Assembly: GCF_964199755.1 (NCBI RefSeq)
Contig: NC_133906.1
Span: 21,637,419 to 21,701,418 of the forward strand
Length of the DNA: 64,000 nt
Reading direction: 5' to 3'
Source of the DNA: Larus michahellis
Taxonomy: Eukaryota; Chordata; Aves; Charadriiformes; Laridae
Numbering within the stretch: the stretch's first letter is position 1; every line of letters begins with the position of its first letter. The notes under the pieces are model-generated. The model did not search any database, was not told the DNA's origin, and saw only the letters and a list, made by a program, of their open reading frames with translations. The translations under genes were made by a program, and so were the position numbers. Positions 1 to 64,000 of this stretch are shown in pieces.

Positions 1-25
1 CAACCATGGACTTCATCTCCTGCAG

Positions 26-3000
26 GACTTAAACGACAACGCACCCGTGTTCCTCAATCAGTCCTATGAGTTCTCAGTCTTTGAAGACTCCCCAGGTAGA
101 AGCCACGTGGCCAGACTGGTGGGACCAGCGGTGTTACGGAGTCAGTGCCCACTGGCCACTGATTATCTGTCTCCACCTGCAGGGTCCTTTGTGGGTCAGG
201 TGCAGGCCACAGACGCTGACCGGACGGAGATCAATTACCGCATTTCCTTCCTACTTCAGAGGGGCAGCGGCTCCAGCAACTTCTTGATCCGCTCGTCCCA
301 GCTGGGGCTAGGGCACTATGGTGGGCAGCTGTCTGTGGACCCCGACATGTCCCTGGACTACGACTCCATGCAGCAGAAGTTCTTCTCCTTGGTGGTGCAG
401 GCAGAGAACACGGCAGCAGACGTGGGGGACACTGCCGATGTCTCGGTCGTGGTCCACATCCTAGATGTCAATGACGAGCCCCCCAGTGTCCTGCTTCCCT
501 CTCCAGACAACGTACACGTGAGCGAGAACAACACGCGGCAGGGTCTGGTCCTCACACTGGTCGCCTCTGACGCAGACACCAACCACTCGCTGGTCTTTGA
601 GGAGCTGGAGGTTGCCTGCTTCAAGGGGGCGATCAGCGCTGGGGAGGTGTGCTGGGACTGGTTCGTGCTGGCACCCAATGGCTCGGTGCTGGTGAACAGC
701 TCGGACATTGACTACGAGCTGTGCGACGTGGTGGAGCTCACACTGCGGGCTGAAGACCTGTACACCGAGAAGGGCAACCGCTACAGCCAGAACGGTACAG
801 AACGCGCTCCCTGCTCCTGCCGCTGCCACTGGAACCTGCCTTTCCCGCCTCCCAGGAGGAGCTGTGCGGAGCAGGGCAGGAGCTGGGCAGTTTGGCGATG
901 GATGGAGGGTGTCCCCAGCTCTTTTGGTCCCTGACACAGGGACCTGAGCCTGCTGGGAGGACGGGACTCCCAGGGGAAGCAAAGGAGGGTGCTGCAGGGC
1001 TGCTCTATTGGTGACCGACAGTCTGCTTTTGGGGCTTTTGCAGAAACCCTGAGGATCCTCATCACCGATGTGAATGACAACGCGCCACTCTTCCTGCCCA
1101 TCTCGGAGACCTTTGGTGAGCAGCCAGGGCTGGTGCATCCTCTGAGCTTCTTTGCACTCACGCGTGCTCTGCCACGCTCCCTGACAGTGAGGACCTTCCT
1201 CCAGCCAGGACGGGGCTGTGGGAGTGCAGGGGCCAGGCTGGGGTTACTGGATGCTTTCCATGAAGGCTGTGGGGTCAAGAGCAGCAGTGGGGGGGGGATG
1301 TCCAGAGCTGCGCTGAGCCCTGGGGCTGTGCGGGCATGGGGTCTGCAGCAAGCACACCAGCGTGACCATGCTGTCTGTCTGTCCCCGGCAGTGGTTGTCC
1401 CTGAAGTCTCTCCTGTGGGCCTGCAAGTGGCTACGGTGAAGGTGAGGAACTGTGTGTGTGCTTCCGTCAGTCTGCAGAGCCAGGCTCACCTGTCCCTGCC
1501 GTGGGCAGGTGGTGGCCATTCCCATCCGTGTTCCTGCCACGCTTTGTCCCCCCAGGCCACAGACGCTGACTCGGGGTTGGCAGGAACCATCACCTTCTCC
1601 GTTGCCAGTGTGGTGCTCGTGGAGGACAACGGGGCCAGCCAGCTCTTAGACAGTCTCTTCAATGTGGATGCAATGAAAGAGGGGGACACCTACGTCGGGA
1701 CCATCCGGTGAGGGCGCGGGTCTGGGCCAGAGTGGGGAGAACGTGGCTCAGCTCCTGCCTGCCACAAGGCAGAGGTGCAGGCAGGGCCAGGACAGGCTGG
1801 CAAGGGGACAAGGCTGTCCTGGGGTCCTGCGCTGGGCATGGTGTCAGGGTGGAGCCTGGGGGATGGCAGTGCCCTCCCGGGGATGTCCCATGGGTTCGCT
1901 GTTGTCCCCGTCCTCGCAGGGTGGCCAGCAACCTCGATAGCTCGCTGAAGGGGCAGTACCAGCTGACGGTGGAGGCTCGGGACGGAGGCCTACCAGTGCA
2001 CACAGCACAGACCGTGCTGAATGTGAGTGTCACCCCTGTCCCCCCCGTCCGGGGATGCCCCGCACTCTGCCCAGCCCCGCTCACCCCTGCTCTCCCCGCG
2101 CAGATCTTCGCAGTGGATCAGAGCTACCGCGTTCACCTCCAGTTCATGGAAACGGTGGATAAAGTCCAGACTAACTCCGAACGTATCAAAGCGTAAGGGA
2201 CGCAGGGCTGGGCTTGGGGGGGTGCATGGCTCTGCAGCGGGCAACACAAGCATGCAGGCCAGGACCCACCGACCATGTCTCCCAACTTCGTGGACCGTGA
2301 AGGGGACCAAGGCAGGCAGGTCCCCACCGCAGCTGGAGGCTGCAGGGCGTCCAGCTGCTCCCCGTGCCTGTGAGCAGAGTGGCAGCACGCCTGGCCCAGC
2401 CTCCCTCCATCCCTCCTGTTCCTAGGGCCCTGACCACCGCGACCAAGGCAGGGGTCTACGTGGCAGCCATCCGGAGCACAGAGGACACCCGTGCCCCCCA
2501 GTGAGTGAAGCCATGCAGGTGGTGGGGAAGGGGATGTGGCGGTGGCGTTGGAAGGGGTCTTCCTGGGGCAGGGCACTGTGCCCTGCGCCCCGCTCACCCC
2601 ATCTCTTTGTTCCCGCAGGGTGGAAGCCAAGTCGGTGATGGAGGCGTACTTCGTCTACAGCAATGGCACTGCCCTGGACGTCAACCAGCTGAGCGTGTGC
2701 GCGCCAGGGTGGGGGCCATGCACGGCCAGCACCACGCACCCGAACTGGCCCAGCAGCTCACCCCTCCGCTTTCCTTGGCAGGCTCATACAGTCCGACCCG
2801 CAGATCCTGGCTGAGCTGGTCAACCTGGGCCTGGCCGTCATCGTGAGTGGGGCTGGGCAAGGGACACAGGGAGAGGGCAACAGCCCCGTGTGGGGCTGGA
2901 GAGGACGTCCGCTGGCCGGGGCTGTGCCCTCATCCTTCCTCTATGCCAGGGCCCCGGGGAGGTGGTAAAGCCCACCAGGGAGACGGAGCTGATCGGCATC

Positions 3001-4084
3001 ATCGCGGGGCTGGCGGCGTTCCTGCTCATCTTCATCCTCATCGTGACCCTGGTCTTGGTTCTCACCACCAAGAGGTACTGCACTGCCCACACTCCCTCCT
3101 GCCGCCCCCCACCACCCCCATCCTCACTGGCACCCCCAGACCCATCCCTATCCTCCGTCCCGCTCCTGCCCTCCCCATCCCACAGCCTGGTTCCCCTCTG
3201 CCCCTCTCACCCACCCTGTCCCTGGGCTTTGCAGCTACAAGAGGAAGCTGAGTGCGATGAAGGCTCTGAAGGCGGCCACGACGTTCAGCCCTGCCATGGT
3301 GCAGCAGGGAGCTGGCATCCCTGGAACAAACCAGTACAATGCAGAGGGGTGAGTGGCGGGGCTCCCTGAAGCAGGAGGGGAGAGCCCAAGCTGTCCCCAC
3401 ACCCAGGGGCTGCAGGGCTTGCCGTCACAACCCTCCTGCCTGGGGAACACGGCTGCCCTGGGCTGACCCCGCAGCCCCACGGGATGGTCACTCACCTGCC
3501 ACCCATCCCTGGCCAGGGCCAACCCCATGCTGAACCTCTCGATCGATCCCTCCCATGACCTGGGCTTCCACGAGGACTCCGTCTCTGTGGCCAGGTGAGC
3601 TCTGCAGGCAGGTCCTGAAGGCCATGGGGCCATCACCCTGCGTTCCTGCTCCGCCAGTGCCTGGGCCTTCTTCTACCCCCCACCCTTCACTTTCCACAGC
3701 ATGAATTCCCTGGATGAAAACACAGTAAACGCACCTGGAGACAACAACCCTGGGGACAAGGTGAGTGTGCAAAGAGCTGCTGGTGCCCAGCAGGGTGTCC
3801 TGCCACTGCACCCCGCAGCCCCTCCTCTCTGCTGTGGTGCCCAGGCCCCGGGATCCCTCATGTCCCTTCCTCTCCATCCCCTTGACAGCCCCTAGGGAAG
3901 GACGGGAGCGTCCCCGTCCTTCATCTCTGTCCCCATCTCCTCTGACCACGCTCTCCTCCTGCAGCAGGGCCAAGTGCAGCTGACGGACCCCAGTGACGAG
4001 GAGGTGCTGGTGGCCGCCCTGAATGGGAAGGAGCCCACCAAAATGGCATACATCAACACCACCTTCACCACCACCGACTTGTGA
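26..4084 (+). CDS. CDHR2: Cadherin-related family member 2, C-terminal part (15 exons, 5' end outside window)
   Basis: Protocadherin-like adhesion protein that links the tips of brush-border microvilli; it is membrane-anchored and binds the harmonin (USH1C) scaffold. Exons: 26-95, 183-794, 1044-1115, 1392-1441, 1556-1707, 1920-2022, 2104-2192, 2426-2500, 2619-2696, 2782-2842, 2950-3074, 3235-3348, 3517-3594, 3700-3760, 3965-4084. They sum to 1860 nt (619 residues plus stop), about half of the roughly 1310-residue family length. Calcium-binding cadherin motifs are visible: DLNDNAPVF, ATDAD, DVNDEPP, ASDAD, DVNDNAP, ATDAD. A single transmembrane helix (IIAGLAAFLLIFILIVTLVL) lies in the exon at 2950-3074. 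The cytoplasmic tail ends in TTDL, a class I PDZ ligand. The donor at 2697 is the weakest splice call. CDHR1 is the main alternative; the neighbours GPRIN1 and SNCB favour CDHR2. Confidence 0.88.
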
Positions 4085-4160
4085 GCGGGCGTGCACAGCG
4101 CAGCGGGGCCAGAGCCGGACTCGGGCAGCTGCTTCGGTGATGTTGTGTTCAGAGGCTGGC

Positions 4161-4166
4161 AATAAA
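4161..4166 (+). terminator. CDHR2: CDHR2 polyadenylation signal AATAAA
   Basis: A canonical AATAAA lies 77 nt after the CDHR2 stop codon, giving a very short 3'UTR. GPRIN1 transcription from the other strand should end about 250 bp further on, so the two genes converge. Confidence 0.75.
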
Positions 4167-4409
4167 CCTGTCCCACGGTGGTCACGGTGTCCTGTGGACA
4201 TCAGCCCATTGCCTTGGGAGGCTCAGCCAGCTTGGAGTCACCTCTCCTGGCGCGAGGTGCTTGTTTCAGGCAAGGCTGGTGCCAGAGGGGAGGTGAATGC
4301 CACCACAGGGCTTGGCCTGGCTTCTTGTCCCCAGGACGCTTCCCTGGGCTGCCCCACTGTCCCCCGGCCCCACTCAGCCCCAGGGGAAGGAGGTGCAGGC
4401 AGCCCTGCG

Positions 4410-6261
4410 CAGAGGTTTGTGCAAGGTTTTATTACCCAACATCCACGGTGACAGGTTGGTCCTCCCCCCCGCTTCCCTCCCCCCCCCCCCCCGCCCCCAA
4501 AAAAAAGAAACAAAGGGAAAAAAAGAAGAAAGTAGGTGATGAAGCCGCAGCGCTGCTGTGCCGCAGCTCTGCAGCGTGGGCCTGGAGGTGGGGGACAGCC
4601 CAGGGCAGGGGGCATTGCCCTGGGGCTCCTGGTCATCCCCGTGTGGCCGTGGCACTGCTCCCGCAGCCCAAGGCACTGAGCAGAGCTGGTTCCTGGCAAG
4701 CGCCATGGCACAGAGCGGGCACTGGCCGCAGCTGCCAGCTGGCGTTTCAGCGAGCCCTTCACAAAGCCCCCCCGGGACAAGAGACAGCCCCGCAGGGCCA
4801 AAACAAGCCCAGGATGTGCAATGGGGCTAGGGGGGGCAAGACTCACCCCTTAAAGAGGGGAAGCGGCTGCACTGGTGCCCCCTGGCACTTGGAGCCCACC
4901 TGCACCTCTGCCTGGAGGGGACGGTGCAGCTCCCCAAGCACCCCCCATTTGCAGCCTCCTGCCCATCAGGCGCTGGGCACAGGTCTGGGCCCCCCCTCGC
5001 TGCGGCACTGGGGGGTCGGTGCTCCGCACCGGGCCAGGCTGGAGGGGCCAGGTCCTGCGTCTCCGTGCGATGCTGAGGAGCTGCCAGCCACAGGGATGCT
5101 CACCCGGTCACGGGGATGCTCGCCCCACCTGCACGCCGACCCCGCGCTCCCGATGCTCTCCAGCCCGGCGGGGCACAGGCAACATAGGAAAAGTGTTTGA
5201 AAAGAGGGTCACGGCCCCGCAGGCCACTGGGGAGGAGGTGGCTCCAGGCAGGACGCGCACAGCTGAAAGTGTCTCTTAAAAAGCTCCAAAAATGCAAACA
5301 CGGTTCAATAAAAGCCCCCCTCCCCCCCCGGCCCTGTAAAACCCCAGCTGTAAAAAGTGGCAGCGCTTTGCAGCGGGCGCATCAACGGCTGCTGTCGGAG
5401 GAGAGCAGCCAGCGGGGCCGGAGGGACCCGCACGGGGACAAGCGCCCATGTCCCCAGCACATGGGTCCTCTCTGGCTGGATGGTCCAGGGGCAGGGCAGG
5501 CTTCATCCCCACTGCCAGCCCTGGCGAGGACGTGCCCTGGTCTCTGGTGGCCGCCCCCAGGCAGGGGGAGCTGGGGGCCATGGGGACAGACTCCCCAGGT
5601 GCCTCCAGCCACGGTGACAGGGACGAGCGGCTCTCCACCACAGGTGTGGTTGGCCCCAGGCTCTCTCATTTGAGATCTGTCCCGGTGCCCCGCGTGGCCA
5701 TGTCCTCCCAGCTCCGGGGCACCCACGGCACGGCGGTGGGGCAGAGAGAACAGGGCTGTGGTGGCCATGGGCTGGTCGGAGCGTGGCTGAGCCCTGGGCC
5801 AGCGAAGCGGTGGCAGAGCGATGCACCAGCATCTTTCCAGCACGGGAAGCGACGCTGCTGCCTAGGGTACAAGCCAGGCCAAAGCTCGGGGGAGCCAGCA
5901 GTGACGTGCCCGTGCCCACCCGAGCCATCCCCAGACCTGTGCCACAAGCAGGAGACGCCAGGGAGCAGCCACCTCCGGCTGGAAGGAGCCACGTGCTTCC
6001 TCGTGCTGAAAAAAGCCACCAAGCACAGAGACCAGCCTCATGTCCCGGGGCACCTCCAGGGGCCAGGCTGGCGGGGGGACCCCGGGGTGGCAGAGGGACC
6101 CCCAGCGAAGGAGATGTCTTGCCCCAGCGTGCAGTGCTCCATCACCACCTGCCCCGGCCCCAGGAGCCCCGCACGCTGGCAGCAGGCGTCTCGGGACCCC
6201 TCCCCGCTTCCCCCCCGAGAAGCCCCATGGCACCCCCCCCTCCGCCAGCGTGGGCAGCGGC
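4410..6261 (-). other. GPRIN1: GPRIN1 3'UTR with polyA signal
   Basis: This 1.85-kb stretch between the GPRIN1 stop and a minus-strand AATAAA (plus-strand TTTATT at 4428-4433) holds no convincing coding exon on either strand. A C-tract followed by an A-rich run sits at 4470-4530. A plus-strand AATAAA near 5307 lies in antisense orientation and has no upstream gene. The extent is inferred from the polyA signal only. Confidence 0.55.
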
Positions 6262-7641
6262 TCACTCCATGGCGGGGCCGGCGCGGGAGCAGCACCGGGG
6301 CCGCCGGACGTTTTGCAGCAGAGCCCGAAAGATGCTGGGCTGCCTCTTGGTCTCGCCTTTGCGGGGGGCTCCCTTGACGGAGCCGGTGCGGGTGCTCTGG
6401 GGGGGGGTCACCACCTGCCGCCCGTGCTCCTCGATCTGCTTCTCCAGGTGCTTCTGGATGGCCATGCCCAGCACTTCCACCTCCATGGAGGCCCCATACA
6501 CCTCCCACGTCATCCCCTTCTCGTCCCAGCTCACCTCCCGGATGGGCTCCGGAGCCTCCTCCACCACTGTCCCCTTCACGTGCACCTCCGGGTACGAGGC
6601 CTGCGGGGACTTGGCCACCGGCGTCATGGGCCCAGTGGCCACCGAGCGGGTCTCCACGGGCATGGACACCTGCATCTCCGCATCCTTCTTGGAGGGCTCC
6701 GGGCGTGGGGGGGCAGCGGAGCCCGGCTCTCTCTTGGGGAAGGTGAAGGCAGCAGCCCCGCCTGGGGGGCTCATGGGGCTCAAGGCCACCGACACCAGGG
6801 ACGCTCGGCTGTCCACTTGCGTCCCCATGTCCTGCGTCCCAGCGTCCTGCGGTGGGGTCACCTCGAAGGAGTAGGACTCGCAGAGCAGCTTGGCTGTCCG
6901 GGGCTGCTGGCTGCTCCCAGCATCCGCACCCCAGGCTGGGCGCCCCTCGGCTCTGCCCTGGCCCAGGGCGGCGGGGCTCGCCCCTGCCTCGCTTCGGCCC
7001 CCGCTCCCCACAGTGCCGGTGCCCGGGGGGTCTGCCGTGCCCCCCTGGGGGTGCTTGGGAGCCTCACTGCCCCTCAGCTGGGGCGCAGCGCCCATGGACG
7101 TCCCAGTGCCACCCTGGGGCTGCTCCTGGCTTGGAAGCTCAGCTGCTCCGGTGCCTGCAGCGGGCTCCATGAACGCCACGTGTTTGGCAGGAGCCAGCGC
7201 GCTCCCCACGTCCTTGCTGGGCGCCTTGAGGCAGGGCTCGGGCAGGGGGGACACGGGGGCTGTGTTATCCTTCTGGGCGCCGGGGACCCCCATCTCCGCA
7301 GGACCACAGGCAGTGGCAGCGCCACTTGGTCCCCCACAGCTCCCCGTCGCTGTCGCCAGGCTTGGCTCCGCGCCGGTGTCCGGGAGAAGCGTGCTGGGAG
7401 CTGATCCCGTCGGCGACGGCACCTTCTTCTCTGCCGCTGAGCCAGCCGTGGTGCCCTGGGCCTCCGGCTCAGCCACGCAGCAGGTCCTCATGGCACGGCC
7501 CCCCGCAGCACAGCCGGAGCCAGGCAGGCACTCGCCCGCCGGCGGGCAGCCAGGGGAGCTGGCGCCGGGCTCGCAGGCGTCCTCGGCCCCGGCCTGGCGG
7601 CTCAGCAGCTGCAGCCCCTCAGGCTCCTTAGCGCTGCCCAT
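6262..7641 (-). CDS. GPRIN1: G protein-regulated inducer of neurite outgrowth 1, single coding exon, short form
   Basis: Membrane-associated neuronal protein that binds activated Gi/o/z alpha subunits and promotes neurite growth. The coding exon starts after a strong acceptor (CTCTCTCTTGCAG, exon from 7681). ATG at 7641 gives [13 protein letters not shown], which resembles the family start (EDPAWLQLL in human, from memory), so the open frame upstream to 8112 is intronic. The product is 459 residues, against about 1000 in human: the long central SGKxDP-type repeat region of mammals is missing. The conserved C-terminal Go-binding region is intact: [11 protein letters not shown], then [26 protein letters not shown], and the end [14 protein letters not shown] with the paired cysteines that are likely lipidated. 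The disordered, Pro/Gly/Ala-rich middle is typical of the family. The stop is TGA at 6262-6264. Confidence 0.9.
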
Positions 7642-7663
7642 GCCCGGGGAGGGCTTCTCCCAT
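7628..7663 (-). promoter_or_regulatory. GPRIN1: Overlapping upstream ORF at the GPRIN1 start
   Basis: The first ATG in the coding exon (at 7663, good context AGCATGG) is out of frame with GPRIN1. It opens an 11-codon ORF that runs across the GPRIN1 ATG at 7641 and stops at 7628. Ribosomes would have to scan past it or re-initiate. It is seen in sequence; a translational effect is inferred. Confidence 0.45.
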
Positions 7664-8737
7664 GCTAGTCCTGCCACGGGTCTGCAAGAGAGAGGATGGG
7701 GCAGTGAGGGGGGAGCAGCATGCAGACCCCCAGCCCCCCTCAGCTGCCAACTGTTTTTCTCCATGCCACCCATGACAACAGGTTGGGCGGCCACCTGGAG
7801 CACCCACCGTCCTCGGCACAGCCTGTGTGGTGGCACCCCACGGGAAGGGAGGAACGGTGTCGGCTGCCTACCGTAAAAGCCAGCCTTGCCCCCCAGCACG
7901 GCCGGACTGGGAGCGGGATCCAGGTGCTGCTGCAGCTGCCAAAGCAGGGGGATGTGGCGCAGGCACCCCTGCGGAGAGAGCGGCAGCTGGAGCGTGGCCC
8001 CTGGCACCCGGTTGAGAGCCTGGGGGGGCTCAGCATCCCCCCCAGACTGCGGGGAGCTGGGTGCAGCGTGGGGTGAGAGCGAGCTAGCCTGGGGGCTGAG
8101 GGGGGGCTGCATGGCACGGCAGGCGTGTGGGGCAGCCTGAGCCGTTCCCTCTGCTGACTGGGACCAGCGTCCCCAGAACTGGGAGTGACATCTGTCCCCC
8201 GGCCACGGGAACCCCCAGCTCAGCGCCTACACCCCATGTCGAGGGTGCACCAAGCTCCGGCCATGCTGTGCAGAGCCGGCCACAGGCGGGCACCCCGGCA
8301 CAGCAGGGGGGGGACAGCCTGGTGTCACCCGACTGGCCCCAAACGCAGCCCTGCGGGGCAGCCCTGCAGCAGGAACACGGTGGAAAGCCCCCAGCTGTCC
8401 GGGAGCCCCCCAGCTCCGTCAGCGCGTCCCTCTGGAGCTGGGAGCGCACGTGTCCGGCAGCCGTGGGGCACCCCACGCCTCTGGCCACGGCCGCTCGTGG
8501 GTCCCGGAGACGGCAGAGCCGAGCAGACGCGGCTGGAGCCGAGCGAGTCTCCCCCGGCCGAGGCAGCACCGGGGCCCCGGAGGGCAATGACACCCCCACG
8601 CAGCACCCCGCTCCCGGGTGGGGTGCCGCCCTGCACCCTCTGTCCCGAGTGGGGGGGCCGTGGTCGCCCTGCCCGTCCCGGGACTGGGCGCGCTGCCCCG
8701 GTACCGCCGCTGCCCGGGGGAGCTGGGAGCCTCCGGC

Positions 8738-8876
8738 ACACGCGTGTTCGCGGACGCGCGGGCAAAAACACGCGTGTGCACACGCACAGGCACGTGCACA
8801 GGCACGGACACGCGTGTGCACACGCACAGGCACGCACACGCCCGGCACATGGCGGCGGGCACACCCGCACGCGTGT
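8738..8876. repeat. Alternating purine-pyrimidine (CACGCG/GTGTGC) tract
   Basis: A simple-sequence-like block rich in ACACGCGTGTGC and GCACACGC. A 26-bp stretch at 8768-8793 recurs exactly at 8808-8833, and related CACG-rich copies flank it. Long alternating purine-pyrimidine runs of this type are prone to left-handed Z-DNA. It sits in the first intron of GPRIN1, about 200-350 bp inside the CpG-island promoter. Confidence 0.7.
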
Positions 8877-9089
8877 GCGCGCCCCCATCCCGGTTCACCG
8901 GGACGAGCCCCGGACAAAGCCGCCCCCCGCGGCAGCCCCGGACGCGGGGGGACACCGACCCCCCGACACCGACCCCGGCCCCGCCGCCTGTCCTGAGGCC
9001 CGCCGCCCCCCCCCCGCAACCCGCCCTGGGGGTGCCGGGGCGGGGCGGGGCGGGCGGCGGCCGCAGGTGCGCCCCGGGGCCGCCGTTAC

Positions 9090-9200
9090 CTGCGGCGGCG
9101 GCGGATCGGATCTTCCCGTCCCGTCCCGTCCCGCTCCGCTCGGCTCGGCTCCGGCGCGGCGGCGGCGGCGAGCATGCGTGGGGCGGCGGCGGCGGCGGGG
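9090..9200 (-). promoter_or_regulatory. GPRIN1: GPRIN1 non-coding first exon and CpG-island promoter
   Basis: On the minus strand a donor CGCAG|GTAACG ends an exon at 9090. The sequence above it is CpG-dense, with GGCGGC runs and Sp1-type GGGCGG boxes between 8980 and 9260. This fits a 5'UTR exon spliced to the acceptor at 7681 (intron 7682-9089). The start site cannot be placed exactly. Confidence 0.5.
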
Positions 9201-9955
9201 GCGGTACCGCGCCCCGGGCCGCTCCCCCCGGCTGCCGCCCGCCCCGCCGCCCCCGGGCAGCGGTGGGGAGGGTGGGCTGTCGAGCGGGGCGTGGGGGTCC
9301 CGGTACAACACACACCACCACCACCACCCCCGGTGTCATCGCTGTCACCCGCTCTGGCAGCGCTCCCAGCACCCCACAGCCCCCCGGTACCCCCCCAGCA
9401 TCACCACCCCGTATCCCCCAGGGATTGTCACCCCGGCGCTCCCCGGTACACCCGGGCTTGGTGACGGCCTGGTCAGGGGGTCCCCAAGCCTTAGCGTGGG
9501 TCCCGTGGGTGGGGGGGTGACAGCGACACAGAGCCCGGTCCCCCTCCTACCTGGTGATGGAGACGGCAGCTTCCCTCCCGGGCATCACCGGGGGGTGAGG
9601 GGGTGCACCCCAACCGGCCCGAGGGACGGGGACAACGTGCCACCGCGGCGGGGATGGCGGTGGGCTCCTGCGTACCCCTCGCCCGAGGAAGGGGGGGAGC
9701 ACGGGGAGGGGAGAACGTCCCCGTCTCCCTCCCAGCAGCGCTTGCCTCTGCTCCCGGGCTCAGGCTTTGTCTAACTCCTTCCCACGCACTCCCGCTCGCG
9801 CTGCGGGGGGGAAGGCGGCCTGCTCGCCTCCCCTGCATCCCCCCCCGCAAAAACCCTCCAGCATCCCCCCCCCCCCCAAAAAAAAACCCAACTGCCCCCC
9901 CACCATCACCCTATGGGGTCAGGATCCCCTCCTGCTCCGGGGATGTCAGCACTGG
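9201..9955. other. Intergenic spacer upstream of GPRIN1, nothing coding
   Basis: GC-rich, C-tract-rich DNA with a short CAC/ACC microsatellite near 9310-9330. Open frames here lack splice support and domains. I see no gene. Confidence 0.5.
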
Positions 9956-10100
9956 GGCAGGAGCTATAGATCTATAGGGTCGGCGGGGGGGGAGGGGGGT
10001 GCTAACGTTAACCCCAAGATGGGGGTTCCTCCGTCTTGGGGTTAACGTTAGCACCCCCCCCCGCACGCTGACCCTATAGATCTATAGGGTGAGGCAGGAG
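9956..10100. mobile_element. Hairpin-forming MITE-like element with 8-bp flanking repeat
   Basis: Two arms form a long inverted repeat. CTATAGATCTATAGGGT at 9964-9980 pairs perfectly with 10071-10087. GGTGCTAACGTTAACCCCAAGA at 9998-10019 (given here as its first and last bases GGTGCT...CCAAGA) pairs perfectly with 10034-10055. G-rich and C-rich segments between them pair partly, and the loop is about 14 nt. The octamer GGCAGGAG flanks the structure at 9956-9963 and 10093-10100, like an 8-bp target-site duplication of hAT-type elements. No transposase is present. An alternative is a host hairpin of another origin, such as a structured RNA. Confidence 0.5.
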
Positions 10101-11954
10101 CATGGGAGCTGGCACACCTGGTTGCTTGGAGACAGGGGAGGTTGGAAATGCTCCTGCCAGTAAACAGCCAGGCTGGAACAAAACCCCGAAGGCTAAAAAT
10201 AGGGAGTCAGGATATGGAAATAAAATAAAAAAACCTTGCCTTCCACCCCCCCCGCCCCCATCACCCCAGGGCAGAAGGGGGCACCCCCATGTCACCACCG
10301 GGCAACCTGACGGGTGGCTGGGGTGGGTAGTTGTGGGGGTGTATCGCTGCACCCATCAGTGTTGTCCCCCCACTTCAAGGTGTGTGTCCCCACTCGTGGT
10401 CCTGTGTGCTGGTCCCAGTCCCGCAGCAGTGACTGGGCCCAGTTGCCTGCCTGCTGGGGGTCGGGGGGGCGCATGGGATATAAATACGGGTTTACATCCC
10501 CGTGTGGGATCAGACCTGAGCACAGACGCTGGGGGGGACAAGGGACACTGGGAGCAGGACCAAGTCCTGGCAGAGGAGGGGACCGAACTGTCCCCCACCC
10601 CCTGGCCGGGACTTTGCCGCAGGGCGGGGGGCTGCGGGGTCGCATCCCACTGGCATTTGCTTCCATCTGCCACTCTCAGCTCTGCGGGCAGCCACTCTCC
10701 CCGTCCCCATTGGCATCTCTGCACCCAGCGTGTCCCCACCCCCAGGGCTGGCCAGGGGGAGGCAGGGGTCACCGGGAGCATCCTCCCCTCCCTGCCGGCA
10801 GCCTTCATCCCAGGCCAGCTGCCTCCTCCTCCTCCTCTCCCCGCCCGGGCACCTCGAGGCTGGCAGGAGAACAATAGCGAGGAGGATGAGTAAGATGGTC
10901 CCCATTGCCTTGGCAACGCACTCCCGCGCTGCCGGCGTGCGAGGAGTCAGGCAGCTGCCTGAAAAGCGCATTCTCCCTCGGCGGAGGGGGCTGCCATGCT
11001 ACCTGCACCGGCAGCCCCCTCCCCGGGCGCCGCGGCCCACCTCCCACGCCGGCACGGGCAGCGCCACGTGAACGCGCCTGGCTCCCCCACAGCCGCCAGC
11101 ACGCCGACGGTGCAGGCAGGCACACGCGCCCGGCACACGGCTCGGACCAGCTTCGACTCCGTGTTGTCCGGTTCATCGGTGCCTGGTTGTGCCGGGGAGT
11201 GGTGGGATGCAGCCGAAAGGGTCTGTCTGGCACACGCGTCCCCTCCGGGGCTGCCCAGCAGGGAGGTGATGGGTTCCCCCCACGGCCGCTTGCCGTCATG
11301 CTGCCTTCTCACGCGGCTGCCCGTGTTGTCTGTGGGCAGGGAGGCCGGGCCCGGAGCTGATGGGGTGCTGGCAAATGGGAGCAGCAGAGGACACCGAGGG
11401 ATGCCAGGGTCCGTCACTGACTGCAGCCACACATCCCCCGCTGCCCCCCAGGCTCCCCTCCCAGGCCAGGTCATGCTGCCGGTGGGAGGACCCGCAGGGT
11501 GCCCAGGGCTGCGAGTGTCTTGGGATGACAAGGACATCACCAGGAGATGCAAAAGCACTAAGCACCCTAAAAATAGTGCTGCCTTCCCACCCCCCTTGGT
11601 ATGGAGGTGCTGGGGAGGGGGGGGAACCTGATCCCTGCCAGCACCCTCTGCCCTGAGTGCCCCGAAGCACATCCCGTGCCTGTGGTTGGCCTGCCTGGCG
11701 GGAGGGCACCGTGACCGGGACACCGCAGCCCGGTGGCCGAGCACATCGCCCTGCATGCTGCTGGATGCCCAGGGACACGGCCGCAGGGCCACCTGGGGGG
11801 CACAGGCAGGGACGGGCACACAGGGAGGCACTGCCGGGATGGCGGCGTGGGGCTGTGGGGGCCCTGGGAGCTGGGCGGGCGCCCCACGGTCCCCCTGCCC
11901 CATGGCCCAGCCCCACGGCCCCCCCGCCCCACGGCCCCGGCTCCCCCGTGCCGC
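10101..11954. other. Intergenic spacer between GPRIN1 and the GLUD-like gene
   Basis: No supported gene. It holds an A-rich patch (10195-10235), a plus-strand TATAAATA at 10479-10486 with no recognisable downstream gene, and the doubtful minus-strand small ORF listed separately. The rest is GC-rich without domain-bearing open frames. Confidence 0.5.
10510..10905 (-). other. Doubtful small ORF beginning with a signal-peptide-like segment
   Basis: ATG at 10905 (context AGGCAATGG) opens a 131-residue frame. It begins MGTILLILLAIVLLPASR, a credible signal peptide or membrane anchor, but then turns into Arg- and Gly/Pro-rich sequence with no domain I know. A possible donor (CCTCGAG|GTGCCC) right after the hydrophobic part could make this a first coding exon. 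GTTGCCAAGGCAAT, an RFX X-box-like element, overlaps the start at 10904-10917. I do not recognise a gene; chance is a fair explanation. Confidence 0.15.
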
Positions 11955-12229
11955 CACCTGGCCACGCCCCATTTCAGGCCACGCCCCATTTCAGACCACG
12001 CCCCCACGTGACCACGCCTCGTCGGACCGTCTTCTCCCTGCGCAGACCCCGCCCCTCATCTCCCCACCTCCCATTGGCCATAGAATCATCCAATCAGAAG
12101 CACCAGGCAGTGCCCGCCCCGCCCATTCCGCGCTCCACAGTGCCCCCTCCGGCTGTCTCAGCGGGGCTCAGCCAATCAGAGAGGCGTTTGTTGAAGGGCG
12201 GTCCCTCACCCGCCGGGCCGGGGGCAGCC
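11955..12229 (+). promoter_or_regulatory. Promoter of the GLUD-like gene
   Basis: Upstream of the start codon are three CCAAT boxes (inverted ATTGG at 12073-12077; CCAATCAG at 12090 and 12172) and a run of CCACGCCC (KLF/Sp) boxes between 11962 and 12018, two of them in tandem CCACGCCCCATTTCAG copies. There is no TATA box, which fits a housekeeping-type promoter for a mitochondrial enzyme. Confidence 0.6.
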
Positions 12230-15200
12230 ATGTTGGGAGCAGTGAGGAGGCGGCTGGGCCCCGGCGCCGCCATGGTGGTGCCGGGGTGGTGCCGGGGCAC
12301 AGCCGGCCTGGCGAGGGGCAGCCCCGACGCCCCGGGGCTGCTGGCCATGGTGGAGGCCTTCTACGGGCGGGCGGCCGCCGCGGTGGAGGCGGAGGCTGGG
12401 GCCCAGTGGGGCGGGCTGCCCTGGGTGCGCGGGCTGCTGGAGACCATCCGTCGCTGCAGCTGTGTCCTGGAGGTGGCCTTCCCCCTGCGCAGGGACAGCG
12501 GCACCTGGGAGGTGGTGCGGGGCTGGCGGGCCCAGCACAGCCAGCACCGCCTGCCCTGCAAAGGGGGTGAGGCAGGGAGGGCAGCCCCACTGCGCACCTC
12601 TCCGTCCCTACCCAGCCCTGCGCCTGGGGCTCTGCTGGGCCCACCTCAGCCTGGCGCCAGCAGCCGGAGTGGGAGACCGTGTTAGTGCAGTGGTGGTCAG
12701 GATGCGTACAGAGGTGCCCAGGAGGACGCTCTCCGTGGGTGCTTCCCACAGGAGGCACCCGGGGGAGGCAGCTTTGCCAACCTCAGCTGCAGCCCGGCTG
12801 CTCCAGCTCGCACAGGAGCACAAGAGCAGTGTGGCTGGTGGCCACCCCTGTGTGTGTTTGACTTCTAATCAGAAACCTCAAGGCGGCGACAGTTCTGAGC
12901 CTGAGGGGGCTGGCCCACCCTCCCGTCCCCTCTCCCTTAGCCTGAGGCTTTTGCCGTGCTTTGACTGCTCTGTTTGAGGTGCTCGCCATAGCAAGGCAGG
13001 TGTCTGTGGGACGGCCGGCTGGTAGGAAACTACTTTCCATTCTGTGGTGATCTGGAGGAACAGGTCTAGCTGAACGATTGCTGATCACCTATTGCGACTA
13101 GATGCTGCTGTTTCAGAAGAGGCAAAGCCTTTCCTACAATGCCTCTGTGCCATTTGTGGTAAAAAGGCAGGGACTCTTCACTTCTCTTTCCTTTCCCAGG
13201 GGTTCGTTTCAGCAGCTCAATCGGCGTTGATGAAGTAAAAGCCCTGGCTGCATTAATGACATACAAATGCGCCGTAGTGGGTAAGTACAAGGGGAACGTA
13301 AAGCACATGGTGACTTGGGCATGGGATGGGGCTGCAATACAGTGACTCAGAAAAGCTCGTTAGATGCTTTGAAAATCAGAAGTGCTCCAGAAGTGCAGGA
13401 TGTTCCCCTGGGCACGGATGTGCGAGGACAAGGCTTGCTGCGGCTGCAGAATATGCCACTGGCAGTCCGGGATGTTCGTGTTAATCAGGGAGCATCAAGC
13501 ATTGTGCTTCTCAGATGCAGTCTCTGTGCCTGGGTTGTCATGGATTCAGCTCTGGCTGGTGGCGTTTGTGGCAGGCTCGGGGGCCATATCCTGTCCTGCC
13601 TTTGGCTCTGCTCCACAGAGGCTGTGTGGCATTAGCGGGGAGCCGAGTGTGGCGTGGGGAAGCACTGTCCCCTTGCCTGGATTCACCAAGAAGTTCATGA
13701 TTGCTGTGGTCACCTCCTTCCCCTGGGAAGCAGGTGAGCTGGTAGAGAACATCTTTCTGCCTTACCTGGTCTTTTCCAGATGTTCCTTTTGGTGGTGCCA
13801 TGGCAGGTGTGAGGATCGATCCAAGGAAATACTCGGTGAGTTCACTCCTTTCCTTCCCCTGACGATGGCCCATAACTCACGCTCCATTTGCACAGCCCTC
13901 CCTCTTGGTGCGTATCACAGCGATGCACTCTGACAAGCCGGGGGAGACGTTTGTAGTGAGTAACACTCACCCAGCAACTGCGAAAAGCAGCTTGGGACGG
14001 GGGGAAGGGTGGTGAACTCTGGTTTATGGGTGAGTGCCTCTGGCCAGACACAAGCTGAAGGAGTTTGGAGTAGGGACGCTGCCTGCTGTGCTGGGGGAAG
14101 GTGCAAATCTGTGAGGGGTTGGAAGGGCAGTGAGCAAAGGGACCTGGAGTTCACATATCTCTCTTTTTTGATCCAGGGTTCCCAGCTGCAGTGAGTGAAC
14201 TCCCTAGAGATGCCAGGGCGTGCCCTGTGCAGGCAGGGCAGGGCAGCTGCCAGATGCTGCATTGTGGTTTTTATTGGGGCCTGTAGTAACAACTGTGTTT
14301 TGTTGTTCTTGAACAGGAACATGAGCTGGAGAAAATAACGAGGCATTTTACTGTAGAGATGTCCAAGAAGGGGTTTATAGGTGAGCGTGGTTTTGTCACG
14401 GTTCTGTAAGCAGTGTGTGACTTGCAGGCAGGGGAGCGGGCAGCGGCCACCCAGCTGAGCGGGCACAGCACTGCCGCGCACACGCTGCCTGTCAGCAGCG
14501 CTCACTGCCCTGGTGCTCTGCTGTCTGCTCACTGCTTTGCTCTGCCTGCACTGTGAATTTGGAGCAGAGGAGGCCTCGTGTGATGCTGGGCATGGTGGGG
14601 CTGGCCCAGGCTGCCTCCCAGCTACTGCTGGGCAGGGCTCCCACCTTGGCCTTACCCTCCATCCCTCTGGCCTGTGCAGTCACAGGGAGGAGTGAAGGTG
14701 TCTCCTGCCTCAGCACATAATAGAGAGCTCCATAAGTGCTAATCACAGCACAAAGACCTTTACATTCCCTCTTTACTTGAAAGTATTGGGAAGGGACATG
14801 GCAAAGACGCCATGAAAGCCAAAGACGTTCATGCCTGAGGGAAGCTGGGGAGACCCTGGGCCATGGGCAGTACCACGCTTTGGTCAGGGGACTCCTTGGT
14901 GTGCCCGAGGATGTGACAAGCCTGCAGAAATCACCTGGCTATGCACATGCCATTGGTTGGAGCAAAGCAATTGAATTGCAAAGACAGGATTTGACAGATT
15001 TTTCTACCTGCGCAGGGCCTGGGATTGACGTGCTGGCCCCTGATGTCAGTACTGGGGAGCGGGAGATGTCCTGGATAGCTGATACCTACACCCACACACT
15101 GGGGTACCGGGTAAGCTCCGACAGTGCTGGTTTGGAGCCTGGGATGCCGTGGGCACTATGAGTGTCTGTGCCCAGAGGCCCTTGCCAGTGAATTGCTTTA

Positions 15201-18200
15201 GGTTTACCTGGGGCTTGGGGAAGGGCAAGGGAAGAAGAGGTTTGGGGAAAGTCTTCTCTAGAGGACGTGCACCAGGCGAGGCCATAGCCTTTGCTCTCCC
15301 CATCCTGGCCTCACAGGACATCAACGCCCAGGCGTGTGTGACAGGAAAGCCCATCAGCCAGGGAGGCATCCTCGGGCGACACTCAGCCACTGGGCGCGGG
15401 GTCCTGCATGGCATTGAGAACTACATCACCAACACAGACTACATGGACTGCATCGGCCTGAGCCCCGGCTTCCTCGGCAAGACCTTTGTGCTGCAGGTGA
15501 GTGCTCAGCCCAGCTAGAGTTTTGAAGAGGACTCTTCCTCGGTATCTTTCTGCCCCTCCTTTTCAGGAGAGCTTTCAGTCTTGGTGCTGCCTGGACGTGA
15601 TTTCCTGAATCTCTCCTCACCCTGTGGCAGCTGGCACTCCTTTGAGCAGTTTTTCAGACCTGCTGCATGCAGAGGTCCCGGGATGCCACGCTGCTCACAC
15701 CACACAGGCATTCCCAGGAATTCCTTGGGAATTCCCAAGGTTTCTCTGTAGCCATCCTGTCTGAAGTCGTTCATAAAATGGAATGATTTCAGTGACTGAC
15801 CCTTGTCTGCGCAGCAGGCAGAGCAGAGAGGTGGCAGGACACAGGGGCTTTGCCAGACCCCAGTGACAACGTCACGTTTCTGCCACCTGCAAACCACCCG
15901 CAGTGAGCCGTGATATTACCCATGGCAAAGGTCCTGCTTGTGTGTGCAGCCCCCATCTCTTCTGGGTGCTCTGTGGGTCTGGCCCGTGCTGGCCTCCCTG
16001 GCCCAGCGCTCTGGGAGCTCAGTGGCACCCTGAGGGTGCCAGGCCTGCCTTTTCCCCTCTCCTACCGGGAAGGACCTTCCCTTCCCTTCCCTTCCCTGCA
16101 GCCCGGGGCCTGCTCGCAACTGCGGTGAGGTGCTTCCCCCTGCTGTAGCTCCAGGAACTCCTGCTCTCGCCCAGGCACTGCTGCCCCAATCCACTGCCCA
16201 CTCTGCCCGCAGCTGCCCGTTTCCTGCTGAGGCCACTGCTCTCTGCAAGGGAGAAATAAACTGGAAACCGCACAGCTGAAGTCTTGCCTGCGGCTGGCAT
16301 TCCGTGCTTTCCTCCGAGCGCCCGCTCCCTGACACAGCTCCCTGCCGCAGGGAAAAGGCTTTGAACCGAGGCTTCAGCGGAGCTGCTGCCTGCGGTGCCG
16401 TTAGGAATGGCCCTGCCTTTGTTCATCCCTTTCCTTTCCGCACATCCTTCTGCTTCGCTGATATGGCAGAGAATGAGAAGGATGAAGTTCTTGGATACTG
16501 TGTGTATAATTTTTCTGTGTTTGGGGGGTGTTTTTGCAGCCTCAGGAACCAGTGTTGCTTTTAGGAGCTGTACCAAGCTGGCAAGCGCTTTGGGGCAGAC
16601 AGTGCAAAATCATCTGTTCCCAATAAAAGCTGAGCTATCACCATGGCCCTGCCCTGTGCCGTGGCAGCCGATCGCACCCCCTCAGCGTGATGTGCGGGAA
16701 GATTGCTCGGATTGTGCCTAGGTGCTGCGTGGTGCCCACCATGTGCTGCGTTTCTCATTGGATCTGTTTTCTACCAAGACCAGCTCTTAGAAACTGAATG
16801 GCATGCTGTGCTTGGAACATGACGTCCAGGAGCTCTGGAGGTGATAAAGACAGGCTGAGCTAGAAGCCTCTATCCCATGGGCTCTGCTTTTCACATCCTT
16901 CTAACTAGCCAAGGACATCTCTGTCCTGCCAGGTCCTGGTCTCCATCCAGCCAAAACATTCACTAAGAACTGCTAGATCAGGGGTTCCTATTTGTGCTTC
17001 TTAGCTCAGCCCCCTCTTACCAGCGCAGCAGGTCAGTTTTCAGTGTTTGTCCCCACGACTTCCCTCTCCCCAGCCCATCTCTGCTCTGTGTTGCCGTAGG
17101 GCTTTGGCAAAGTGGGGCTGCACACCATGAAGTACCTCCATGAGTATGGAGCCCGCTGCATCTGTGTTGGGGAGACAGACGGAGCCATTTACAATCCCAG
17201 GGGGATCGACCCCAAGGAGCTACAAGACTACGAGCAGGTGAATTGAGCCCAGCCAACCCAGCCCCTGCTCTTAGCCGGTGGTGGTCACTGCCTGTCTCTG
17301 AAACACCCACGGAGCAGGGGGCTGCCCCTCACCTTCTGCAGAGTGCAGCTCTGAGGGCAGCGCGCCATGCTGCCGGCTGGGCCCAGCAGAGTTCTCCTGC
17401 TCATTCCAGGGCCATGGCACCATAGTTGGCTTCCCAAAGGCAGAGCCCTATGATGGCAGCATCCTGGAGGTGCCCTGTGACATCCTCATCCCTGCCGCTA
17501 TTGAGAAGCAGCTCACGAGGGAGAATGCACCCCGGGTGCAAGCAAAGGTACAGACCACTCGCGCCGCACGCTCCCAACAGGCCCTGCATCAGTGCGAGTG
17601 ACAACAGCCCAGACGAACCTTCGCTTTTGGCGCTCAGCACCCTGGGGAGGTGTCACATCACTGCACTGACAACTCACCCGCTGTGCCAGAGGGACAAAGC
17701 CTGAGGCAGAGGTGGCAGGTCACATAATTCAGGGGAAGAGGAAAGTCTGAGCTCTTCCCTTTGCTGGCAGGGAGCAAGGATTGTTGGAGTGACCTTGACT
17801 GGCTCTTCTGGCATCCTTAGTCTTCATTGCTGTATCAGATCCTCCCCCCAGGGCAGAGGAGATGATATCCTCAAAGCTACTGGGTGTCACAGTGTTGACA
17901 CTGAAAATCATAGACAGCAGATAAGAGTGAACAAAGTAGGGGGCTGTGGTGAATCCCAGCTTCCTCCCTTCACTGTGAGCTCTAGGGACCCAAGGGACTG
18001 GGCGTGTTGGGACCTGGGACTCTGTCACAGCCAAGGTCTTTTGCAGCCTGAGCCTTAAATCGTTCTGTGGGAAGCATCTGAGCTTTTGCTCATCCTGAAC
18101 AGCTTCAGTGGGGAGGAGAGCACCCAGACCCCTGCCACCAAAAGTGGGCTGGTGGGGAGATCCAGCAGCAGGGAAAGCAGCCTGTCACTGGTTTCTTCTT

Positions 18201-20284
18201 TCCTTTCTTCTGCCTATCTCACCTCTGCTTGTGCTCTCAGATCATTGCAGAAGCTGCCAACGGCCCCACTACACCAGCAGCACACGAGATATTCCTGCAA
18301 AGAAACATCCTAGTTATCCCGGTATGTCCATCCCCACGCACACAGGGAGATGGTGGGCTCGCGTCTATTAGGGCCACCCGCTGTTGTCAGCTGCACCGAT
18401 GTGGATCCTGCTGAGCTCTGCCAGGCTCTGGGGTCAGGCAGCGTTGATGGTGCTGTCTCAGTCAGCCTGTTCCCTGCCTTACCCCCAGCTCCTGAGCACA
18501 TCTCAGATTCTGGTTTCCCTTCTGAGCGCTCCTGGCTCTTGGCTGCAGCAGCGGCAGACCACGGGGCTCCAGGCCAGCACCAGGTTGTCCTGCGGCTGCT
18601 GATGGGCCAGCAGCAAACTGCCACATCGCACCCTGTCAGAGCAGCCGGGGTCTCTGCTCAGAGGCAGTGCAGAGCCACAGTGGCTCTAGGATTCAGCCGT
18701 CCCAGTAACCTCAGGGCTGTCTCTGGGGGCAGAGCCCAGAGTATGGGGAGGGACCCAAGGCAGAGGAGGAGAGATCCCCAGGTGGGTCATGGGTCTCAGG
18801 GTCACCCTAAGCAGCAAATCTGAAGCGTCTGCTGCCCTTGGCAGGACGTGTATGTGAATGCAGGTGGTGTGACTGTGTCCTTCTTCGAGTGGCTGAAGAA
18901 CCTGAACCACGTAAGCTACGGCCGCCTCAGCTTCAAGTATGAGCGGGAATCCAGCTACTACCTCCTGCAGTCAGTGCAGCACAGCCTGGAGCAGTGGTTT
19001 GGCAAGGCCAGAGGGGAGATCCCCATCATCCCATCCCCAGAGTTCCAGGCCCGAGTGACTGTAAGTGTTCACAACCGTGCAGAGTTGTCCTGGCTCACTT
19101 CTTTCACATTCCCAGGCACTCCTGTCTGCCATCCCGGTGCTGAAGGCCGAGCCTGTGGCACACAACGGAGCCCCCCATGCTATCATCACACTAGTGGAGG
19201 GGATGGAGTGGAGATACCGTGTGCGGTGGTACAGCCCTACCATCGCTGGGTGCTGCAGGGAGTCCCTTGGGAGCCAAGCCACGAGCTGGAGCCAGCTGCA
19301 GAGGTGGCAAGCCAAGCTTAGACCACCTGTGGCGGTCTTACACGGAGCAGAGGGGCTGTGTTTGATCAATGGACTGGGGGGGACAATGTCTAGCCTCTCC
19401 CACAAAGGATCCCCTTGTTTTCTTCTCTCAGGGTGCCTCAGAGAAGGACATCGTGTATTCGGGATTGGCCTACACCATGGAGCAGTCAGCCAAGGTACCT
19501 CCACAGTCTCCTGGCCTTGCCCATCCCTGCTGTCATGCCCCTCGCCTCGCTGCAGAGGCTCTGTGCTGTATTTCAGGGGTGCCCACCCACAGCACCCCAT
19601 CACCACTCCCGGTGGGTCAGCACGAGGCCTGGGTTCATCTTCTCAGCGGTGGCTCTATCCACACTTTGGGTAAAGCCTCACGCTCAGCAGCGTTCCTTTT
19701 CGCTGTTGGGTCCCTGTCCCTCTGTCCGTCCCCCTGAACCTGTGTTCCCCATTTGCAGGGTTGCTTAGACGAGCCCGTGGGTGCAGGGTGGTGCCAGCAC
19801 TGCTGGGTGGGGGGGGTCTCATGCCACCCCTCGGGGAAGTGGCTGCATGCCGTGCTCCGCAGTGTGAGTGGTGTGCGTGGAGCTCATCCCTGGGCACAGG
19901 GTCTGTTGCCAGGGGCGTGCTGTGGGGCAGCAGCTGGAGAGCGTCTCCAGACTCGCTGGTACATGGCTCCAGGTATTAGAGAACAGCCCACCTGGTCGTT
20001 TGGTGTGGAGGTGACCTCTTCCCCTTCCCAATTCGGGTGCTCCCAGGGCCTGGCCTGGTGCTTGCACACAAGGTGCTGCCTGCAGCCTCCTCTCCGGTCC
20101 TCTGCCCACCCCTCGCCCCCAGACCCTCCCAGCACACACCGGCCTCACAGCTCTTCTCTCTCTCTAGCAAATTATGACCATGGCTGCAAGGTACAACCTG
20201 GGCCTGGACCAGAGAACCGCTGCCTACCTGTGCGCTCTGGAGAAGGTGTTCACCGTGTACAACGAGGCCGGCTTCACCTACTGA
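12230..20284 (+). CDS. Glutamate dehydrogenase paralogue (GLUD1-like), 12 exons, catalytic lysine replaced
   Basis: Member of the mitochondrial glutamate dehydrogenase family (glutamate + NAD(P)+ to 2-oxoglutarate + ammonium). Exons: 12230-12566, 13200-13280, 13780-13835, 14317-14380, 15016-15110, 15317-15496, 17100-17237, 17410-17547, 18241-18321, 18845-19060, 19432-19494, 20168-20284, coding for 521 residues. The N-terminus is Arg/Ala-rich and fits a transit peptide. Family motifs kept: [64 protein letters not shown], antenna [10 protein letters not shown]. The motif PFGGAKAG reads PFGGAMAG: the Met codon is at 13800-13802, where the catalytic Lys (bovine K126) belongs. Other changes: [10 protein letters not shown] to [10 protein letters not shown] (19456-19485), GGIHGR to GGILGR, MRYLHRF to MKYLHEY, all at allosteric sites in GLUD1. 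Splice sites and frame are intact, so it is not an ordinary pseudogene. It lies between GPRIN1 and SNCB, where human has no such gene. Confidence 0.9.
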
Positions 20285-21725
20285 CACAGCACTCGGCAGG
20301 GCTGCCCCGGCCATCGCTGCCATCCACACGGTGAGGGTCACAGTCCCCAAGCGTCACTGCCAGCTGCACAGTGAGGGTCACAGTCCTGCTGCGCAGAAGG
20401 TGCCCAGGACACCAAGCACAGCAGAGGGGACACCCTGGTCTCTATAAATGGTTGGTTTGAGAATGTTCTCGCCCTGCTGTCTGTTTCTCAGCTCTTCTGG
20501 GCATGGGACTGTCTTACCCCATGCTCCCGCTGCCCCAGCCCCTTTACAGACTCCTGGACACTGGAGGGAGCCATGCTGATGCTGGTTTGGGTCTGCTTGC
20601 CCATGGCTGGCAGAATTGGACAAGGGAAGGAAAAAACGCCATTAGCTGTAGGGGAGGGGATGGCCCACGGCACAGCCAGCCCCAGGAACAGCCATCTTGG
20701 TCCATTTAATAATGCACGGTGGGTGCTACAAGCACTGCTGCAACTGGCGCAGACATGGGGAGCAGAGCCAGGGCGGGGATTTGCAGGCATCAGCAAACCT
20801 GTTGTGTGGCCGTGCTGACTGCTGCAGCTTCACTCTGCCGACAAAGCTGGCGAGCCAGCACGGGTCGGGGATTTCATCTGATATCCATGGCGGGAAGACT
20901 CAGCCCAGCGTCTCACCCCAGCCTGTGCTGCAGTCAAGGAGCTGGAGGCTGGCTGGGGACTCAGGCTGGGTTGGTGGCCCTGCCCTGGGGGAGCTGAAGG
21001 CCCAAGGACTGTGCTCTGGGGTGGGCACAGGACCCCCCGCTGTGGTGGACGTCGCTTAGTGCTGGGTGGCAGTCACCTGCCCTTGAGGTGGTCACACTGC
21101 AGCTGAGCAAGCCACGGGTGCCAGCCCCCTCCCCAGCCCCCTGAGCTGGTCCCATAGGAAGGTGGGGACAGCAGAGGAGGGAGAGGCTCCCCTTTGCTCG
21201 GCGCTTCTAGCACAAGATTGGGGAGGGTCTCTAGGAGGTACCTTACAAACAGCAGCACGTCCTGCTGCAGGGAGGATCCAGGGAAGCCCATGCCCAACAC
21301 CTGAACCCCCTCTGCCAGCACAGCCGGCGTCTCCTGGGAGGGAATGAGTGCTCAAGCCCAGGACTGTGGCTAGTTTCCTCCTGGCTTGGGGTCCTCAGCC
21401 CCAAAGGACCCCCTGCATTCACCTGCAGACGCAGAGCACTGCAGCCAGCACACTGGCAAGTGGCACAGGGACACTGCCTGCGCCCCAGGCCTCAGCCAGA
21501 GCGTGGCTGGAGGCCCAGGGCACGGTGACCTGCTGCTGACACAGCAGCGAGCAGACAGGAGGGCATCTTGTCCTCACGAGGACCCACTCCTTCCCACTCC
21601 CCCAGCCAGAAGGGCTCAGCCCCTCATTCCTCTTCCCCAAACTGCCCCTGCCACCAAAGCACAGGGCCACCCCTCTCCCCAGGGAGCCCACAACCAGGAC
21701 CAGGGGGCTACAGACAAGAGTTGGC
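20285..21725. other. 3' flank of the GLUD-like gene and spacer to SNCB
   Basis: No canonical AATAAA follows the GLUD-like stop. The variant TATAAA at 20443-20448, or AATAAT near 20707, may serve. No further gene is supported; the frames seen are short and domain-free. The region separates two convergent genes. Confidence 0.45.
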
Positions 21726-21731
21726 TTTATT
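21726..21731 (-). terminator. SNCB: SNCB polyadenylation signal
   Basis: Plus-strand TTTATT is AATAAA on the SNCB strand, about 700 nt after the SNCB stop. The 3'UTR between them includes an A/T run (21945-21970) and a CACACGCACA tract (22138-22162). Confidence 0.65.
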
Positions 21732-22432
21732 CACGGACACGGGGGCAGCTGTGTCACTGGCAGCTGCCCTCGTATTGCACATCCAGCGACGGGGGCGGGG
21801 GGATATCCATGCCACGTCACAACACAGCGTCGGCACTATGGGACCTCGGGGGGGGGGCGCGGGCACCATCACCACCCAGCAGGCTGGGGAGCGGGCTTGG
21901 GCGCCAAGGGTTCACAAAGGCAAAAGACCCGTCCACCCATAAATAGAGAGATATATATATAAAAAAAAATAGTTCCACGATGACCAGAGCAGAACCACAG
22001 GGACACGCGTGCAAGCAAAATGTACAGCAGCCCGCGAGCAGGTAAACATGCTTTGTACAGACACAGACACGCCGGGACGCAGCCAGGGTTTATGGCGCTG
22101 GGAGGGATACAGAGCGATAAACCCGGGCTTCATGGACGCACGCACGCACACACGCACACACACCAGCCCCTGCGGGCAGCGCCCAGGGCTCGGGCACATG
22201 CCGGGGCTTGGGGGCTTGGACACGGCGGGTTTTTCTCACTGCTAGACATGGTACGGAGACACGGACACAGTCCCTTGGAACGGAACTGGAGGAAGAACTC
22301 GTGAGCGAACGGTGCAGGGCCCCCCCTGCTCCTCCCCGGCATGGAGGCACCGGCCAGGGCCGGCTGGGGAGGAGCAGGGGGCTACCAGCGGTTCGTTGTG
22401 CTGCTGGTGGAAGAGGCAAGGACGGGGGTCCA

Positions 22433-25701
<3,269 letters not shown>

Positions 25702-25833
25702 TCACCCCGCCCCGGCCCCCCCCGCCCCGGCCCCGTTCCCTCCCGCCTCGCTCAGCTCCGCGCATCCCCCTCCCCCCCGGCCACGAGGCCCCGCACGCCC
25801 GCCCGCCCCCGGTGGTCCCGCCGCCCGCCCGAC

Positions 25834-25960
25834 CTGCGTGGTCGGCGGCGGGGACGGGCGGGCCGGGCCGAGCCGGGCCGGGCTGCGGCGGGGCGGGCTC
25901 AGTGCGGCTGTGCCGGGGCCGCGCTGCGCTGCGCCGCGATGCGCCGTGATGCGCGGGGGG
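25834..25960 (-). promoter_or_regulatory. SNCB: SNCB non-coding first exon and CpG-island promoter
   Basis: A minus-strand donor ACGCAG|GTCGGG ends a likely 5'UTR exon at 25834. It sits in CpG-dense sequence with GGGCGG boxes, and is spliced to the acceptor just above 25678. The exact start is not determinable. Confidence 0.5.
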
Positions 25961-26089
25961 GAACCGCGCCGCGCCGGGCTCGGACGGGACGAGCCGTGAC
26001 CGGCCTCCCCCACCCCGCCCCGGCACACACCCCCACACACACCCACGCACACACACCCCGCCCCGCACCGGAGCAGCACCCCCGGGACG

Positions 26090-26640
26090 GTCCCATCACG
26101 TCGCACCTTCTCCCCATCCCGTCCTGATCCCATCCCACGCGCTATGCTGTCCTGGTCCCCATCATGTCCCATCCCACCCTCTCCCTGTCCCATCTCCTCA
26201 CCATCCTGATCCCATCTTGTCCTGATCCCATCCCCTCCCCTCTACAGGCTGTCCCACCCCATCTTGTCCCCGTCCCTCCACATTCTACCCTATCCCTATG
26301 CTTTTCCCCCTTCCCATCCTGATCCTGTTCCCTCCTCATGATGTCCTCTTCCCACCTCTTCCCACCCCATTGCCATCCCGCACTGTCCCCCTCCCATCCA
26401 ATTCTGATCCCATCCCATCCCTATCCCATGCTGTTCCCATCCCATCCTACCCTGATTCCGTCCTCTCCATCACATCCCATTCCCACTCCCCATCCTGATG
26501 CTATCCCTCCCTATCTGCGTACCATCCTGCCCTGCCCTCCACCACACCATCCTGACCCCACCCCACACTGCCCCCACCTTACCCCACCCTACCCCCCCTT
26601 CCTGATCCCATCCCACCCTGGCCCCCTGCCCTCATCCCCC
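26090..26640. repeat. Degenerate CCCATCCTGATCCCATC minisatellite
   Basis: About 550 bp of pyrimidine-biased sequence made of diverged copies of a motif around ATCCTGATCCCATCCC (GGGATGGGATCAGGAT on the other strand). Copies range from near-identical to loosely related, so it is an old array. It fills the gap between the divergent SNCB and EIF4E1B promoters. Confidence 0.7.
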
Positions 26641-26818
26641 TGCCCTAGAGGGGGGTCCTCCCATCTCCCTGCTCCCCGGGGGGGACAGCCCTGGCACCCC
26701 CTCCCCAGCACACCTCCCTCCCACCCCACCAGCTGCAGCTGGGACGGCTGCCTCATCCCACCCGGCTGTGGGCACTTAAGAGCCGGGGGCGGCCAGGGGG
26801 AAGCCTGTGCTGGGCAGG

Positions 26819-28307
26819 ATGGCTACCGGGGAGCAGGTGAGTGCTCTCCCTGCGGGCTGGGCCTGGCAGCAGAGCCCAGGCAGCACTGCCGCCCGCTCAG
26901 GGCTCCCATCTGTGGGATCCGTGTCATGGTGTGGGGGTGGCTGGGGGGAGCCCGGGCTCCCTGCTGGGGCGGCCGTGGGGCTCCTCGGGGCTGTCCCTCC
27001 TTCCCCAGCGGAGGCAGGAGGAGCGGCGACGGCAGAGGGCTCATCAGCAAGAGCTGCTCCTGGCAGAGAGCCTGGGCAAGCACCCCCTGCAGAACAGGTA
27101 TGGGGGGCTTGGCCACGGGCAGCCTCCCCCAGTGCTGGGAGGGGGGTGCCAGGGCTGGGTGGGGGCTCTAGCATGGCTGAGTGCCCCCCTATCTCCCCTC
27201 CCTCCCCAGGTGGGCGCTGTGGTTCTTCAAGAATGACAAGAGCAAGGTGTGGCAGGCAAACCTGCGCCTCGTCACCAAGTTCAGCACTGTGGAGGACTTC
27301 TGGGCGTGAGTGTCCCATGGGTGGGCAACGCGCCCCCTCTGGACATGCCCCTGTGGGGGTGTCTGGGCCAGAGGAGGGTGCTGGGGGTCCCTGAGGCACC
27401 CCTTCTCACCTACTTCTGTGTCTCTTCTCCACCTGGCGCAGGCTGTACAGCCACATCCAGCTCGCCAGCAAGCTCACGTCTGGCTGCGACTACTCCCTCT
27501 TCAAGGTGCGCCGCCCGCCCCACCACGGTCCCTCCTCAGAGCCCCCTGAGGCACCCAGCATTATGGGGGCCCACTGGGTGCCGGTGGAGCTGGCAGGGCA
27601 CCCTGTCCGTGGGGTGGGAGGGGAAGCCTGGCTGGGGGCTCGCAGCTCCCCGAGCTGGCTCTGCCTGGGTGCTTGGTGCCCCTGACTGTCCCCCTGACTG
27701 TCCCCAGGATGGCATCGAGCCCATGTGGGAGGACAGCCAGAACAAGCGTGGCGGGCGCTGGCTCATCACGCTGGCCAAGCAGCAGCGGCACACCGAGCTG
27801 GACCGTTTCTGGCTGGAGACGGTGAGTGTGGGCCCCCCCGGGCTGGTCCTGGTGGCGATGTTGCCTCCTGCCACAGCACCGAGCCCCAGCGGTGACTGTC
27901 CCGGGCTGCCCTTCTCCTCCCGGCAGCTGCTGTGCCTCATCGGGGAGATGTTTGACGACTACAGTGACGAGGTGTGTGGGGCTGTCATCAACATCCGCGC
28001 CAAGGGGGACAAGATTGCCCTCTGGACCCGGGACGCGGAGAACCAGGAAGGGGTCACCCACATCGGGTAATGCAGCTTCATGGTGGGGGTGGGATGAGGT
28101 GGGGGGCAGGTTTGGGGGGAATGGGGTCCCTGGCCAGAGAGCCAGTGTGAGAAACGATGCTGTCCCATTCATCCAGCCCCTTCCCTCTTCAGGCGCGTCT
28201 ACAAGGAGCACCTGGGCCTGTCGCAGAAGGTGACCATCGGGTACCAGGCCCATGCGGACACGGCCACCAAGAGCGGCTCCCTCGCCAAGACCAAGTTTGT
28301 GGTGTGA
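26819..28307 (+). CDS. EIF4E1B: Eukaryotic translation initiation factor 4E family member 1B, seven exons
   Basis: Cap-binding protein of the eIF4E class I family; in vertebrates the 1B form is mainly oocyte-expressed and tied to translational repression (established knowledge). Exons: 26819-26836, 27009-27097, 27210-27305, 27442-27505, 27708-27821, 27927-28066, 28193-28307; 211 residues. The core is nearly that of eIF4E: HPLQNRWALWFFKND, cap-stacking Trp in KVWQAN and in EPMWED with its Glu, the GGRWLITL strand, ALWTRD, and the C-terminus TKSGSLAKTKFVV. The N-terminus differs: it is short and strongly basic/Gln-rich (RRQEERRRQRAHQQELLL). The assignment to 1B rather than EIF4E rests on synteny (SNCB to UNC5A) and on this divergent N-terminus. 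No canonical AATAAA is seen close downstream. Confidence 0.88.
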
Positions 28308-29260
28308 CTGCGGGGGGAGTGGGGCGCTGCTTGTGGGGTCCCCCTGTCCCGTCCCACAATGAATGGCTGCAGCTGAATATGGCCTGTATGTCCAGGGCTG
28401 GGCCAGGGCTCTGGCACCCTGGGGTGGCTCGTGCTTGGGGGGGTCTCTTGGGAGGAGGCTGATGCGTCGCTGTATCCTGTACCCACCTGCTGGGTGAGCA
28501 GGGCCAGGAGCACAGAGCTGCCATCGCCTGGGCATCACCGTGGGCTTGGGCACTGCGTGTGTCCCCCTGCCTCCCCCGGTGCCTGGGACCAGTGCCCCTC
28601 TCCCTGGGGCTGCAGGGATGTCCCTCTGCTCTGGGCGATCCCGGATAGTCCCCAGGAGGATGCTGGGCTCTCTCCTCCCCTGGCCGAGGCATGGGCACAT
28701 CTCACTGCCCTGCAAGCCGGGGTGTGGGAGGGGGTACCAGAGCCCAGCTCCTCTGGGTTGGCTCAGCCTGGGGAGCTGGTCCCCGTCTCTCCCAAGCTCC
28801 CGCCACGTTGCTGGGACATGGGTCTGCGTTCTCAGGAAGACCAGCTCCCCAGCCAAAGGCTGCCCAGCATTCCCGCAGCATCGATGCTGGGGCTGCAGCG
28901 CGGCATCGTCCCCGCGGTGCCCACCTTGGGCTGTTTGCTCGCGTCGCCTCCCACGGGCACCTGCAGCACAGGTGAGATGAAGCTTATTTGCTTCCCAAGG
29001 GTTTGTTGGTGCCAGACCTCCAGGTTCACAGACCCTTGAGCCCTGGGAGTTTGCTGGCTCCTCTCTTCCGTGGCCCATGTCCTCTGCTGCCTGTCCTGGC
29101 CCCTGCTCCCTCCCAGCCCAGGCTCTACCCTTTAACCTTCTATTTGTGTTTTTGACTGTTGGGTCTGTCCTTCCCCCCCCTCCCACCCATTCAGATTCTT
29201 GAGGCAGAGCTGCCTGCTCACCTCCTGAGTGCTGCCTGCACTCCTGGCCTCACTGCAGCT
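28308..29260. other. EIF4E1B 3' flank, no gene seen
   Basis: Non-coding, moderately GC-rich. In human TSPAN17 would start in this interval, but no tetraspanin exon (CCG motif, transmembrane segments) is visible on either strand. Confidence 0.45.
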
Positions 29261-29410
29261 CCCCTCCAGGAGCACCCTCCTGCCTCCCCTCCAGGAGCAC
29301 CCTCCTGCCTCCCCTCCAGGAGCACCCTCCTGCCTCCCCTCCAGGAGCACCCTCCTGCCTCCCCTCCAGGAGCACCCTCCTGCCTCCCCTCCAGGAGCAC
29401 CCTCCTGCCT
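29261..29410. repeat. Perfect minisatellite, 6 x 25 bp
   Basis: Six identical head-to-tail copies of a 25-bp unit beginning CCCCTCCAGGAGCACC and ending CTCCTGCCT, starting at 29261, 29286, 29311, 29336, 29361 and 29386. Perfect identity suggests recent expansion and likely length polymorphism. The unit length is not a multiple of three, and the frames through it are not genes. Confidence 0.95.
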
Positions 29411-30764
29411 CCAGCTTGCCCCATGGTTGTACCCTGCCCGGGGCAGCGCATCCAGCCCATCCGTGCCTCCCTGTGAGCCCAGAGCTGGGGCCACTTGCCC
29501 CCCGCCGCTGCCTGGTGCGCGAGCTGGCTCGGTGCTGCCCTGCCTGCACCCGGGGTTTGCAGAGAGCTGGTCCCGCAGAGGGACAGAGTCTTGACCGTGT
29601 CCCTGCTACTGCAGTTGGCTGAGGCATGTCTGGCCTCGGGCGGTGCGGCCATGGCACCCTGAGCCCTCGGTGGCCTGCGGTGCCACCCCGCAGGGTTTGC
29701 TGGAGCACGCGGAGCCCTGCCCTGCTCTGGGGCGCTTCCGTGGCCGCACAGAGCTGTGTCCCTGTGCCTTGGCTGCCCTTCTCCAGGGCCGCTAGCCCTG
29801 CGGCTCCCCTGGGGCAGCTGTGCCAGGGCTCTGCCTGCCCTTGGCGCCCCCCCCCCCCCACCGGGGGCAAGAGGTGCTGCCAGAGAGGGGGGGTGGGAGC
29901 CCATCCCTGGCACACAGTGTGCCAGGCCACCTCCCTGTGTCCCTGCACCACATGCTGGCCCCGGGCTGCTTCTCTGCGCAGGTACAAGGGGGACAGGACC
30001 CTGCTGCCCTCCTCTATAGGGCAACCAGGGCTGGGGCGCTGTGGGCCGTACTGGCCCCACGGCTTGCGACAGGGAGGGGGGACAGCGGTGTGTGGGTGGC
30101 TGGTACCCCCAAGCTGGGGGTGCCCGCGGGCGGGGGGAGCCGGGGGGGTCCCTGAAAAGGGGACCCGGGCGCGGGGTCTGCCCGCCCCGGCGGGGGCTGG
30201 GGGCTGCCTGCACTGCCGCCCGCTCGCCACGCGATGGTGCCGCTCGCCCGGCCTTGGCCAGCTCCGGCACCGGCAGGGCTGGCAGCCTGCCCTGCCTGCG
30301 GTGAGGGGGGGGTGTCCCTCGCCCAGCCCTGCCTGCGGGGGGAGGGGGGGTGGCAGAGCTGCCCCAGCCCCCCCGGGTGACAGGCAGGCAGAGGCCACAC
30401 GTGGGACACGGGCAGGGGCGGGGGGGGGGAAAACGTGGGGTGCTGAGACCCCCATCCGACACACTGTTAATGGCCCCTGTTTGTGCCCCCCCACCCCCTC
30501 CCCTGCCCCCCAAGCAGTGGCAGCATGAAGTGTGTGAGGGCCAGGGGTTGCCTGTTCCTCCGCCTGGCATAGTCCCCCCCATAGCCCCCCACCTGGCTCT
30601 GGGGCTGAGTGTGTGTGTGTGCGTGTCCCCATGCCACCCTGTCCCCTCATCCCCACAGGGGGTGCACCAAAGGGGCTGTGCTCATGGGGTGCCCTGTGCC
30701 CTGGGGGCCAAGGTTACCTGGGGGGGCTGGTGGCAGAGGCTGCTGCGCTGCCGCGGTTCATCGC
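29411..30764. other. GC-rich gene-free spacer
   Basis: Long open frames on both strands result from the high GC content; none has domains or consistent splice sites. Several poly-C/poly-G runs (29847-29860, 30419-30430) are present. Confidence 0.45.
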
Positions 30765-30850
30765 CATTCGCATGCAGCCACGGTGGGATTTCATTTGATT
30801 GGAAAAGTAATAGGGGCCATTCATCTCCGTGGCTTTATGGGCTCCCGGCA
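30765..30850. promoter_or_regulatory. AT-rich island, candidate conserved element
   Basis: A sharply AT-richer patch in GC-rich DNA, containing CATTTGATTGG, AAAGTAATAGGGG and GGCTTTATGGG (CDX/HOX-like TTTATGG). Candidate distal element for UNC5A or EIF4E1B; inferred from composition only. Confidence 0.3.
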
Positions 30851-31104
30851 GCCAAGACGGGCCGGGGGCGGGGGCTGGCAGTGCCCACCTGGAGCCCACC
30901 CTTTGGGGACATGATGGCCTCCATCCTCAGCTGCTGCACCCCAGGGTCCCCGCCTGGGGGAGAGTGCTGAGAGGTGGGGGACACTCGGGGACCCCCCCGG
31001 GTGGGCACAGCGGTGGCCGGGAGCCACCCGCTGAGCGCAGCAGTGCCAGGACTGCCCCCAGCCTGTCTCATGCCGGGCAGCTGTCCCAGCTGGCAGCCAA
31101 GCTG

Positions 31105-31160
31105 GCAGCCCTGTCAATAATCATAATTAAAAATTAATACTAATCAAAAGGGAGAGGCAG
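31105..31160. promoter_or_regulatory. AT-rich island with homeodomain cores
   Basis: TCAATAATCATAATTAAAAATTAATACTAATC lies within 31117-31148 (shown here by its cores AATTAA, ATTAAT and CTAATC). Dense TAAT cores in otherwise GC-rich DNA suggest a conserved non-coding element. Confidence 0.3.
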
Positions 31161-34100
31161 ATGGCAGCAGACATGCGGCAGGGATGCAGGTGGGGGCGGG
31201 GGGCGCTGCAGCCAGGGGGGCTGGTGAGGACAGGGATTGAGGGGGCCAGGGGAGCCATGGGGGGCAGGTGGGTCAGGGTGCTGTGGGGTCCGGTGGGGAT
31301 GGGGGTGTAGGGTAAGGGACCCATAGGGCACAGCAGGCCTGGGGATGTGGGGCCAGCGTTGCAGTGGGATGGGGACAGCAGCATAGCCCTGGGCTGGCAC
31401 AGGCATGGGGACCCGTGTCCCCCTCTCCGTGTGGGTGGCACGGGTTGGTGGTGCCGAGTGCCAGCCCAGGGTCACCTTGCCGGCAGCTGGCGTGGAGCCA
31501 TGGCCGGGCACTGCTGCTCCGCACCTCGGCTCGGCAGGCTGCCAGCCCGGCCTCTCCCTGCGCCACCGGCTCTGACTGCTCCAGCAGCGAGGACACATCC
31601 TGCCTCCTGCCCCTGACACGCACCCGGTGCCGGGCTGGGTGCAGGCACCCATGCTGCTGTGACCGGTGGGTGCGGCAGGGTTAAAATCCCCCAAAGTAAC
31701 TGGGGAAGGAGCTGCTGGCTCCGTGGCGCGTGGGCCGCGGAAGAACAGGCAGCGCCGGCTCACCGTGGGAGTGGGCAGGCAGCGCGGCTGCCGGCGCTGG
31801 GGCTGTGCCACGCCGCTCCCCCCGTGGTGCCTGCGCCCACCTCCCTGCCCCATCGCCTGCCCGGGGGACACGGGGGTGCTCTGGGCCCTGGCAGGGAGGA
31901 CATGGGCACGCAGGGGACATCCAGCCCTGGGTACCACCAGCATCCCCTGAGCATCCCTGCGGGGCTGAGCCCCCATGAGGTGCCCTGTGCCCTCCCTGCC
32001 CACCCTGCTGGGCCCTGCCAAGGGTGCGGGCTGAGCTTGCTCTCCATCCCTGAGCACCATGGCATGCGAGGAGGGGTACTCGGAGTGAGGGGTACCTACA
32101 GCGCACCGTTCCCATGACAACCTCCCCAGAGACAGCAGCCAGCGCGGGAGAAGTGGGAGGCGAGGGGCCCACAGACCCCTCCACGCTGGGGCTCCTGCAC
32201 GCCAGGACACAGTGGGGCAGAGCAGAGGGTCTTGCTCCCAGCCTCAGGCTCTGCCTGCCCCATCCCGCTCCCTGCCCGCTGTCCCTGCGGCGTGGGGCCG
32301 GCAGGCATGGCAGTGCTGGTGCTGCCCACCCGCCCGCGCTGGGTTTACGCGGGGTGGGGTTGCACGTCTGGGTTTGCACGGCAGGGTTGGCACGGAGAGG
32401 TCTGCACGGAGAGGAAGGGGTTAAGTGCCTGCAGGGCTGTCCCCAGTGCCAGCAGCAGAGGCGGGAGAGAGGGGACAGTATCCCCTGCCCTGCGCCGTGG
32501 GGAGCCTGTACCTGAGAAGGGTCCCTTGCTGTCACTTCTCATCTGCATGACACTGTCAACCCGGCTCCTGCAACACGGCCGAGCACTCTCCTTCCCCGCA
32601 GGGACGGGCTGGCACTTCCCGCTTGGCAGAGGCAGGCGGGGGCAGCGGGCGGGTGGGATGGGGACAGGGACGGGGACGGGGACAGGAACCGCATGGCCGC
32701 AGATCTGCAGACATCAGACCTGCAGGCATGTCTGCCGCACGGTGCTGTGGCAGGCGGTGCCGTCCCCGCCACCCTGTCCTGTGCCCCCCCTGGCCACCAT
32801 CACCTTGGGGTTTGCTCTGCTGGCCCCGTGCCATCGCCTGGAGGCCCCCTGGCTGCCTGGCACGTGCCCGTGGGACCTTGTTCCCCCCCCAAGGCGCCGT
32901 GCCCAAGGTGTCCCCAAACCTCCACCATGGGCCCAGCACAGCCCCTGCCCACAGCCCTGTCCCCTGGTTCCCTCAGCAGATGCCACCGGCTCGGAGGGAC
33001 CAGCCTGCACAGATGCGTCTCAACAGCCAGGAAAGGGTGTGTGGGGGGGGTCCATTAGCATCCCCCACATCCTCCCAGCCTGGCACAGGGACCAGCCCCT
33101 CTCCTGGCTCAGGGGGAGCAGCCGCCAGCCCCGTGGCTGCTGGGGCACATGGCACACAGCGGGCAGTGCCACCGGTGCCTGTCCTTTCCCTCCCGGCCCT
33201 GTGCACCCCGGGGTTCCCTTGCAAGGGGCTGGTGATGCTGCAGCCCCCAGACAACCCCCTGCCAGCGCTCAGCCGGGGGGCTGCCGGGCTCCCTGCCCAC
33301 CCGCCCCAGCGCCACGTCTCTGGCTGGGAGGGCTGGTGTTTCCCGGGCGGTCGATGCGCCCATCGATCCCGCACAGCTCCGCCAGCTGCTCTCCCACCGC
33401 CCTGCTAATTAATTGTCTGCTGCTGCCGCTGCGGGAGCTCTGGGCTCCCGGGGGTGCCTGGGCTGCCTGCGCCCTGCCCTGCCTGCGCCCTGCCCTGCCC
33501 CACGCGCGGCCTGGAGGCCCCGTGGGTCCTGGCACCTACCTGCGACCCACGCTTGACCCACTTGTGCCCCAGAGCGGGGGGTCTGTGTCAGGCTGGCTAA
33601 GGGGCTGGCAGGCCCCGGGCTGGGATGAGGGGCAAAGGGGGCTGGGGGGGGGGGTTGGAGGGCAGCACATGGCCCCTGTCACCCCTGCCTGCTGCCCATG
33701 TCCGGGGACACCCTCCCACTGCTGGCAGCCGTGCCCGCCCCAGCCAGTGCCAGCCCCCAGCCAAACATGGGGACAGGGATGGGGACGCTGCCTTTGTGCC
33801 GGGCTGTAATGAGATTTCTGCTTGGCTGCCTGGATAGAAAATCCCAGCCGGAGGATGCAAAAAGCCTCCCCGAGCCCCAGCAGCCTCCTGCCTCTGCCCA
33901 GCCCAGGGCATCCGGAGGTGCCCCCGCCCCGGTACCCGCAGCGCTGCCAGGGAGGCATCGGCACCAGCTCCAGCCAGGATCACCCATGGGATGCACGAGC
34001 CGGCAGCTTCGTATCCTCTTTACCCCACTCCCCGCATCCCATCCCCACGCTGACACCGCATGCCGGGGGTGGGGGGTGCCAGGCACACCCCTGGGGACCG

Positions 34101-34415
34101 TGGGCTGTGTGCCACCATCACAGCCACCCTCCCGTCTGCCGGGGAGCAGGCGCCAGCACCCCAGTGCCTCTGGCCACTGCTGCTCTCCGGTGAGGTCCTG
34201 GCACTGTGGCACCATGTCTGCAGGACCCATGTGTGCGGGGTGGCACCGTGCTGTGCCCCGGCCGCTCCAGCCGCCCCCTCTTCCCCCACAGCAGCAGCAA
34301 ATCCATCTCCCTAAAAAGCCGGGGGCGGCTCCGCGGGCGCTGGGGGCCGCAAAGAGCGGGCTGTGCTGGGACGGGCTTTGCTGCGTGTCTTAATGGAGCC
34401 CTTCCCGCCCCCGGC
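31161..34415. other. GC-rich gene-free spacer
   Basis: No supported gene. The one AT-rich patch is CTAATTAATTG at 33404-33414. A GGGGACAGG tandem run lies at 32660-32690. Open frames are compositional. Confidence 0.4.
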
Positions 34416-34530
34416 GCTGTGCGCTGTTAATCTACTCTTGCAAACGGCTAATTTTGAAAATCCTCTTATCAGAATTAGGTCCTCAACATCCATATTTATT
34501 TACTTTTCATTTTCATAATCTTTCCGTTCC
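34416..34530. promoter_or_regulatory. AT-rich island, candidate conserved element
   Basis: Contains CTAATTTTGAAAATCC, AGAATTAGG and ATATTTATTTAC, strongly contrasting with flanks that are over 65 percent GC. About 3.4 kb upstream of the UNC5A start codon. Confidence 0.35.
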
Positions 34531-34819
34531 TCGTGCGGCTGGGGTTGTTCTCGGGCTCCTGGCTCCGTTTGTGAGCATCCCCGTGCAGGATGAGGCCAGG
34601 GATGTCCCAGGCTGTGCCATGCTATCCCATGCCATGCCATGCCGTGACATGCCACGCCACGCATTGGCACGTGTCCGTTGCATGGCACACGTGTTCCTCG
34701 CACCCTCAGCTCTGCCGTACGGGGTGCCCGCTCCCCGCCGGGGCACGCTCCCGGCCCCCAGCACCCCGCACAGTCCGGACTCCATCCATCGCCAGGGTCG
34801 CGGCCGCATCCTGCTCCCG

Positions 34820-35030
34820 GGGCCATGCATTATGCATTGTTTATTCGTCAGCACCTTCTCCGTTTGTAACTCAATTAGGCAGACGGCGGTTTTGCTAATA
34901 CAATGGTGTTTAATATTCGACTTCCTTAAATACCACAAATGGATGGGGAGGCAGCTCGCGGGCGATCCATTATACATGAGCTCAAATACCTATTTAAATA
35001 TTTGATGGGAGTTTAGAAAATCTCGGGGCT
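34820..35030. promoter_or_regulatory. Largest upstream AT-rich island, forkhead and POU-like motifs
   Basis: About 200 bp with ATGCATTATGCAT, a forkhead-type TGTTTATT at 34838-34845, CTCAATTAGG, TTTAATATTCG and CCTATTTAAATATTTG. Motif density and contrast with the flanks make it a good enhancer candidate for UNC5A. Function is inferred. Confidence 0.4.
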
Positions 35031-35334
35031 GGCCTTGCCCTCGGCTGCGGGGGCTGGGCAGGAGGTCGGGCAGGGCAGGGGCAGGGGCTCTGCCGGACCC
35101 GGTGATGGGTGGCAGCTGCTTCTCCTGGGCTGGCGTGGACAGACATGGCACCCGGGGCACGTGGTGAGGGGGGAGCGGTGCTGGAGCGGTGCCGTCCCCA
35201 GGGAGGCGGCAGCCACAGCCCGCAGAGCCTGGGTACCACCGGGTGATGCCCTCCCTCCGTCTCCACCCCAATCCAATTTTTTTCGGGAGAAAGCCCTGGC
35301 ACAACAGATGCAGCACGTGGCTGAGCCACGGCCA

Positions 35335-35405
35335 TGGCGCGCTGGAGAAGAGAATTAATTTTTAATTCCATTTTAATTACTTTGAGTAATAATCCATTTA
35401 CAGCA
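35335..35405. promoter_or_regulatory. AT-rich island with TTAATT cores
   Basis: GAATTAATTTTTAATTCC is followed by TTTTAATTACTTTGAG and TAATAATCC. Repeated TAATT/AATTA homeodomain cores. Confidence 0.3.
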
Positions 35406-35689
35406 CCCAGTGGGGCCAGCGGTTCCGGCATCCCCCCGGGGCTGTGGCGGTGGCAGGACACCTAGACGCTGAGCACGCCGAGCTGGGGACACCAGGCCAG
35501 GCACCATACTCCCCTCCTTGAAGCCCTCGAGTCCCACAGCCCCTCACGTCACCCCAGAGGGTGGTCAGGGGTCCCAGGTGTCCCCGTGGGCACGGGCTGG
35601 GCTGGCACAGCACTGGCAGCAGCGGGGCTCGGGGCTCTGGGGGCTGTGGAGCCGGATCTGGCTCATCCGCCCCCTCAGCTCCTCCTCGG

Positions 35690-35765
35690 CAAGAGGGAGA
35701 GGGAGCAGAATTGAAAGTGATCTCCCCAATCTGTATTAATTAGAGTCTATTAACTCGTCAGCGCG
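35690..35765. promoter_or_regulatory. AT-rich island
   Basis: Contains TGTATTAATTAGAGTC and TATTAACTCGTC in GC-rich surroundings. Candidate regulatory element. Confidence 0.25.
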
Positions 35766-36339
35766 CCCTGCCACTTCCAAACTGACGGCCCGGCCATGCC
35801 GTCCCACGGCGCAGGAAGGACACACAGGGGGATGCCGTGTGGCCTCAGCGCAGCACCCACATGGCACCGCGCGTCACAAACACGTGGCGAGGGAACCGGG
35901 CGAAGCCGGGGCAGGACTGGGCACCCCCGGCACCCCCAGGCAGGCGGCGGGGCAGGCAGGGTGTGCGGCGGGTGCCTGAGCGGTGGGAGTGTTGTTGCTG
36001 GCACCACCGGCGCGGTGCCAGGAGCAGGAGCTGGAAGCCATCCCGGGAGAGCGGCGCAAGGAGCAGATGGGGCTGGCGCTGTGCCGGGGACCCTGAGACC
36101 CCTCCCCGACGCGCTGCCCCAGGGCAGCACCGTGCTGGGTGCCCCAGGGGTGTGGGTGCCATTCGCACCAGGTTCCCCCTCCTTGCCCTGCCCCAGTGCC
36201 TGACCAGGGGGTCTGGCCACTGCGGGAGCCCGGGCTGGGGGTCCCAGTGCTGTGGGGGGAGCTCACACCGGTTCCCATGGCAGCCCCCCGGGAGCTCACG
36301 TGCGGCGCGGTGACTTCAGCAGGAGCAGATGGAGCCGAG

Positions 36340-36400
36340 AGGAGTAAAAACATCCTGTTTCCATGCAAATGCCATCAGTAATAACGAGCCAGCCTGAAGG
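36340..36400. promoter_or_regulatory. Element with perfect POU octamer
   Basis: A consensus octamer ATGCAAAT at 36363-36370 within GTTTCCATGCAAATGCC, next to AGTAATAACG. About 1.5 kb upstream of UNC5A. Confidence 0.35.
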
Positions 36401-36774
36401 AGGGTGGGTATCGCCACGCCGGGGCTCTGCCCATGGCGGGGCTGGGGGTCTCCTCTGCCAGCTGGGCCCCACCAGCGCCTGTGCGGGATGCGCCGGGGCT
36501 CTGGGCACGGCCTGGGGCAGCGCGGCAGGACAGGAGTGAGCACCCATAGGTGCCACCCGGCATGTGCTGCCCTGCCTGCGCACGTGGCTGGCACAGGAGG
36601 TCCCCAGCAAGGGGGTGATGGTGGGAGATGGCTCTGGCCTCGCCCCAGGGCTGGTGCTGGTGGTGGCCTCGGCTCTGCCCGGCACCACCAGCGCTGTGCC
36701 AGGGCGGATGGAGGCCACGGCACAGCCGGTGCCACCCGGGAGAGCCGCACTGGCTTCGCACCCGCTCCAGCTTT

Positions 36775-36840
36775 CGAAGGCGTCAAAGCAGTTGTTAATT
36801 GTTGCTGGAGCTGCTAATGAAATTATCACTGTGTGGCGCT
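36775..36840. promoter_or_regulatory. AT-rich island near the UNC5A promoter
   Basis: Contains GTTGTTAATTGTTGC and GCTAATGAAATTATCAC, the last with paired TAAT/ATTA cores. About 1.1 kb upstream of the UNC5A start. Confidence 0.3.
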
Positions 36841-37539
36841 GGGAGCCGCTGCCTGGCCCTGCCCCTGCCTGGCCCCTGCTGCTGGGGACAGGAGGATGCT
36901 TGGCACCTCTGGCATGGGCTCTGGCTCCCACAGGGTCCGGGGAGCACCTCGGGCACCCCAATGCAGCCCCCTCACCCCCCTACGCCCCTCGTCCTTTGCC
37001 CACTCTGCAATCTGCCCGCTGGTGGTGGCAGCGCTGCTTGCTGTGCACCGTGGCTGGGCACAGGGATGGCACAGGGAGGGAAGGGGCTGCATCCTGCAGC
37101 CAGGGAAGAGCCAGATCCCCCGGGAGAGGCCAGCCTGGCTGAGTGTGGGGTCCCTTGGGGCCAGACCCCCATGTGGGGCAGTGAGGTGGGACCCCATGGG
37201 TGGCACACGTTCCCGACAAGATGGCCCCGCTTACGTGACGTTTCCCAGCAGGAGACACCGGGCTCACCGGCCGGAGCCGTGGTGGCCGGAGGGTGGAGGG
37301 CAGGGTGCCAGCAGGACCCTCTTCTGCCGGGGTTGTCCCCCCACCCGCCCGTGGGGTGCCAGGCTGGGCTGGGGGACCCCTGGGGCAGCAGGGGCTTGGG
37401 GTAGAGCGGGGTCCGGGCGGGTGCCGTGCCGGGTGGGCGTCATACCGGAGTGGGGGGTGTCCCGTGGGGGGGGGGAGATGCCACGCTGGGGAGGGTGCAC
37501 CGCGCTAGGGGGGGTGCAAACCCGGGCTGCGGCGCCGGG

Positions 37540-37909
37540 GGCTGCGGACCCCCATCGCCGCCGGGCTGGGGTGGGGGGGATGCAGAGGGAGGGTGCGGGA
37601 GCGGGGGGGGGGGAATGTGCGGTGCCGGGGGTGCGGAGCGGGGCGGGGGGGGTGGGGGGGGGGCGGCGGCGGGGGCGCGCCCAGCTGTTGCGCCGTCCCT
37701 TCCGCGGGCGGGTCCGCGCTCGCCGCCCCGCATTGGCGGCGCCCGGGCGGAGCGGAGCGGAGCGGAGCGGGCGCGGCGGCGGGCGGCAGCAGCGGCGGGG
37801 CCGGGCCGGTGGCGGTGGCGGGGCCGGTGGGGCCATGGCCCGCTGAGGGCGCCGCGGAGCGCGGCCCGCCCTGCTCCCTCGCCCCGCGCAGCGCTCCGCG
37901 GGGCGCGCC
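37540..37909 (+). promoter_or_regulatory. UNC5A: UNC5A CpG-island promoter and 5'UTR
   Basis: Extremely GC-rich with long G-runs (37603-37615, 37640-37672) that could form G-quadruplexes, GGGCGG boxes, and a GAGCG tandem (37747-37770). There is no TATA box. Transcription probably starts between about 37690 and 37830. Confidence 0.55.
37835..37846 (+). promoter_or_regulatory. UNC5A: Minimal upstream ORF in the UNC5A leader
   Basis: ATG GCC CGC TGA encodes Met-Ala-Arg-stop, in strong context (GGGGCCATGG), ending 63 nt before the UNC5A start codon. A three-codon uORF in good context can damp translation of the main frame. Whether it is inside the mRNA depends on the start site. Confidence 0.4.
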
Positions 37910-37942
37910 ATGGGTGCGCGGCCGCGCCGCCGCCGGGCCCCC

Positions 37943-37973
<31 letters not shown>

Positions 37974-40900
37974 CGCCGGGGCCGCTCGGTGCCCTGCTCG
38001 CCGCCGCTCTCCTCGCCGCCGCCGCCGGTGAGTCACCGCGCGCCCCCCGCGGGCACCGGGCTCCGGGCGCGGGGGTGGTGGCGGCGGCGGTGGGGGGGGA
38101 CGGACGGACGGACGGACGGACGGGGGACAGCCGGCACCGGGCGCTGGGCAAGGTCACCCGGGGAGCGGCGGCGGCGGGAGGGCGTCCTGCGGGGAGCCGG
38201 GTGCCCTCCCGGGGACCGGGGGGTCGTTCCCGGTGCGGGGTGTCCCCCCGCTCGGTTGCGGGGTACCGGGGGTTCCGCGGGGTGCCGGGTGCCCTCCCGG
38301 GCAGGGGGCGTGCGCCCTGCCCCACGACAGGCACCGCCGCCCCCCACCCCCCGCCCCATGCCCACGCATGGCCGCACACGCGTGTCCAGCCCGCACTCCC
38401 CCGGACGCTGCCCGCACTTGGGGGGGCGGGGGGGTAGGGGTGTCTGGCGCTCGCCGCCTCACCGGCACCGCTCCGCTCCCCCGGGGCCCTGCCAGCTCCG
38501 GGCACGGGTGTCCGTAGCGGTCCTGCCCCACTCGTGAGCTCCCTGCCCCACGCACAGCATCCCTGCGCCCTCCCTGCCCGGGGACCCTGCTTGTCCCCAT
38601 CACCTGGCCGAGACACGGGGGACGGTGGAGGTGGGGGGGGGGGATAGCCTGGAGGGGTGCTGTCACCACGCGGGGGTGGCCGTGGCGTGGCGGGGGTGGG
38701 GGGCGGTGTATGCGGGGCTGCGTCGGTGCTGCTGCAGACGCGGACGGTCCGGAGCCCGGCTGCCCCCGGCTCTGTCCCCCCTCCCTGCCCCGGGCAGGAC
38801 CCGGCGGGTGGGGGAGCGGGATGGGCCGGACCCCCGGGGCTGAGCGGCACCGGCTGGCGAGCCGGGGGTCCCGGGGGGGCGGCGGGTGCCCGGGGCTGGC
38901 GGCTGCTGGCAGGTGTCACGGCAGCCTGGAAGTGGCGGCTGCAGACAAAGGACCGGGCTGGGGGCGGGGAGCTGCGCGGGGCTGGACGTGCGCTCTGCGG
39001 GGGGTCCGGGGGGGGGGGACACCCCTTCTGCGCCCCGGGGGCCCGGCCCACCGACCCTCCTACCGCCACCGGAGACGTCCCCGAGCCTGGCATTGGTGCG
39101 GTGGGCGGGCATGGCGGGCACCCAGGGGGGCTGCAGCCCCCGTGCTCCCCGCGCTCGTCCTTCCCGGCCGGTCACCCCGGGGACCCCGCGCCCAGCACTC
39201 CCAGCATGGCCCCGTCTGCAGGGGGACGCTGCAGAGCCGGTGTGATGGGTGGCACGGTGGGTGGGCACCCCTTGGGTGCAGGGGACCCCGTGTGCAGGGT
39301 GCTGTGTGTACCGACCTCCAGCTGGGCATGGAGCACTGCTGTCCCCACAGCACCCGTGGGGCCGTGGTGACTCACAGATGGAGGTGGGGGACAAGGGGAC
39401 AGGGGGTGCGCCAAGCCACCGCATGCCGGCTCTGCGGCGGGAGATGTGGGGGGGCCTGGCAGTGCCAGCGCCGGCTCGGGGCAGTGCGACACGGGAGCTC
39501 GTCCTCGCCGCTCGCTTGGCAGGCAGCTCACAGCCGGCCGCGGCGCGACGGAGCCCAGCCACCTGCGCGGCCACCGCTCGGCACAGACGTGTCAGGGGTG
39601 GGCCTCTGCGCACCGGGTGCTGCTCCGGCATGGCACGGCACGGCAGGGCACGGCAGGGCGCTCCTTCCCTCAGGGTGCAGGTTGGGGACGGGGGAACCCG
39701 GGTATCTGGGCAAAGGGCCCCTGCCTGCCGCCGCGCAGCAGCATCGCCGGTGCAGGCTGCCTGCTCCGCTGCTCGTGCCCGCAGGGGAAGGGCGAGAGCA
39801 GCGGCGAGGGCTGGGGGCAGCGGGCAGCAGTGCGGGGGGAGCAACTGAGGTGCGTGGGCTGCCCAGCTCGAGTGCCACGCTGGTGGGTGGGCAAGGGCAC
39901 GGGGACGGGGTCCTTCCCGGGAGCTACCCCTGGCCCAGCACTGCCATGGGCCCTTCCCCTTGGCATCTGCGGCAAACGGTGCCAGGTCCCAGAGCATCTC
40001 CTGCCACAGGCTGACGCTCGTCCCATGGAGTGTGCCCCACACCAGCTCCAGCCCCAGCTTCTCTAGCCAGGGCCACGGGCTTTGCTTTCACCACGCGTCA
40101 GCCGCATGGTACTGCCGGCTTCACCAGGCTGCCGGGGACCCTCAGGCTCCAACGGGCAGCCCCTGGCCACTGCACCCCACAACTTGCTGCCCCATAGCCT
40201 GGTACCCCAGGTTGCTACATCCCATCAGTGCCCCACAACCTGTGCGTGGCCGGGCAGCGGTGCAGGGCATCGGGCAGGGCTGGTGCGCGCCGGGAAGCTG
40301 CCGTGCCGGCTGTCAGCGCGAGCGCGCAGCAGACGCAGCCCGCCCAGGGCTGTTTGTTCTGGCTCGGTGCCATGCGGGGCTGGCACTACATCAAAAGTGT
40401 GCGGAGCCCTGGCAGGTGCTTGCGGGAGGGGACCGGGGTGCCGGTGGTGCCACCAGGGGCTGGGCACCCCCCGGGGCCACCGTGGGCACCTCACAGCTGT
40501 GGGTGCAGCTGAGCGCCCGTCCTGCCTGGGTGGTCTGCAGCACCCGGGACCAGCCCAGGACTGGTGCTGGTGCCTGAGGGATGATGGCACGGGGACCACG
40601 CACCGTGCGTGTCCTGCCATGCCTTGCCCTGCACCCAGGGGGGCACCCTCGGTGCCAGCACCCCTCCGGCTGTTGGCACCGTCGCTGCTCTGTGTGACGC
40701 GTGTCTGCCCGCGGACAGGCTGGGGTGGGCTGGCTCCAGATGGTGCAAACTGGGACCCCGTCCTCATCCCAGTCAGGCCCACTTGGCTGATACCCCTTGG
40801 CCCTGCTGCCTACACCCTCTTTGGGTGCTGCTCCTGGGTGGGTGTCAGGCAGATCACAGCTCACCCTGGCCCCCCCAGACCCTGCCCAGCGTGGGGCTCT

Positions 40901-43900
40901 TGCCTGCAGCGTGGGGGTCTCGGGTCCTGCTGCCACAGGGTTATGGGGTACCAGGGCTGCCAGCACCGCATCCCACCCATGGGTGGGAGGGGGACAGGCA
41001 GTGGGGCTGGACCCTGGCACCCAGGACCGTTGCGTGGCTGGAGGGGCCGTCCCCAGCCTCCTGCCCGACTCCCCCCCCAACTCTGGCAGGGACGCGGGGC
41101 TGAGGGTGACCTTGACGCTCTTCCCAGCGGGGCCAGGGCTCGGCAGGAGCATTTGCTCTTCACTGTCAATTAAAGGAGAGCCAGGAAAGCTGCTCGGCTC
41201 CCCTGGGCTCGGGACCCCAGTGACAGCCCCGGCACATGGGGCTGGGCCAGTCCCGTCCCCCCCACACCATCCCAGTGCCCGGCTGGGGGAGACCCCAAGT
41301 TGCCCACCAAGCCGGGGCCAGGATGATACCCTCTCCCTGTGACGGGGGCTGGCAGGGCTTGGCGTAGGTCCTGGGGGCAGGCTGGGGCTGTGGGGGGCTG
41401 TGGTGCTCAACGGGCACCGGGGGCTGGCAGGGAACAGGGCTCTGTGTGTGCCATGGGGCCAAAAGGGGACCAGCTCTGTGGGTGCCCAGCACTGGGTGCC
41501 AGGGATGGTAGCCCGCAGGCAGGCCAAGGTGGTCCCTGGGGAGGGGCTGCCACCGCCGGCTGCCTCTGCAGGCACTATTGTCCCCAAACCCCAGGCGCGG
41601 GGCAGCGTGGGCCAGGCTTGGGCATGGCTGGGGCTGTGCAGCCCCTCGGCGGGTGCTGGGGTGCGACAAGGGCACAGCCCGCCGGGAGCCCTGCCCGCCC
41701 TGGCACATGCTAATTGCATGTAATGGGGAGAGCGTTATCAGCTCAAATCCATAATTAGGCAGCTCCATTGTCATGCAAACCCGCCTGACTAATTCATTCA
41801 TAACGAGCGCTCGCTTAATCAGCGCCCAGACGCTGCCACGCGCTCGCTGGGAGACGGGCACCCTCCGGCCCCCCGCCGCCCCCACCCAGCCTCTCCCATG
41901 GCCGTGGGTCTGGCACACATGGGGTATACGCCTGGGGGGCCAGGGCAGCGACCGGCTCTTGGGGACACGCCAGGAAATTGGGGACACAGTCTCAGGGCAG
42001 GCGGGGGCACCTGCGGGGGCACTGTGCCCGTTGGATCACAGGGGACGTGTCAGCACTCTGTGCCCATCGTCCCCAGTACTCGCCACGTGCCAGACTGGCC
42101 GGGAGCCGGGCCGTGCCGCCCGGCGTTGGCATCTGACCCTGCTGGCTCCTTGCCTGGCCGGGGCTGGCACCGGCACCCGCCTGGCGTCACCACAGGGGCT
42201 GCGTGGGGTGGGAAGGTGGGTGCAGGGGGAGCGCTTGCCGATGCCCGGGTGCTCCAGGTGAGCATCAGAGCTGCCGCAGGCAGCTGGGCAGTGCCAGGCG
42301 ATGCCGCAGCCCCTGGCTGGGGGTCTCCCAGGGGCAGCACCGGCTCATCGTGGCTCGGAGTCAGCCTCTCCCGGCAGGATGGTGCCCGGCTCAAAGCCTC
42401 AGACAAGCTTTTTGATGGCAGCGAGTCGTGCCAGCTCCTCTCCTCTGCGCCCTGCAGAGAGCAAAGTGCCGGTGGCGGGGACCCCTGTGTGTGGTGTGGC
42501 AGGCAGGGCTGGCACCCCCAGGCTCCTCTGGGCACAGCTGGGCATGCTCTGCCCTCCCCCTGAGGCCCACCCTTCCCTCGTTTAGGCCGGTGCAATCAGC
42601 AGCAATTATTGCTTTAATTACCTGCTGCCGGGGCGCAGGCCGGGCGCCGGCAAAGCGCGAGGAAATCTTTCATGTTAATGGCGTGCCAGGCCTGGCGCGG
42701 GCGCGATGGATGGGGCGCCAGCTGGGATTGAATCCGCCGGCTGCAAAGCCTGTGGGGGATCCGGGGAGGTCCCCGGAGGGGGGCACAGCTGATGGGGGCA
42801 CGTGCTGGCATCAAGGTCCCCACCTTGCCGCAGGGACCCCCCAGGGTGGCCGGCAGCAGGCAGGGGATGAGGGCAGAGGGAGGCAGGGATGGCTCGCTGC
42901 CCTGCCGGGGACAGCCGATGCGTGGGTCCCGGCTGGGCAGCGGCACTTGGGGGGAACCGTGCCATCGGATCATTCTCCCGCTGGAGGCAACTGCCTGCTC
43001 CGTCCCAGGGGCAGCTGCGCCGAGCGGGCACACACCAGCATGCCAGTGCCGAGGCTGATGCTGCCGCAGCCGCCGGCGAGCAGCCTCTCCTCGCCAAGAA
43101 CACACTGACCTTCCCCGTGTCTCCCCGCAGCAGGCACCCAGGCGCCCGGCGTGCTGCTCTCGGCACCGCCGGGGAGCGGGGCACCGGTGCCGGGGACAGG
43201 ATCAGGCCCTTGAGGACCAGGGGGACTTGGGGGGGGGGGTCACCTGCTGGTCCTAGTGGGTCCTGGCAGTGCCCTGTCCCCCTGCGCTGGGCAATGCAAC
43301 ATCCTGCAGTCTCTCCCTGCCCAGTAACACCAGTACACCTGGTGTTTCTGATGCTGGGGGTGGTGGGGGGGAGGGGGGGTGTAGGCGCTACGGTGAGGGG
43401 CTGTGTGGCCACCCGGGATGGCAGCGGCTGGGGGGCACAGGGAGCAGGGGGGCTCTGTGCATGGGGAGGGAGCCAGGAGCAGCTGGGGGGTCCCGCAGTG
43501 CTGGGGTGAAGGCGGGCGCTCAGAGCCCGTAGCGAGGTGCCCCCATCCCCTCTGCACCCCGCGGGGGTGCCGCAGCCCTGCTCGCCAGCCCGGCCCCCAG
43601 CACCCTTTGCCAGGCCTGCCCGGCGTGCTTGTTAGCCCACGTGGGCGGCGGGTAATTGATAATAAAGCCTTGCTTAATGCACTGGCTTTACCGGCCGTGA
43701 TTTATCAGCGCCGGTAGCAAACCGCGCTCCCAATTAGCCCTTTGGCTGCCGAGACAGCGGCCGGACGGGGCTGTGGCCCTGCCACCGCGTGGAGGGGGGG
43801 TGGTCCCGGGGGTGAGCGGGGCCCAGCACCCTGCTGTCCCCCCGGTCCCCGTCCCCCATCCCCGCCGAAGTTCCCCGGTTCCCTTTGCCAAGGTGACATA

Positions 43901-46900
43901 AGCATCTCGCCTGTTTCCATGGCAACGCAGCGGCAGGTGAGCGGCGAGGCCGACGCGGTGCGGGAGCCGCCACGGCGCCGCGTGGGGGGCTGCTGCCCAC
44001 GGGGCACCCACGCTGCGCCCACGGCCTGGGGGTGCCCACGCTGTGTGGGGTGTCTGTGGCGTGGCGGGGGGGGGCCCACAGTACACGGGGGTGCCTGCGG
44101 GGGGAGGGTGCCCGTGGTGCAGGGGGTGCCCGCGGGGAATGGGGCACCCGCAGGGAACGGGGCGCCCGTGGTGCGTGGGATACAGGTGGGGTTTGGGATA
44201 GCCGTGCTGCGTGGAGCGCCTGCGGTGCGTTGGATGCCCACGGGGTGCATGGGGTGCCCGCAGTGCATCGGGTGCCCATGGTGCATGCAGTGCCGCAGGG
44301 CACGGGGTACCCGCCGTGCATGGGGTGCTCGTGGTGCGTGGGGCACCCACGCCACAGCCCCTCCACGCCCTCGCCGGGGCTCCAGGCCAGCTCCGGCCTC
44401 TTGGCCGTGCCGCATGGCTTTGTCCCTGACCGCACAGCGGCACAGAGCCCCGCCGGTGCCCAGCATGGTGCCAAGCAGCAGGAGAGCATCCCGCCCGGGG
44501 GCTCTGCGGGGTGTCTGGCAGCCCCCCAGCTCTGCCGCTCGCTGCATGTCCCCAGCTTTGGTGGCTGCCCCTGGTCCCACCCTGCCCACAAGACACCTGA
44601 CACCCCATTTGGGTGGGCAGCTGGGGGGGGTTCCGTGCCCATGCTGCCTCCCCCACCCATCGCTGCCGTCCCCGGGCTTCCCGCGCCGCTCCACTGGGCC
44701 GTGATGGATAGACACGCCGCTCAGCGACTGCTGTACTCGTTTCACGTGTGATCAAAAGGCCGGTCCCCACAGCACCGCTCTCCCGTTCACCCGCCGTGCC
44801 CGCCGCGGCCGCCCTGGCCGGAGGCAGTGGTGGTGCTGTGCGGCAGCAAACCTGGGATGTAATAAAGAAACTGGGTTGCCTTCCTGCCCTTCTCAGCAGC
44901 GCGGAGCCACGCGTGCCGGCGCGGGCAGCGCGGCATGGGCACCCAGGGGTGCGCGAGCGGCAGGCGCGGCGGTGCGAGCGGCGGGTGCTGTGGCAAGCCG
45001 TGCCGCAGCTGGCATCGGGCACGGCACCGCACCGGGGACCGCAACGCCTGTCCGCACCGTGACCCCCCTGGGCCGGCCCCGGGCTGCGGCTGGGGGGGGT
45101 CGTTAAACCAGTGAAATATGAAATGCCTGTATATCCCCGACAGGGGTTTTAATTAAATTAATTGCCAGCGACATTGTAAAAGTGCTGATGGGGTAATAAC
45201 CGGCGCGTTATGGTGGCCGTTTATCTTCCCCGCGTAAATTAGCTGCAGCACCTTGCCCATCCCGGCGGGCATCGCGGCGGGCTCGCTCGGCGCCCGCTCC
45301 TGGCTCGGAGGGGCCTGATCCAGCTGGGGGGAGCAGCGAGGCCCGGAGCCCCCCTGGGGGACTCAGCCAGGGCTCAAGGGACCCCCGTGTCCCCCGCGTC
45401 CCCATCCCCGCCACCAGGTGGGAGCGGGCTGGGGTGGGCACGGGCAGTGGGGGTCCCACGGGCGTGTGGGGGGCGGCGGGCGGTTGCCAAACGAAGGCAC
45501 TTAATTACTGCGCATTCCATCCCATTTAATTGCTTATTAAATCCTAACCAGCCAATTAGCAGCAGCAATTACAGCTTCATTCAGTGACACAATCGGTATT
45601 TTATCGTTTGTTAATCAAATGCTTATTTAGGGCCTGGTTTATTAACTCTTTCCGCAGCGGGTGCCGGCGGGGTGGGGGGAGTGGGGGCACCTGGCCATGT
45701 CTGGGCTGGGGGACCTGGGCGCTGTGGGACCGTGCCACAAGCCGTGTCCCCAGCGCTGCTGTCCCCACGCGGCAGTGGCACCCACAGCCCCCAGGCAAAG
45801 CTGGGGGATGCTCGACCCCCCTGAGGGACATGTGTGCAGCCCCGAATCGCCCTTGCCACCCTGGGGACACTGGGGACAGCCAGCCCCTGTGCGCCATGCG
45901 TGTGCCCACTCCCAGGCGGGTGCTAGTGGCACAGGAGAGGGCGCACCGCTGTGCCATCCTGCTGTGTCCCCAGGGCATGGGACACGCACCCCACCGCTTG
46001 CCCTGTGCCACCCCAGGGGGCGACGGGGCAGGACGCGGCCCCCGGCTGGTGCCTGGCAGCGTGCTGGGGAGGGGGGACGGCGGGCGCCCCGGGAGGCGTG
46101 AGCGATGGCCCTTGTTGGTCACACTACATTTCCTTTTCATTAGCGCTAAGTGTGGACATGAGGGATCGGCGCGGGTTCAGCGGGCGCAGCCACCGCGCGG
46201 CTGCTCTCCCTGATGGATGGCGGGGCCGGGAGGGGGCTGCCGCGTCACCGGCGGGGGGACGGTGGTGAGGCACAGGGCCACCGGCACGGAGCCACGGCGG
46301 GATGGGTGATCACCCAGCCTGGGCACGCTGGAGGTGGCCGAGCCCCCATCTCCCCACAGGTGCTCAGCAAAGCGCGACGGTGGCCAACCCGGTGTCCGGC
46401 GCGTCCCCGGACCTGCTGCCACACTTCCAGCTGGAGCCGGAGGACGTCTACATCGTGAAGAACAAGGCGGTGAGCCTGGCCTGCCGCGCCACCCCTGCCA
46501 CCCAGATCTACTTCAAGTGCAACGGCGAGTGGGTGCACCAGGGTGACCACGTCACGCAGCACGGCACTGACCGCGGCACCGGTGAGCGCTGCCGGGAGGG
46601 ACGGCAACAATGCCGGTCACGAGGGTCTGGAGGGGGGGTTGCATGGGGCTGGGGCTGTGGCAACCACTCCCGGCATGCCAGTGCTGACGTGCCGCCCGCC
46701 AATGGCAGGGCTGCCGGTGATGGAGGTGCGCATCGAGGTCACCCGCCAGCAAGTGGAGAAGATCTTTGGGTTGGAGGAGTACTGGTGCCAGTGCGTGGCC
46801 TGGAGCTCCTCCGGCACCACCAAGAGCCAGAAAGCCTTCGTGCGCATCGCCTGTGAGTGTCTGCGGGTGCCCAGATGGGGCGCGGGGTGCTGCCACCCCG

Positions 46901-49900
46901 ATCCCCCCCGTCACCCCTGTGCTTCCCCAGATCTGCGCAAGAACTTCGAGCAGGAGCCAACGGCCAGGGAGGTCTCCATCGAGCAGGGCATCGTGCTGCC
47001 ATGCCGCCCTCCCGAGGGCATCCCCCCCGCCGAGGTGAGCCCCCACGGTCCGGCAGGTCAGGATGCAGCTGGGGGTTCCTCTTTGCTCGTGGGGACGCCG
47101 TGGGTGCCCCCCAGAGGGGGTGACCCCCTGACATCCCCCTGCCCCGCAGGTGGAGTGGCTGCGCAACGAAGAGCTGGTGGACCCGGCGCTGGACGCCAAC
47201 GTCTACGTGACGCCGGAGCACAGCCTGGTGCTGCGCCAGGCCCGCCTGGCCGACACCGCCAACTACACCTGCGTGGCCAAAAACATCGTGGCCCGTCGCC
47301 GCAGCGCCTCCGCTGCCATCACCGTCTACGGTACAGCCCCACCGCGCCTGTCCCCACCATGCTGCCCCGGTGTCGCCCTCCCCGTCCTGTCCCTCCCCGC
47401 GTCCCCCCCCGTCCCGGCGAAGCGCTGATGGGTCCCTCTCCACCCAGTGAACGGCGGCTGGTCGACGTGGACGCAGTGGTCGGGCTGCAGCACCAGCTGT
47501 GGACGGGGCTGGCAGAAGCGGAGCCGGACCTGCACCAACCCCACACCCCTCAACGGGGGGGCTTTCTGTGAGGGCCAAAACGTGCAGAAAACCGCCTGCA
47601 CCACCCTCTGCCCAGGTACCCGCCCTGCCCCGGGCGCCGCCGCCGCCCCCGCCGTGCCGATGCTGCACTCCCTGCTGCACCCACTGCGGTCCCTGTCCCC
47701 CCCCGGGTGTCTCGTCCTGCCACCACCACCCCCCCACCGTGTGTGTCCGTCTCTGCCGGCCCCGGGGCAGGGAAGGGGGATGGCAGCGGGGCGCTGACCC
47801 CCGGCTGTGCCCGCAGTGGACGGCGCCTGGTCGGAGTGGAGCAAGTGGTCGGTGTGCGGGGCCGAATGCACCCACTGGCGGAGCCGGGAATGCTCGGAGC
47901 CGGCGCCACGCAACGGGGGCCAGGAGTGTCGCGGCCCCGAGCTGGACACGCGCAACTGCACCTCCGAGCTCTGCAGCCACGGTGAGGGCGGCGGGGGACG
48001 GTGGGGGTACCCCCACCCGGGGGTGGGTGGACGGGGGATGCCCGTGGGTGCTGACGCCCTGCCCCACGCAGCCGCCGGCGGCGCGGAGGACGTGGCGCTG
48101 TACGTGGGGCTGGTGGCCGTGGCCGTGTGCCTGGTGCTGCTGTTGCTGGTGGGGGTGCTGGTGTACTGCCGCAAGAAGGGGGGCCTGGACGCTGACGTGG
48201 CCGACTCCTCCATCCTCACCGCCGGCTTCCAGCCCGTCAGCATCAAGCCCAGCAAGGCCGGTGAGCGAGGGCTGCGGGAACGGGGCTGCGCACCCGCGCT
48301 GGGACGTGGTGGCCCTCGGGACCTGGGGGCGGCCATGCCCCTGGGGGGAGCCCAGGGCAGGGGCTGTGCGTCCCGTGGGGGTCCCTGGTCTCGAGTGGGG
48401 GCTCTGTGCCCTATGGGGGCCCTGACCTAGGGACAGGGGGGCTGTGTCTTAAATGGTCCCTGACTGTGGGGTCAGTGCTCTGTGCCTCATAGGGTCGCTG
48501 GCTGTGGGCAGGGGCTCTGTGTCCTATAGTGTCCCTGGTCCCTATAGGGTCTGTGCTGGGTTGGTGCTGGGTGCTCTGGGGACCCCAGGGTGACTGTGCC
48601 TCGAGGGTCTGTGCTGTGGGGCAGAGGCTCAATGCCCTTTGGAAGCCCGGTGTGACTGTGCCCCGTAGGATCCTTACGATGGGGCAAGCGTGGTGTGTCC
48701 CATGTCCCCTGGGGCCAGTTGTGCCGCCGTGTCACCGGCGGGGACCCCCCCCTGCCCCCCCAATCCCCGCTGTGCCCCGGCGCCACGGCCCCCTGCTCTG
48801 TGCCACAGACAACCCCGGCCTGCTCACCATCCAGCCCGACCTCAGCACCGCCACCATGACCTACCAGGGCTCGCTCTGCCCGCGCCAGGACGGCCCCGCC
48901 AAGCTCCAGTTGCCCAACGGGCACCTGCTGAGCCCGCTGGGCGCCGGGCGGCACACGCTGCACCACAGCTCGCCCGCCGCCGAGGGTGCCGACTTCGTGG
49001 CCCGGCTCTCCACCCAGAGCTACTTTCGCTCCCTGCCCCGCGGCACCACCAACATGGCCTACGGCACCTTCAACTTCTTGGGGGGGCGGCTCATGATCCC
49101 CAACACAGGTATGGCGGGATGGGGACGGGGTGCCGGAGCATCGCCCGGTGCGGGCGGGTCCCCATGGGGCTCACCCCCCCCCCCCCGCCTGCACCCCCCC
49201 ACCCAGGGATCAGCCTGCTCATCCCACCCGATGCCATCCCGCGGGGGAAGATCTACGAGGTCTACCTGACCCTGCACAAGCAGGAGGAGGTGAGGTAGGT
49301 GCCGTGGCCAGGGCTGCTGGGACACAGGGCTGCGGGGGAAAGAGCTGGGGGGGGGGGTTGGCCTTGCTCAGCTGCCCCCAACGCTGCCCCAGGCTGCCCC
49401 TCGCCGGCTGCCAGACGCTGCTGAGCCCCATCGTCAGCTGCGGCCCCCCCGGCGTCCTCCTCACCCGCCCCGCCATCCTGGCCATGGGTCACTGCGTGGA
49501 GGCCAGCGCTGAGAACTGGAGCATCCGGCTGAAGAAGCAGTCGTGTGAGGGCACGTGGGAGGTGAGCGCCCGCCGAGGGGCTCGAGGGGGTCCGGGCTGG
49601 GGGGGGAGCGAGGGGGGATGCCCGTGTCTGGGGTGCATCTCTGCCTGGGTGCCGCAGGACGTGCTGCAGCTGGGCGCCGAGCCGTGCACGGAGCTGTACT
49701 ACTGCCAGCTGGAAGCGCAGGCTTGCTACATCTTCACGGAGCAGCTGGGGCGCTTCGCCCTGGTCGGGGAGTCCCTCAGCATGGCGGCCTCCAAGCGCCT
49801 CAAGCTGGTCCTGTTCGCGCCGGCCGCCTGCCCCTCGCTCGAGTACAACATCCGCGTCTACTGCCTCAGCGACACCCAGGACGTCCTCAAGGTACCGGGG

Positions 49901-51045
49901 GGGGTCCCCACGCAACACCCCCCGTCCCAGCTCGGGGTGATGCCATGCAGACGGGGGCTCCCGGGGTGCGGCAGCTCCTGCCCGACCGCTGCCTGTGCCG
50001 GCAGGAGGTGATCCAGCTGGAGAAGCAGCTGGGGGGGCAGCTGATCGGAGCCCCCCGGGTGCTGCACTTCAAGGACAGCTACCACAACCTGCGCCTCTCC
50101 ATCCACGACATGCCCAGCTCCCTCTGGAAGAGCAAGCTTCTCGCCAGCTACCAGGTGAAGAGCCTGGATGGTGGGTGGGGATGAGGATGGGGGATTGTCC
50201 CGGCCACCCTGACCCCCCCCCCCCCCCCCACGCCCATCACCCCGCTGCAGGAGATCCCTTTCTACCACATCTGGAGCGGGCTGCAGCCCTTCCTGCACTG
50301 CACCTTCACCCTGGAGCGCCTGAGCCCCAGCACCTGCGAGCTGGCCTGCAAGATCTGGGTCTGGCAGGTGGAGGGCGACGGGCAGAGCTTCACCGTCAAC
50401 TTCAACATCGCCAAGGTGAGGGCAGGGCCGGGGGAATCCCAGGGGTGACCCCACGATGAGCTCACGTCCTCACCCGCCGCCATGCTCTCCCCTAGGACAC
50501 GAGGTTTTCGGACTGGCTGGTCCCCGACAGCGAGGTGGGCGCCCCAGCCCTCGTGGGACCCAGTGCCTTCAAGATCCCCTTCCTCATCCGCCAGAAGATC
50601 ATCAGCAGCCTGGACCCGCCGGGCACCCGGGGAGCCGACTGGAGGACACTGGCCCAGAAGCTCAACCTCGACAGGTTGGGGAATGGGGACAGGGACGGGG
50701 TGGCACGGTGGATGGGGGTTGGGGTCTTCTGTCCTCATCCTGCGCCTTTGCATGGATGCTGGCATGCTGTGGGACCCGGGGAGCGGGATGGTGCCCAAGG
50801 TGAGACCAGCACAGGGCTGGTCCCAGGGTGGGGACCCATCCCTGTGCCTTGACGTGGTCCTTCTGTCCCCCCCCACCAGCCATCTCAGCTTCTTCGCCTC
50901 GAAGCCCAGCCCCACGGCCATGATCCTCAACCTGTGGGAAGCGCGGCACTTCCCCAACGGCAACCTCTCGCAGCTGGCTGCCGCCGTGGCCGAGGTGGGC
51001 AAGCAGGACGGAGCCCTCTTCGCCGTCTCCGAGGCCGAGTGCTGA
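37910..51045 (+). CDS. UNC5A: Netrin receptor UNC5A, 16 exons
   Basis: Single-pass receptor that mediates netrin-driven axon repulsion and signals cell death when unliganded. Exons: 37910-38027, 46360-46581, 46709-46852, 46931-47034, 47150-47330, 47448-47615, 47817-47981, 48072-48260, 48809-49108, 49207-49294, 49393-49561, 49658-49891, 50005-50154, 50251-50415, 50496-50674, 50880-51045; 913 residues. Order: Arg-rich then poly-Ala signal peptide (1-40, encoded by GCC repeats); Ig domain (about 60-160, [24 protein letters not shown]); second Ig domain (165-256, [21 protein letters not shown]); two thrombospondin type 1 repeats ([16 protein letters not shown]); transmembrane helix (about 376-402); ZU5 (from about 517, [16 protein letters not shown]); UPA; death domain (about 825-905); end VSEAEC. 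Both TSP1 repeats are present, matching the long mammalian isoform. The first intron (8.3 kb) holds several AT-rich islands. UNC5A rather than B, C or D follows from sequence and from its neighbour HK3. Confidence 0.95.
41700..41835. promoter_or_regulatory. UNC5A: UNC5A intron-1 element with SOX-POU composite site
   Basis: An AT-rich island with CATGCTAATTGCATG, ATAATTAGG, and CATTGTCATGCAAA at 41766-41779. The last matches the consensus for joint SOX2 and POU (OCT4/BRN2) binding, a SOX half site directly followed by an octamer half site. Further TAATTC and TTAATC cores follow. This is a good neural enhancer candidate; binding is inferred from sequence. Confidence 0.45.
42584..42690. promoter_or_regulatory. 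UNC5A: UNC5A intron-1 AT-rich island
   Basis: AGCAATTATTGCTTTAATTACC (cores CAATTATTG and TTTAATTA) is followed by TTTCATGTTAATGG. Palindromic homeodomain cores suggest a conserved element. Confidence 0.35.
43625..43760. promoter_or_regulatory. UNC5A: UNC5A intron-1 AT-rich island
   Basis: Contains GGGTAATTGATAATAAAGCC, TGCTTAATGC, GTGATTTATCAG and CCAATTAGCC. An E-box CACGTG is at 43639-43644. Candidate enhancer. Confidence 0.35.
43870..43935. promoter_or_regulatory. UNC5A: RFX-like palindrome in UNC5A intron 1
   Basis: GTTTCCATGGCAAC at 43913-43926 is a near-perfect palindromic X-box (one mismatch to GTNRCC...RGYAAC), preceded by TTTGCCAAGGTGACA. RFX factors bind such sites in neural and ciliary genes; binding here is inferred. 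Confidence 0.35.
44030..44350. repeat. Degenerate GGTGCCCGTGGTGCATGG minisatellite
   Basis: About 320 bp of diverged 18-24 bp units around GGGTGCCCGYGGTGCATG in UNC5A intron 1. Copies are imperfect and the array is old. Confidence 0.6.
45101..45250. promoter_or_regulatory. UNC5A: UNC5A intron-1 AT-rich island
   Basis: Contains GAAATATGAAATGCC, TTAATTAAATTAATT at 45149-45163, GGGTAATAACC and CGTTTATC. Dense paired TAATTA cores fit paired-type or LIM homeodomain binding. Confidence 0.4.
45480..45660. promoter_or_regulatory. UNC5A: Largest UNC5A intron-1 AT-rich island
   Basis: About 180 bp with CACTTAATTACTG, CATTTAATTGC, GCCAATTAGC, AGCAATTACAG, GTTTGTTAATCAAATG and GGTTTATTAAC. Six or more TAATT/AATTA cores make it the densest homeodomain cluster in the window, 0.7 kb before exon 2. 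Confidence 0.4.
48360..48690. repeat. Diverged tandem repeat in UNC5A intron 8
   Basis: Loose repeats of about 50 bp built from GGGGTCCCTGGT, GGGGCTCTGTGYCCTATAG and GGGTCTGTGCTGGG. Too diverged to date or to count exactly. Confidence 0.4.
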
Positions 51046-51476
51046 GTGTGGCGGCAGTGGGGGGACAACCCCAACCCCACTCCCAGGGGACCGTCGCCAT
51101 GGGGCAGGGGGGACCCCGGCCGGCCCCCAGGCCCCCGCTGCCCCACACCCACGGGTCGGGCTGCCCGGCCCCCTTGCGAGAGAGGGATGCCCGTGCCCCA
51201 CGGCGGCCGAGCCCCCCCCAGCGCTGCGGCGGCCGGGCTCAGCCCGGCCCTGGGGGTCCCGCAGCACCATGGCGGGGGGCCGGGGGGGCGCTGGGTGTGC
51301 GTCGTGCGTGCGGTGCCGTCGTGCTGTCTGCGTGTGGGGCCGGGCGGCCCCGGGCCCCGTGCCGTGTTGTGTAAAGACCGTTTTTTTAATTCTGTATTAA
51401 GTGCATTCAAGTATTTACACTTGGCCTTATGTACATAGCGGTGCCGCGGGCGGGGGGTCTGCCGGACGTGAATGTA

Positions 51477-51482
51477 AATAAA
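51477..51482 (+). terminator. UNC5A: UNC5A polyadenylation signal AATAAA
   Basis: AATAAA lies 430 nt after the UNC5A stop. The HK3 polyA signal on the other strand is only 100 bp away. Confidence 0.75.
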
Positions 51483-51581
51483 TTCGATATATATTGCTAC
51501 GTGGGGCTGTGCCCGGCCGTGCGCTGCCCCCCACCCACACCATTCCCCCCACCAAGGAGGCGCAGGTGCAGAGCAGAGCAC

Positions 51582-51587
51582 TTTATT
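51582..51587 (-). terminator. HK3: HK3 polyadenylation signal AATAAA (minus strand)
   Basis: TTTATT on the plus strand, 32 nt past the HK3 stop, giving an unusually short 3'UTR that nearly abuts that of UNC5A. Confidence 0.7.
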
Positions 51588-51618
51588 GGGGCGATGGCGG
51601 TGGCAGCGGTGGCTGTCC

Positions 51619-54600
51619 CTAGGACTTGGCCCCACGGCAGGCCACGGCTGCCACAAGCGCGGCCCCTTTGCCCGAGCCATCCTCCGACTGCAGGAAGGTG
51701 ACGGTGCAGTTGGGCGCCAGCTCCCGCAGCATCTTCTGGAGGTGCTGGGAGAAGCTGGGGGAAAGGGGAGGGGATGGTCAGGGCTGGTGGCCCCCCACCC
51801 CGGGGACCCCATGGCTCCCCCGGACCCCTGCCATAGGGCACAGGTCCCCGGTGGGTGCCTGCCACCCCCTGCCCCACTCACCACGGGTGCACTTTGTACA
51901 AGGTGCCGTCCACGCCCACGGTGACGGCCAGCTGGGACAGGCCCCGGTTCTCCCGCATCTTCTCTACCACGGCGGCCAGCCCGGCGGCGCAGAGCTGGGC
52001 CGCCCGCAGGGACACGGTCTGGCACACCTCCCGCACCAGCACGCTGTCCTCGAAGCTGGCGTCGAGCTCCAGGTCCTGCAGGATGGCCTGAACCTGCTGC
52101 AGGGCCAGCCCATCGCTGCCCCGGGCCAGGGGTACCGTTAGCATCACCATCCCCATCACCGTCCCCGTCCCACAGGCTGGAGGTGGCATCACCCTGCGTG
52201 TGTGCTATCGATGTGGCGTGGCCCCCTCCCGGGGCTCCGGCTTCACACCCCCCACCCTGGGCTAAGCGAACCCGCCGGAGCCCAGCACTCACATCTCGAT
52301 GGTGGAGAGGAACTTGGTCTTGAAGATGTCCCTGGTCTGGAGCCTGGGGCAGGGCTTGCCGCGGAACAGGACTTGTTTCTCCACCAGCGCCAGAAGGATG
52401 TAGCGTACGATCTCGCCCAGGTACATGCCGCTGATGAGCTTCTCAAACCTGCCCCGGGCACGGCCTTAGCCAGGCACAGCCGCCCCCCCGCCACGGCCCC
52501 CTCCCCACCCCAGGGCCCTCACCCACCTCTGCTTGCCCGGGTTGATCGTTTTCTCATCCACCAGCCGGTCAAAGTCGGTGAAGATGTGATCCAGGCAGCC
52601 GTTGTCCCCGAAGGCCCCCCATTCCATGTTGATGCACATACGGCCCTGCTCCCCCTCCACGGTGCCCACGTTCTGCATCTCCTCCATGTAGCAGGCATTG
52701 GTCCCTGTCCCTGCAGGCCCCACACTGGTGTCACCTCCACCACAGCCCTGGCACCCGACAGCTGTGCTGGGCAGGCTGGGGTGGTGGTGAGGTGATGGGA
52801 GACCCTGGGGAGAGGTGGTCCTCACCCACGATGAGGCCGATTTCACATTTGGGGTCATCGTAGCCACAGGACATCATGGTTCCCACTGTGTCGTTGACCA
52901 CGGCCACCACCTTCAGCGCTAAGTGCTGCCAAACCGGAGATGGGGGTCACACGCGGCTTAGTGGCACCCAGCCGGCTCCTGGAGCTGGCACCGCCTGGTT
53001 GCAGGGTGGCACCCCGGGGACAGGGGACAGCCCAGCCCTCCCCTACCTGTTTGCGCCGGGCAGCTTCCCGCAGCAGCTGGACCACGTCCTCGCCCACGCA
53101 GCCCGAGGCGCTGAAGCCCTTGGTCCAGGTCAGCAGCACTGCCTGCAAGAGAGGCGGGAGCAGGGGCTGGGCAGCCGCCTCGCACCCCGGGACCCTCCCC
53201 AGCCCCCTGGGGACGGAGCCCCCCCTCACCTTATCCAGGCCCAGCTGCTGGCAGGGGAAGGAGAAGGTGAAGCCAAGCGGCAGGACCTGCTCCATCAGGT
53301 CCTGCTTCAGCTGGAAGTCCATGATGCAGTCAATGATGTGGTCGAAGAGCTGCGGGGAGCAGCCACGGTCTCAGGGGCAATGCCGTGGGGGTGTCACAGC
53401 CCCTTCCCAGGCCCGTGGGCAGCGAGGGGGAGGCAATTCCCACTCCTTCACCCCATCCCTTGGCCACGGGTCCTCAGTCTCACCGCCTCGCCGGTGCCCT
53501 GCATGATGTTGGTCGGGATGAGGTAGATCTCGCTGGCCATGCGGATGCCATCTTCTGCCACACGCACCACCAGCACCCGGAAATTGGTCCCCCCCAGGTC
53601 CAACGCCAGGAATTCGCCTCGCTCTGCAGGGAGCCAGCACAGGGGCATCAGCAGTGCCACGGCCTCCCCAGGACCCCCTTCCCCAGGCCCCCGGTCCTCA
53701 CCGGTGCCGTCGGGCGTCCCGCGGACGTAGGTGGGCAGCATGCGGACGGAGGAGTTGGCGTTGGTCTCCTGGCCCAGCCCCAGCTCCATCTCCTGCCTCA
53801 TCAGCGCCTGGACGCGCTCCAGGTCGGTGCGGCTGAGCCGCAGCGGGGCCAGCAGCTGGTCCATCTCACGGCGTTGGTCTGCCAGGCGCAAAGCCACCGC
53901 CGTCACTATGGCTGCCCCCCGCCCGGTCCCATCCACTGAGGGCACGAGGGCGGCCATGCACTCCGGGGCCAGCAGCCCTGTCACGCTCTGCAGGATCTCC
54001 CCAAACCTGCCAGAGGAAGAAGAAGATGGCGAGGGCTGGATGTGAGGCATCCCACTGGGTTGGGGACCCCCCCGGGAGCCCCGTGTCCCTCCTCACCTGC
54101 TGTGTGCCCGGTACAATTCGCCATCCACCGCCACGTTGATCACCAGCCGCTCCAGCCCCCGGCTGTGGCGTATGTAGCCGAGGATGGCGGCCAGCCCGGC
54201 GGCGCAGAGCGCGGCAGAGCGGCTCACCACCGCCCGGCAGATCTGCTGCACCCGGCAGCAGTCCCGCTCGCTCGGCCGCAGCCCCAGAGCCTCCAGAGCC
54301 ACCCTCGCCTTGGCCATGCCTTCCTCGGTGCTGCAAGGGAGAGCACAGCGCTGGCTTACGGGGCCACCATCTTGCAGCCGGGGGTACCCACTTGTCAGCC
54401 CCTCTCCTCCCACCCGCAGAAGCTCCTGGTCCCCAGACACTCACTCGATGATCTCCAGGACTTGCTGGGTCTTGAGCGCACCCTTGGTCCCCAGGACAGT
54501 GACATTGCTCCCAATGAAGAGCGCTTTCTCTGCAGACAGGGCCATCAGTGTGTGCCGGACAATGTCCCCCAGGTACAGGCTGCCCACCAACTTCTCAAAC

Positions 54601-56699
54601 CTGCGTGCAGACCAAGCAGGGGTCAATCATCCCCCCTGGCACCCTTCGGCCCTTTGAGAGCACCCAGGAGCACTGCAGGGGGACACGTGCTCCTGTTGGT
54701 GGGGCCTGGTGTGCTCCGGGAAGGACAGGGAGCCCCAGGGACCCTGCCCTCGCTGGGGGGTGGGAGCACCTCCTCTTGCCAGGGTTGGAGGATTCCTGGT
54801 CCACGCGCTGGTCGTAGGGGGTCAGGATGTCATTCAGGGCGTCATCGTCCCCGAAGCAGCCCCACTCGATGTTGACACACATCCGCCCGTTGGTCTCCTC
54901 CACCATCTCCACGTACTGTGCTTCGGCCATGAAGCAGCTGTTGGTGCCCTTGTCTGCGGGGAGCGATGGGGGTGAGCACCCATGCGGCCCCCACCCCTGG
55001 CACCCACCACCCTGGCGCGCGGGATGCCTGCTGCTCACCCACAACCAAGGCGACCTCACAGGGTCTCTCCCTCGTGCTGCAGGTCATCATGGTGCCCACG
55101 GTGTCATTCATGAGGGCAACAACTTCCACGTGGAAGAGCTGGCCGGGGGTCAAAGCAAGAGCATCGTCAGCCCCTCCACGGGGGCAGCCCCCAGCCAGGC
55201 CCCCCCACCCCATGGTCCCCCACCTCCTGCTTGTTGATGGCTGACTGCAGCAACTGCACAACGTCCTTCCCCTCCACGTCACTGCAGCTGAAGCCTTTGG
55301 ACCAGGAGAGGAGTTCGGCCTGTGGAGAGCACACGGCTGAGCCGCTGGTCTCTGCCACTGGCCCGGCTCCGCTCCCCGCTGATGAGGTGCTGGGGAGGAG
55401 GCGGTGGCGGGGCAGGGTTGTCCCACTCACCTTGTTCAGCTGGGTCTGCTTGCAGCTGAAGGGGAAGACGAAGCCCAAGGGGAGGTATTCCTCAGTGCTG
55501 GTGACGCCAGCCAGGAATTGGCGCATGCATTGTGCAATGAAGTCAAAGAGCTGCAAAGGCACGGCCGGGGTGACTGGTTGCTCCTCCTTTCCCAGCACCC
55601 AGGCTGTGGGAGGCAGCCTGGAGCCCCAGCACCGTCCCGGAGCCCTTCTGAGCCTCCCTGGCGCTGGGCAGCCCAGCAGCAGCCACCCTCTGCCATGGCC
55701 TCCTCGTACCGCTTCCCCCGGGCCCTGCATGGTGTCCCCTGGTATGTCGAAGATCTTGTCAGTCACATGGGGGCTCTGGTTCCCGTCGCCCAGGAGGGTC
55801 ATCAACAGGATCCGGACATGGCTCTGGCACAGCTCCACCACCAGCACGTTGCCTTCCTCTACAGGGGAGCAGGGGCGGTGTCAGGCAGAGACATGCCCTG
55901 TGGCAGATCCCCCGAATCTTATCCTCACCCTGTTCCAGGGACAGTCACTCACCCACGGGGGGAGGCTCCTGAGAGCCTGAGACCACCACGGGGGCCAAGG
56001 CAGCCAGCTCCTGGCCTCTGCCCCTGCACTGGGGACTGGCAGAGACCGCACAAGGGCTGCTTATGGACCCCACAACTGGTGCACCCCTCCCCAGCACCCC
56101 CAGGGCGACGTCCAGCCAGGCGTGCGGGGCTGCCGGTAGCAGAGCAGCCTGTCCCCAGGCTGGGCCGTCTTACCCGTGCCGTTGGGTGTGGAGCAGATGT
56201 AGGTGGGCAGCATCTGCACGTTGGCCTGTGCGTGCGTCTGGCGGCTCAGCCCGTTGCTCATGGCCTGCATCATGCGACCCTTCACCACTTGCAGCATCTC
56301 CAGCGGGATGGTGAGGGCCAGCAGGGCCCGTTGTACCTGGGGACGGCTCATTAGGGCAGGTCTGAAGGGCAGGGGATGCCTCTCGCTGGGTGCGGGGCAG
56401 GGATGGGTCTTACCGGTGTGCAGGCGGGACCATCATTCCGCTGGCCCAGCTGATGGCTCACTGAGGACCTGCGTGAGGGAGGTGGCGTGTCACCCGCTGA
56501 GCCCCGGCCCGCAGGAGGACAGGCCAGAGGCCTGCCCAGGCCCGAGCACACAAGGGGGTGTGTGTCCCGTCCCCGGCTCTGCCTCCCACCTCCCCTCCGC
56601 AGTCTCAACAGCATCGTCACTTGGCAGTGTCCTTCCACTGCAATCGCGACCCGGCAGCCGGGGGTAGAGGGGGCAGCTGTGCCCCACGACCACGAACAT
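51619..56699 (-). CDS. HK3: Hexokinase 3, two fused hexokinase halves, 19 coding exons
   Basis: ATP + glucose to glucose 6-phosphate, the 100-kDa cytosolic type III enzyme. Exons on the minus strand: 56699-56590, 56468-56414, 56336-56174, 55858-55710, 55550-55431, 55319-55224, 55138-55039, 54953-54770, 54600-54445, 54330-54097, 54006-53702, 53623-53484, 53349-53230, 53142-53047, 52925-52826, 52710-52527, 52448-52293, 52115-51882, 51754-51619; 945 residues. Exon sizes of the two halves repeat (120, 96, 100, 184, 156, 234), as in HK1 and HK2. The C half has the full ATP loop [19 protein letters not shown], the catalytic Asp in [19 protein letters not shown] and [10 protein letters not shown]. 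In the N half the ATP loop is degraded ([11 protein letters not shown]), as in mammalian HK3, so it should be non-catalytic. The start (Met in exon 56719-56590) is the weak point: the N-terminus differs from mammals and lacks the membrane-binding helix of HK1/HK2. Confidence 0.92.
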
Positions 56700-57039
56700 G
56701 TCGAAGACGTCCTCGAGGGCTGCGGGAGAAGGGGGCTGCCCCCACCTCGCCCTGCCCGCCTCTCCCTTCCACCTGCAAGAGGCCGGAGGCTGGTCTCTCC
56801 TCTGCCCATGGAGGTACAACACCCCGGGGAGCAAGGCGAGCCTGCTCAGCCCCATCCCCGGCCCCGACCGCAGCCTCCCCACGCCTGACTCCGCTCCGGA
56901 GCCCCCCTCACGGGTTGAGGGCTTGGGGACCCCACTTATCCGGGCCCAGCCCCCGCCGGGGGAGGGTGTCCGACCTGGGGGTGGCGGGGCTCTGCTCCCG
57001 GAAGTCCCTGGCCCCCCTGCCGTGGTGGCCGGGCTGGGA

Positions 57040-57240
57040 CGTGCCGCCGCGGCGCAGGGGGCTGGCCATGGCGGTGGGGACGGTGGCGGCGCCGCGGGGG
57101 GGGTGGTCGTTGCTAACGACGCTGCCGTTGCCCCAGCAACAGAAACGGCGCCCGCGGGCGCCCCGCCCTGCCATTGGCTGACCCGCCGCGCCGCCGGCCC
57201 CGCCCTGGCCAATGGGCGGCGCCCCCGCCGCAGGGGCCGC
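57040..57240 (-). promoter_or_regulatory. HK3: HK3 promoter region with perfect X-box
   Basis: CpG-rich region with GTTGCCCCAGCAAC at 57127-57140, an exact match to the RFX X-box GTNRCC-N2-RGYAAC. It also has CCATTGGC (57171-57178) and GGCCAATGGG (57208-57217) CCAAT boxes and several CCCGCC boxes. An open frame with ATG at 57069 ends at a donor near 56977, but its phase does not join to the next coding exon, so I treat it as 5'UTR. Confidence 0.45.
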
Positions 57241-57288
57241 TCCCCGCGCCCTCGTTTCCCGTTAGCGCTTTTACATTTGAAGCCGAAT

Positions 57289-57307
57289 TTTAATTAGCTC
57301 TTTTAAT
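57289..57307 (-). terminator. UIMC1: Probable UIMC1 polyadenylation signals (two ATTAAA)
   Basis: Plus-strand TTTAAT at 57289-57294 and 57302-57307 is ATTAAA on the UIMC1 strand, about 750 nt after its stop. This places the UIMC1 transcript end within roughly 100-150 bp of the HK3 promoter. Confidence 0.4.
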
Positions 57308-58049
57308 TATCTCGGCAGCGCAGCGATGAGCACCCCATGACCCCCCCCGCCCCGTTCCCGGGGAGGGGCTCCGCGGCAGGGCGAGGGTGGTCCCTGGGAG
57401 GGGGCTCCCTCCTGTCCTTGAAGCCAGCGGCGGCCGGGGGCAGGCGGGGACCGGGCGCAGGGCAGCCCCCAGCCCGGCCCTGCCACCCGGGGGCCGGGGA
57501 GGAGGCCAAGGACATGGCGACACGGCGGTCGTGGCTCCAGCGGTCTCCGCGTCCCCTGCCTGCGGCTGTCAGCTGGCAGCGAGGTGCCCTCCGCAGCTCC
57601 CGGCTGGGAGAGGCAGCGATGTGCCGCTCCACAGAGCGTCGGGCACCGCAGCCCCCTGCCCGGGGGGGGGTCCCACAGCTCACACCACCCCCCAGCCCGA
57701 GGGCAGACCTCGGGAAGCGTGATTTTGGACGCACCATCTGCCATTCCTCCTCTCCTCCCTCCAGCGCCTCCCATTCCCCAGAGAAAGACAGCAAAGCTCC
57801 TCCGTGTTGCTGCAGTTTCATAAAAACATACATAAATATATTTCCATTTCTTTAACAGAGAGCAAAGCTGCACAGGCACCTATAAAACACACAGTCACTT
57901 CCCCACCCAGTGCTCCCTGCACAGATCGTATAAAACATAGAAAAGGGGGGTGGGAGAACAAGGCTGGGGGTGAAGCAGGGGTACGGTGCTGCGCAGACCC
58001 TTGCCGGGGCGTGGGGAGCCATGGCGGGGGGGCCACCGCACCTCTGGCC

Positions 58050-61000
58050 TCAGACCTTGCGCTTTCTCCGTCGGCAGCCTTTGGTCTGCTGCTGGCTGCC
58101 CAGGCGAAGAGCCGCGTGGGGCTCTAAGTCCACCACACCGTCCGTGGCTTGCGAGAAGGAGACGCCGGGTTTCGCAGGGGAGATGTTGAAAGGAAGGTGC
58201 CGAAGGCAGCTGGGGCTGTCTGCCGCCGCCCCCCCGGCTCTGGCTGAGAGCGCAGGGGGGGACTGTTGGTCTCCTAGTCCAGCGATGGGTCCCCCCGCAT
58301 CAGCACCTGCAACCAGAGCACACATCAGCCCTGCCTGGCCACCCTCCCTCCGGTCCAGCGGGCACAGGCAACGATGCACGGAGGATGGCAACCACCACAG
58401 CCTCCTGCCCTGCTCAGGAAGAACAGACCCCTTCAAGGAGAATCTGCTGTCCCAGCACATCCCGGGACCATAATGGGAGAGCTGGGCAAGGGCAGCCCTG
58501 ACCCAGGCAAGCACAGAAAACAGCTTCCCACCTGCAGACTTGCTCTCCGAGAGCTCCAGCATCCTGAGGAGTCCCCTCTCCTGCCTTCCAACGTCCTGCC
58601 AAGGAGAGGAGAACCGCCATCACAGCACTGCCGTGAGGGAACCCCATAGCCGGGCTGGCCCCGTGGCCGTGCATTCCCCCAGCCCACAGGGTGAGGCTGG
58701 GCACAAGAGCGAATGCTGCATTTCCAGGGCCTCCAGTTGAGCAGGGCCAGCAAACAAGGGGAAGGGCGCTGCCCCGTGCCCAGCCTCACCGGTGCCCGAG
58801 CAGAGGCAGCTGAGAGCAGCTAATAAAGCAGAGCCCAGTAAGGAGAGAGGCCAGGGTGCAGGAAACCATCCCCAAGCCCAGCCAGCGAGCACGGGGATGC
58901 AACAGAGAGATCTGGGCACCACAGGCTCTGCCACAGCTCGGGCACATCCCCCAGCACCGTGCAGGGCAGGCCCCATCCCACTCTGTCGGAGGGCGCAGGG
59001 GCTTGGCGCCGGAGGGAAAGGCCTTCCTCCAGGGCACAGCCAGACAAGGAACACGCATCTTGTGCCCCCTCTCAGCCTGGGAAGATGCAGCCACGCTGGT
59101 CACGCAGGCTAAGGGAAGACTGCTTGGCTTGGCTGCTTTGAGCCTTGCTGGCCCAGCAAAGTCCCCTCACCTGGCTGCTCCCTGCCCCCAGGACTGCTCT
59201 AGAAGCCACTGGCATCCCGGTTGTGGGGTTGGAGCTGCCAAAGCTCCCCAAAATGGGCTGTGGCAGGAAACCGCAAGCCCAACAGTGCCACTAGGAAGCT
59301 TTCCAATGGCCCAGCCTGTGCCCAGGTGTGACCTGCCCCCCCAGTGAGCTGCCACCTCGGCACAAGCAGGGACACAGGAAACAGAGGGCCTTGCCGAGCC
59401 ATCCCAAAGGGCTGCTCAGCTCCAGCACCTTTCCCCCATGCCCTGTGCCCGTGCCTGTGTGCAGGACCCCGCACGCCAGCCGGCTGTGGGGCGCAGGGAC
59501 AGAGTCAAACAGCCCCCATGGAGCCGGTCACATGCAGGAGCAGCCGTGCCCTGCAGTACGCTGAACCACACAGCGCTTGGCTGTAACCCAGCCAAAATCA
59601 TCAACCAGAAGTCTCATCATTTGCATCTGAATCCCCAAAGGGCTGAGGCCTGTGATGGATTTAAGGGATTATAGGAAACTAAGACATCATGTTGCATCTT
59701 CATGCTGAGAATCACATTTCTGAGCGCAGGCAAATCCGCAGCACTAGGGCTTTGCCCGTGGTAACCAGCGGGAAGGCCCGGAAGGACCCTCTCTGCGCTC
59801 CCCCAGGACCACCACGAGCAGGACAAAGCACGGTGGGGGCCAACACCTGGCGAGTGACTGTGAGCCAGCTGCTACCCACGCTCCTGCCTCCCACCTCCCC
59901 TGGCAAGGCACGTCCCCCGCAGCCGGCACACCTCCACTGCACTCGCTCTCCCACATTTCTCCTGGGATGCTGCGGTTTGCTACCGGCACCGAGCAGTTCT
60001 CCCTCCTTCGGCTCTGCAGCCTTCGCCCATGGGAAAGGGCTTGTGGGTAAGAGTCAGATACGCTTGTCACCCTAACACTGCCCTCCACTCCATCTATATT
60101 CAGCCGAGGAAGCCTGCAGGACTGAGGCGCGCTGTCTGGCAGTGGGACAGCCCTGGCTGGCTGCCTGCTGGAGAGGTTACTGGCAGCTCCGCTGGATTAG
60201 CTCACCCCTGGGACCGGTCCACACTCTCGCAGAGCATCGCAGGAGGGAGGGCAACGAGTTCTCTGGCCACGGCGGCCCACGGGGACGGGCAATCCTACCA
60301 CACCAGGTCAGCTCATCCCGTCAACCAGGGAAAACTTCCTGCTGCCAACCCAGCCCCAAAACCAGCGCAAAGGAAAGGAGATGGTCTGCAGGGTCGCCCC
60401 TCACCTTGGCGCTTCGCAGCCTCCTGGTTCCCTGAGCTTGCCTAGCAGCCTGAAGGCAGCTGTCCACATGCCTCTGATACTGCAGCAGTGGCACCAGTGA
60501 CTTACAGAGGTAGCACTTCTCACACCTGCCAGGCAGCAAAGGACAGAGCACTGCATTAGGAATCGCCCTGCACCGGCCTCCCAGACACCAGCGATGGCTT
60601 TCCTCCTCCAGGCCACGCCACGGAGAAGACACGTCACCAGATCGGGTCTCGCTCAGTGGGGTCAGGCCGGCACCAATCGCAAAGATGAGTGATTATCAGT
60701 TTTCCCTGCCTGTTCCTCCGTACCCTGCTGCTGCAGCAGTGGGACGGTAATCAAATCTGCTCATCTAACTATCTCAAACACCGCTGATTTCTCCCCAGAC
60801 ATAAAGCACCCTGTCAAAATCCACAGAAATGAAGTGCGAGGGCTTTGCAAAGGGGAGTTAAATTCTGCCTGAAAAGCAAACCAAGTGTGTTAAATCAGAA
60901 AGACATTTTACCAGGGCTGGATGAACTTGTCTGACTAGTAAATCAAGTCTTTCTCTGCACTGTCTCCATCTTACATCACACCATGTTGGGAGAGGAATGC

Positions 61001-62140
61001 AAAGCACGCGCTCCTGCTGGGGGGCTGGCACAGCGTGTTCCTCAAACCCCCTCGTTTGTGTAGAAGATGATCAGGCTCACGCAGGACGACCGAGTGTGCT
61101 TGGGAAGGAAATTATCCTGGGTGAAAGGAGATGAAGGCGAGACGTGGATTTACACAGCTACACTCGCTTACACACCAGCTCTTGGCAGGGACCGAACCGT
61201 GCAGAAGAGGGCACTGGTTCTTCAGGAGGGGAGCATCCATCCGGGGAGCTATTCAGGAATGGACCACCTCCAAGGAGAGACGAACCCCCAGGGACCAGCC
61301 CCAGCAGCATTGTGTTCAGTTTGATAAGCAGCACTCTCCTAGTAAAACTCACCCCAGGCTCTAAAATGCACATGGAGAGCCCCCATCGAGCAAAACTCTG
61401 CAGCACTTCTCCCATATTTTCTTTCCAGTCAGTGCTGATTACCCAGATAATGTGTCTAAACAGAAGCTGTCCTCTCTATAATTAGCCTAATTCCATTAGT
61501 GATGTTGCCATCCACTGTTTGTAACAGCAAAATTGCTTCCATAGCAGGGATTTTACTGTCAGATCCTCTCTTATGATGCTTTGTGTGGGTGGCAGGAGGA
61601 GGGGCTGCATGGGAAGAGATTAAACAAAGCCACTGCTATTCTGAAAGTCTAATTTAATTAAGAATATCACTACAGGTGCCATGTTGACAGCCTCCCTGTC
61701 CTAGCCTCTTCTTTTCCCAGGGTTACCAAGCTCGAATCTCCCATTAGAAACTGGCTGAGTTAGCACCATTTTAGCTACAGCTCCCCCCCACAGCGGCCAG
61801 AGACCACGCATCTCTGACCCGCCATGGATCGGGCTGGAAGGAAATTAGCGCAGAAATAAACAATCTGAGAACAGCAAATTCCTCTTGCTTCGGTATAAAT
61901 AGAGCCAGCACTGCAACAAGAGGCACTGAGAGCAGGCAATTTCTTAGGGAAATGATCCTACAAGGCCAACGGCCAGCGCATATACAGGAATAAAGACATC
62001 CAGAGGCGAGCTAGAACAGAGGCACAGAAACAACCTTGGAGGAGCAAGCATACCTACTTACTTGTCAGTGTCTAAGGATGTTGGGCCACCGTCACCGCTG
62101 GCAGCTTTACTTCTTGCCTCTCTCTGGCGCCGGGTGAGCA
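58050..62140 (-). CDS. UIMC1: BRCA1-A complex subunit RAP80, last four coding exons (5' part outside window)
   Basis: Ubiquitin-binding protein that brings the BRCA1-A complex to K63-ubiquitin at DNA breaks. Minus-strand exons: 62140-62062, 60525-60405, 58595-58532, 58306-58050 (stop 58050-58052); about 173 residues. They read LTRRQREARSKAASGDG...SLDTD, then a zinc-finger-like segment CYLCKSLVPLLQYQRHVDSC (Cys-x2-Cys-x11-His-x3-Cys, the spacing of UBZ4 fingers), then ERGLLRMLELSES, and a basic end CRRRKRKV. These match the human order TRRQKEA...TSLDID, CYLCKSLVPF...HVDSC, GRLLSFLEQSE, ISEATDCLVDF, GRGRRRKF (from memory). The UIM motifs, the Abraxas-binding region and the first CPLC finger must lie beyond 64000; I found no such exon in 62141-64000. 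HK3 next door fits synteny. Confidence 0.88.
60650..62061. other. UIMC1: UIMC1 intron, AT-richer, no gene seen
   Basis: The least GC-rich part of the window. Contains TATAATTAGCCTAATTCC (61475-61492), TCTAATTTAATTAAG (61648-61662) and a plus-strand TATAAATA at 61894-61901 with no open frame behind it. No coding exon beyond those listed. Confidence 0.4.
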
Positions 62141-64000
62141 CTGGAGAAAAAACAGAGAGTTACCTGCCGACCACCCCTAAAGCATCCCTACACCGTGTCC
62201 AAATGCAACGAGCTTCCATCGCTTCCACTCCAGGCTGCAGCAGAAGCGATGGTAGAGGCAGAGAAATACTGGACCGGGACGGGCAGGGTCGTCTTTCCTG
62301 CAGAAGAGGTAGCTGGCCACTTCTCCTGGTTGTTTTTTTCCTGGGGGGATGCTGAAGAAGTTACCTTCCCCGAACTCGGGAGCCAGCTAACCATTTCACA
62401 CTGTAACTTGTCTTCTGCCAGAAACAGCTGGATCAACAGTATGCAGTTTACAGTCATTTTAAAGCTGACGCGCAGCAGCGCAACAGCCTGGGAGAAGAGT
62501 TACACAGCTGCTCCGGCAGCACAGCTCCGCTCCCTGCCAAAACAGGCTCCCGTGCCCGCTGCAGGGGGGGGAGCGTGGTGCCGGCGAGCTCGGGGGGAAG
62601 GAGAGCCGAGGCAGGGGCCGTGTGGAGGCACCAGCCCTTCTGCAGACGTGGTCGGAAGAGTGAGCCTTGCTGGGGAGGGATACAGCTCATGCCGGAAAGG
62701 GAAGGTTACAACAATTAGCCTACGCTCGCTGCTTTTCCCTCTGCCCATGTGAACCGGGGTGATCTGTACTAGTGTCCACACACAGCTCTGTGGGGCCTCT
62801 GGATGAAGATCTCTACCAGGACTAAGCATCGGTGGTGCTGCTCTCCATCGGCAGCAGGGAAGGGCAGCTCCGAGATCCCGGCTGACCAGCACGCTCACGA
62901 CGGGTCCAACAATTTCTTTTCCTTTAGCAAGCCCAGCCTTTCCAAACCTGCTCTCCAGGCACCTGCAGGGAGCATGTCGGAGCGTCGCCTCTTTAGTCGA
63001 ATTCCTCTCAGCGTATTCCTGTTGACATGCCACCAGCAAAGATCCTCGGGGAACATATCAGATAGCTTAGCTTGCTTCACTAGGGATGTTCAAGACTCCA
63101 GCTCCAAAACAGATGGCACAGCAAGCACTCTCGGGCAAGCTGGCTAAGCGGACAACGCAGCGAGCTATTCTGCAGCCCAGTAACACTGCTTCCCATACTC
63201 TCCTTAGGGGAAAGGCCTGAATCCAAGGTACAGGCACGAGAAACCTGTTATTGTTGGCACATCACCTGTGATAACTAAAAGGACACACAAAATTTTGTGC
63301 AGAACAAAGGGAATCCTTCAGGGTTTTAGCAAAACCCCACTTCCAGAGTGTTAGGCCACCCCAATATCTACGCACGATGCTGATACAACACGGCTTTTCC
63401 CTTAGTAGCAATCACTGATCCGCAGCCACGACCAGCAAATGCACTGCGAGATGCTCAGAGCTGTTGGGGCTGACGGGAGACATCCAGGCTGAAGAAACAA
63501 GCTCGAGCGTTTCCTAGGACGTGGGCATTGTCTCGTAGGTGATGACTGATACCAACAGCTCATTTCTCACAGGCACCGAAGCGGACGTCTCTCTTTAACT
63601 TAGCCCGGCCCAGATTCGAAGTGGCAGCCCGACGAGGAGGACCAATAACCACGGCCACCCCCCCCAGGCCATCCAGCCTCCCAACAACCCAACTAACACG
63701 TGCGTTTGACAGCGTGGTGAAAGCTGCTCTCCAAATCAGCGTGCACTCGTTAATATTCCTTTAACACCGTCTCGGGAGCCTCGTGCACCAGCTCAGGTGT
63801 TAATCAGTTCTATTTTCTTCCAAAAGCAGTGAACACATCTGGCATAATGGGCCCATTAGAGATGCCTGGGACGGGCTCTGCAGCTGCCCAGGGGAAGACC
63901 CCCAGCTGTGCTGCTGGAAGCAGAGGCACAGGAGAGAGAACAGGGCCAGCCGCGCGACAGGCACAGCGAGGCAGAGCAGAGCCAGCCTCCTCCCCTCACA
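62141..64000 (-). other. UIMC1: UIMC1 intron running off the window
   Basis: From the acceptor at 62141 to the window edge I find no exon with the expected RAP80 zinc finger or acidic UIM motifs. The sequence is unique-looking and repeat-poor. Confidence 0.45.

Follow-up and report, generated by a model that had tools for sequence, protein, structure and literature searches.

A GLUD1 ohnologue with methionine at the catalytic lysine position in Larus michahellis, a candidate pseudoenzyme

The window analysed here, a stretch of 64,000 nucleotides of the Larus michahellis genome, carries on its plus strand a glutamate dehydrogenase (GDH) gene with 12 coding exons (12230-20284) and a 521-aa product. 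The catalytic lysine of the GGAKxG motif, a feature of the Glu/Leu/Phe/Val dehydrogenase family, is absent from this protein and Met147 stands in its place. Judging from the sequence, this ohnologue of GLUD1 is probably catalytically crippled and blind to nucleotides, with its frame and fold under selection. The reading of the product as a selected pseudoenzyme is drawn from one genome and is given a probability of about 0.5.

Gene structure and the catalytic lysine

All 11 introns are of the GT-AG type and the 12 coding exons join in one frame without any stop, frameshift or splice defect, as the preliminary description of this DNA had stated. The exons and the substituted codon are:

12230-12566, plus strand: coding exon 1, with start ATG at 12230-12232 and an Arg-containing, presumed mitochondrial leader
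13200-13280, plus strand: coding exon 2, carrying the Lys114-equivalent of TYKC
13780-13835, plus strand: coding exon 3, flanked by AG and GT and holding Met147
13800-13802, plus strand: ATG codon of Met147, equivalent by alignment to bovine Lys126 and to Lys130 of mature human GLUD1 (505 aa)
14317-14380, plus strand: coding exon 4
15016-15110, plus strand: coding exon 5, with the Asp168-equivalent kept and the invariant Pro169 (human numbering) changed to Leu
15317-15496, plus strand: coding exon 6, with the GTP-site change H213L (human numbering)
17100-17237, plus strand: coding exon 7, with GFGNVG changed to GFGKVG and the GTP-site changes R265K and R269E
17410-17547, plus strand: coding exon 8
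18241-18321, plus strand: coding exon 9
18845-19060, plus strand: coding exon 10, corresponding to GLUD1 exons 10 and 11 joined and encoding the antenna region
19432-19494, plus strand: coding exon 11, pivot helix with H454Y and R463Q (human numbering)
20168-20284, plus strand: coding exon 12, with TGA stop at 20282-20284

The protein contains the Pfam domains ELFV_dehydrog_N (167.1 bits) and ELFV_dehydrog (182 bits), scored against cut-offs of 25.3 and 23.4, and its best solved relative in a phmmer search is human GLUD1 (789 bits, residues 30-521). Exons 2-9 match those of GLUD1 in length and phase, including the 56-bp exon 3. The first 33 amino acids hold five K/R and one D/E, and the leader in exon 1 presumably targets the product to mitochondria. 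The alignment with GLUD1 shows a gap of seven residues early in the mature part (window 12360-12410), within the GC-rich exon 1. At exon 10 one intron has been either lost in the window gene or gained in GLUD1.

The Met147 codon lies in frame at the position of the catalytic lysine, exactly at the coordinates and with the codon first described, and the GLUD1 gene of the same genome (hereafter local GLUD1) has AAG at this position. Bacterial relatives were collected with scan patterns from which the Met147 position was excluded; of the 539 matching stretches, 435 code for a relative, and the 80 best of these were retained. The expectation of a lysine was borne out by human GLUD1, local GLUD1 and 80/80 of these bacterial enzymes (the best 80 of 435), a sample that leans to normal enzymes because it was ranked against a query starting with GLUD1, and in which many members are Pedobacter or other Bacteroidota and not independent (32 remain below 85% identity). 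The bovine residues Lys90, Lys114, Asp168, Arg211 and Ser381, which we take as the list of further substrate and catalytic residues, have equivalents that are kept in the window protein in 5/5 cases, and each is found in 80/80 of the best 80 of 435 bacterial relatives. This includes the lysines of PCKGG and TYKC and the aspartate of APDxSTGE, whose retention had been noted before.

Mutation of the corresponding clostridial K125 is crippling, and Lys102 of Arabidopsis GDH and K126 of the E. coli enzyme are presumed here to occupy the position of bovine K126. In Arabidopsis, Lys102 primes the water molecule that attacks the imine (PMC7326016), and E. coli K126, which in docking contacts the carbonyl of the substrate, is described as a key residue for catalysis (PMC8784811). 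A loss of normal catalysis is thus likely for the window protein, as far as residue conservation can tell. Among the titles and abstract openings listed in a search of the openly accessible literature, there was no report of this lysine loss in GDH.

The substitution is real in the assembly and no obvious artefact. Several ways in which a lysine might still be supplied were considered and rejected. No second Lys-bearing exon 3 was seen in the window by tblastn with human GLUD1, which removes an alternative exon in the introns. Exons of GLUD occur at two loci only in the assembly, namely the window gene and GLUD1, and the exon-3 stretch has one match in 1.4 Gb, the window gene itself, as a single copy with no second haplotype; extra GLUD copies or a second haplotype were therefore discarded. 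Rescue by RNA editing was rejected because neither A-to-I nor C-to-U editing converts ATG to a lysine codon.

Synteny and origin

The window gene lies on contig C15 between two genes on the opposite strand:

6262-8226, minus strand: GPRIN1-like coding stretch upstream of the GLUD gene (Pfam GRIN_C, 1.8e-43)
22436-25671, minus strand: beta-synuclein (SNCB) gene, tail to tail with the GLUD gene (Pfam Synuclein, 1.1e-42)

The names GPRIN1 and beta are presumptive assignments by position, as is the assignment of which synuclein and which GPRIN is present in the other blocks. GLUD1 is found on contig C10, on the minus strand, with 13 coding exons and 555 aa. Its plus-strand neighbours are a synuclein exon, 43 kb beyond the 3' end of GLUD1, and a GPRIN gene, about 89 kb beyond the 5' end. 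When C10 is flipped, the order and orientation of GPRIN, GLUD and synuclein are identical on both contigs, and the window gene therefore has the pattern of the SNCB/GPRIN-linked ohnologue of GLUD1 from the early vertebrate genome duplications. An ancestral SNC-GLUD-SHLD-GPRIN block has been inferred (PMC10451939). A retrocopy or tandem copy was rejected because introns lie at GLUD1 positions and the syntenic block is duplicated.

A third synuclein exon and GPRIN gene, about 224 kb apart and both on the plus strand, were observed on a further contig (C9:36868117-37092640). No match to GLUD was found on C9, so GLUD has probably been lost from this block. In the window, an UNC5 gene probably lies beyond the synuclein gene, since an open stretch on the plus strand (46474-47571) encodes the N-terminal domain of the Unc5 netrin receptor. 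A Pfam search of the 20 long stop-to-stop reading frames (of 198, at least 150 aa) gave the GRIN_C and Unc5 domains, and nothing in the other 18.

In a protein tree local and human GLUD1 group to the exclusion of the window gene at a weakly supported node (82/49), and the branch of the window gene is 0.51 long compared with 0.05 for local GLUD1 plus 0.083 for the stem between GLUD1 and human. To our knowledge, this GLUD is missing from human 5q35 and the SNCB-linked lineage is absent from mammals. A GDH branch of birds and reptiles, called distant, is mentioned in a paper from 2023 (PMC10652781). The window gene probably belongs to that branch, which makes a new gene lineage unlikely.

Divergence, selection and competing explanations

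The preliminary description of the protein as highly conserved has to be qualified. Core identity to human GLUD1 is 329/455 (72%) for the window protein and 432/455 (95%) for local GLUD1, which marks the window gene by sequence as clearly the faster-evolving copy. Compared with local GLUD1, 344/521 aligned residues are identical (321/455 in the core).

The divergence reaches columns that otherwise do not vary. At 115 columns identical in the 80 bacterial enzymes, human GLUD1 and local GLUD1, the window protein differs at nine (human positions 13, 60, 97, 130, 151, 156, 169, 258 and 386). Among them are Tyr386, invariant in the best 80 of 435 bacterial relatives, and the coenzyme-loop Asn258, which is Asn in 80/80 of them and Lys in the window protein (GFGNVG to GFGKVG, window 17100-17117). 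With the 32 non-redundant bacterial enzymes and both GLUD1s as reference, 9/116 invariant columns are broken. A plain leave-one-out count for the 32 bacterial rows gives a mean of 0.75 and a maximum of 4, a biased comparison because close kin of a bacterial row in the set mask its changes whereas the window protein has no such kin. Since its nearest relative is at 69%, leaving out kin nearer than 66% or 72% makes the bacterial rows equally isolated; the mean is then 1.34, the maximum 4, and 0/32 reach nine. When kin nearer than 60% are left out, with 28/32 rows scoreable and a larger set of columns, the mean is 3.14, the maximum 10, and 1/28 has at least nine. Measured against bacteria alone, the window protein breaks 14/122 columns and local and human GLUD1, both normal enzymes, six each. 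There is thus a real excess of broken invariant columns, though not an extreme one when the strictest control is applied.

The regulatory sites have changed as well. Positions 213 and 296 and the other GTP positions beyond the published list are assumed by us to be GTP contacts, and the same applies to the ADP-site positions other than R463 and R400. GTP positions 217, 221, 262, 265, 266, 269, 450 and 454 and ADP positions R463 and R400 were taken from PMC12145852. By alignment, 5/12 GTP positions differ from human (H213L, R265K, R269E, E296Q and H454Y), R463Q is the sole change at the ADP positions (10/11 kept), and two of the ten antenna positions checked that are hit in hyperinsulinism differ (N410S and S445T). 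According to the same source, the interaction with GTP is abolished by mutations at several positions including 265 and 269, mutations at 450 and 454 cause GTP resistance with basal activity retained, and R463A impairs activation by ADP (PMC12145852). With these GTP contacts and the ADP contact R463 lost, a poor response to the nucleotide switches would be expected, chiefly through H213L, R269E and H454Y, while R265K and E296Q would be milder. The residues Lys265, Glu269 and Tyr454 are common in the best 80 of 435 bacterial enzymes (69/80, 65/80 and 28/80), so the changes need not be damage and may represent the loss of an animal feature. The altered GTP and ADP contacts go beyond the single-residue picture given earlier, as does the identity of the gene as an ohnologue.

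Near-invariant columns have been kept in 139/152 cases, and 201/340 of the other columns equal human. Against GLUD1, non-synonymous divergence is 0.19 per site and synonymous divergence 0.81, which is saturated; these figures and the column counts are averages since the duplication, and a pairwise dN/dS was rejected because of the saturation. Neutral decay was simulated with assumed rates of 2e-9 substitutions and 1.5e-10 indels per site per year and a transition bias of 4. After 2, 4, 10 and 20 My, frame and splice sites had survived in 44%, 18%, 1.7% and 0.03% of runs, respectively. At none of the eight ages simulated did more than 0.13% of the 3000 runs combine a surviving frame with at least nine broken invariants. 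Under these assumed rates, therefore, most of the losses at invariant sites probably occurred while the frame was kept. The simulation does not date the change from Lys to Met, and Met could be the latest change.

This leaves room for a recent loss in a single lineage, in which a fast-evolving but active ohnologue acquired a methionine that is perhaps polymorphic or species-specific, with the gene possibly at the onset of decay. The other catalytic residues are in place, a single genome was examined, the paralogue branch is long (0.51 against 0.05 and 0.083), and neutral survival of the frame for 2 or 4 My is not rare at the assumed rates. The retention of 5/6 catalytic residues and 139/152 near-invariant columns, as in an active or recently active enzyme, also speaks against a dead enzyme. 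However, the gene shows no stop, frameshift or splice defect, and eight further strictly invariant residues are changed where simulated decay breaks a mean of 1.9 at 4 My, so decay alone is no explanation. A recent loss is possible but appears unlikely.

A changed enzyme, in which Met147 adapts the active site to a different substrate or reaction while the substrate lysines and the coenzyme site are still used, is doubtful. Both Pfam domains score well and the equivalents of Lys90, Lys114, Asp168, Arg211 and Ser381 are kept, but the lysine is present in all of the best 80 of 435 bacterial relatives and is central to the chemistry according to PMC7326016 and PMC8784811, and Asn258 and Tyr386, invariant in the 80, are both changed.

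An isolated mistake of sequencing or assembly in a codon that is otherwise normal would need to affect one base only, 13801 (ATG for the AAG of GLUD1), in a sequence present as a single copy in the assembly, but it is very improbable given that the rest of the gene is free of frame- or splice-breaking errors and that the other invariant and regulatory changes would stay unexplained. Equally improbable is a gene with little transcription and no important protein, whose retention next to the synuclein gene would be due to chance or to a role as RNA or in regulation: CpG observed/expected around the start is just moderate (0.76 and 0.68 in two 200-base bins) and within 1.5 kb downstream of the stop TATAAA is the only match resembling a polyadenylation signal, but the 0.19 against 0.81 and the better retention of invariant columns, both as averages since the duplication, argue against it.

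Upstream of the coding sequence the following motifs were found:

12073-12176, unstranded: three CCAAT/ATTGG boxes, 58-157 bases before the ATG, promoter-like by motif match only

Further upstream, a nested hairpin with a transposon-like appearance was observed (9964-10087), with inner arms at 9991-10025 and 10028-10062 (35 nt, 91% complementary) and outer arms at 9964-9997 and 10054-10087 (34 nt, 88%). In the search for orthologues, one scan of viral contigs gave no relatives.

A candidate non-catalytic subunit and known systems

The preferred explanation is that the ohnologue still encodes a GDH-fold, antenna-bearing and presumably mitochondrial protein that would serve as a subunit with little or no catalytic activity, either by itself or in hexamers shared with GLUD1. 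Without the lysine, water would not be primed for the attack on the imine and the substrate would lose the hold on its carbonyl, which should leave very little or no normal oxidation of glutamate. Glutamate or 2-oxoglutarate may still be bound, as the substrate residues are kept. For this protein we infer a loss of activity, ongoing selection on its exact present state and hexamer mixing. The earlier proposal of a pseudoenzyme under selection is partly supported by the intact gene, the change from Lys to Met, the likely loss of catalysis and the argument for selection on the frame; the support does not extend to the methionine itself being old or selected, to a place of the product in GLUD1 hexamers or to a new activity.

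Plant GDH isozymes form mixed hexamers (PMC7326016) of alpha and beta subunits (PMC5192433), and in Arabidopsis each of the six active sites is built by a single subunit (PMC7326016). If this rule holds here, neighbouring subunits could not repair a Met147 subunit, which would lower and retune a mixed assembly; dead subunits would change how many active sites the assembly has and how it responds to GTP. A broader suggestion, that the SNCB-linked GLUD of sauropsids is a conserved dead, GTP- and ADP-blind subunit in GLUD1 hexamers that retunes glutamate breakdown by dosage, is tentative and rather unlikely as it stands. The idea of a conserved dead enzyme rests on one genome.

GDH sets the entry and exit of amino-acid nitrogen at the citric-acid cycle, and in humans a weakened inhibition of GDH by GTP leads to hyperinsulinism (PMC9887739). 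If the preferred explanation is true, a sister GLUD lacking the lysine and with partial GTP and ADP sites is a natural test of a dead, unregulated subunit, and the glutamate metabolism of the animals that carry it cannot be read from GLUD1 alone. The gene is a candidate metabolic pseudoenzyme tied to a genome-duplication block and can be traced between GPRIN1 and SNCB in any vertebrate genome.

Compared with known systems, the window gene is closest to GLUD1, with which it shares the domains, the antenna region, the exon phases and the synteny block. It differs in the Met for Lys, the altered GTP and ADP contacts, the seven-residue gap near the mature start, one intron fewer and its faster evolution. 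GLUD2 of apes is also a second GLUD with reduced GTP control (PMC12145852). However, GLUD2 is described as a recent retrocopy and is active (PMC12145852, PMC5192433), while the window gene has introns and a duplicated syntenic block and lacks the lysine. The testis GDH Bb8 of Drosophila is, like the window gene, a diverged paralogue and has eroded GTP and ADP pockets, but it keeps the active-centre residues and is active (PMC10652781). The bird and reptile GDH branch in the same paper is probably the lineage of the window gene; section 5 of that paper gives no residue-level account of it (PMC10652781). The sperm leucyl aminopeptidases of Drosophila (S-Laps) are enzyme paralogues that lost activity and were kept as structural proteins (PMC10652781). 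They belong to another enzyme family and serve only as a precedent for a possible use of the window protein.
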